A stretch of 33,361 bases of DNA from Syntrophobacter sp. SbD2 (GTDB lineage: Bacteria > Desulfobacterota > Binatia > UBA9968). The stretch lies in the NCBI GenBank assembly GCA_945889495.1, contig CAMDBU010000058.1, positions 1 to 33,361 on the forward strand. The letters run 5' to 3'. The notes below the pieces were generated by a model. That model had not been told where the DNA came from, searched no databases, and worked only from the letters and a program-made list of their open reading frames with translations. Position numbers and translations under genes: made by a program. Below are positions 1 through 33,361 of this stretch, one piece after another; the first letter of the stretch is position 1, and each line of letters begins with the position of its first letter.

Positions 1-504
1 GAATAGGCTGACATCGCTTTCGCGATCGCCTCGGTAATCGTCCGCGGCATAGGCCTGGGCGCAATCCTCGATGACCAGTAGCCCATGGCTCTTGGCAAAT
101 TCCAGAATCGGTTCCATCGGCATACGGCTGCCGAACAGGTGCGCGACTAGAATCGCCTTAGTTCGTGGGCTAAGCGCCCGGCGCAACGAGTCGACGGATA
201 CAGAAAGATCGCGCGGATCGAGGTCGACGGGAATCGGCACTATTCCATGGGCTTCGGCGATGCGCGGCATATCGCCAATGGTGAGCGCCGACACCTGCAC
301 TTCGCTACCTTGCGGCCAGTTGAGCGCGCCCAACAGGGCGTCAAATCCGCTGCGGACCGACAAGCAAACAAGACTGTTGCCGTCGCCGGTCCAGAGAGTT
401 TCGATCCTACGCTCGAGGGCGTGGCGATCCTCGCGCTTTAGGCAAGATGCCACGGCGTAAATGAGGTCGGTCAAGCCAATGTCGAGATGTTTGCGGGGAA
501 TCAC
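1..504 (-). CDS. DegT/DnrJ/EryC1/StrS-type PLP aminotransferase, N-terminal part (runs off the left edge)
   Basis: 168 codons are visible and the reading frame is open through the window edge, so the C-terminal half, including the PLP lysine, is missing. The fold signals are those of the sugar aminotransferase family: a substrate and cofactor loop (SVRSGFDALLGAL, about residues 50-62), the VSALTIGDMPRI stretch, ILVAHLFGSRMPM, and the hallmark VIEDCAQAYAA (about residues 147-157), whose Asp normally pairs with the PLP ring nitrogen. The start is taken as GTG at 504, preceded by AGGA 5 nt upstream; no ATG lies between it and the upstream in-frame stop. It follows the binding-protein gene by 48 nt and may be the last visible member of that run. 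Family members transfer an amino group to keto-sugars in cell-surface or secondary-metabolite synthesis; the substrate cannot be told from this half. Confidence 0.85.
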   Translation of the reverse strand, partial: MIPRKHLDIGLTDLIYAVASCLKREDRHALERRIETLWTGDGNSLVCLSVRSGFDALLGALNWPQGSEVQVSALTIGDMPRIAEAHGIVPIPVDLDPRDLSVSVDSLRRALSPRTKAILVAHLFGSRMPMEPILEFAKSHGLLVIEDCAQAYAADDYRGDRESDVSLF

Positions 505-552
505 GACGATCCTGCACCAGAAGTCAGCGGGAGACTGAGGGTCAACTAAACT

Positions 553-1548
553 TTATCGAACCCGCTCGACAAACCCACTCTTCTTGATCTCATCCAACAA
601 GCTCGGCTCCACCAGCCGCAAACTCTCCGGCGTCGCTTTACTCGCGGCGGGATTGCTTTTCGCCACTTCGGCGATGATGAATTCCATGCCGCGCCGTTCG
701 GGCAGGATGAGCATGCCTTCGCCATGTTTGCCGATGTAGAAGTCGTAGCCGATGGACGCGGCTTCGTCGTTGAGGCGGAGATATTTTTTGATCAAGCGGA
801 CACCCAGCGGCTTGTCGCGCTTGAGTAGATAGAGGCCTTCGATGACGGCTTTAAGAAAATTAATCGCAGCCTCGCGATTCGCTTCGAGATAGCTGCGCTT
901 GGCCATGAAGCAGTTAAAGCAAATCCGCGGCAAGCCCCATTTGCTGTCCGACAAGTCGACCCAGAGTTTCATGCCGGCGTTGACAGCCGCGGTTGCTTGC
1001 GGGTCGCTCAGCACCGTCGCTTGAACCTGCCCGGCCATCAGCGCCACCTGGCGAGTCGACACGCCTCCCAGTTGGATCAGAGAGACGCTTTCCGGTTTGA
1101 CGCCGACTTTTTCCAGGGTCAGTTTCGCGCTGGTCTCCGACGACGAGCCGAAGCGGCTGATCGCCAAGCGCTTGCCGGCGAGATCTTCGGGCTTGGTGAT
1201 TTCCGGCCGGACGATCAGTTTGTCGGGAATAAAATTCAGCCCGCCGGCGACCACCGCGACATCGCCGCCGCGCAGGTTGGCGCTGACGGCGAGGGAAGAG
1301 GTCGAGAAGAGAAACTGCGCTTCGTTGGCGAGCAGCGCTTGCATGCCGACGGTGCCGTTCTCGATGGCGATGTATTCGAGATCGAGACCGTATTTTTTCA
1401 GAAGTTTCTGATCGTAGGTGACCCAGAGTAGTGAATGGATGATCGACAAGCCACCGCTGGCGGCGCGGATGCGCTGGGCGCGGGCCGGTGGTAGGTCCAC
1501 GACGACGGTTGTTAGCAGTACCAGTAGTGTAAGAATTCGAAAGCTCAT
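553..1548 (-). CDS. ABC transporter substrate-binding protein, NMT1/THI5 (SsuA/TauA-like) type
   Basis: 331 residues with an N-terminal signal peptide (hydrophobic residues 5-18, likely cleavage after the PARAQ region). The body matches the NMT1-like periplasmic binding fold: a repeated lobe with YGLDLEYIAIENGTVGMQALLANEAQF near residues 53-79 and DLAGKRLAISRFGSSSE near 124-140. It would bind a small organic ligand (sulfonate-, nitrate- or pyrimidine-like in characterised members) in the periplasm. No permease or ATPase gene is adjacent, so transport by this protein needs components coded elsewhere, or it may act as a sensor. It sits 15 nt downstream of the dehalogenase gene and has AAGGGG ahead of the ATG. 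The ligand is unknown; the family assignment is secure. Confidence 0.88.
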   Translation of the reverse strand: MSFRILTLLVLLTTVVVDLPPARAQRIRAASGGLSIIHSLLWVTYDQKLLKKYGLDLEYIAIENGTVGMQALLANEAQFLFSTSSLAVSANLRGGDVAVVAGGLNFIPDKLIVRPEITKPEDLAGKRLAISRFGSSSETSAKLTLEKVGVKPESVSLIQLGGVSTRQVALMAGQVQATVLSDPQATAAVNAGMKLWVDLSDSKWGLPRICFNCFMAKRSYLEANREAAINFLKAVIEGLYLLKRDKPLGVRLIKKYLRLNDEAASIGYDFYIGKHGEGMLILPERRGMEFIIAEVAKSNPAASKATPESLRLVEPSLLDEIKKSGFVERVR

Positions 1549-1563
1549 AAAACGCCCCTTGGC

Positions 1564-2283
1564 TTACGTGGCCAGTTGATTGGCTAGATCGAGAAAGTCT
1601 TTGGCGACGATATCGTAGCGGTCCGTCGGCGGCAGCGCCGCGCCTTTTACCGGCCCATGTTCCAGCGGTCGGTGGACAAAGGCGGTGCGCAGGCCATGCT
1701 TGCGCGCCGATTGCAGATCATGTTCGTGGGCGGCGACCATCATGACTTGCTCGGGCTTCACATCGAACAACTGCGGCGCCAGTAAATACACCGCGGGATC
1801 GGGTTTGTAGCGTTGGACATTTTCTGCGGACAAGCTGCAGTCCCAGGGCAAGCCCGCGTTCTTTGCCATGTTAGTGAGGAGTGAGATGTTGCCGTTGGAC
1901 AAAGGCGAAATCACGAAGCGCGACTTGATGCGTTGCAGGCTTGGCACCGAATCGGGCCAGGGAGTGAGCCGGTGCCAGACGCGGTTCAGATTTTCCTTCT
2001 CGTCATCGCTTAATCCGTCGACGCCGAACTTCTGCAACGTCTCGCCGAGCATCATGCGATGGAGATCGTCCAGCTTGGTCCAGGGCAGTTCGCCGTTCTG
2101 CACCTTGTCCATGAACGGCCGGTAGATCGAGCGCCAACCATCGGCGAAGGCGGCCCAGTCGATGTCGATGCCTTTTGCCTTGCCGAGCTGTTCGCCTTCG
2201 GCGATCACGCTGGAGCGCCAATCGACTACGGTGCCGAAGACGTCGAAGACCAGCATTTTAAGGTTGTGTAAGTCTTTTTCCAT
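1564..2283 (-). CDS. haloacid dehalogenase, type II (L-2-haloacid dehalogenase family)
   Basis: 239 residues, the usual size for type II haloacid dehalogenases of the HAD superfamily. The nucleophile motif is FDVFGTVVD with Asp14; as in true dehalogenases, the second Asp of HAD phosphatases is absent. Later motifs fit: SPLSNGN (Ser/Asn of motif II, about 126-132), RYKPDPAVY (Lys of motif III) and MVAAHEHDL (motif IV, AAHxxDL type). The enzyme would hydrolyse (S)-2-haloalkanoates to (R)-2-hydroxyalkanoates through an aspartyl ester intermediate in the cytoplasm. AGGA precedes the ATG. It lies 9 nt downstream of the TIR-domain gene and 15 nt upstream of the binding-protein gene, so the three are probably cotranscribed. 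Substrate range cannot be inferred from sequence alone. Confidence 0.9.
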   Translation of the reverse strand: MEKDLHNLKMLVFDVFGTVVDWRSSVIAEGEQLGKAKGIDIDWAAFADGWRSIYRPFMDKVQNGELPWTKLDDLHRMMLGETLQKFGVDGLSDDEKENLNRVWHRLTPWPDSVPSLQRIKSRFVISPLSNGNISLLTNMAKNAGLPWDCSLSAENVQRYKPDPAVYLLAPQLFDVKPEQVMMVAAHEHDLQSARKHGLRTAFVHRPLEHGPVKGAALPPTDRYDIVAKDFLDLANQLAT

Positions 2284-2292
2284 AATTGTTTC

Positions 2293-3198
2293 CTACGGTG
2301 AGACGGCGATCTTCTTACTGTCGAAGAGGTCCATGACTCTAGTTTCGGGGAAATGGGATATGTACAAGAACGCTAGCAATGCGGCTAGGACGATTTCCGC
2401 GCCGCTGACCCAAATGGTAATCGTCGCATGGCGCCACCAGCGGATCGACCGGCGTCCCATGAAGCCGAAAACAACGCTGGCTAATGCCGCGGTCCAAATC
2501 GCTTGCAGTCGCGACATTTCCGGGTCGAAAACCGATGTAGAAAATAAATCGCGGAAACCGCTCTGGGCGGTGACCCATCCGGAGGCGGCCAATTCGATCA
2601 ATCCCCAGCCCGCGCCGCCAGCGGCAATCAGGACCATGCCGCCGGAAATATGGCCGATGCTATTGCCGACAAAGGGTCCATATATCTTTAAAAGGAATTT
2701 TTCGATCGCCGTCGCCTTTGCGCCGCCAAGTATTTCCGCCAACTGTTCGCCGATCGCCTGCAAGTCGCGCTCGAACGATGTATGGCGCAGATCGACGGCG
2801 TTGAGTTTCGAGAGTTCGGTGAAGGCGCTCGGTAACATGGACTCGCTGGGCATCGATGCGCCATCGACCAGCACCGGGAGGATCGGTAATCTGGCTTCCA
2901 TCGCGAATGTGAGTTCCTGAGTGATCACATCCCGCGGGTCGCCGAAGGGCGGCATCGACGGCTCGCGGTCGAGCCATTTCTTGCCGATCATGACCACGAC
3001 CGCGCCGCATTTGGCGAAGGTGGAGGCGATCTTGTCGCGGAAATTTGCTCCAGGCTCGATGGAGTCGATGTCGAAAAACAGCAGATCGCCGAAACGCCCC
3101 TTGAGCTTGTCGGCCAGTCGCCCGGCCTGGCCAGCGGTATCGGCGCGCCGATAGCTGATAAAAATTCCGACGTTGTCGCGAGACTTCAAGATTGACAT
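2293..3198 (-). CDS. TIR-domain protein with C-terminal membrane segments
   Basis: 301 residues if started at the Met at 3198; the frame is open to an earlier Met at 3267, but that start lies inside the upstream gene, so the shorter form is preferred. Neither start has a clear ribosome binding site. Residues 10-155 form a bacterial TIR domain: GIFISYRRADT (betaA and BB-loop region), LFFDIDSIEPG, VVVMIGKKWL, then DPRDVITQEL with Glu95 at the position of the NADase glutamate, and ILPVLVDGASMP. Residues about 176-280 contain three hydrophobic segments (near 183-207, 232-247 and 258-280), so the TIR domain is probably tethered to the inner membrane. Bacterial TIR proteins often cleave NAD+ or make signalling nucleotides in defence; a catalytic role here is inference. 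It sits in a tight run between an M24 protein and a dehalogenase. Confidence 0.85.
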   Translation of the reverse strand: MSILKSRDNVGIFISYRRADTAGQAGRLADKLKGRFGDLLFFDIDSIEPGANFRDKIASTFAKCGAVVVMIGKKWLDREPSMPPFGDPRDVITQELTFAMEARLPILPVLVDGASMPSESMLPSAFTELSKLNAVDLRHTSFERDLQAIGEQLAEILGGAKATAIEKFLLKIYGPFVGNSIGHISGGMVLIAAGGAGWGLIELAASGWVTAQSGFRDLFSTSVFDPEMSRLQAIWTAALASVVFGFMGRRSIRWWRHATITIWVSGAEIVLAALLAFLYISHFPETRVMDLFDSKKIAVSP

Positions 3199-3217
3199 AC
3201 GCAGGTTATAGCCGAGG

Positions 3218-4366
3218 TTAGCCGCACACCGGAAACTTGAACGGATAATTATGCAGCGCTTCGCCACCGCCGGGTTTCACCACTACCGCGGCGCCCAACT
3301 GCAAGCCGGCGGTGAAATCCTTGGTGATCGGGTTGGGCTGGATGACGTGGACCATGTTTTCTTCGAGGGTCCATTTCTCCAGCGGGTGAGCCGCCGATCT
3401 AGTGCCGAGTTCCGGCGACTTGCCGGCTTCGCCGTGGAACACGCTGTCGTAGCTGGTGAAGCCGTTGGCTTCTATGGCCGAAGTCGCGGCGACGATCTGT
3501 TCGCTGGTGGTGCCGGGCGCGCAGATTTTACGCACGCTTTCGTAGCATTCCAAAGCCGCGTCGAACAGTTTGCGGTAGGTCGGCGTCGGTTCTTTGCCGA
3601 TGGCAAATGGCCGATGGATCTGCGTCGAGTAGCCCCAGTAGCTGACGGTCAGTTCGGTGATCACCACGCTGCCTGTTTCGAGCACGCGGGAAGTCTGGCG
3701 CTGCCAAGGGACGAAGCGGTCGGGACTGTCCATATTGGTTGTCGCGATGAAATGGATACCGGGATCGCCACCGTTCTTTAAGTAAGCGTTGTAGACGATC
3801 GACAGGACGTCCTGTTCAGTCAGACCGGGGCGCAAGTTATTTTCCAGTGCCTCGCAGGCGAGGTCGGTGAGATAGCCGCTCTTGCGCAGGTAAACCAGCT
3901 CTTCTTCGCTGCGCACTCGTCTAATTCTGCCAAACTGCGGGCCGAACTCGACGAAGCGCGCTTCGGGAAACTGGCGCTGGAGCTCGGTCACGTTGCCGTA
4001 GGCCATGGCGCGCATGCTGACCAAGCCGATGGTGCTCTGGGTCAGATTGCGCCGACGAATCTCTTCGGCCAGCGTCGGCATCGGCGCCGGGCCGTACCAG
4101 CGGATATCGTCGATGATCGATTGCGCCTTGGCGCAGGGCTGGTGGTTGAAAAAATGGATGAAGACCGTGGCGTCGCCGTCACGCGGGAACAGCATCCAGC
4201 AGGGCGATTGGGCTTGGTAGTTGGAAAGATAGGCTACTTCGGATGAACCGCGGGCGCCGGCGATCAGCAGCGCGTCGATGTTCTCTTTGTCCATGGCCGC
4301 GCGGATGGCGCCGTAGCGGCGCGCGTATTCGGCGTCGCTGAAGCGCGGGAAGAGATGGTCAGTCAT
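3218..4366 (-). CDS. M24-family (creatinase/Xaa-Pro aminopeptidase fold) protein without the metal ligands
   Basis: 382 residues with the two-domain layout of creatinase and prolidase: an N-terminal domain (1-150) and a pita-bread domain (155-382). Where metallo-members have Asp, Asp, His, Glu, Glu, this protein has Glu238 (in VVITELTVSYWGY), Gln249 (in YSTQIHR), His311 (in VFHGEAG), Gln343 (in VIQPNP) and Gly358 (in LQLGAAVVV). Only the His is kept and the first Asp is conservatively Glu. This resembles creatinase, a metal-free M24 hydrolase acting on C-N bonds, more than an aminopeptidase. AAGGAC precedes the ATG. It lies 35 nt after TspO and 19 nt before the TIR gene. It is probably a metal-independent hydrolase of a small amide or guanidino compound, or a non-catalytic homologue. 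Confidence 0.85.
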   Translation of the reverse strand: MTDHLFPRFSDAEYARRYGAIRAAMDKENIDALLIAGARGSSEVAYLSNYQAQSPCWMLFPRDGDATVFIHFFNHQPCAKAQSIIDDIRWYGPAPMPTLAEEIRRRNLTQSTIGLVSMRAMAYGNVTELQRQFPEARFVEFGPQFGRIRRVRSEEELVYLRKSGYLTDLACEALENNLRPGLTEQDVLSIVYNAYLKNGGDPGIHFIATTNMDSPDRFVPWQRQTSRVLETGSVVITELTVSYWGYSTQIHRPFAIGKEPTPTYRKLFDAALECYESVRKICAPGTTSEQIVAATSAIEANGFTSYDSVFHGEAGKSPELGTRSAAHPLEKWTLEENMVHVIQPNPITKDFTAGLQLGAAVVVKPGGGEALHNYPFKFPVCG

Positions 4367-4401
4367 CGGTCTGTCCTTGATTGGTGGCGATTGGAAGATA
4401 G

Positions 4402-4845
4402 CTAGTTCATTTGCCAGATAGCCAAGTTCAGCGCGCTGGCAAAGCCGACCCAGAGTGCATAGGGAACGAATAGCCAGGCGGCCAGCGCGCTAACCTTATT
4501 GGCGCTAACGATGAAGCAACCGATGGCGATGAGCAGCGCGGCGATATCGATGAACGCGAGGTCAGGCCTTTGCAGTCCGAAAAATAGCCAGGACCAGAGT
4601 CCGTTGAGAACCAATTGCAGCAGCCAGAGCATCATCGGTTTGGTGACACTCAGCGCCTTGGCGCGCCATACCGACCAGCCGGCGACTGCGATGGCGAGAT
4701 AGAGAACGGTCCACACCGGACCAAAGAGCCAATTGGGCGGCGTCCACGACGGCTTGTTAAGCGCGAGGTACCACGGGCCGGGGCCGAATTGAGTGCCGAT
4801 CAATGCCGCGCCAGCGACCATGGCGATGAAGATGATGAGTGACAT
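4402..4845 (-). CDS. tspO: TspO/MBR-family tryptophan-rich sensory protein
   Basis: 147 residues, the typical length, with five predicted membrane helices. Family signatures are clear: WYLALNKPSWTPPNWLFGPVWTVLYL (residues about 26-51, given in parts: the loop KPSWTPP, then FGPVWTVLYL), AGWSVW, the helix pair around NGLWSWLFFG, and a C-terminal WVGFASALNLAIW. TspO proteins sit in the membrane and bind or degrade porphyrins, affecting tetrapyrrole and stress signalling. AAGGAC lies ahead of the ATG. The gene is 15 nt downstream of the nucleotidyltransferase and 35 nt upstream of the M24 gene. A HemQ-like protein lies elsewhere in the window (26645-27493), but there is no direct link between them. 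Confidence 0.93.
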   Translation of the reverse strand: MSLIIFIAMVAGAALIGTQFGPGPWYLALNKPSWTPPNWLFGPVWTVLYLAIAVAGWSVWRAKALSVTKPMMLWLLQLVLNGLWSWLFFGLQRPDLAFIDIAALLIAIGCFIVSANKVSALAAWLFVPYALWVGFASALNLAIWQMN

Positions 4846-4860
4846 ATCCGGTGTCCTTGG

Positions 4861-5310
4861 TTACGAAGTTTTCTTGCTTTTTAGTCTATCGACATCGGCC
4901 AAGTCCTGGGGTCTTGCCGCGGCCAACTTGTTTTGGATCAAATGTTCTCTGGATAGTACGTAAACCGGTTGGTCGCCAAAGCGACTGGACACTCGGCCAG
5001 ACCAAGCATCGTCGAAGTGGACGCCATCGATGATGGTTAGAACATCGATACGGATCGGTTCGACGCCGACCTGGAATATTAGACCCGGTGTCGATAAGTC
5101 TTGCTCCGTGAGATCATGTAATGGAGCGCCGAATGCACGCAGTGCTTCGATAACCCGCTTCGCGTTCAGCGAGTCTGGTCGAACCCAAACATCGAGGTCC
5201 TGTGTCGCGCGGACGTGGCCATGGGCGGCCAAGGCGTGTGCTCCGACGATCAGATATTCAACTTGCCGGGCGTTGAATTCTGCTAATAGATCTCTGAAGT
5301 CTTGGTTCAT
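4861..5310 (-). CDS. MNT-like nucleotidyltransferase (Pol beta superfamily)
   Basis: 149 residues. The nucleotidyltransferase core is visible at residues 19-42: YLIVGAHALAAHG, then RATQDLDVWV, with the DLD metal-binding pair (a G-[AS]-x(8-10)-D-x-D pattern). A third acidic position is likely in RIDVLT around residue 88. The C-terminal LSREHLIQNKLAAARPQDLADVDRL resembles the tail of stand-alone nucleotidyltransferases often annotated as DUF6036 or AbiEii-like. The ATG has no clear ribosome binding site and lies inside the upstream 71-residue gene (53-nt overlap), so translation is probably coupled. Related enzymes act as toxins or antitoxins by transferring nucleotides to tRNA or proteins; that role is inferred here. 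Confidence 0.8.
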   Translation of the reverse strand: MNQDFRDLLAEFNARQVEYLIVGAHALAAHGHVRATQDLDVWVRPDSLNAKRVIEALRAFGAPLHDLTEQDLSTPGLIFQVGVEPIRIDVLTIIDGVHFDDAWSGRVSSRFGDQPVYVLSREHLIQNKLAAARPQDLADVDRLKSKKTS

Positions 5311-5473
5311 CGTTGTGATTTGGTCGCCAGGCTAAACAGAGTAGGGTTAGTTCCCATACGGCTTCCATCCGCTCACCGGGAGTAAACTGATCCCAGTAGT
5401 TATCCTCTGGCAATGGATCGCCGGGACGGATAATCCTGCTCGTCACGTTTCGGCGATGGGGCTTATCAGGCAT
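5258..5473 (-). CDS. small conserved protein (71 aa) overlapping a nucleotidyltransferase
   Basis: 71 residues, basic N-terminus (PHRRNVTSRII), a central acidic and aromatic block (DPLPEDNYWDQFTPGERM), a short hydrophobic helix (AVWELTLLCLAW) and an RLQRSISRIQR tail. To my recollection, similar short proteins with a YW.QFTP.ERM..VWELTL core and an RLQR tail commonly sit directly upstream of DUF6036-like nucleotidyltransferases, so this is treated as a complete gene and not a fragment. Its 3' end overlaps the nucleotidyltransferase start by 53 nt, implying coupled translation and a fixed stoichiometry. No enzymatic motif is recognisable. It could be the partner in a toxin-antitoxin-like pair; this is inference. 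The ATG at 5473 is preceded 6 nt upstream by TATAAT on the minus strand, so the message may start near-leaderless. Confidence 0.72.
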   Translation of the reverse strand: MPDKPHRRNVTSRIIRPGDPLPEDNYWDQFTPGERMEAVWELTLLCLAWRPNHNDEPRLQRSISRIQRPAS

Positions 5474-5479
5474 GAGTCG

Positions 5480-5485
5480 ATTATA
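5480..5485 (-). promoter_or_regulatory. TATAAT -10-like hexamer upstream of the 71-aa gene
   Basis: Read on the minus strand this is a perfect TATAAT, 6 nt before the ATG at 5473. No convincing -35 is found 16-18 nt further upstream (AAGAAT or nearby), and there is no Shine-Dalgarno between hexamer and ATG. If active it would give a transcript with almost no leader. It could also be chance. Confidence 0.3.
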
Positions 5486-5517
5486 GCAAGTTTACGGCGA
5501 TAATTCTTGGCGTTTTG

Positions 5518-5979
5518 CTAGGATTTTCCCACTTGTTTTCGTAGCTGTTTCAATACCTGCTCGAAGGCTTCCGGCTGGCTTTTCGATACCGCGGTCTTGT
5601 AGAGCGCGTAGCGGTAGTGGGAGGGCCAGCTGCGCCATTCGGATTGGCTGACGGCTAGGCCGAGTTTCTCGCTTTTCCCCGACACCTCGACGGGCGCGGC
5701 CGCATCGCTCCATAGCGCGCTGTCCATGGGCTCGGTCTTTTCGCTGGCTTTGCCGAGATATTTGCCGGCGAGAAAGTCCATGTACTCGGCGAACACCTGC
5801 CGCTCGTCGGCATCGTCACAGGGCAAGTGGCAAAGCACAGTCCGTTCTTCCATGCTGAAAGCGAGCCAGTCTTTGAGGGAAATCTTGACGCCGGCGACAT
5901 CGAGCTTGCGGCGCACATCGAGGGGAAGGCGGCTCAGGCTCGGATAATACTCGGCTTCGTAATCGTAGCGGTGAAACAT
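5518..5979 (-). CDS. nitrate reductase-associated protein (NarM-like family)
   Basis: 153 residues. The N-terminal half matches the nitrate-reductase-associated family: a Phe/Tyr-rich start, then SLSRLPLDVRRKLDVAGVKISL (residues about 14-35, quoted here as SLSRLPLDVRRKLD and GVKISL), WLAFSMEERTVLCHLPC (37-53) and an EYMDFLA helix. In cyanobacteria NarM is needed for assembly or activity of assimilatory nitrate reductase. Here there is no nitrate reductase or molybdenum cofactor gene nearby, so its role is unclear. The C-terminal half (residues 80-153) is less recognisable, with a WRSWPSHYRYALYKTA segment typical of the family. It heads the minus-strand run and ends 44 nt before the 71-aa gene. 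Confidence 0.78.
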   Translation of the reverse strand: MFHRYDYEAEYYPSLSRLPLDVRRKLDVAGVKISLKDWLAFSMEERTVLCHLPCDDADERQVFAEYMDFLAGKYLGKASEKTEPMDSALWSDAAAPVEVSGKSEKLGLAVSQSEWRSWPSHYRYALYKTAVSKSQPEAFEQVLKQLRKQVGKS

Positions 5980-6108
5980 TTTGGCGGATGGGTTGCCTTT
6001 GGCCCTGGTGAAAAGTTATTTTCCTGATAGTCGGTGTTAAGTCAACGCTCGGCTGAGACCGATGACGCCAACTTGGAACTAGCGCTGACATTAGCAGATA
6101 ATTCACCT

Positions 6109-6618
6109 ATGCAATACGACCCACACGCGCCGCCCAAACCCATCGAGCCCACCGGCTTTTTCACCGGCATTCAGTTGCGGCCGATCCTCACCGGCGCGGT
6201 GATCGATTTTATTGCTACCTTTGCGCTGGTGACTTTGTATTATGTGTACTATGTCGCGCCGGCAGCCGGCGCCGCCGGCGCCTTCGAGGAAGCGGCGGCC
6301 AAGTACTGGGCGTCGAGCGACGGCTTGGTGACCAGTCTCTGGCTCGGTTCGCTGGGCACTTTCATCGGTGGTTTCTACGCCGCCTACAAAGCCGGAACGT
6401 TGGAAATGAAGCATGGCGCGCTGGTGGGCCTGGCGTCGATTATTCTCGGACTGTTCCTGACACCGAGCAGCTCAGAGAGCCAAACCCCGGAATGGTTCAT
6501 GGCGCTGTCTTTCGCGGCGGCGATCCCGGCCGGAGCGATGGGTGGCTTCTTCGCGGAGATGGTCAAGGGGGCGATTGGCCGGAACGGTTCGCCGCCGTCA
6601 ACCTTCCCCGGTAGATAG
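6109..6618 (+). CDS. small multi-pass membrane protein of unknown function
   Basis: 169 residues when started at the ATG at 6109 (sequence MQYDPHAPPKP). The frame is open 25 codons further to 6034, but that stretch looks non-coding. Four hydrophobic segments are seen: near residues 26-46 (FIATFALVTLYYVYYVA), 72-94 (SLWLGSLGTFIGGFYAAY), 100-119 (ALVGLASIILGLFLT) and 130-150 (FMALSFAAAIPAGAMGGFFA). Gly and Ala are frequent within the helices. No catalytic or transporter motif was recognised. It resembles small four-helix YrzE/TIGR04086-type membrane proteins in layout only. The GNAT gene starts 8 nt after its stop, so the two are probably cotranscribed. Confidence 0.65.
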   Translation: MQYDPHAPPKPIEPTGFFTGIQLRPILTGAVIDFIATFALVTLYYVYYVAPAAGAAGAFEEAAAKYWASSDGLVTSLWLGSLGTFIGGFYAAYKAGTLEMKHGALVGLASIILGLFLTPSSSESQTPEWFMALSFAAAIPAGAMGGFFAEMVKGAIGRNGSPPSTFPGR

Positions 6619-6626
6619 GAGAGCGG

Positions 6627-7187
6627 GTGAGTTCAATTCTTTATCGCCGCGCCGGTCCCGCCGACTACCCGGCCATCGTCGAGCTCAACAAAGCTAACTT
6701 CTTCGCCAATCTGTCTGAGGACGAGCGCCGCGACGGATTTCTGTCCGCGGTGTTTACCGTGGAACAGATCGGCGCCATGGCCGAAGATCTGGGCATTACC
6801 GTCGCGCTCATCGACGGTCAAGTGGTTGGTTTTCTCTGCGCCTTTCGCAACGACTTTAATCACGGCTCGCCGGTGGTCGCCAAGATGATCGAGTCCTACG
6901 ATTACCTGAGTTTCGAAGGCCGGCTGCTCGATACGTACAAGTCGTACGCCTATGGGCCGGTGTGCATCGATCGAACTCATCGGCGCCAGGGGTTGCTGCG
7001 CGGCCTGTTCGAGGAACAGAAGCGCGAACTGGCCGGGCGCTTTGATGTCGGCGTGGCGCTGATCGCGCGCACTAACCAACACTCCATGGACGCCCATGTC
7101 GCCGGCTTGGGCATGACCGATGTCGGCAGCTTCGAGGTCGGCGGTAATTTGTTCGCAACGGTGGCGTTCCGGGTGAAGGCGAGATGA
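6627..7187 (+). CDS. GNAT-family N-acetyltransferase
   Basis: 186 residues starting at GTG, with GGAG 7 nt upstream. The GNAT fold is shown by RRAGPADYPAIVELN at the N-terminus (beta1/alpha1), a central beta4 (YGPVCIDRTHRRQG) and the acetyl-CoA pyrophosphate loop RRQGLLRGLFEEQK (Q/RxxGxG/A type, about residues 115-128), followed by VALIARTNQHSMDAHVAGLGMTDVG, which is the usual beta5 plus NxxSxxxH helix (quoted in parts: TNQHSM and AGLGMTDVG). The acceptor is unknown; such enzymes acetylate amines on small molecules or proteins. The gene is 8 nt downstream of a small membrane protein gene. Nothing in the context fixes the substrate. Confidence 0.85.
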   Translation: MSSILYRRAGPADYPAIVELNKANFFANLSEDERRDGFLSAVFTVEQIGAMAEDLGITVALIDGQVVGFLCAFRNDFNHGSPVVAKMIESYDYLSFEGRLLDTYKSYAYGPVCIDRTHRRQGLLRGLFEEQKRELAGRFDVGVALIARTNQHSMDAHVAGLGMTDVGSFEVGGNLFATVAFRVKAR

Positions 7188-7308
7188 GTTTGGCTCGCGG
7201 TTTGATCAGGACATGGCTTGCGCATTGCGGCTCGCTCCCATAGAATCGGCTCGCTTTCGCCAATCGACGGCGAAGTATTAAATACAAATTTGAAAGGAAC
7301 TATCGATC

Positions 7309-7812
7309 ATGGATGCTGATGCAAAGAAAACCGCGCTGCGGATGATTCCCTACGGGATTTATGTTTTGACGGCGGAAAGTAAGGACGGCAAGGTCGCCGC
7401 TTCCACCGTCAACTGGGTGACGCAGACGGCGTTTGCGCCGCCGCTGGTGGTGGTCGGAGTCAAGACCGATTCGGGTGCCCACGCGATCATCAAGGAATCC
7501 AAAGTTTTCGCCCTCAACATGCTGGGCAAGGATCAGAAGGGCCAGGCGTTTACGTTTTTCAAACCTCTGGAGCGCGACGGCAACACCATCGGCGGCGAAG
7601 CGTTTCGCAAGGGGTCGCTGGGCGCGCCGATCTTGGAAAAGGGCCAGGCCTTCGTCGAGTGCGCGCTGGTGCAGACCGTCGAGATCGGCGATCATTCGGT
7701 GTTCGTCGGCGAAGTGAAAGACGCCGGCGTCGCGGTGGCGCCCGCCGGGCGGCCGGACGACGCGATCTTGGCGATGCGCGATTTGGGCGACAAGGTTTTT
7801 TACGGAGGATAG
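7309..7812 (+). CDS. flavin reductase-like, FMN-binding split-barrel protein
   Basis: 167 residues, the usual size for the flavin reductase-like domain. The N-terminus IPYGIYVLTAESKDGKVAASTVNWVTQTAFAPPLVVVGV (residues about 14-53; key parts are PYGIYVLTA, STVNWVTQ and PPLVVVGV) is the FMN-binding signature. It continues with FALNMLGKDQ and a YGG-type end. Family members bind FMN and reduce free flavin or transfer electrons from NAD(P)H to a partner oxygenase. GAAAGGA precedes the ATG. A VOC-family protein follows 77 nt later, and a small partner oxidoreductase system is possible but not shown. A hairpin (8-bp GC arms) lies just after the stop. Confidence 0.85.
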   Translation: MDADAKKTALRMIPYGIYVLTAESKDGKVAASTVNWVTQTAFAPPLVVVGVKTDSGAHAIIKESKVFALNMLGKDQKGQAFTFFKPLERDGNTIGGEAFRKGSLGAPILEKGQAFVECALVQTVEIGDHSVFVGEVKDAGVAVAPAGRPDDAILAMRDLGDKVFYGG

Positions 7813-7829
7813 CGCGCGCTTGCGCGCGC
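7812..7829 (+). repeat. GC-only hairpin after the flavin reductase gene
   Basis: GCGCGCGC-TT-GCGCGCGC: two 8-bp complementary arms with a 2-nt centre, starting at the last bases of the stop codon. No T-tract follows, so it is not a typical intrinsic terminator; it may be a pause site or mRNA end stabiliser. Directly after it comes a short run of GTTCAAGG-like direct repeats (about 7833-7862). Confidence 0.6.
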
Positions 7830-7889
7830 GCCGTTCAAGGGTTCAAAAGTTCAAGGTTCAACGTCGGAATTACAGAATAGGAGATTCCA

Positions 7890-8258
7890 ATGGCTAAAAT
7901 TAGACATATCGCTTACCGCGCCGAGAATGTGGATGAGATGGCGAAGTTTTTTGTCGACGCCATGGGCATGACGTTGATCCAGAAGCGCAAGAACAACGCC
8001 ATCGACCTGAGCGACGGCGACGTCAACATCACCGTGCTGCCGCTGGCTGCCGGCATGGGCGGCAAGTCCGGCATCGACCATATCGGCTTCTCGGTGGCCA
8101 ACGACCAAGAACAGTTTCAAAAATTGGAAGCCGCCGGCGCCACCAAAGCTGGCGCGGTGAATCTCGGCACCGCCTACTACGAGGACAAGTACAAAGGGCC
8201 AGAAGGCATCATCGTCGACGTCGGCCACTGGCAAGGCGCGGCGCCGGTGAAAGAATAG
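7890..8258 (+). CDS. VOC-family (glyoxalase/dioxygenase superfamily) protein
   Basis: 122 residues forming one VOC module of two beta-alpha-beta-beta-beta units. Metal-ligand positions are His6 (KIRHIAYRA), His64 or so (GIDHIGFSV) and a Glu in KGPEGIIVDVG near the C-terminus, so a divalent metal site of the H-H-E type is plausible. Proteins of this family include glyoxalase I, methylmalonyl-CoA epimerase, extradiol dioxygenases and antibiotic-binding proteins. AGGAG sits 6 nt before the ATG. It lies 77 nt downstream of the flavin reductase-like gene; a single terminator follows at 8348. Specific activity cannot be called. Confidence 0.85.
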   Translation: MAKIRHIAYRAENVDEMAKFFVDAMGMTLIQKRKNNAIDLSDGDVNITVLPLAAGMGGKSGIDHIGFSVANDQEQFQKLEAAGATKAGAVNLGTAYYEDKYKGPEGIIVDVGHWQGAAPVKE

Positions 8259-8347
8259 GCAGTAGGCACGAGGCAACAGGCAATAGTTGGGGAAAGGATT
8301 TCGCCCCAACGAAATTTCAATCAGCCATGGTTGGCGAGATTGGTAGG

Positions 8348-8374
8348 GGGCGCAGCATGCTGCGCCCTTTTTTT
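8348..8374 (+). terminator. strong intrinsic terminator downstream of the VOC gene
   Basis: A perfect 20-bp palindrome (GGGCGCAGCATGCTGCGCCC, effective 4-nt loop) is followed immediately by seven T. It ends the plus-strand group that includes the flavin reductase and VOC genes. Confidence 0.88.
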
Positions 8375-8393
8375 ATCGTTAGCTGATTGTCGA

Positions 8394-8422
8394 GTTACGC
8401 TGCGCTAACCCGGCCTACGGGC
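8394..8422 (+). repeat. dispersed palindromic intergenic repeat, copy 1
   Basis: A 29-bp unit beginning GTTACGCTGCGCTAACCC and ending CCTACGGGC. A second copy at 9113-9141 differs at two positions (GG versus AA in the middle). The first part is a near palindrome able to form a hairpin. Such units are common, non-coding, REP-like repeats in many proteobacterial genomes. Confidence 0.75.
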
Positions 8423-8452
8423 GGAACGGCAGATCGCGGATGGACTTTATAG

Positions 8453-8479
8453 GTCGGCTTAGCGTAAGCGTAAGCCGAC
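8453..8479 (+). repeat. palindromic intergenic repeat (GTCGGCTTA arms)
   Basis: Perfect 9-bp arms GTCGGCTTA and TAAGCCGAC flank a 9-nt centre (GCGTAAGCG). It lies 31 nt after repeat copy 1 and 94 nt before the secreted-protein gene. The centre repeats the GCGTAA motif, as in composite REP elements. Confidence 0.7.
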
Positions 8480-8572
8480 ATCCCCGCCGCCGCCCGATTG
8501 ACTCGTCCCCGCCATTGGCGATAGAAGCGGTGCACGTCCAAATCCACCATTGAGAGAAAAGGGGTAATAACC

Positions 8573-9001
8573 ATGTTTAATCAACTAACCCAAAGGCGCG
8601 CCAAGTGCTTCATCGCGGCGGCGATGCTCCTGACTGTTGCCACGTTCGCCACCTCGCTGGCCTTCGCAAAGATTTCCTTAAATACCATCGACCCGGTCGC
8701 GATCGTCGCCGACCACGGCCGCCATCTGATCGTCACCGGTCCGATCATCTGCACGGCGGGCGAGCGGGCGTATGTGCGCGTGACCGTGACCCAGCGCACC
8801 AGCGGCGCGGTGGCCGAGGGCAACAGCTTTGTCACCTGCACCGGCGCACTCCAACAATGGGAAGTCCACGCGCTGACCCAAGGCGCGGCGAGCTTCACGC
8901 CAGGGGCGGCCACGGCGGTGGGGCTCGGCAGCACGAGTGCCCGGGGAAAAGCTAACGACGCGCACCAGTGGCTGGTCAATGTCACGCTGGTGGAAGAGTA
9001 G
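8573..9001 (+). CDS. small secreted protein of unknown function
   Basis: 142 residues. A signal peptide is evident (basic RRAK, then CFIAAAMLLTVATFATSLAFA, about residues 9-32, likely cleavage after AFA). The mature part is rich in Thr, Val and Ala with alternating beta pattern (AYVRVTVTQRTSG) and two cysteines (in IICTAG and VTCTG) that could form a disulfide, suggesting a small beta-sandwich. It resembles in layout the secreted proteins annotated DUF6299-like in other bacteria, but this is weak. AAAAGGGG precedes the ATG. It stands alone between repeat-rich spacers. Function unknown. Confidence 0.72.
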   Translation: MFNQLTQRRAKCFIAAAMLLTVATFATSLAFAKISLNTIDPVAIVADHGRHLIVTGPIICTAGERAYVRVTVTQRTSGAVAEGNSFVTCTGALQQWEVHALTQGAASFTPGAATAVGLGSTSARGKANDAHQWLVNVTLVEE

Positions 9002-9015
9002 GGGAGTGGGGAAAA

Positions 9016-9086
9016 TAACCACGAAAAACACGAAAGGCACGAAAGTCGGAAATTCCTTTTCGTGTGTTTCGTGCTTTTCGTGGTTA
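9016..9086 (+). repeat. 71-bp imperfect inverted repeat (ACCACGAAAAACACGAAA arms)
   Basis: Left arm 9016-9044 (starting TAACCACGAAAAACACGAA) pairs with right arm 9057-9086 (ending CTTTTCGTGGTTA). The arms contain short CACGAA repeats. It lies in the convergent spacer between the secreted-protein gene and the aldehyde dehydrogenase and could form a long hairpin in either transcript. Copies of this kind of element are common in related genomes. Confidence 0.75.
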
Positions 9087-9112
9087 AAGAATCTTCGCCG
9101 ATCGGATGTTGG

Positions 9113-9141
9113 GTTACGCTGCGCTAACCCAACCTACGGGC
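9113..9141 (+). repeat. dispersed palindromic intergenic repeat, copy 2
   Basis: Same 29-bp unit as 8394-8422 with two differences (27 of 29 identical). It lies 26 bp after the 71-bp inverted repeat and 18 bp before the end of the aldehyde dehydrogenase gene. Confidence 0.75.
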
Positions 9142-9159
9142 CTACTGGGATGTGAAACC

Positions 9160-10629
9160 TTACCTGGTCATCGAGCGTTCGGCTTTGCCGGAGTAGTTGA
9201 TAAACACGGTCTTCAGCTCGGTGAAGAAATTCAAGCCTTCCTCGGCCATCTCGCGGTCGCCGACGCCGGTGGACTTGATGCCGCCGAAGGGGAGCTGGGC
9301 TTCGCCGCCGATGGTGGCCTCGTTGACGTGGACCATGCCGGTTTCGACTTCGTCGACGAACTTCATGATGGTGTCGATGTTTTCGGTGAAGATCGAGGTC
9401 GTCAGGCCGTATTCCACTCCATTGGCGTAGCGCAGCGCTTCGTCCAAATTCTTTGCTGTCGCGACGGACAACACCGGGCCGAAGATTTCTTCTTTGAAAA
9501 TTCTCATCGCCGGGACGACGTTGTCGAAGATGGTCGGTTCGATGAAGTAGCCTTGCGTTAATTGCTCGGGCCGCTTGCCGCCGAGAATTAACTTGCCGCC
9601 TTCCTGCTCGCCGATTTCGATATACTTTAACACCGTCTGCCATTGCTGGTTGTCGACCACCGGGCCCATGTCGGTGCTTTCGTCGAGACCGGCGCCGATT
9701 TTGATTTTCTTGGCGCCCTCGACCAAGCGATCGAGCAACGCTTGTTTGACGTCGGGATGGACGATCACCCGCGAGGTTGCCGTGCAGCGTTGACCGGTGG
9801 AGCCGAAGGCGCCGCCGTGGATCGCCAAGGCGGCTTTGTCGAGGTCAGCGTCGGCCATGACTATGACGGCGTTCTTGCCGCCCATCTCGCAGGTGACTTT
9901 GGCGCCGCGTTCGGCGCATTTGACGTAGAGCGCGGCGCCGACTTCGTTGGATCCGGTGAACGAGATGGCTCGCAGTTCCTTGGCGTTGACCATCGCCGCG
10001 CCGACCTCGGGGCCGTTGCCGACCAGCATGTTGAAGACGCCGGCGGGCATGCCCGCTTCTTGATAAATCTCGGTCATCAGCGCGGCGGTGGCCGGCGTGA
10101 GTTCGGATGGTTTGAAGATCACCGTGTTGCCGGCGACCAATGCCGGCGCGCTTTTCCACACTGGGATAGCCCAGGGAAAATTCCACGGCGCGATCAAGCC
10201 GACGACGCCGAGGGGCTGGCGGACGGTGTAGGTGAAAGTGTCGCGCGCTTCCGACGGCAAGGTCTTGCCGTGCAGACGAAAGCCTTCGCCGGCGTAATAT
10301 TCCAATAGCGAGATGCCTTTCATCACTTCGCCCTTGGCTTCTTTCAAAATTTTGCCTTCTTCGCGGGTCAGCGTGCGGGCGATCTCGTCGGCGCGGCGCC
10401 GGGCGATTTCGGCGGCGCGCCAGATCACCCGGCCGCGCTCCGGACCCGGAGTCTTGCGCCACGCCGGAAACGCGGCTTGCGCCGCCTCGATGGCTTTGCC
10501 CACATCGACCGCGCTGGCGTAGGGGAATTCGGCGATGACATCACTGATGTCGGCGGGATTGATGTTGCGGCCGATCTCTTTGCCGCTGGGTTGATACCAT
10601 TGGCCGTTGACGTAGGAGCCGGTGTTCAT
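9160..10629 (-). CDS. NAD(P)+-dependent aldehyde dehydrogenase
   Basis: 489 residues when started at the ATG at 10629 ([11 protein letters not shown]), which has GAGG upstream; a longer frame to 10671 adds 14 unlikely residues. All ALDH landmarks are present: [10 protein letters not shown] with Asn150, the cofactor [16 protein letters not shown] (GxxxxG), CEMGGKNA with general base Glu248, [12 protein letters not shown] with nucleophile Cys282, [10 protein letters not shown] and [12 protein letters not shown]. It oxidises an aldehyde to a carboxylate in the cytoplasm. It most resembles the alpha-ketoglutarate semialdehyde/succinate semialdehyde-type branch, but the substrate is not determined by what is visible. 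It is separated from the upstream operon by an 80-bp repeat element. Confidence 0.93.
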
Positions 10630-10726
10630 GGGGGCCTCGCGGTGAAGGGCGAAATTAATTTCCGCCGTCAAGTGAATTAGCTGTATTTAGCACAGTGGAA
10701 GCTCATGCTGTGCGCTTCGCGTAAGT

Positions 10727-10806
10727 CCGTCATTCCCGTGAAAACGGGAATCCAGGTTTGTTCTGCGTCGAATTAGCCTGGATACCCGCCGGCGCGGGAA
10801 TGACGG
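10727..10806 (+). repeat. 80-bp inverted repeat element (CCGTCATTCCCG family)
   Basis: Left arm 10727-10756 begins CCGTCATTCCCGTGAAAACG and right arm 10777-10806 is its near reverse complement, ending GGGAATGACGG. Each arm holds its own small hairpin (CCCGT-gaaa-ACGGG and CCCGCCGGCGCGGG). This is a widespread proteobacterial intergenic element, probably a non-autonomous mobile or REP-type repeat. It lies between the aldehyde dehydrogenase and the binding-protein gene. Confidence 0.82.
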
Positions 10807-10858
10807 ATGGGGGTTAGGACTGCCGCATGTGAGGTTCGTTAGTTCTAGTGGAACAGGA

Positions 10859-11908
10859 TCAGAACGACGACCGTTTAGTCATGTCGCGCATAATCGTGCG
10901 CCATTTGCTTTCCAGCGTGTCGATCTGCTCCGCGGTCATGCCATGTTCGGGGTACCAGCGTTTGAAGCCATACTCTTTGGTCGGATTGCCGTATTCATAT
11001 TCTTCGAGCACCTTCTGGCCGCCGGGGCCGAGGATGAAGTCGGCTAGCAGCAAGGCTGCGTTGGGATGCGGCGATTTCAACAGCACCGCGGTGGAGCCGG
11101 AGTTGGCCGGCACCACGTCCATGGGAATCCATTCGATCGGCGCGCCGGCTTTGAGCGAGACTTCCACATGGTTACGGAAGGTCGTCGGCGAGACGACGAC
11201 TTCGCCGGAGATCACCATGTCGAGCAGGGCGCGGCCGGAGACGTTGTGCACCGATGGATTCAACGCGCGCAATTTTTTGACATACTCCTCGCCCTTGAAC
11301 TTGAGCATGGCGCCGACCACCGTGACGCCGGTGTCGCTGCCGGCGAAGGAAATCTTGTCTTTCAGTTCTGGCCGCAGCAAACCTTCGTAGTTTTTCGGGG
11401 CGAGATTTTTCGGAATTAACTTCGTGTTGTAAGCGAGGCCGATATGGGACTCGCGGTCGATCGCCCAGTAGACCAAGCCGTTGGGCGCCTTTTCTTTGAC
11501 GTGATCGGGATACTTGGCGATGGTCGAGAAATAGTACGGCACCAGCCATTTGTTATCTTTCAACAGCTTCAACAGCGGGATGGTGGTCTCCATGGTGTCG
11601 GCGATGTAGCGCTGCGCTTGCGACTCGGCCAAGATGCGCGCGCTCATCTCCTGGCGCGTGGCGCGGTAGGACTCGACTTGCACGCCGGGATACTTGGCTT
11701 CATAAGCGGCGGCGAGTTTTTTGTACGAGTCGCCGGCCAGCGAGGTGTACCAAGTGACCTTGCCTTCCGCCTTGGCGCCGGCGTAGAGCATCTTCTCGCG
11801 GTCGGGCTTGTTGTAAGCCGCCAACTGTTCGGTGGTCATCTTGGCTTGGCCCCAGGCCGAGCTTGCGAGGCCAAGAGCAATTAGAAATATTCCAACAATG
11901 AATTGCAT
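10859..11908 (-). CDS. extracellular solute-binding protein, Fe3+-type (AfuA/FbpA family)
   Basis: 349 residues from the ATG at 11908, which is preceded by AAAGGAG with 7-nt spacing; a TTG two codons earlier is less likely. The signal peptide (FIVGIFLIALGLASSAWG) ends near residue 21. The mature protein has the class-I Fe/organic acid binding layout: GKVTWYTSLAGDSYKKLAAAYEAKYPGV near 50-77 (key parts VTWYTS and AYEAKYPG) and ADFILGPGGQKVLEEY near the C-terminus. Such proteins bind ferric ion, spermidine, phosphonate or small acids in the periplasm. No permease or ATPase is adjacent. It lies 12 nt downstream of the metallo-beta-lactamase-fold gene. Ligand unknown. Confidence 0.85.
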   Translation of the reverse strand: MQFIVGIFLIALGLASSAWGQAKMTTEQLAAYNKPDREKMLYAGAKAEGKVTWYTSLAGDSYKKLAAAYEAKYPGVQVESYRATRQEMSARILAESQAQRYIADTMETTIPLLKLLKDNKWLVPYYFSTIAKYPDHVKEKAPNGLVYWAIDRESHIGLAYNTKLIPKNLAPKNYEGLLRPELKDKISFAGSDTGVTVVGAMLKFKGEEYVKKLRALNPSVHNVSGRALLDMVISGEVVVSPTTFRNHVEVSLKAGAPIEWIPMDVVPANSGSTAVLLKSPHPNAALLLADFILGPGGQKVLEEYEYGNPTKEYGFKRWYPEHGMTAEQIDTLESKWRTIMRDMTKRSSF

Positions 11909-11920
11909 CGACAATCTCCT

Positions 11921-12853
11921 TTAGTAACCGGTTTCCATTAGCTGGTTATAGAAAAGTTTGTAAAAATTCCGCAGCCGCTCGGGCCGGGTGTAGTGGGCGA
12001 ACTCCTGGGGTATTTTGAATTCCTTTTCGATCTGCTCCAAGCTCTTGCCCGCCGCGATCATCTTGGCGACCTCATCGCGCATGACGACGAAATAGCGTTT
12101 CTGCTCTTCCAAATCCTTCACACCCCGGCCGATATGGGCCGGGCCGTGACCGGGAATGTAAGTGTCGACGGGCAGGTGGCGCGTCATGATGTTGTCGAGG
12201 ATCTGAATCCAGCCTTTGACGTTGGAATAAAATATTTCCCCCGACTCGCCCTGGCCGAGATGAATCTCGGTGTCGAGCAGATCGCCCATCAGCATGACCC
12301 GCTTCTGCGGAATATAAACCGTCAAATCGCCGGTGCTATGGCCGCGCCCTTCGGGGGTGATCTGAAAGGTCAGGCCGCCCAAGTAAATCGTCGTCGGCGC
12401 TTCGATGCCGATGTCGGGTTGGCCCAAGTCGCCGAGTTTGTAGGCGGCAAAGCGCGGGTCGGTGGAATTTTTCCGTTCGTTGAAATCCTTCAACTCCTGC
12501 ATCTGAAAATCATGAATCTGATTTTTCGTGCCGATCCAGATCGGTTTGTCATCGCGGAAATGCATGGAGCCGGTGGCATGGTCGCCGGCGCTGTGCGAAG
12601 TGATGAGATATTTGACTTTTTTGTCGGTGCTCTTGCGGATAAACGCCAGGGTTTGGTCGGCGCTGTCGATGGCGAAGTCGAACACCACCACGCCGTCGTT
12701 GGTAAACACCACCGTGGCATTACCCGAGCCGCCGGAGTGCTGCATCATGTAGACGCCCTCGGCGATTTTCACCGGGGTCAGCCGCACCGGCGCGGCGGCG
12801 CCCATGGTTAGACAAGCGATGGCGAGTAGCAGCAAGGGCAATTTGAATTTCAT
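11921..12853 (-). CDS. metallo-beta-lactamase-fold hydrolase, exported, with a variant zinc motif
   Basis: 310 residues with a signal peptide (residues 3-21). The MBL core is clear: VFTNDGVVVFDF, the motif-2 region SHSAGDH (residues 86-92), GRGHSTGD with His172, LMGDLLD with Asp191 and YIPGHGP with His236. The canonical HxHxDH is here His87-Ser-Ala89-Gly-Asp91-His92, so the second zinc-1 histidine is replaced by Ala. This may weaken or change metal binding. AAAGGAAG precedes the ATG. It is 33 nt downstream of the lyase gene and 12 nt upstream of the binding-protein gene, so it is in a three-gene operon. Substrate unknown; quinoprotein-associated or lactonase-like members are the nearest guess. 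Confidence 0.85.
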   Translation of the reverse strand: MKFKLPLLLLAIACLTMGAAAPVRLTPVKIAEGVYMMQHSGGSGNATVVFTNDGVVVFDFAIDSADQTLAFIRKSTDKKVKYLITSHSAGDHATGSMHFRDDKPIWIGTKNQIHDFQMQELKDFNERKNSTDPRFAAYKLGDLGQPDIGIEAPTTIYLGGLTFQITPEGRGHSTGDLTVYIPQKRVMLMGDLLDTEIHLGQGESGEIFYSNVKGWIQILDNIMTRHLPVDTYIPGHGPAHIGRGVKDLEEQKRYFVVMRDEVAKMIAAGKSLEQIEKEFKIPQEFAHYTRPERLRNFYKLFYNQLMETGY

Positions 12854-12886
12854 CGAGTCGCTTCCTTTGACGTTGCGCCCAATCGG

Positions 12887-13771
12887 TTATTGGATCATGC
12901 CCAACGACTTCGCCATATCGATGGTTCGCCGGGCGCGCTCGACGATCGGCCGGTCGATGAGCTGGCCGCCGAAGGCAATCGACCCGTCGCCGCGGGCGTT
13001 GGCTTCTTCGAATGCTTGCAGGACTTTTTGGCAGTAGTCGATTTCCGCCGCGGTGGGGCTGAAGACAGTATTGATGGCGTCCACCTGCGACGGATGGATG
13101 CACGACATCGCCGAGTAGCCCAGCTGGCGCGACTGCTTGGCGAAGCCGTGCAGGCCGGCGCTGTCGTTCAAGTCGACCCAGACGCCGTCGACGGCTTGGA
13201 CATGAGCGGCGGCGGCGGCGACGACGATGGCCGAGCGGGCGTAGATCAGGTCGCGCGCTTCGCCTTCGCGGATCGCCGGCAGGCCGATCTCGCGGCCAAA
13301 GTCCTCGGCGCCGAAAATAATCCCGACGTTGCGCGCCGAGGCGGCGGCGATGGCCGGCGCGTTGAACAGACCTTTGGGGCTTTCGATGGCGATCAGCAAG
13401 CGCACGCTGCCCTTGGCCATGCCGTTCTTCGGTTCCATTTCGTTGAGCCGGGCATCGACCTGCTTCACATCGTCGACGGTGTCGACCTTGGGGCAGACCA
13501 GACCTTCCAAACCGGGGCGGACCACCGCCGCCAGGTCGGCTTCCATCCATTGATGGCCGATGGAGTTGATGCGCACGTAGCGCGCCGGCGCGCCGGCCGC
13601 TTTGGCGCGGCCCAGGGAGTCGCCGATGTTTTTGCGCGCCGAGTCTTTTTCATTGGGCGCGACGCCGTCTTCGATATCCAACATGATCGCGTCGGCGTTC
13701 AAGCTGAGCGCCTTGTCGATCATCTTTTGCCGGTGGCCGGGCACGAACATCCACGAGCGAATCAGGTCCAT
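12887..13771 (-). CDS. HpcH/HpaI aldolase / citrate lyase beta-like CoA-ester lyase
   Basis: 294 residues, the usual length, from the ATG at 13771; AAGGAG lies 9 nt upstream and argues against the earlier ATG at 13780, which touches it. The CitE-like fold is seen in RSWMFVPGHRQKM (Arg at the start of beta1), DAIMLDIEDGV, YVRIN (Arg67), LLIAIESPKG with Glu130, and FGAEDFGREIGL with Asp157, the Mg2+ ligands. These enzymes cleave or form C-C bonds in CoA esters such as citramalyl-, malyl- or beta-methylmalyl-CoA. It heads the operon with the MBL and binding-protein genes. With the MaoC hydratase and CoA-transferase 3-4 kb away it could complete a dicarboxylate route, but that link is inferred. 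Confidence 0.9.
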   Translation of the reverse strand: MDLIRSWMFVPGHRQKMIDKALSLNADAIMLDIEDGVAPNEKDSARKNIGDSLGRAKAAGAPARYVRINSIGHQWMEADLAAVVRPGLEGLVCPKVDTVDDVKQVDARLNEMEPKNGMAKGSVRLLIAIESPKGLFNAPAIAAASARNVGIIFGAEDFGREIGLPAIREGEARDLIYARSAIVVAAAAAHVQAVDGVWVDLNDSAGLHGFAKQSRQLGYSAMSCIHPSQVDAINTVFSPTAAEIDYCQKVLQAFEEANARGDGSIAFGGQLIDRPIVERARRTIDMAKSLGMIQ

Positions 13772-13851
13772 TGCGAGCATCTCCTTGGTCGAATTTTGTA
13801 CCTGATGGGGCGGGCAATGTCTATCGGCGCGGCGGCGCTTCAGCTTCAAGA

Positions 13852-13915
13852 AGAGATCTCTCACTGCGTTCGAGATGACAGCTGCCTCTCATTTCGACCC
13901 TTGGGAGAAATCTCT
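13852..13915 (+). repeat. 64-bp inverted repeat (AGAGATCTCTCAC arms)
   Basis: Left arm 13852-13880 (AGAGATCTCTCACTGCGTTC...) pairs with right arm ending AGAAATCTCT at 13915, the middle being GATGACA...TCATTTCG. It lies in the divergent spacer between the lyase operon and the MFS gene. It is a common dispersed intergenic element type. Confidence 0.65.
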
Positions 13916-13965
13916 TTCGTCATTCGGTTGAACCGGGAAAACTTTTAGCCAATAACTGGTGCGAT

Positions 13966-15168
13966 ATGAAACTCAGTACCTTCAAACTTCTGGTGCCGAT
14001 CGTCGCGGTGACTATCCAGAGCAACTCTTCATCGACGGTGATCCCGCCCTATCTCGATCACATGCGCATTCCGGTGGCGCTCATCGGCACGTTGATTTCA
14101 CTGGGACCGATCTTCGCGCTGATGGCGCGGCTGCCGATCGGTATGCTCTACCAGCGCGGCAAGGCGCGTTGGCTGGTGTCGCTGGCGATCCTGGCGATGG
14201 GGCTGACCAATTATTGTTACAGCTTTGCCACCAGCAGCTGGTCCTTCGCCGTGGTCCATTGTCTCAATGGCTTCGCCTACAGCGCGGTGACGACGCTCTA
14301 CATGGCGTTCTATGTCGATTCTCTTTCACCTGATGAAAATCGTAATCACGCCATGGGCTACTACGTCGGCTGTTTAGCCGTCGGCTATTCAACGGGGAAT
14401 TTCTTGGGCGGCTGGATCGCCGACCATTGGGGTTATCCCTGGACCTTTCAGTTGGGCGCGCTCTTGTCCTTTGTCGCCGTCGCTTTGCTGTGGTTCTTGC
14501 ACGGTCCGAGCGGGGAAGCCGCGGCCCAGGGCAAGGCCAAAGAAACCGCGAAACTCAGCCTGCGCGAATCGGGCCGAGCGTTGCTCGAACCGCAGTTGGC
14601 GACGGTGGTCTTGGTCGCGCTGTTTCTAAATCTTCTCCATCAAATGGGCGGTGTTTTCATCTCGCTTTACGGCCTGGGCGTGGGTATGACTTTGACCCAG
14701 ATCGGCGTCATCCGCGCGGCCTACGCCGGCTGCAACGCGGTCACCCGGCCGATCAGCGGCCATGTGGTCAACAAGGTCGGTCACAAGGGATTGTCCTATT
14801 TCGGCTTGCCGCTGCAAGCCTTTATTTTAATGCTGGTGCCGCTGTTCACCGGCTTCGGCACGATCATCGCGGTCTACGTCGCCTCAGGCTTCATGCGCGC
14901 CATCGTGCTGGTCGCCAACGCCGTCGGCTTAGTCCAAGACGTGCCGGAGACCAAAGTGCGGCGCGGTTTGGCGTCGGGTGTTTACAACGCCGCCGGCGAC
15001 CTGGGCAACATCATGGGCCCGTCCATCGGTGGCCTCATCGCCCACGCCACCGGCATCGCCAGCGTGTTCGTCATCGGCTCGTTGGGGTCGACGGCGCTGT
15101 TTTTGGTCGGGGTTCTCTTGGTGCGGCGGATGGGGGCGAAAGGTCAAGGTCCAGCGTCTGGGGTCTAG
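13966..15168 (+). CDS. MFS transporter
   Basis: 400 residues with 12 predicted membrane helices in two six-helix halves, split by a polar loop near residues 185-200 (EAAAQGKAKETAKL). The A-motif-like loop after helix 2 is LPIGMLYQRGKARWLV, typical of the major facilitator superfamily, with a related loop in the second half (VVNKVGHKG). The N-terminal helix is preceded by MKLSTFKL. No ribosome binding site of any strength is seen. The substrate is not predictable; sugar, organic acid or drug efflux all remain possible. The gene is divergent from the lyase operon across a 64-bp repeat and convergent with the acyl-CoA dehydrogenase. Confidence 0.85.
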   Translation: MKLSTFKLLVPIVAVTIQSNSSSTVIPPYLDHMRIPVALIGTLISLGPIFALMARLPIGMLYQRGKARWLVSLAILAMGLTNYCYSFATSSWSFAVVHCLNGFAYSAVTTLYMAFYVDSLSPDENRNHAMGYYVGCLAVGYSTGNFLGGWIADHWGYPWTFQLGALLSFVAVALLWFLHGPSGEAAAQGKAKETAKLSLRESGRALLEPQLATVVLVALFLNLLHQMGGVFISLYGLGVGMTLTQIGVIRAAYAGCNAVTRPISGHVVNKVGHKGLSYFGLPLQAFILMLVPLFTGFGTIIAVYVASGFMRAIVLVANAVGLVQDVPETKVRRGLASGVYNAAGDLGNIMGPSIGGLIAHATGIASVFVIGSLGSTALFLVGVLLVRRMGAKGQGPASGV

Positions 15169-15180
15169 GGTTAACAGGAT

Positions 15181-15230
15181 CGCGGGTTTTCCAACCCGCG
15201 TCTGAGAGTACGCGGACAGGAATGTCCGCG
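15181..15230 (+). repeat. paired 20-bp hairpins in a convergent spacer
   Basis: Hairpin 1 at 15181-15200 is CGCGGGTT-TTCC-AACCCGCG and hairpin 2 at 15211-15230 is CGCGGACA-GGAA-TGTCCGCG, each with perfect 8-bp arms and a 4-nt loop. The loops TTCC and GGAA are reverse complements. They sit between the ends of the MFS and acyl-CoA dehydrogenase genes and may terminate both transcripts or act as a REP/BIME-type unit. There is no T-tract. Confidence 0.8.
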
Positions 15231-15238
15231 CTCCCTTG

Positions 15239-16399
15239 TTAATAAGACTTCGGCATCCCCAACACATGCTGGCCGAGATAAGCCAAGACCAAGTTGTTGC
15301 TCACCGGCGCGATCGTCAGTAGGCGGGTCTCGCGGAACTTTCTTTCGATGTCGTATTCGGTCGCGAAGCCGTAGCCACCGTGGGTGGTGAGGCAGGCGTT
15401 GGCGGCTTCCCAGGCGGCTTCGCTGGCTAGATATTTGGCTAGGTTGGCTTCGGCGCCGCATTTTTCCTTGGCGTCGAATTTGGTCGCGGCCTGGTAGCGC
15501 ACCAGATCGGCGGCTTCGATATTGGCGTAGGCTTTGGCGATGGGGAATTGGATTCCCTGATTCGATCCGATCGGTTTGCCGAATACGTTGCGCTCGCTGG
15601 CGTATTTGGCGGCGCGCTCGACGAACCAGCGGCCGTCACCGATCGCTTCGGCGGCGACGAGAATTCTTTCGGCGTTCCAGCCGTCGATGATGTAGCGAAA
15701 GCCCATGCCTTCTTCGCCGATCAGATTCTCCACCGGCACTTCGACATTGTCGAAGAACAGCGCGTTGGTGTGATGGTTGATCATCAGGTCGAGCGGCTTC
15801 ACGTCAAGTTTCCCTTGATTGGCTTTCAAGTCGACGAGAAAGACCGACAGGCCGCGGGTTTTGTCCTTGAGCTCGTCATAGGGCGTGGTGCGGGCGAGGA
15901 GCAGCATCAAGTCTGATTGGAGCACCCGCGAGATAAATATTTTCTCGCCGTTGATCAGATAGCGGTCGCCTTTTTTCACCGCACTGGTTTGCAATCGGGT
16001 CGTTTCCGAGCCGGCGTTGGGTTCGGTGACACCGAAGGCTTGCAGGCGCAGCTCGCCGGTGGCGATCTTCGGCAGGTAGCGTTTTTTCTGTTCCTCATTG
16101 CCGTGTCGGAGCAGCGTGCCCATGGTGTACATCTGGGCGTGGCAGGCGGTGGCGACGCCGCCGGAGTGGTTGATCTCTTCTAGTATGATGCTGGCTTCGG
16201 TGATGCCGAGACCGGTGCCGCCGAATTCTTCGGGGATCAGCGCGGCGAGCCAGCCAAAATCGCCGAGTTTTTTGACGAAGGCGTCGGGGTAGGCTTTTTC
16301 GCTGTCGATCTTGCGCCAGTAGGCATCGGGGAATTCTTGGCAGACTTTTTTGATCTCGGCGCGAATCTGTTGCTGTTCCATTGTTAGGTTGAAATCCAT
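15239..16399 (-). CDS. acyl-CoA dehydrogenase with the catalytic base at the LCAD/IVD-like position
   Basis: 386 residues. FAD and acyl-CoA signatures are present: FGVTEPNAGSE (about 122-132), the INGEKIFIS strand (about 149-157) and the C-terminal GGYGFATEYDIERKFRETRL. At the MCAD-type Glu376 position the sequence is TIAPVSN with Pro365 where Glu is expected. A Glu at residue 244 (WNAERILVAAE) aligns with the alternative base of isovaleryl- and long-chain acyl-CoA dehydrogenases. So it is likely active and uses that site. It would introduce an alpha,beta double bond in an acyl-CoA, passing electrons to ETF. AGGAGG precedes the ATG. It is divergent from the MaoC hydratase across a perfect palindrome. 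Confidence 0.92.
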   Translation of the reverse strand: MDFNLTMEQQQIRAEIKKVCQEFPDAYWRKIDSEKAYPDAFVKKLGDFGWLAALIPEEFGGTGLGITEASIILEEINHSGGVATACHAQMYTMGTLLRHGNEEQKKRYLPKIATGELRLQAFGVTEPNAGSETTRLQTSAVKKGDRYLINGEKIFISRVLQSDLMLLLARTTPYDELKDKTRGLSVFLVDLKANQGKLDVKPLDLMINHHTNALFFDNVEVPVENLIGEEGMGFRYIIDGWNAERILVAAEAIGDGRWFVERAAKYASERNVFGKPIGSNQGIQFPIAKAYANIEAADLVRYQAATKFDAKEKCGAEANLAKYLASEAAWEAANACLTTHGGYGFATEYDIERKFRETRLLTIAPVSNNLVLAYLGQHVLGMPKSY

Positions 16400-16408
16400 C
16401 GATGCCTC

Positions 16409-16428
16409 CTATAGTCGGTAGACTATAG
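16409..16428 (+). promoter_or_regulatory. 20-bp perfect palindrome, probable operator of the divergent acyl-CoA dehydrogenase and MaoC genes
   Basis: CTATAGTC-GGTA-GACTATAG: two 8-bp arms with a 4-bp centre, inside the 64-bp spacer between the two divergent start codons and touching the ribosome binding site of the dehydrogenase gene. TATAGT/ACTATA inside it resembles -10 elements on both strands. This is the usual form of a TetR-, GntR- or MarR-type operator, probably controlled by the pathway's CoA-ester or acid. No regulator gene is in the window. Confidence 0.6.
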
Positions 16429-16463
16429 CCTAATGTTTTTTGCGCCTAAAGAGGAGGAACGTC

Positions 16464-16973
16464 ATGGCCGTTAAGCCAGGCTGGGAAGGCCGATATTTTG
16501 AAGACTTCGAGATCGGCGATGTTTACCGCTGTCGTCTCGGCCGCACCGTTACCGAAGCCGATAACATCTGGTTCACTTTGCTGACCAACAACACCAATCA
16601 GATTCACTTCAACAACGAGTACGGTAAGCGCACCGAGTTCGGCAAATGTCTGATCAACAGCGCGCTGACGCTCGCCATCGTCGCCGGCATGGGCGTGGCG
16701 GACGTCAGCGAAAACGGCTTCGCGCTCGGCTGGGACGGCATCAAGCTGCCCAATCCGCTGTTCGCCGGCGATACGCTCTATTCCGAATCCGAAGTGCTGG
16801 AGAGACGCGAGTCGAGCTCCAAGCCGCAGTGGGGCATCATCAAAGTGCGCACCCGCGGCGTTCAGCAAGAAGGCAAGGTCGTCATCGACTACGCGCGCAG
16901 CGTGATGGTGTGGAAGAAAGCCTTCGCGCCAAACAACGATACGTTTCCGGAAATTAAGGAAGATAAGAAATAA
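16464..16973 (+). CDS. MaoC-like enoyl-CoA hydratase, mesaconyl/itaconyl-CoA hydratase type
   Basis: 169 residues from the ATG at 16464, preceded by GAGGAGGAAC; an upstream frame to 16440 (eight codons) is not needed. The hot-dog fold motifs are FEDFEIGDVY, TVTEADNIWFTLLTNNTNQIHFN (residues about 28-50, core NTNQIHFN with His48), KRTEFGKCLINSALTL and an NPLFAGDTLYSESEVLERRES block, ending with VMVWKK. As in mesaconyl-CoA and itaconyl-CoA hydratase-type members, the catalytic Asp of R-hydratases is Asn. It would hydrate an unsaturated dicarboxylyl- or branched acyl-CoA. Between it and the CoA-transferase are short tandem GTTCCAACC repeats. Substrate inferred from family only. Confidence 0.85.
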   Translation: MAVKPGWEGRYFEDFEIGDVYRCRLGRTVTEADNIWFTLLTNNTNQIHFNNEYGKRTEFGKCLINSALTLAIVAGMGVADVSENGFALGWDGIKLPNPLFAGDTLYSESEVLERRESSSKPQWGIIKVRTRGVQQEGKVVIDYARSVMVWKKAFAPNNDTFPEIKEDKK

Positions 16974-16979
16974 CTCGTC

Positions 16980-17021
16980 CCAACTGTTCCAGCGGTTCCA
17001 ACCGTTCCAACCGTCGATTCG
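16980..17021 (+). repeat. short GTTCCAACC tandem repeats
   Basis: The 65-nt spacer between the MaoC and CoA-transferase genes holds three or four loosely repeated GTTCCAACC/GTTCCAGCG units. They could form weak hairpins. No promoter was recognised. Confidence 0.5.
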
Positions 17022-17038
17022 AAGATTAAGAGGTGGAT

Positions 17039-18238
17039 GTGGCCAGTAATTCGCAGCCTTCGCGCGCATTGGATGGAGTCAAGATTCTCGCCTTCGAGCA
17101 AGTTTTGTCCGGGCCGTTCGCGACCTGCTTGCTCGCGGACATGGGCGCGGAGGTTATCAAGGTCGAGCGGCCTGGGGTTGGCGACGTGATTCGTTCCTGG
17201 GATTCCGTCGTCAAAGGTTTATCGTCCGGCTACGTCTGGCTCAATCGTAACAAGCGCAGCTTGACCGTCGACGTGAAGAAAGAGCAGGGGCGAGAGATTC
17301 TGCAAAAGCTGGCGCAGCGGTCAGACATTTTCTTCGAGAACTATGCGCCCGGCGTCGCCGGCCGGCTCGGCCTGGGCTACGAGAAACTTTCGGAGCTCAA
17401 TTCGCGGCTGATCTACTGCTCGCTGTCGGGCTACGGCCAGGACGGTCCCTACCGCGATGTGAAGGCCTACGATCTGTTGATTCAAGGCGAAGGCGGCATC
17501 ATCGCCACCACCGGTTACGCCGATAAGCCGGCCAAAGCCGGCATCGCCATCGCCGATATCGCGTCTGGTATGTACGCGGCCATCGGCATTCTCCTGGCGC
17601 TTTACCAGCGCGAGAAGACCGGCGAGGGGCAGTTGGTCGATGTCTCGATGTTGGATTCCATCGTCTCTTGGTTGGGCTACTTTCCGCACCATTACTGGCA
17701 TGCCGGCGAGGAGCCCGGTCGGGTCGGCATGCGCCATCATTATGTTTGCCCCTACGGTCCCTATCTCGCTGGCGATGGTGAATACGTCAATCTCGCCGTC
17801 GCCAGTCCCGCGGATTGGGATGTGTTCTGCAAAGTCGTCATCGAAAAGCCTGAGATGCTCACCGACCCCCGCTTCGCCACGGTGCAGGAGCGGCGCGTCA
17901 ATCGTAACTTATTGGAAGAGACCATCGAAAATATTTTCGCCGCTCATGACCACAAGCATTGGCTGGCGCAATTGAAAAAAGCCGATCTTCCCCACGGCAT
18001 CGTCCGCGGCATCGCCCAGGTGCTGGCCCATCCTCAAGTGATCGCGCGTAAGCTTATACGCGAAGCCGAATCGCCGGTGGGCAAAGTGCCGGTGATCGCC
18101 AACGCGCTCAAGATGTCCAAGAGCGACGCGCGCTACGATCGAATTCCTGGCCTCGGTGAGAACAACGCGGAGATCTTGGCGGAGCTGGGCTACGACGGCG
18201 ACGCCATCGAGGCGCTGCAGCGCGATAAGGTTATTTGA
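17039..18238 (+). CDS. CaiB/BaiF-family (class III) CoA-transferase
   Basis: 399 residues from GTG at 17039, with AAGAGG 5 nt upstream; the GTG at 17033 overlaps that ribosome binding site and is less likely. Family motifs are clear: VKILAFEQVLSGPFATCLLADMGAEVIKVERPG near 14-46 (key parts LSGPF, LADMGAEVIKVE), NLNR-type SGYVWLNRNKRS, FFENYAPGV and catalytic Asp145 in VKAYDLLIQGEGG, followed by GQLVDVSMLDS. It moves CoA between carboxylic acids, typically with succinyl-CoA or another acyl-CoA as donor. It lies 65 nt after the MaoC hydratase and probably activates the acid that feeds it. Length and motif order are normal. Confidence 0.92.
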   Translation: MASNSQPSRALDGVKILAFEQVLSGPFATCLLADMGAEVIKVERPGVGDVIRSWDSVVKGLSSGYVWLNRNKRSLTVDVKKEQGREILQKLAQRSDIFFENYAPGVAGRLGLGYEKLSELNSRLIYCSLSGYGQDGPYRDVKAYDLLIQGEGGIIATTGYADKPAKAGIAIADIASGMYAAIGILLALYQREKTGEGQLVDVSMLDSIVSWLGYFPHHYWHAGEEPGRVGMRHHYVCPYGPYLAGDGEYVNLAVASPADWDVFCKVVIEKPEMLTDPRFATVQERRVNRNLLEETIENIFAAHDHKHWLAQLKKADLPHGIVRGIAQVLAHPQVIARKLIREAESPVGKVPVIANALKMSKSDARYDRIPGLGENNAEILAELGYDGDAIEALQRDKVI

Positions 18239-18262
18239 TGCTGTTCTGGTCTTGAGAGAAAG

Positions 18263-18823
18263 ATGCGCAAGCCGATGATCGGAGTGATGGGGGCGTCGGC
18301 CAATGATGGCCTCGATGACGGTGAAGCGACGCGATTGCATCGGCTTGCCGATGCTTTAGGCATGGCGATCGCGCGGGCGGACTGTTTTCTCGTCACTGGC
18401 GCGACCACTGGATTGCCAGCGATGGTAGCGCAAGCGTTTCGCCGGCAAGGAGGCTTTGCTCTGGGAATATCTCCGGCGGAAAACCGCGCCGAGCATGTCC
18501 AGCGCTACGGCCTGCCGGATGATGGCGCCGACGTGATTATCTACACCGGCTTTGGCTATAAGGGGCGCAATGTCATCAACATTCGCTCGTCGGATATTGT
18601 GATTATTTTTGGCGGCGCTACGGGAACCTTAAACGAGTTCACCATCGCCTACGATGAGGGGAAAATCATCGGCGTGCTCGAAGGTAGCGGCGGCGTCGCC
18701 GATCATATGCATGAGATTATCGGCTACTGCGCTAAGGCGACATCGGGCGTGATCTTTTTCAGCCGTGACCCCGGGCGATTGTTGACCCAGTGTTACGAAG
18801 CTTTTTCGCAGCGGGCGGAATAG
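18263..18823 (+). CDS. LOG-like / TIGR00725-family protein (SLOG fold)
   Basis: 186 residues. A Rossmann-like SLOG fold is shown by MIGVMGASAND at the N-terminus, VTGATTGLPAMVA (nucleotide-binding turn), GYKGRNVINIRSSDIVIIFGG and the hallmark GGATGTLNEFTIAYDEGK (PGGxGTxxE type, about residues 117-134). Members include lysine decarboxylase-like cytokinin riboside phosphohydrolases and nucleotide-sensing proteins; activity is not settled. It starts 24 nt after the CoA-transferase stop, so the two may be cotranscribed although the functional link is not obvious. Confidence 0.8.
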   Translation: MRKPMIGVMGASANDGLDDGEATRLHRLADALGMAIARADCFLVTGATTGLPAMVAQAFRRQGGFALGISPAENRAEHVQRYGLPDDGADVIIYTGFGYKGRNVINIRSSDIVIIFGGATGTLNEFTIAYDEGKIIGVLEGSGGVADHMHEIIGYCAKATSGVIFFSRDPGRLLTQCYEAFSQRAE

Positions 18824-18861
18824 CCGATCCGCGGTTTCCCTTGCGAACCATTGAGGATAAT

Positions 18862-18898
18862 AAAAAAACGGAAGACGCCGTCATGGCGCCTTCCGTTT
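18862..18898 (-). terminator. intrinsic terminator of the small secreted-protein gene (bidirectional hairpin)
   Basis: Arms 18866-18879 (AAACGGAAGACGCC) and 18885-18898 (GGCGCCTTCCGTTT) pair with one mismatch around a 5-nt loop. Read on the minus strand the stem is followed by a run of seven T (the A-run at 18862-18868 on plus, overlapping the stem by three bases), so it ends the gene at 18936. Read on plus it may also slow the LOG transcript. Confidence 0.8.
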
Positions 18899-18935
18899 AA
18901 ATATTGCCGAGGCTTCAGGGATGCTTCGGTTGCAA

Positions 18936-19247
18936 TTAGTCGCCGCTGCTATCGTTGCTGCCCTCGCCGAAGCGATTGCGTTGGAACTGGGATACTTGTT
19001 TCTTGACTTCTTCCTTGCTCGACGGATCGAAGGCGCAGGGACCGTACATGTCGACCACATCCGAGCTATTGAATTGGAGTTCGCCGGATTGTAGCGATTC
19101 CTCGGTGAACGCATTGTACTTGATGTGACAGTAGCTGCTGTCTTCGGACGACACCTGCTTGTATACGATACCGGTCTCGCTCGCCATCGCCGGGCCGGCC
19201 ACGGTCAGTGCCAGTGCGGCGGCAAGGATCATTGATTTGATTTTCAT
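18936..19247 (-). CDS. small secreted protein of unknown function (103 aa)
   Basis: 103 residues from the ATG at 19247 (MKIKSMILAAALALTVAG), with GGGAG 10 nt upstream. A longer frame to 19436 is open but lacks sense as protein. The signal peptide ends near GPAMASE (residue 22-23). The mature 80 residues have two Cys (in SSYCHIKY and YGPCAFDP), which may form a disulfide, an acidic and Ser-rich surface and a GEGSNDSSGD tail. No similarity was recognised. The intrinsic terminator 38 nt after the stop shows it is a complete monocistronic unit. It is probably exported to the periplasm. Confidence 0.7.
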   Translation of the reverse strand: MKIKSMILAAALALTVAGPAMASETGIVYKQVSSEDSSYCHIKYNAFTEESLQSGELQFNSSDVVDMYGPCAFDPSSKEEVKKQVSQFQRNRFGEGSNDSSGD

Positions 19248-19530
19248 GTTTAGTGATCTCCCTATGTGATTAAGATGAAGTTTACTAATGCAATGCCAGG
19301 GCCATGGATCCATGCCGGACTCTGAAGGCAACGACGGGCATTCGAAGTAACAGCCGGTTGGAATACAACCGCGGCCGCCATCGCGATACTTGTAACGATG
19401 TGACGGTATTTGTCGTTGGGGCCGCGTCAACCGCACTGAATCTCAAGGGCTGGTAATTCAGGGAGCTAGAAAGCGTCAAATAACTGACGCTAGTGGGGCG
19501 ATCGGATCCGGCTCGAATATTCGCGGCGGC

Positions 19531-20094
19531 TTATTTGACTTTCCGTTGGGATAGATAACCGCGGGCAAACTTGCGCATGTCATCTTGCGGCAGGCCCAAG
19601 CGTACCGCTTCTTCCAAAGCTTTCTCTTCACTCCAGCCTTCTTCGCTAATGTGGAATATTAGCATGTACGGAGCGACGCGCTCGGCGAAGGCGCAGTTGA
19701 CCAGCATTGGATGGTTTTTCGGATCTCTGGCGATCTGAAGGAATAGGTCCACCTGCTTGGTATCGGGTGTCGAGTTGGCGCTTGGGATATTGAAATAGCG
19801 CATGCCGGTGGCTTCGACCATTAGCTGCTCGCGCAGGGTGTCGATGCCATCCTTCGCCCTGCGCAATGTCAGCACAGAGCGGAAGCCGTTAGCGGCGGCT
19901 TTCGCGTAAGCGCTGACGCTGGGTCTGCCGCCAACCGTGACTTTGTCATCGATGCACAGGATGACCGGAACTTTAACTTTGGGTTTTAGGTCGAGTTGAC
20001 CGGCGGGCGGGCGTTCGCTGCGGTTGGCCGGTTGTTCCACTGGCGCGCTCGCCGCCAACACTGCGGCGAGCGCGCCGATGAAAAGGATTTTCAT
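19531..20094 (-). CDS. DUF442-like/DSP-PTPase-fold phosphatase, exported
   Basis: 187 residues from the ATG at 20094, which overlaps the stop of the upstream amidohydrolase as ATGA, so translation is coupled. Residues 1-18 form a signal peptide. The fold matches DUF442 and related dual-specificity phosphatase-like proteins: KVTVGGRPSVSAY (GGQPS-type N-terminal signature), GFRSVLTLRRAKDGI, VEATGMRYFNIPSANSTP and the P-loop MLVNCAFAERVAPYM, where Cys and Arg are spaced C-x4-R as in DUF442 (not C-x5-R). Such proteins are thought to be phosphatases or sulfur-handling enzymes. The tight coupling to an amidohydrolase suggests a joint role, unknown. Confidence 0.78.
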   Translation of the reverse strand: MKILFIGALAAVLAASAPVEQPANRSERPPAGQLDLKPKVKVPVILCIDDKVTVGGRPSVSAYAKAAANGFRSVLTLRRAKDGIDTLREQLMVEATGMRYFNIPSANSTPDTKQVDLFLQIARDPKNHPMLVNCAFAERVAPYMLIFHISEEGWSEEKALEEAVRLGLPQDDMRKFARGYLSQRKVK

Positions 20095-21089
20095 AGATTG
20101 AATACGCCGGCGGCGGTGGTGCCGAGGATGGTGGTTTTCTCGGCGCTCGAGCAGGGCGCTTGGCGCACCATGTCGATGGACTCGATGATGTTCGCGGCGG
20201 TTTTGCATTCCAATGGATAGTCGCTGCCGAACATGATCCGGTCCGCGGTTGTGATGTTCAACGCCGCTGCCATGGACGGCGCCCAGGCGCCGGTTCCCGC
20301 GGTGTCGAAATAGAATTGCTGGAAGAGCTTTTCAAAGCGTTCGGTGACGCCGTATTTTTTCTGTTCGTTCTGAGTCTTCAAATAGCCGCGCATCTCGGTG
20401 GGGATCGGCGCGTCGTCGGTTTCGAAGAACGCCATCATCCGTCCCTTGAGCGACGACGCGGCGCCGCCCAGGTGCGGGATGATGAAGCGCAGTTCAGGGA
20501 AGCGCGGCAAGACCGCGTTCATGATGCGCACGATCGCTTGGGTGGTTTCCAGTGGGCGAAACACGCAGCGGTCCAAGCTGTAAGTCGTTTCCGAACCGGT
20601 CGGCTTGGACTGCGGATGGATGATGATCGGCAGATTATTTTTCTGAATGATCTCGTAGAGTGGAAACATGATCGGATTGTCGAGCTGAATGTCGAGGTGG
20701 CAGGCAAGCATCGCCACCGAGCGCAGGCCCAATTCATGGATGCCCCGTTCGAGCTCGCGCTGGGCGCTCTCCGGTTCATGGATGGCCATGTGGATTGCGC
20801 TGCGAAAGCGCTTGGGGTGTTGGCGCTCAACTTCGGCGACGCCGTCGTTGAGGGCGCGGGCGACATCGGCGCCCATCACTTGCACCTGGTCGGTCAAGAT
20901 CGAGTAGGTGACGCCAGCATCGTCCATCGCCTTGATATGGGCTTCGAGGTCTTTTCTCGAAGGGTGCAGAGTGAGACTGATTTCGTTAGTGACGATGCGT
21001 TTGCCGCCGGCCTGTTTGGCCAGACGGTCGAATAGCATGGCCGGCATGTAATGATGGTGGACGTCGACGATCAACTCGGCTGAGGCCAT
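20091..21089 (-). CDS. amidohydrolase 2 family (ACMSD-like decarboxylase/hydrolase)
   Basis: 332 residues from the ATG at 21089 (MASAELIVDVHHHYMP); an open frame runs 110 codons further up but is rich in Arg/Pro and not protein-like. TIM-barrel metal ligands are visible: His-x-His in VDVHHHYM (residues about 9-11), His in IIIHPQS, His in FIIPHLGGA and Asp in MFGSDYPLE. The family includes 2-amino-3-carboxymuconate semialdehyde decarboxylase and related aromatic-acid decarboxylases. AAGGAG lies 13 nt upstream, longer than usual. Its stop overlaps the phosphatase-like gene. Substrate not known; a nonoxidative decarboxylase or lactonase is likely. Confidence 0.85.
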   Translation of the reverse strand: MASAELIVDVHHHYMPAMLFDRLAKQAGGKRIVTNEISLTLHPSRKDLEAHIKAMDDAGVTYSILTDQVQVMGADVARALNDGVAEVERQHPKRFRSAIHMAIHEPESAQRELERGIHELGLRSVAMLACHLDIQLDNPIMFPLYEIIQKNNLPIIIHPQSKPTGSETTYSLDRCVFRPLETTQAIVRIMNAVLPRFPELRFIIPHLGGAASSLKGRMMAFFETDDAPIPTEMRGYLKTQNEQKKYGVTERFEKLFQQFYFDTAGTGAWAPSMAAALNITTADRIMFGSDYPLECKTAANIIESIDMVRQAPCSSAEKTTILGTTAAGVFNL

Positions 21090-21193
21090 AATAAGTTCAA
21101 AGCTCCTTGTCGGTGATACTCGATAATTATACCTACGATAGGGCGTCGGCGACTGCAAGGGAGCTGGCACTGCGAGCGCTTCGAATGCGTGCT

Positions 21194-21228
21194 CAGGGGG
21201 CGCCCGGTTTCTTCCCGGCGGGCCCCTG
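21194..21228 (+). other. strong GC hairpin in the amidohydrolase/PEPCK divergent spacer
   Basis: The 332-bp spacer 21090-21421 has one clear structure: CAGGGG-g-CGCCCGG (21194-21207) pairing with CCCGGCG-gg-CCCCTG (21214-21228) with small bulges around a 6-nt loop. It lies upstream of the putative pckG promoter at 21256-21284, so it is probably not in that leader. No T-tract or known riboswitch consensus was recognised. Confidence 0.45.
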
Positions 21229-21255
21229 GACCGACGCCCAGCGATATCCCTTCGG

Positions 21256-21284
21256 TTGACTTCGCGGAACCGAATCAGTACGCT
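21256..21284 (+). promoter_or_regulatory. putative sigma70 promoter for pckG
   Basis: TTGACT at 21256-21261 and TACGCT at 21279-21284 are separated by 17 nt. The -35 is near-consensus; the -10 is weak but keeps T1, A2 and T6. The predicted leader is about 130 nt. This is the best promoter-like pair seen in the spacer. Confidence 0.35.
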
Positions 21285-21421
21285 CCCGGTACGTCGAAAG
21301 CTCAACGACTCCGGCCTGTTGCAGGATGTTATTGGTTCGCCTGAGGAAATTTCTGCGGCCATTTGGGTGGGGCCCGACGGGGGTTGGCAGTCAGCGATTT
21401 TGAAAGGACAAATCTCCACAC

Positions 21422-23194
21422 ATGAGTAACGTTACTGGTACGGTTCCGAACAATTCGCATATTCAAAATTGGGTGAAAAGCGTCGCGGCGATGTGCCAGC
21501 CCGATAGTGTTTATTGGTGCGATGGTTCGGAACAGGAAAAAGAGTTGCTCACCAAGATCGCCGTGCAGTGCGGCGATCTGTTGCCGCTCAATCAGAAGGA
21601 AGCGCCGGGCTGTTACCTGCACCGCAGCGCGCTCAACGATGTCGCGCGCACGGAAAATTTAACTTTCGTTTGCACCGAACAGCAGGAAGAGGCCGGGCCC
21701 AATAACAATTGGATGTCGCCGTCGGAGTCCTACGACAAGTTGGGCAAGATTTTCGCCGGCTCCATGCGCGGCCGGACTTTGTACGTGATTCCTTTTCTCA
21801 TGGGGCCGGCGGGGTCGTCTTTCAGCAAAGTCGGCATTCAGGTCACTGACAGCGTTTACGTCGTACTCAACATGCGGCTGATGACGCGCATGGGCAAGGT
21901 CGCTTTGGATCATCTGGGCGCCTCGGATGATTTTACTCGCTGCCTCCATTCTAAAGCCGATCTCGATATCGAGCGCCGCTTCATCTGCCATTTCCCTCAG
22001 GACAACACGGTGTGGAGTGTCGGCTCGGGTTACGGCGGCAATGCGCTGTTGGCGAAAAAATGTTTGTCGCTGCGCATCGCCAGCAAATTGGGCCAGCAGG
22101 AAGGCTGGATGGCCGAGCATATGTTGATCGTCGGCGTGGAAAATCCCGACGGCGAGATTACTTACGTTTGTGGCGCCTTCCCGAGCGCTTGCGGCAAGAC
22201 CAACATGGCGATGCTGGTGCCGCCGGCAAGTATGAAAGGCTGGAAGATTCATACCGTCGGCGACGATATCTCCTGGCTGCGCGTCGGCGCCGACGGCCGG
22301 CTCTGGGCGATCAATCCGGAGGCGGGCTTTTTCGGCGTCGCGCCGGGCACCGGTTCCAACACCAATCCGAATGCCGTTAAGACAGTTAAAAAAGATACCA
22401 TCTTCACCAACGTGGCGTTGCGCGACGACGGCACTGTTTGGTGGGAGGGCCATGACGATGCGGTGCCGGCCAACGCGCAAGATTGGCGCGGCAAGCCCTG
22501 GGATCCCGAGGGTGGCACGCCGGCAGCTCATCCCAATGCGCGTTTCACGGTGTCGATCAAACAATGTCCGACCTATTCGCCGGAATGGGAAAAGCCCGAA
22601 GGGGTGCCGATCAGCGCTATTCTCTTCGGCGCGCGCCGGCAAAAGCTAGTGCCGCTGGTCTATCAATCTTTCAATTGGCAGCATGGTACTTTTTTGGGCG
22701 CGACCTTGGCGTCGGAGACCACCGCGGCGGCCACTGGCGCGGTCGGCGTGGTGCGGCGCGATCCCATGGCGATGCTGCCGTTCTGCGGCTACAACATGGG
22801 CGACTATTGGGCGCACTGGTTGGCCATGGGCAAGAAGGCGACCAATCCGCCGAAAATTTTCCGTATCAATTGGTTCCAACGCAACGAGCGCGGCCGCTTT
22901 CTCTGGCCCGGCTTCGGTGAAAATCTCCGCGTGCTACGCTGGGTAGTGGAGCGTTCCAAGGGCGGCGGCGCCGCCGAAGAAACCCCGATCGGTTTCGTGC
23001 CTAAGGCGTCGAGCTTGACCGGCGACGGTCTAGATGTTTCCAAGGCCGATGTCGATCAATTGTTGGCCGTCGACCGCGACGGCTGGAAAAATAATTTGAA
23101 AAGCCAGAGCGACTTCTTCGATTCCTTCGGCGATCATCTGCCCGTGGGTATGAAAGAAGAGCATGGCGCCTTGGCCAACCGGCTCAAAGGCTAG
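21422..23194 (+). CDS. pckG: phosphoenolpyruvate carboxykinase (GTP)
   Basis: 590 residues, the expected size for GTP-type PEPCK. Motifs are intact: DVARTE (Arg76, PEP/oxaloacetate contact), the P-loop AFPSACGKTNMAM with Cys257 and Lys259/Thr260, PEPCK-specific GDDISWLR, and NWFQRNERGRFLWPGFGENLRVLRWV near residues 479-504 (given in parts: NWFQRNE and FLWPGFGENLRVL). The enzyme converts oxaloacetate and GTP to PEP, CO2 and GDP, the entry step of gluconeogenesis. AAAGGA precedes the ATG at a longer than usual 13 nt. Only 11 nt separate its stop from the nitrile hydratase-type genes, so they are likely one transcript. Confidence 0.96.
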   Translation: MSNVTGTVPNNSHIQNWVKSVAAMCQPDSVYWCDGSEQEKELLTKIAVQCGDLLPLNQKEAPGCYLHRSALNDVARTENLTFVCTEQQEEAGPNNNWMSPSESYDKLGKIFAGSMRGRTLYVIPFLMGPAGSSFSKVGIQVTDSVYVVLNMRLMTRMGKVALDHLGASDDFTRCLHSKADLDIERRFICHFPQDNTVWSVGSGYGGNALLAKKCLSLRIASKLGQQEGWMAEHMLIVGVENPDGEITYVCGAFPSACGKTNMAMLVPPASMKGWKIHTVGDDISWLRVGADGRLWAINPEAGFFGVAPGTGSNTNPNAVKTVKKDTIFTNVALRDDGTVWWEGHDDAVPANAQDWRGKPWDPEGGTPAAHPNARFTVSIKQCPTYSPEWEKPEGVPISAILFGARRQKLVPLVYQSFNWQHGTFLGATLASETTAAATGAVGVVRRDPMAMLPFCGYNMGDYWAHWLAMGKKATNPPKIFRINWFQRNERGRFLWPGFGENLRVLRWVVERSKGGGAAEETPIGFVPKASSLTGDGLDVSKADVDQLLAVDRDGWKNNLKSQSDFFDSFGDHLPVGMKEEHGALANRLKG

Positions 23195-23205
23195 GAGATC
23201 ACGCT

Positions 23206-23517
23206 ATGGCGCGCGGCCATCACGATATCGGCGGGCTCCCCGGCGCGGGAGCGATTGAAGCGGCCGATCATCCATTGTCCGATTGGGAGATCCTCGCCGA
23301 CGCCATCAACCAGGCGCTCGGCGCCCGCGGCGTCAAGCGCACCGATGAGATGCGCCGGGCGCGCGAAGAGATGGACTCGGCGGCCTACCGCGATATGAAT
23401 TATTACGAACGATGGGTCGCCAGCATGGAGGCGATCCTGATCGAAAAAAATATTCTCACCAAAGATGAAATCGACCAGAAGCTCGCCGAGTTCGAATCCA
23501 AGTGGGGCGAGCCGTGA
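23206..23517 (+). CDS. nitrile hydratase/thiocyanate hydrolase-type beta subunit, N-terminal part
   Basis: 103 residues. It starts with RGHHDIGGLPGAG, the nitrile hydratase beta N-terminal signature, and continues with NYYERWVASMEAILIEKNILTKDEID (about residues 64-89; key parts YYERWVASM and ILTKDEID), the helical domain of that family. The protein stops where a normal beta subunit would go on to its SH3-like barrel; that barrel is the next gene. In thiocyanate hydrolase the same split gives the beta (scnB) and alpha (scnA) chains. AGGAG precedes the ATG, 11 nt after pckG. An alternative is an activator (P14K/NhlE type), which is related to this domain, but no other gene would then supply the N-terminal half. 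Confidence 0.85.
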   Translation: MARGHHDIGGLPGAGAIEAADHPLSDWEILADAINQALGARGVKRTDEMRRAREEMDSAAYRDMNYYERWVASMEAILIEKNILTKDEIDQKLAEFESKWGEP

Positions 23518-23807
23518 CTCCGGCCAGCGGCAGATTCAACCCCGGCGATCGGGTTACGGTGAAGTTCGAAGACCGTCCCGGCCATCTGCGCACGCCTTGG
23601 TATGTTCGCGGTAAACACGGCTGGATCGAACGAGTTTACGGCGACTTTCTCAATCCTGAACTGCTCGCCTTCGGCAAAGACGGCCTACCCAAGAAAACTC
23701 TTTATTTAGTCGGCTTCGATTACGATGAAGTATTCGGCACTGGCCAAGGCCCGAAGGATAAAGTTCTGGTCGATATCTACGATCACTGGCTTGAGCCTTT
23801 GGCTTAA
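23514..23807 (+). CDS. nitrile hydratase/thiocyanate hydrolase-type beta subunit, C-terminal barrel
   Basis: 97 residues from GTG at 23514, which overlaps the previous stop as GTGA, so the pair is translationally coupled. An in-frame GTG at 23502 is possible but adds only four residues. The sequence GRFNPGDRVTVKFEDRPGHLRTPWYVRGKHGWIERVYG (residues about 5-42; key parts FNPGDRV, GHLRTPWYVRGK and GWIERV) is the C-terminal barrel of nitrile hydratase beta, including the HxRTP.Y.RGK arginines that hydrogen-bond the modified cysteines. It ends with YDHWLEPLA. The order N-half, C-half, metal subunit is that of scnB-scnA-scnC in Thiobacillus. Confidence 0.88.
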   Translation: MTPASGRFNPGDRVTVKFEDRPGHLRTPWYVRGKHGWIERVYGDFLNPELLAFGKDGLPKKTLYLVGFDYDEVFGTGQGPKDKVLVDIYDHWLEPLA

Positions 23808-23816
23808 GGAGATTTT

Positions 23817-24434
23817 ATGAGCGACGATCATGGCCATGACCATCCCAAGCATGAGTTGAGCTACTACGCCAAACGGATTTACGCCATGCGCGATCTCTTG
23901 ATCGAGAAGGGCGTCATCAGCGAGAAAGACATTCAGTGCCAGATTGAATACCAGGAAGCGCGCACGCCGGCCAACGGCGCCAGGCTCGTCGCCAAGGCCT
24001 GGGTCGATCCAGCGTTCAAGGCGCGTTTCATCGCCGATCCCAAAGCCGCCTGCCAAGAGATCGGCATCGACGCCACGGCGATCAACGAGTTCGTGGTGCT
24101 CGAAAACACGCCGCAAGTGCGCCACATGGTGGTGTGCACGTTATGCTCCTGTTATCCGCGGCCGATCCTCGGCCGGCCACCCGATTGGTACAAGAGTTTT
24201 AATTACCGCCAGCGCTCGGTGTCCGACCCGCGCGGCGTCATGCGCGAGTTCGGTCTTGAGCTGCCCGACGAAGTCGAAGTGCGGGTGCATGATAGCACCG
24301 CGGATATTCGCTACATCGTCATGCCGATGCGGCCGGCCGGCACCGAAGGTTGGAGCGAGGACGATCTCGCCAAGTTGGTCACCCGCGACAGCATGATCGG
24401 TGTCATGGACGCGTTGCCGAGTTTGCCTGAATAG
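23817..24434 (+). CDS. Co-type nitrile hydratase alpha / thiocyanate hydrolase gamma-like subunit
   Basis: 205 residues. The claw motif VCTLCSCYP gives Cys107, Cys110, Ser111 and Cys112; in this family the metal is held by these cysteines (two oxidised) and two backbone amides. Thr after the first Cys indicates a cobalt-type centre. Flanking sequences are normal: AKAWVDPAFKARFIADP, WYKSFNYRQRSVSDPRGVMREFG and VRVHDSTADIRYIVMPMRP. The active complex hydrates nitriles to amides or thiocyanate to carbonyl sulfide and ammonia. TAAGGAG precedes the ATG. It is the last gene of the pckG-linked set. Nitrile versus thiocyanate cannot be decided from these residues; the His-rich N-terminus (DDHGHDHPKH) could help metal uptake. 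Confidence 0.92.
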   Translation: MSDDHGHDHPKHELSYYAKRIYAMRDLLIEKGVISEKDIQCQIEYQEARTPANGARLVAKAWVDPAFKARFIADPKAACQEIGIDATAINEFVVLENTPQVRHMVVCTLCSCYPRPILGRPPDWYKSFNYRQRSVSDPRGVMREFGLELPDEVEVRVHDSTADIRYIVMPMRPAGTEGWSEDDLAKLVTRDSMIGVMDALPSLPE

Positions 24435-24490
24435 CCGCGTAATCTCCCTTGAACTTCCTGTAAATCCTCCCGGCGCAGTCGGGTCGATCG

Positions 24491-24537
24491 GCGCCGCCAG
24501 TCTTTCGACGGCGCAGACGATCTTTTTTGTTGATTTT
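24491..24537 (+). terminator. possible weak terminator after the nitrile hydratase-type genes
   Basis: A 6-bp stem GCGCCG (24491-24496) with CGGCGC (24509-24514) and 12-nt loop is followed after 17 nt by a T-run. Stem-to-T distance is long, so it is only weak evidence. The rest of the spacer 24435-24585 shows nothing. Confidence 0.3.
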
Positions 24538-24585
24538 CTGGCCTAGTGTTCTTACCATTCTCCTAATCCATCCAACTAGGGAAGT

Positions 24586-25095
24586 ATGATTATTCCGTTA
24601 CGCCCGTTTACCAAAGTAAAATCCGTGAAAATCGACTTTGCCACAGCGCTTCGCTGTATCGGCCAAGATCTCGATCGGCGCGGGCTCAAGACCTTCGACA
24701 TTTGCTTCGATGGCCGGGTGTTCCGAGCCCAATGCGGCTATCAGGATCCGCCGTCGGTGACACCGGTGGAGCTCGAATATCGCCCCGCCGACATCGAAGA
24801 AATGGATCAGGTCGGTGAGAAGAAGCGCGGCAAGGTGGAAGCGCCGAAAGATTTCCTCAATCAGCCGCAGGTGTTTCGCACCATCGGCGGCTTCCTCGAT
24901 CGCAATGAGGCGCGTTTGGTGCGCCTGACCAACAACCACCGGCGCGCCAAGGAATCGACATTCATCGTCGAGTATATCAGCCGCGACGGCGAATCGGTGG
25001 TCGACGACCGCGCCGGCGCGGGGATTTACGACATGTGCGTCACCATGTATAAGCAACGCGGTAAGCTCACCGGCAGCCAAGGCCGACGCCGGTAG
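24586..25095 (+). CDS. protein of unknown function (169 aa)
   Basis: 169 residues, no signal peptide or membrane segment. The ATG at 24586 follows GGGAAG closely; a GTG at about 24625 is also possible. The protein is basic with mixed alpha/beta character: KIDFATALRCIGQDLDRRGLKTFDICFDGRVFRAQCGYQ at about residues 15-53 (key parts ALRCIGQDLDRRG and FDICFDGRVFR), a VELEYRPADIEEMDQ segment, and TFIVEYISRDGESVVDDRAGAGIYDMCVTMYKQRG near the end. No known family was recognised. Coding pattern and clean start support a real gene. It lies 54 nt before the J-domain gene, which could be a partner. Confidence 0.7.
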   Translation: MIIPLRPFTKVKSVKIDFATALRCIGQDLDRRGLKTFDICFDGRVFRAQCGYQDPPSVTPVELEYRPADIEEMDQVGEKKRGKVEAPKDFLNQPQVFRTIGGFLDRNEARLVRLTNNHRRAKESTFIVEYISRDGESVVDDRAGAGIYDMCVTMYKQRGKLTGSQGRRR

Positions 25096-25149
25096 CAGCG
25101 CTGCCGAGCCATGGCGGATTGATTCGGTAATTTTTTAAAGGCCAACTAT

Positions 25150-25677
25150 TTGGATACCTCAGTCGATTACTATTCGGTTCTTGGCGTCAAGCCGGGCGCG
25201 TCGGTGGACGACATCAAGCGCGCCTACCGGCAGATGGTTTTCCGTTTTCACCCCGACCGCAATCCGGACGATCCGGATGCCGCCGATAAATTCAATCAAG
25301 TGCGCGATGCATACTCGGTGCTATCGGACGCCTTGAAGCGGCGCGTCTATGACAGCGTTAACCACCCCGAAGGGGCGGCGGAAGAGGAAATCAGGGAAGA
25401 ACGGGCCGAAGAAAATCCGCGGCAAGAAGATGAGCCGCGTTTCACCGGCAATCCATTTGGCGCGGGGAACGGCGCCAACTCTCAGCAAACCTACCAGCAA
25501 AGAGTCGAGCCGGAACCCAAATGCCCCTCTTGCTCAGTGGTCGGCATCGAGCATATCGTTTCGCGCAAAGGCGGCTCGGGCAGCGCCCGCGGCAAGCACT
25601 TTGTTCTGGCGCCCTTCAGTGTGGTCATGTGCCGCGGCTGCGGCCACGTCTACGGCATCACCGGCAATTCCAACTAG
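25150..25677 (+). CDS. J-domain protein with C-terminal zinc ribbon
   Basis: 175 residues starting at TTG (25150) with AAAGG 8 nt before. Residues 6-70 are a complete J domain: YYSVLGVKPGAS, RAYRQMVFRFHPDRNPDDP with the HPD at 34-36, and VRDAYSVLSDALKRRVYD. Residues 75-120 are a low-complexity acidic and Gln-rich linker. The C-terminus has CPSC (Cys125, Cys128) and CRGC (Cys161, Cys164), a likely four-Cys zinc ribbon. It would stimulate a DnaK-type ATPase and recruit a client through the ribbon. It is not a full DnaJ (no G/F-central domain). Located after a gene of unknown function. Confidence 0.88.
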   Translation: MDTSVDYYSVLGVKPGASVDDIKRAYRQMVFRFHPDRNPDDPDAADKFNQVRDAYSVLSDALKRRVYDSVNHPEGAAEEEIREERAEENPRQEDEPRFTGNPFGAGNGANSQQTYQQRVEPEPKCPSCSVVGIEHIVSRKGGSGSARGKHFVLAPFSVVMCRGCGHVYGITGNSN

Positions 25678-25731
25678 GCGTTGGCTGCCGGCGCGTTCGG
25701 CGCGAACATTTTCGGATTCGGATAGTTCTCC

Positions 25732-25832
25732 CGCAAAGGCGTAAAGGCGCCAAGTTCGGAAAAATTGTACGTGTGTTTCGTGAAGTTCGTGGTTTGTTTT
25801 CTCCGCCGATTTTGCGTTCTTTGCGGCCATTC
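25732..25832 (+). repeat. inverted repeat of the CGCAAAGGCG family, copy A
   Basis: Left arm 25732-25759 (CGCAAAGGCGTAAAGGCGCC...) pairs imperfectly with right arm 25805-25832 (CCGATTTTGCGTTCTTTGCG...). The centre is about 45 nt and contains a CGTGAAGTTCGTGG stretch like the repeat at 9016. It fills the convergent spacer between the J-domain and SDR genes. Related arms occur at 28225-28351. Confidence 0.7.
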
Positions 25833-25851
25833 CCATCTTCACGCGCGACCG

Positions 25852-26613
25852 TCAGTGCATGACCCCGCCGCCTTCGACCACCAATAGCTGTCCGGTGACA
25901 AAATCGCTGTCCGAGCTGGCGAGAAAGAGCGCCGTGCCGACGATGTCGGCGGGGGTTTCGACGCGGGCGAAAGCGCGCTTTCCCATACTGCCTTGGCGCC
26001 GTTGCAACACTTCGGGCGAGACGTTTTCTTCGCTCATGGTCGAGCCCGGCGTCATGCAGTTGACGTTGATACCGTATTCGCCCAGCTGGCGCGCCATGAC
26101 GCGGGTGAGCGCGACCACACCGCCCTTGGCGGTGGTGTAGTGCGGCATGTTGCCCGAGCCGCTAAAAAAAGTTCCCGACGCGATATTGATGATTTTCCCC
26201 GAGCGCTGCTCTTTCATGATCGGGATCGCCACCTTGCTGCACAGAAACACGCCCTTCAAGTTCACTTCGATGACCCGGTCCCATTCATCCAACTCCAAAT
26301 CTTCCACCGGACCTTTCCATAATTTTTGCGTGACATAGATCGCCGCGTTGTTGAGCAAGACGTCAATGCGACCAAATTTTTTGACGGTTTCCTGCATGAG
26401 ACCTTGGAGGTTGGGCAGGCTGCGGACATCGGTGGTGCGCGCCCAGGCCGAACCGCCGGCGTCGAGGATCGCTTTGGCGGTAGCTTCGCCGCCGGCCGCA
26501 TCGATGTCAGCGATCACTACATGGGCGCCTTCCTCGGCGAAGCGGCGAGCGTAGGCTTTGCCGATGCCATGGGCGGCGCCGGTGATGATGCACACCTTGT
26601 CTTTGAGTCGCAT
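25852..26613 (-). CDS. short-chain dehydrogenase/reductase (classical SDR)
   Basis: 253 residues, typical of classical SDRs. Nucleotide motif TGAAHGIGKAYARRF (Gly-x3-Gly-x-Gly, residues 11-25), DVR for the adenine, NNAAIYV (88-95) and catalytic Ser146, Tyr159 and Lys163 (SGTFFSGSGNMPHYTTAK). Asp36 (IADID) favours NAD(H) over NADP(H). It would oxidise a secondary alcohol or reduce a ketone. AGGAG precedes the ATG. It is 31 nt downstream of the HemQ-like gene, and probably in its transcript. Substrate unknown. Confidence 0.92.
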   Translation of the reverse strand: MRLKDKVCIITGAAHGIGKAYARRFAEEGAHVVIADIDAAGGEATAKAILDAGGSAWARTTDVRSLPNLQGLMQETVKKFGRIDVLLNNAAIYVTQKLWKGPVEDLELDEWDRVIEVNLKGVFLCSKVAIPIMKEQRSGKIINIASGTFFSGSGNMPHYTTAKGGVVALTRVMARQLGEYGINVNCMTPGSTMSEENVSPEVLQRRQGSMGKRAFARVETPADIVGTALFLASSDSDFVTGQLLVVEGGGVMH

Positions 26614-26644
26614 GGGGTCTCCTGTAAGGCAAAGGATGAGGGGC

Positions 26645-27493
26645 TTAACTGAAGCTCGGCGTCTTGCCGGCGAACAATGCGTCGAGCTGGCTCACCGGGA
26701 AACGCAGGCCGACGTAGAACATGCCGAACAGGCCGTAGACCGCGCTGGCTTCATCGAAGCGCATTTCGTAGACCAATTTCTTAAATACCAGCGGATCGTC
26801 GGCGTACAGATCGACGCCCCATTCCCAGTCGTCGAAGCCGATGGAGCCGGAGATGACCTGGGTCACCCGGCCGGCGTAATGGCGACCGATCATGCCGTGA
26901 TCGCGCATCATGGTTTGGCGGTGCTGGATCGGTTTGCTGTACCAATTCTTCGCTTCGCCGCGGTATTTGTTCATCGGATAAAAACAGAGATAACGGCGCA
27001 GCGGGATTTCCGGCCACAGGCGCGGCGCCGAGGCTTCGCGCTGTTTGGCCAACTCGGCTTCGACTTCGCGGTTCCAGTCGGCGCTGGCGGGCTTCAGCCC
27101 CTTGGCCGTGAGCTCGCCATAGAGTTTGACCGAGCCTTCGTAAAGCCCCAACTCGACCACCGATAGATAGGACGTCGTCGGTTCCAAGTATTGGTTCAAC
27201 TCGCTGTTGGCGAGCGCCAACTCAGCGCCGTTCAATTCGTCTAAAGTCTTGCGAAAATGGACGACCATCAAATCGCCCTTGTGGCCGAGCATGGCGAACA
27301 AGCCGGTGGCGAATTGCTTATTCGCTTCCAACTCGCCAAGCAAGGTCGCCGCGCGTTCGAGAACATGTTTCTGCTCGGTGGCGCCGAGCGCTTTCCAAGC
27401 CGGCCAGCGCACACGAAACATTTGATGTAGCAGATAGGAGCCGTCGAGGGTTAGCGGCGTCGCCGGCAGGCTGTTCGATTGAGTTTGTTCCAT
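26645..27493 (-). CDS. hemQ: chlorite dismutase-family protein, HemQ-like (coproheme decarboxylase)
   Basis: 282 residues with a double ferredoxin-like Cld fold. HemQ marks are visible: FYPMNKYRGEAKNWY (Tyr172 at the position of the radical Tyr145 in Firmicutes HemQ, plus Lys and Arg for propionates), and MMRDHGMIGRHYAGRV with proximal His199 near. The Arg of active chlorite dismutases is not seen, so coproheme oxidative decarboxylation to heme b is the likely reaction. An N-terminal extension of about 20 residues is present. It sits 23 nt downstream of a DUF4126 membrane protein and upstream of an SDR. No other heme genes are in the window. Confidence 0.85.
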   Translation of the reverse strand: MEQTQSNSLPATPLTLDGSYLLHQMFRVRWPAWKALGATEQKHVLERAATLLGELEANKQFATGLFAMLGHKGDLMVVHFRKTLDELNGAELALANSELNQYLEPTTSYLSVVELGLYEGSVKLYGELTAKGLKPASADWNREVEAELAKQREASAPRLWPEIPLRRYLCFYPMNKYRGEAKNWYSKPIQHRQTMMRDHGMIGRHYAGRVTQVISGSIGFDDWEWGVDLYADDPLVFKKLVYEMRFDEASAVYGLFGMFYVGLRFPVSQLDALFAGKTPSFS

Positions 27494-27516
27494 ATGGTTT
27501 AACTATTTTCGATCTT

Positions 27517-28143
27517 TCAGGGATTCACCACCGCCGTCTGATCCGGTTTGCGCCCGCTCAGACGGTCGCGCAGCGCCTGGAAGCCGCGCTTGGCCAGGCG
27601 AAATATTTTTGGCACCAGCCAAAGGCCCAGGCCGACAAAGGCGACGACGAAAATTATCATGAGGATCGGATGATTGAAAATCACCCAGATGCCGCCCAGC
27701 ACCGCGACATCTTCGGTGACGCTGGCGGCCCAATTGGTAAACGGTTCAGGACTGGCGTTGATCGCCAAGCGGGTGGTCGCCTTGGTGCCATGGGCGGCGA
27801 GCGCGATGGAACCGCCGGCGAGCATGGCGGCCAACTCCAACGCCGGGTTCATGTCGCCCAGGGCGCGCGCCGCCAGCACCGCGCCGGCGGGCACGCGAAT
27901 GAAAGTGTGGATGGCATCCCAGCCGCTGTCGAAGTAGGGCACTTTGTCGGCGAAGAATTCAATGAAATACATGATGGCGGCGATGGCGATCACCACCGGG
28001 TGAGACAACACTTCGAGATTGTGCGGTAGCTGGATCAGCTCCAACTGGCGGGCGATGCCCAAGGCCGCCACCGTGGCGTATAGATTGATGCCCGAGGTCC
28101 AGGCCGTGCCCATCGCCAAGCTCAACGCTTCGATCGTGCCCAT
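27517..28143 (-). CDS. DUF4126 membrane protein
   Basis: 208 residues. The N-terminal GTAWTSGINLYATVAALGI (helix 1 with the SGIN motif of DUF4126), FIEFFADKVPYFDSGWDAIHTFIRVPAGAVLAARAL (core FADKVPYFDS) and a Gly-rich AAMLAGGSIALAAHGTKATTRL are the family signatures. Five to six membrane helices are predicted. AAGGAG lies 7 nt ahead of the ATG. The function is not known; the gene is 23 nt upstream of hemQ, and the spacing suggests one operon. The C-terminus is basic (LRDRLSGRKPDQ). Confidence 0.85.
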   Translation of the reverse strand: MGTIEALSLAMGTAWTSGINLYATVAALGIARQLELIQLPHNLEVLSHPVVIAIAAIMYFIEFFADKVPYFDSGWDAIHTFIRVPAGAVLAARALGDMNPALELAAMLAGGSIALAAHGTKATTRLAINASPEPFTNWAASVTEDVAVLGGIWVIFNHPILMIIFVVAFVGLGLWLVPKIFRLAKRGFQALRDRLSGRKPDQTAVVNP

Positions 28144-28224
28144 GTGCAGACTCCTTCGCGGGCGTAACGCTATTTCTCCTGCGCAGCTTGCGCAAATGTC
28201 AGAACACGCGAACCAACTGGGAAT

Positions 28225-28351
28225 CGGATATTCCTCTCGCCAAGACGCAAAGACGCCAAGTTAAGAAAAGAAAGGGTAGAACCATCACCCGTGATATTCA
28301 CTTCTCTTCTCCGAACTTTGCGGCCTTTGCGCCTTTGCGAGAGATATTCCG
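28225..28351 (+). repeat. inverted repeat of the CGCAAAGGCG family, copy B
   Basis: Left arm 28225-28262 begins CGGATATTCCTCTCGCCAAG and right arm 28314-28351 is its approximate reverse complement ending GAGAGATATTCCG. Arms of 38 bp with a ~50-nt centre. Arms share the CGCAAAGrCGCcAAG core with copy A at 25732. It lies between UbiD and DUF4126 genes and may separate their transcripts. Confidence 0.75.
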
Positions 28352-28429
28352 AACCTCACATGCGGCTGCGCTGCACAAGGTGCTCTGTGGTGAATCCTTC
28401 CGGCTCTACCGATGATTAGACGCTGGCTT

Positions 28430-29860
28430 TTACAATTTATATTTGCCGGCGATCTGGTCCTTGAAATCTTTTTCAAAAGCGTTGACCGCCGGGAACTGAT
28501 CCATCCATTTGTAGGGCCGGCAGGCGTCGATGAGCACGCGGTCGGACGTGTAGCCGCGCGGTGAACGCTCTTCCGGCGGCATGGCCGGTTCGCACACCGA
28601 GGCCCAGACGTCTTTCACAATATCGATGCCGCGGTTGACGTAGCAGCGGGTGGCGATGGCCCAGATCACTTCTCCCGGATTGGTAATATCGATGTCGTCG
28701 TCGACGACCACGACAAACTTGCCGCCGTAAGCACCGGCGCGGGCGCCGGCGGCGACCAACAACGCCTGCTTGGCGTGGCCGGCGTAGCGCTGCTTGATCG
28801 AGACGACAGTGAACGGTCCCGGCTGGCCACCGTAGACAAATCCCCACACGCCTTTGACTTCCGGGATGCCGGCCTTTTCCAACTGCTCCCACAGGGTCGC
28901 GGCGCCCAGCGGCATGGGCAGATAGCTCGCCGGCGGTTTGAGCGGCGGCGCGCCGAGGAGAATCGGATTGTTGCGATAGTAAATTCGCTTCACCGTCATC
29001 ACCGGCGTCTCGCCGACGTTTTCTTCGGTGAAGTATCCCGGCCATTCGCCGAAAGGACCTTCTTTCGGCATGTCCTCGTCTTTCATCGGCGGCAGTTCGC
29101 CTTCCAAAACGATTTCCGCATTGGCCGGAATCGGCAGCCCGGTGAAAGCGCCGCGCGCGACCGCCACCGGCGCGCCTTGTAAGTAGCCGGCGAATTCAAA
29201 TTCATTCACATCCGGCGGCAGCGGCATCTGGGCGGCGAGAAATACCGCCGGCCCCTGGCCAAGCGTGATCGCGATGGGCAACGGCTTGCCGGCGTCGCGG
29301 GCGCGCTCGAAGGACATCCGGCCATGTTTGCCCATGTTCATCTTCACCGACACATGATTTTTGTCCTGGACCATCACCCGGTAGGTGCCGATGTTAATCT
29401 TGCCGGTGTCCAAGTCTTTGGTAATCACGCCGCAGCCGGTGCCGATAAACGGCCCGCCGTCGAGGTCATGCCACTTGGGGGTGGGAAATTTGTAGAGATC
29501 GACTTCGTCGTCGACCATTTGATTCTCCATCACCGGACCGCCTTCGACCTGCTGCACCGGCACCGGTTTGTAGGCCGCGAGTTTTTTGCGCCACTCGTGG
29601 AGAAAATCGATGCCGTTCTGCGCCGCGATGCCCATCGCCGGGCCGGTGCGCTTGCAGGTGCGAAACACGTTGGTGATGACGCGAAAGCCCGCCGGATGAT
29701 TTTTAAAATTGTTGAACAGCAGGGCGTCGCCTTCCTTCTCCGCCGCCCGCTCGGTGAGCGCGCCCACCTCCAAATTCAAATCCACGCCGTCGAACTCGCG
29801 CAGCTCGCCCATTTCTTTGAGTAAATCTATGTAGCCCCGCATGTCGGTAACGTCAGCCAT
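28430..29860 (-). CDS. UbiD-family prenylated-FMN decarboxylase
   Basis: 476 residues, full length for UbiD/Fdc-type enzymes. The catalytic Glu-Arg-Glu set is visible: Arg161 in INIGTYRVMV, and Glu267 and Glu272 in KEGPFGEWPGYF. Other family features are the Mn/K site region NKH...VSVKMNMGKHG, AYGGKFVVVVDDDIDI and the C-terminal RGYTSDRVLIDA. These enzymes decarboxylate or carboxylate aromatic and unsaturated acids with prenylated FMN, which needs UbiX-type prenyltransferase coded elsewhere. AGGAGG is well placed before the ATG. The substrate is unknown; it might act on phenolic acids in a soil setting. Confidence 0.92.
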   Translation of the reverse strand: MADVTDMRGYIDLLKEMGELREFDGVDLNLEVGALTERAAEKEGDALLFNNFKNHPAGFRVITNVFRTCKRTGPAMGIAAQNGIDFLHEWRKKLAAYKPVPVQQVEGGPVMENQMVDDEVDLYKFPTPKWHDLDGGPFIGTGCGVITKDLDTGKINIGTYRVMVQDKNHVSVKMNMGKHGRMSFERARDAGKPLPIAITLGQGPAVFLAAQMPLPPDVNEFEFAGYLQGAPVAVARGAFTGLPIPANAEIVLEGELPPMKDEDMPKEGPFGEWPGYFTEENVGETPVMTVKRIYYRNNPILLGAPPLKPPASYLPMPLGAATLWEQLEKAGIPEVKGVWGFVYGGQPGPFTVVSIKQRYAGHAKQALLVAAGARAGAYGGKFVVVVDDDIDITNPGEVIWAIATRCYVNRGIDIVKDVWASVCEPAMPPEERSPRGYTSDRVLIDACRPYKWMDQFPAVNAFEKDFKDQIAGKYKL

Positions 29861-30296
29861 CGGTTCCTCCTAAATTGGCGCAATACTATGGCGGCGGGAG
29901 AGGGGAGTCAATCGACGCAGTACATCAATCACACAAAGCGAGGTCGATGCCGACAATGCGCGGTTTGTACTCTTGGATTCTCCATCCGACGATTGCTCGA
30001 AAAGTCGCCGGCGAACGTCGGTTAACTGAGATCAATTGTTGTGGTAGCAAATTGAAGTGCGTTTAGTAACTTTGAGACGAGACAATATGGAAATGAAAAA
30101 ACGCGAGGAACATGGTCAGGAATCGGATCCGAATCTTCCCCCTTGCAAAGCGGCTAATGGGCCAATGTACTGGATTGTGCTTCAAGCGGGCGATAGTGGC
30201 GATGGAGCATGATCTAACGTCAAGGTGAAAAAGTTGACACCATTCCTTTGCTCCAATTGGAGAAGTTGACGCAGATTGTTTAGATAGCAAGGTCTG
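29861..30296. other. 436-bp stretch without a supported gene
   Basis: The region between UbiD and the HsdR remnant has only short chance frames (for example 29875-30066 plus). No repeat, terminator or tRNA-like structure was recognised. It probably holds the UbiD promoter next to 29861 and decayed sequence before the remnant. Confidence 0.5.
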
Positions 30297-31096
30297 TTCC
30301 CATACGCCTACTTCACGATCTACGACTTTGTGGAGACGCATCATCATTTCAGCGACCCGGAATGGGATGGCGAGCCGATGGAGCCGGACGAACCCGTCAG
30401 TTCGAGGCGGTTCATCGATCCCAATGAACTGCCAACTCCTCCGGTGAATGAAAACGATCCGTCGGCGTTTGGTAAAAGGCAGAAAATCAAGGTCAAACTC
30501 GCTGACGGCAAAGAGCGCACGATTCAGCATATGATCGCCACCACGTTTTGGCATCCGGACGGCACGCCCATGACGGTGCAACAGTTCATGGAGATGCTCT
30601 TTGGGACGCTGCCCGAGCTATTTAGGGATGAGGACGAACTCCGGCAGCTATGGGCCGCGCCGGATACTCGGGCGACGCTCTTACAGGCCCTCGCAGAGCG
30701 GGGCTTTGGGTCAGAGCAAATGGCGGAGATGCAGACGATTATCGACGCTGACAAGAGCGATCTCTTGGACGTGCTGGCTCATATCGCTTATGCTTTGCCC
30801 CCGCTCACTCGCGAGGAGCGAGCCGCTAAGACGAAGGTGGTGATAAGCACCCACTTCAACAGCAAGCAGCGAGTGTTCCTGGATTTCGACCTCTCACATT
30901 ACGTGTGGGAAGGTGTACGGGAACTCGATCAGGAGAAGTTCACCCCGCTCCTTGGTGGGTATTTCGCACCAAACCTTGGCCTCAAGTACCAAGACTCTAT
31001 TGCCGACGCGGTGGCGGACCTAGGCAAACCGGAGGAGATTGGCAAGGCTTCTCGGGCTTTCAGAAGTTCCTGTATCAAGACGAAGCCGCCGCCTAG
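30297..31096 (+). pseudogene. hsdR: remnant of type I restriction endonuclease subunit R (HsdR C-terminal domain), frameshifted
   Basis: The frame from about 30297 reads a typical HsdR C-terminus of the EcoEI type: YFTIYDFVETHHHFSDPEWDG, then KVKLADGKERTIQHMIATTFW, PDGTPMTVQQFMEMLFGTLPELF and SDLLDVLAHIAYALPPLTREER. The helicase and nuclease domains (over 700 residues upstream in a full protein) are absent, and an in-frame TAG lies at 30285. Near the end, after LGKPEEIGK, the frame is lost: the expected FSGFQKFLYQDEAAA is found in another frame from 31049 to the TAG at 31094-31096. A single T missing near 31047 (GTC to GC) explains it. No hsdM or hsdS is present. The rest of this frame (to 31187) is not native. 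Confidence 0.85.
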
Positions 31097-31124
31097 AATC
31101 GTAGACGGGCGGAACTGCCGGGAG

Positions 31125-31934
31125 CTATTTACGAAACTTTTCGGCAATCTGAATGCCTTGCCCGACTCCATCAAGGCCGGGAAATAGCGAGCGACGGTTT
31201 ATGCTGACTCTATGTAGCTCTGCCAAAATCTTCGGCTTAGCTGATTTACATAATTTCCATTTGTAGAGTTCGAGTACATCAAGGTGTGTCTTTGCAAAGT
31301 CTTCTGTTGCTCGCTCCATAATGCACTTCAGTGGGTCCTGAATCGTGAAACCACCACTTTGCGCAATGAGGCGGTTGGCAATCAACATAGGAAACACCAT
31401 TTTGATGCCGGGCACTCTTAACGGGTTGGGAGGATTCGGCTTCTTCGGATTTTGACCAGAAAACATGCTGACGTGGTATTGTGAATTATTGCGACGCCTA
31501 AAGGCGAATACTGCACCGTCTTTGTCCGATTCCTTTTCGGCCGCAAAAAAGAGCGCAACGAGAGGATTTGACGTCCAATCGAGCAATCGAGTTGGTAAGC
31601 CATGATGCTGGCCGACTGTGATTGCTTCCCAGTCTGTAAGTTCCCGCTGCACGAACGGATAACTATCTCGCCGAAATCGCTGCAGCGTCTCTCTTTCCTT
31701 CTCGTAGAGGTTATCGGGCGACATTCTGGCCGGATCATAAAGTCCGCCTATCTCGGGGAGCCTGGCGATCGAAGGCTTGAGAGGCCAATCTGCATCAGCC
31801 TGACCCCGCAGCCAGATTGCGCCTGAACCGCCCCGTGGCAATGGAGGTTCACCTAGTTGGTGAATCGTGTTCGTAAAATCAAACGCACTAGCGACATTAT
31901 CTTTATCTTTTATCTCTACCGTGAACTTTGTCAT
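31125..31934 (-). CDS. FRG-domain protein
   Basis: 269 residues, start ATG at 31934 (no strong ribosome binding site). The FRG domain is clear: AIWLRGQADADWPLKPSIARL (core WLRGQ, residues 41-45, a variant of FRGQ) and VGQHHGLPTRLLDWTSNPLVALFFA (QHHGLPTRLLDW, 109-120). Members are widespread, often near restriction and phage-defence genes, and their biochemical role is not settled. Here the gene is convergent with the HsdR remnant, ending 29 nt after it. The C-terminal third is basic and unlike known domains. It is probably part of an eroding defence region. Confidence 0.85.
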   Translation of the reverse strand: MTKFTVEIKDKDNVASAFDFTNTIHQLGEPPLPRGGSGAIWLRGQADADWPLKPSIARLPEIGGLYDPARMSPDNLYEKERETLQRFRRDSYPFVQRELTDWEAITVGQHHGLPTRLLDWTSNPLVALFFAAEKESDKDGAVFAFRRRNNSQYHVSMFSGQNPKKPNPPNPLRVPGIKMVFPMLIANRLIAQSGGFTIQDPLKCIMERATEDFAKTHLDVLELYKWKLCKSAKPKILAELHRVSINRRSLFPGLDGVGQGIQIAEKFRK

Positions 31935-32379
31935 ATGCGTCGTGTGCCACGCTTATACTGCTCGCGCAATAACAACGGGAGAGGACTCAGCGCTGCGCTT
32001 ATGATAGGTTTCGAGACGTATCATGTGCGGAAGATTCACAACGACATTCGGGTTCCGGGAAATCTTGCGCAATAAGCAAATAAACAAGGCCTGACGCGTT
32101 TACGTTACCTTCCCGTTTGCCGTTTACCACAAAAGATTTGTCCTACGGAACACCCGCTGACCTATCACGATGGCGCGGGAAGAAAAAGGGGCATTCTATA
32201 TTTCCCACGGTGGGGATCCTGCCACTCTTTGAATACCGGCGTGTCTCCGGTGAATGGACGAGCGCGGGGGGCCGGGTGATAGGAAAGGGGGCTTCTTGAC
32301 GTGGTTAAGAGACGACAGGTGTCCAGCTTTCTGGCAATAGCACGGTTGTGACTGAGGCGGATTTTTCGTCAGGTCGGGT
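31935..32379. other. 445-bp stretch without a supported gene
   Basis: Between the FRG and antitoxin genes. Short frames such as 32117-32299 (plus, 60 codons) have no start signal and no protein-like pattern. No terminator, palindrome or repeat stood out. It likely contains the FRG promoter next to 31935 and unrecognised decayed accessory DNA. Confidence 0.45.
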
Positions 32380-32661
32380 TTACGCGGCCCTTTTCACTTT
32401 CACAGTCACTTGTCTACCGACGCGCGCCAGCATATTCACGAGGGCATCCAGGCTGAATTTTTCGATACGCCCGCGCAATAGATCGTTGAGGCGCGGCTGA
32501 GTGATTCCCAGGTGTTTCGCGGACTGGCTCTGGGTTTCGCCGCTTGCTTCCACGTAACGCTGAACAGCGATCATCAAGTCCGCGCGCACGCGCATGTTGG
32601 CGGCCGCTTCAGCCGTGTCTTCAATGGCATCCCAAACGCTCGTATAGGTCTGCTTCTTCAT
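32380..32661 (-). CDS. higA: HigA-type antitoxin, XRE-family helix-turn-helix
   Basis: 93 residues. The helix-turn-helix lies at about 43-65: TQSQSAKHLGITQPRLNDLLRGR, given in parts as TQSQSAKHLGI and QPRLNDLLRG, followed by LDALVNMLARVGRQVTVKVK. This is the usual HigA/XRE antitoxin layout (COG5606-like). The ATG overlaps the toxin stop (ATGA), so translation is coupled. The antitoxin would bind and neutralise the toxin and repress the shared promoter. The palindrome at 32982-32997 is a suitable operator. Toxin-first order is typical for HigBA. Confidence 0.9.
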   Translation of the reverse strand: MKKQTYTSVWDAIEDTAEAAANMRVRADLMIAVQRYVEASGETQSQSAKHLGITQPRLNDLLRGRIEKFSLDALVNMLARVGRQVTVKVKRAA

Positions 32662-32981
32662 CGCTCTTTCCTCAGCGCTTTATAGCGCGTTGTCGCTAGA
32701 GTCAAATCGGCTTTGGCAGTTCTCTGGGTCTTTTTGTGGAAGGCGTGCAGCACATAAACGGCCTCCTTAAACGTCGCGACATACAACGTCCGAAAGATCC
32801 CGCCTTCGGCGCGCACTCGGATCTCGTTAACACCGGAGCCGATGGTCGTCATCGGCTTCCAGTTCTCGGGCATGAGTCCGCGTTGCACGCGGTCGAGTTG
32901 AAACCCAGACTCCCGGCGCGCCTCTTGCGGGAAGGCTTTTAGAGCCGCGAGAGAATCACCGAGAAAGGTGATCGCCTTCAT
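32658..32981 (-). CDS. higB: HigB/Gp49-type toxin (RelE superfamily)
   Basis: 107 residues from the ATG at 32981; the frame continues to 33230 but the extension shows no domain and lies upstream of a good promoter. Gp49/HigB features: FLGDSLAALKAFPQEARRESGFQLDRVQRG, GSGVNEIRVRAEGGIFRTLYVATFKEAVYVLHAFHKKTQRT (key parts VNEIRVR, FRTLYVA, VYVLHAFHKKTQ). Such toxins are ribosome-dependent mRNA endonucleases that block translation. It is upstream of higA and overlaps it. Basic residues near the C-terminus (RTAKADLTLATTRYKALRKER region) are usual. The pair is likely functional. Confidence 0.9.
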   Translation of the reverse strand: MKAITFLGDSLAALKAFPQEARRESGFQLDRVQRGLMPENWKPMTTIGSGVNEIRVRAEGGIFRTLYVATFKEAVYVLHAFHKKTQRTAKADLTLATTRYKALRKER

Positions 32982-33015
32982 CGGATAAGTATATCCGTTA
33001 TGATATATACCGCAA
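32982..33015 (-). promoter_or_regulatory. higBA promoter and operator
   Basis: On the minus strand TTGCGG (33010-33015 plus side) and TATACT (32988-32993) are 16 nt apart, and the ATG follows the -10 by 6 nt, so the message would be nearly leaderless. An inverted repeat CGGATA-AGTA-TATCCG (32982-32997) covers the -10 and touches the start codon, well placed for repression by HigA. Confidence 0.6.
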
Positions 33016-33226
33016 GCAACGATCGGTTTCGGCCAGACTTTGTCGGGCAGGTCAGCGTAGCTTAATCTGACTCCGCGCCATCCAGCTCGCCCGGTCCGCG
33101 CTTTCGGTCCCCGTGGCAAGTGCTCAAAAATCCCGCCAATGTTTCGCCTCATCGGGCAGGTTTGCTGCCGGAGTACGTCCTTGCTGGAAGCGGCAGACGT
33201 GGCCACCAACCAGCTAGTGTAGTGTC

Positions 33227-33361
33227 TCAAGCTGTTTGGAGTTTATTAAGGACCGCCTTGGCACGACGATATTTGGCAATAATGTCTTCAGCTTTGGCGG
33301 TCCAGACAAAGGGGTTGGGATGATCGTTGTGATAGTCGACATAGGCTTGAATCGCGGCGAT
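33227..33361 (-). CDS. IS630-family transposase, C-terminal end (runs off the right edge)
   Basis: 44 codons plus stop are visible on the minus strand. The sequence AYVDYHNDHPNPFVWTAKAEDIIAKYRRAKAVLNKL (key parts AYVDYHN, PFVWTAKAEDI and RAKAVLNKL) is the conserved end of IS630-type DDE transposases. The catalytic Asp/Glu and the start lie outside the window. Sequence just past the stop (33216-33226, TAGTGTAGTGT) may be the element's end, next to a TA. Its position beside the toxin-antitoxin pair suggests an insertion boundary in the accessory region. Confidence 0.85.
   Translation of the reverse strand: MAAIQAYVDYHNDHPNPFVWTAKAEDIIAKYRRAKAVLNKLQTA

Follow-up and report, generated by a model that had tools for sequence, protein, structure and literature searches.

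A split-beta nitrile hydratase-family enzyme with thiocyanate hydrolase-type arginines beside pckG in Candidatus Binatia

Four same-strand genes of Syntrophobacter sp. SbD2 lie at positions 21422-24434 of the window, the whole stretch of 33,361 nucleotides analysed: pckG, which encodes a PEP carboxykinase (PEPCK), and a trio that we call bN, bC and alpha. Judging from sequence comparison, we propose that the trio encodes a three-subunit cobalt hydratase or hydrolase for small anionic nitriles, and that pckG is its positional partner rather than a pathway step. We give this reading a probability of about 0.58. The enzyme itself is more interesting than its pckG neighbourhood. The features are as follows, with NHase for nitrile hydratase and SCNase for thiocyanate hydrolase.

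21422..23194, + strand: pckG, GTP-dependent PEP carboxykinase, 590 aa (NF003253, PF00821, PF17297)
23193..23197, + strand: AGGAG, Shine-Dalgarno-like motif of bN, overlapping the pckG stop (sequence)
23206..23517, + strand: bN, 103 aa, 11.6 kDa, NHase beta N-terminal half as its own protein (PF21006, phmmer)
23353..23358, + strand: bN R50-R51 (alignment over classes, 2dd4_B numbering)
23514..23807, + strand: bC, 97 aa, 11.1 kDa, NHase beta C-terminal half as its own protein (PF02211, phmmer)
23589..23591, + strand: bC R26 (match end points against NHase beta)
23817..24434, + strand: alpha, 205 aa, 23.3 kDa, metal-binding subunit, NHase alpha / SCNase gamma (PF02979, TIGR01323)
24135..24152, + strand: CTLCSC metal-binding claw, cobalt-enzyme form (sequence)
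24159..24161, + strand: alpha R115 (of CTLCSCYPR), corresponding to SCNase gamma R136 (alignment)

The spacings and the AGGAG motif put forward in the sequence-only reading all hold. Eleven nucleotides separate the pckG stop TAG, which ends at 23194, from the bN ATG at 23206; the bN stop and the GTG start of bC overlap as GTGA (23514-23517), an alternative GTG lying at 23502; and alpha starts with ATG at 23817, 9 nt after bC stops. Scans of 21000-25800 returned chance-level signals for both terminators (five sites, one straddling the bC stop, against 5.8 expected in shuffles) and promoters (one, upstream of pckG, against 1.7 expected). Because the terminator scan is at chance level, the earlier statement that no terminator lies between the genes is a fair but tentative reading. 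Spacing and conservation suggest that pckG and the trio are probably read as one transcript.

The same reading had proposed a split nitrile hydratase/thiocyanate hydrolase-type complex, and Pfam models above cut-off for all three proteins uphold it: PF21006 (NHase_beta_N) for bN at 75.2 bits, PF02211 (NHase_beta_C) for bC at 69.1 bits, scored as a 101-aa form, and PF02979 (NHase_alpha) for alpha at 277.3 bits. By phmmer, bN matches NHase beta (8.2e-10) and SCNase beta 2dd4_B (5.8e-8), and bC matches C-terminal halves of NHase beta (best 1.6e-13). The three would form one cobalt enzyme of the NHase superfamily, with beta split as in SCNase and toyocamycin NHase.

Both the CTLCSC claw of alpha and R115 are invariant across 23/23 aligned rows. 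The classic NHases aligned have Trp at the R115 place, as seen after CSCYP in the rows of the wild-type Co-NHases 4ob1 and 3qxe/3qz5, whereas alpha is identical to SCNase gamma across CTLCSCYPRPILG. The PDB holds mutants at this very position, SCNase R136W (3vyg) and NHase alpha W116R (3vyh). In bN, R50 aligns with NHase beta R52 and SCNase beta R90, and R51 with SCNase beta R91; both are invariant (23/23 aligned rows). Counted from the ends of phmmer matches, bC R26 occupies the place of NHase beta R157 of Pseudonocardia or R141 of the Fe-type Rhodococcus enzyme, whose role it presumably shares, and it is invariant in 22/22 aligned rows. The trio therefore carries an NHase-type CxLCSC claw with equivalents of beta Arg 52 and 157, their places counted from alignments; Trp after CSCYP is absent, and Arg stands at gamma 136 together with the Arg pair at beta 90-91, as in SCNase.

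In the proposed enzyme, the claw would bind cobalt, and bN R50 and bC R26, contributed by separate polypeptides, would hold the oxidised cysteines. Alpha R115 and bN R51 would create a positive substrate pocket, and the likely substrate would then be a small nitrile carrying a negative charge, for example thiocyanate or a cyano-acid. The alpha Arg does not prove an anionic substrate, because many loci with an alpha above the nitrile hydratase cut-off have it too. It occurs in 70/80 named loci, NHase-passing alphas among them, and we likewise rejected it as sole proof of SCNase function; in three split loci, Gly, Thr or Val takes its place.

Alpha scores 268.3 bits with TIGR01323 (nitrile hydratase), above the cut-off of 249.85, and 231.2 bits with TIGR03887 (thiocyanate hydrolase), below the cut-off of 291.45, so that NCBIfam names it a nitrile hydratase rather than an SCNase; in the TIGR01323/TIGR03888 test, the two halves score 74.1 and 67.1 with the NHase beta-chain model, short of its 152.2. 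All five Arg-type alphas scanned outside SCNase (the window's, L139, L124, L122 and L047) pass the NCBIfam nitrile hydratase cut-off despite their SCNase pocket residues. In a tree of metal subunits, an Arg/split branch of 98 rows that includes SCNase stands apart from 10 classic NHase rows plus L003 (support 98/88), its members drawn from Binatota, Rokubacteria, Chloroflexota, Pseudomonadota and Actinomycetota. SCNase nests inside this split-beta branch as a single clade of three rows (100/100), with a stem length of 1.14 and mainly Pseudomonadota rows around it; the window alpha is not in it and belongs to a 23-row Binatia clade (100/98). The bN RR pair follows the same division, present in 90/94 Arg-class and 3/3 SCNase rows and in 0/7 Trp-class rows, where classic NHase beta has RH, RF, RA or RQ. 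Predicted structure, compared with the alpha model alone, does not separate the classes (Z 20.8-23.2 against NHase chains, 20.9-21.0 against SCNase). Both the NCBIfam name and this structural fit weigh against our preferred reading. On sequence grounds, we place the trio not with the classic nitrile hydratases but in a widespread split-beta branch with SCNase arginines. The enzyme type is common, and its database name perhaps wrong.

What the trio acts on has several competing answers. A neutral-nitrile hydratase with an unusual subunit split, like the toyocamycin enzyme, is a tentative and somewhat unlikely one: it would fit the alpha score above the TIGR01323 cut-off, the conserved beta Arg pair and subunit masses near those that PMC8574189 gives for toyocamycin NHase, but not the replacement of the pocket Trp by Arg in 23/23 rows or the added RR pair. 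We consider it unlikely that the trio is a true thiocyanate hydrolase, which would turn SCN- into ammonia and COS as a nitrogen source or for detoxification. The trio shares its three-subunit make-up, alpha R115 and bN R50-R51 with SCNase, which nests in the same branch, yet alpha falls short of the TIGR03887 cut-off and outside the SCNase clade, and bN is the only protein in the window to score as P15K-like. Accessory genes also bear on a further and quite unlikely proposal, that split-beta Arg-pocket enzymes, though filed as nitrile hydratases, are a large separate class for small anionic nitriles in which bN doubles as cobalt chaperone, each enzyme's own bN doing the job that classic enzymes leave to a separate P14K/P15K protein, which exchanges with beta. 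At none of 70 named Arg-type loci did we find an adjacent chaperone gene of the P14K/P15K type, and a P14K-type accessory gene adjoins most classic NHase loci. In 2/2 plasmid SCNase loci, a P15K candidate overlaps or follows scnC; we call these candidates P15K from where they lie and from their similarity to bN. On its own, the Trp-type accessory profile missed them. A 103-aa protein considered as P15K was rejected, a better candidate overlapping the scnC stop in L196.

We compared gene order across 35 genomes from the window's own order, Candidatus Binatia, a group of uncultured bacteria, and among them bN-bC-alpha is the conserved unit. Alpha occurs in 26 of the 35, and those of the relatives (n=25, one fragmentary) are 69-87% identical to the window alpha. 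pckG lies directly 5' of the trio in 10/26 trio genomes from four genera, with pckG-bN gaps of 9, 11, 12, 13, 13, 13, 14, 15, 25 and 40 nt and GGAG 5' of bN in all ten. Every trio-bearing genome searched in these genera (g1, g7, g11 and g12; 10/10) keeps the order, which refutes the possibility that it is not conserved even in close relatives. Because it recurs in ten genomes of four genera, the pckG-bN order is beyond chance, and the ten copies are related by descent and may go back to a single event. Elsewhere in the order, the trio has other neighbours; it is without the pckG link in 16/26 genomes, and in G021 and G024 it sits behind truB without pckG. Conversely, pckG sits behind truB with the trio missing in G008, G011 and G022, where no trace of the trio was found beside it, and G017 keeps only a 37-residue bN relic next to pckG, so the trio was lost there. 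The pckG-trio neighbourhood is real but local.

The pckG protein is a clear GTP-PEPCK, scoring 878.9 bits with NF003253 (cut-off 504) and carrying both PF00821 and PF17297. A whole-genome profile search found this one GTP-type match and zero matches to ATP-type PEPCK (PF01293). pckG is the sole PEPCK detected, and its role is therefore probably housekeeping.

The metabolic link first suggested, a route from nitrile hydration by the trio through the resulting acid and C4 acids to PEP made by pckG, did not survive the comparison. Since pckG and the trio are separable in both directions, a shared nitrile-to-PEP pathway is unsupported; we rejected it on that ground and because pckG stands at only 3/82 named loci, all contigs of Binatia genomes already counted. 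Tight spacing conserved in ten genomes speaks for such an operon, as do an amidohydrolase (PF04909) and a CoA-transferase nearby among the eight window proteins scanned, but none of the eight (0/8) is an amidase by Pfam name and pckG is probably housekeeping, which together with the separability leaves the idea very improbable. The amidohydrolase gene, before pckG on the opposite strand, could serve a nitrile-amide route, and this counts against our preferred reading. A distinctly unlikely alternative is shared timing, whereby pckG and the trio are wanted together under carbon/nitrogen regulation with no common metabolite. The pckG-bN junction is unbroken in 10/10 genomes, while truB-pckG is absent in 4/9 linked genomes with visible flanks, which leaves room for some selection to keep the two together, a point against our preferred reading; against this, the downstream alpha-o24586 junction is nearly as stable (8/9), as block synteny predicts, and independent events are few. 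A literature search of partial coverage found nothing pairing Binatota with nitrile hydratase; two papers combine nitrile hydratase, PEPCK and operon, and both are listed as concerning beta-alanine in E. coli.

Should the substrates be anionic, as we propose, many genomes would hold an unrecognised nitrogen route from thiocyanate or cyanide, with COS a possible product. Since it lacks an accessory gene nearby, the trio would be a simple system in which to study how enzymes of this family acquire cobalt. From pckG comes a separate lesson: close spacing conserved within one lineage need not imply a shared pathway.

Among known systems, SCNase of Thiobacillus thioparus (PDB 2dd4) resembles the trio in its three separate polypeptides, a bN-like beta, a bC-like alpha and a metal subunit gamma, as well as in the identical gamma segment, the RR pair in beta and its side of the tree. 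In two plasmid scnC loci, the bN-like and bC-like halves are fused. The window differs from SCNase in its alpha score and clade, in having no P15K-like neighbour, and in bN, whose match begins only at residue 45 of the 157 in 2dd4_B, the N-terminal part being absent. SCNase genes run in the order beta-alpha-gamma. PMC7193024 gives alpha-beta-gamma-activator, and gene order played no part in our argument.

The nitrile of toyocamycin is uncharged, and its three-subunit NHase thus counts against an anionic-substrate reading. PMC8574189 describes ToyJKL as an (alpha beta gamma)2 complex whose alpha, beta and gamma have masses of 21.2, 10 and 11.4 kDa; compared by mass alone, the window subunits at 23.3, 11.1 and 11.6 kDa are near, not equal. 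Unlike the trio, ToyJKL sits in a nucleoside antibiotic cluster (PMC12648386). Among 392 Streptomyces genomes, 68 have an NHase alpha match at E 1e-20, and split loci occur in Streptomyces; across 31 loci read and one neighbourhood, none was tied to a toy cluster, and that neighbourhood has an hppD-like gene beside it and no toy cluster that we recognised. Classic Co-NHases (Pseudonocardia, P. putida and the genome's own C27 copy) differ from the trio in having a single beta chain in most cases and Trp after CSCYP (Thr in C27), and share with it the CTLCSC claw, the places of the beta Arg pair and the fold.

Four genes on one strand, a PEP carboxykinase gene and three for a split nitrile hydratase-type complex, had been proposed by the sequence-only reading, and our re-reading of the DNA bears out the genes, their strand and their junctions. 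Pfam and NCBIfam models identify the first as a full-length GTP-type PEP carboxykinase (pckG) and the other three, hereafter the trio, as the two halves of beta and the metal subunit. The locus reads:

Before pckG, opposite strand to pckG: amidohydrolase (PF04909, Pfam)
21422-23194: pckG
23206-23517, same strand as pckG: bN, N-terminal half of beta
23514-23807, same strand as pckG: bC, C-terminal half of beta
23817-24434, same strand as pckG: alpha, metal subunit
24586-25092, behind alpha: o24586, a 169-aa protein without Pfam or NCBIfam match, conserved in relatives and sometimes doubled (L038-L040)

The pckG-trio arrangement is real and conserved, but local. Most likely the trio encodes a cobalt enzyme of three subunits whose substrates are small anionic nitriles, and shares a transcript with pckG as a positional neighbour; its interest lies in the enzyme branch more than in the pckG link.

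Searches of the organism's own genome (5.64 Mb, 239 contigs) gave one match to GTP-type PEP carboxykinase and none to the ATP type. Besides the window's alpha, the genome has two other genes for a nitrile hydratase alpha. One, on contig C27, belongs to a classic set of alpha, beta and accessory protein. The other, on contig C14 (L003, 1039-3451), belongs to a third nitrile hydratase-like set in which a 357-aa alpha with a long N-terminal extension and a CSCYPY motif precedes a 97-aa bC. After this bC lies a 350-aa protein that by eye resembles a substrate-binding protein.

The search covered this genome and 57 relatives, and for 29 of the matches we also examined the surrounding genes. Alpha occurs in 26 of 35 genomes of the order Candidatus Binatia (own included), at 69-87% identity in the 25 relatives, G011 having only a fragment. 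bN and bC precede it in all 25 order genomes whose contig extends that far, with bN frameshifted in G004. pckG lies directly before bN in 10 of the 26: five of genus g1, G010 (g7), G014, G020 and G023 (g11), and G015 (g12). Gaps are 9-40 nt, and GGAG precedes bN in all ten. The G023 link rests on the last 22 residues of pckG, all that its contig carries, and G020 has pckG divided between two contigs. In G010, pckG and bN share a contig and bN-bC-alpha is on a second; the two overlap at 92% identity across 471 columns, which probably reflects a mixture of strain variants. Fifteen other trio genomes lack pckG before bN within the visible 616-9640 nt upstream; the sixteenth unlinked genome, G011, was judged from the pckG side and has no trio behind pckG.

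pckG and the trio each exist without the other. Upstream DNA is visible in nine of the linked genomes. In five of them pckG follows truB, which closes a nusA-infB-rbfA-truB block; the window is among the other four. truB-pckG occurs without the trio in G008 (truB-pckG-o24586-dnaJ) and in G011 and G022, where alpha sits on other contigs; truB-bN-bC-alpha occurs without intervening pckG in G021 and G024. The pckG of these last two is a different one, sharing 51-56% identity with that of the window, and in G024 a fragment of it is found some 12 kb upstream of the trio. In G017 (L098, about 833-943), 37 N-terminal bN residues stand directly behind an intact pckG (E 1.7e-15), itself not located behind truB, with no further trio match beyond them; this relic is a direct trace of trio deletion. 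Weak selection for the pckG-bN pair may operate, since among linked genomes that junction is absent in 0/10 against 4/9 for truB-pckG and 1/9 for alpha-o24586, counts that rest on few events.

The trio also changes gene partners between genomes, its neighbours being named only in part, so a common partner could be among the rest. In all seven trio genomes of genus g15 (L052-L058), alpha is followed after 8-12 nt by the gene of a 391-aa protein resembling M24 creatinase; among named models the L053 copy comes closest to DddP, which it matches at 78 bits against a cut-off of 600. In G006 and G019 the gene preceding bN, at a distance of 13-17 nt, is amidohydrolase-like. An SDR dehydrogenase gene separates the beta halves (bN-SDR-bC-alpha) in L060 (G057), L061 (G044), L063 (G050) and L126, with gaps of 24 and 9-15 nt in the first three. 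In genus g6 (L046, 2113-3402, and L048) the gene 31-32 nt behind alpha encodes a radical SAM/SPASM protein that also carries a SEC-C motif, as Pfam shows for the L046 copy.

A contig scan seeded with VVCTLCSC and DSTAD[IM]RY confirmed at least 589 places, the best 80 of which we kept as named loci (L116-L120 are contigs already read, L169 another gene of G033). Of these 80, 67 have bN and bC as two individual ORFs ahead of alpha, and the residue after CSCYP is Arg in 64 of the 67 and Gly, Thr or Val in one each; six Arg loci are incomplete or differently ordered. In all seven Trp loci of the 80, beta lies behind alpha, as one ORF in four and as two in three. We read 31 loci from a search of 392 Streptomyces genomes, and this pocket residue varies among them: three are split with Arg (one being the L195 gene again), nine split with Leu and 19 Trp, with beta one ORF in all 17 of the 19 where it was seen; no split beta with Trp was found among the 31. 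The Streptomyces locus L228 (8247-10571), split bN-bC-alpha with CSCYPL and a bN 'RD', lies 22 nt behind a gene recognised by eye as hppD-like (4-hydroxyphenylpyruvate dioxygenase), again a trio beside a core metabolic gene.

In a 109-row tree, a split/Arg branch of 98 rows that includes thiocyanate hydrolase (SCNase) separates at 98/88 from ten classic-enzyme rows (the C27 copy among them) and L003. SCNase sits on a long stem inside a 60-row, mostly Pseudomonadota set (98/95), and the window outside that set in a 23-row Binatia clade (100/98); inner forks are frequently weak, including around SCNase's sister.

Cobalt nitrile hydratases mature through self-subunit swapping with a P14K-type protein, and P15K promotes the expression of SCNase (PMC3511329; PMC7193024). 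A profile of five Trp-type accessories, counted outside bN and alpha ORFs, matched at five of seven Trp loci (at a sixth, L158, the matching ORF had been classed as bN) and in the C27 set. It matched at none of 71 Arg loci (70 named, from the best 80 of at least 589, plus the window), an absence weakened by contig ends, by the draft state of the genomes and by flanks no longer than 6 kb. It also matched neither of two SCNase plasmid loci, so an SCNase-type accessory can escape it. Two candidates for P15K, by place and likeness to bN, are ORFs with lengths of 126 and 127 aa that overlap or lie behind the stop of the SCNase metal gene scnC. On the Roseomonas marmotae plasmid (L196, 5759-6139) the 126-aa bN-like ORF overlaps the scnC stop, is missing from the incomplete gene table, and is followed by CbtB and CbtA genes. 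Profiles including these candidates found nothing at Arg loci beyond bN (E down to 2e-11) and, weakly, alpha. A curated accessory model exceeded its cut-off in three of the order's 26 trio genomes (G000, G002, G020), each time beside a classic alpha. A more speculative reading is that bN serves as both subunit and accessory.

The alpha claw, CTLCSC, has the same form as in solved cobalt enzymes, and bN R50 and bC R26, invariant across aligned rows, correspond to R52 and R157 in the beta chain of cobalt nitrile hydratase (printed alignment, counting from match ends), which we take to hold the oxidised cysteines. After CSCYP, Arg stands in 23/23 aligned rows here (R115 in the window), against Trp in the classic enzymes shown. 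PDB titles record swaps of this position both ways: SCNase R136W (3vyg) and nitrile hydratase alpha W116R (3vyh). Where bN has R50-R51, the seven Trp-class rows have RH, RF, RA or RQ; Arg-class rows have RR in 90 of 94 (four contigs, L116-L119, included twice), RK in three and RL in one, and RR is also present in the three split loci whose pocket residue is Gly, Thr or Val. This pair corresponds to R90-R91 of SCNase beta, and SCNase carries Arg at the same place as the window alpha, the stretch CTLCSCYPRPILG being common to both.
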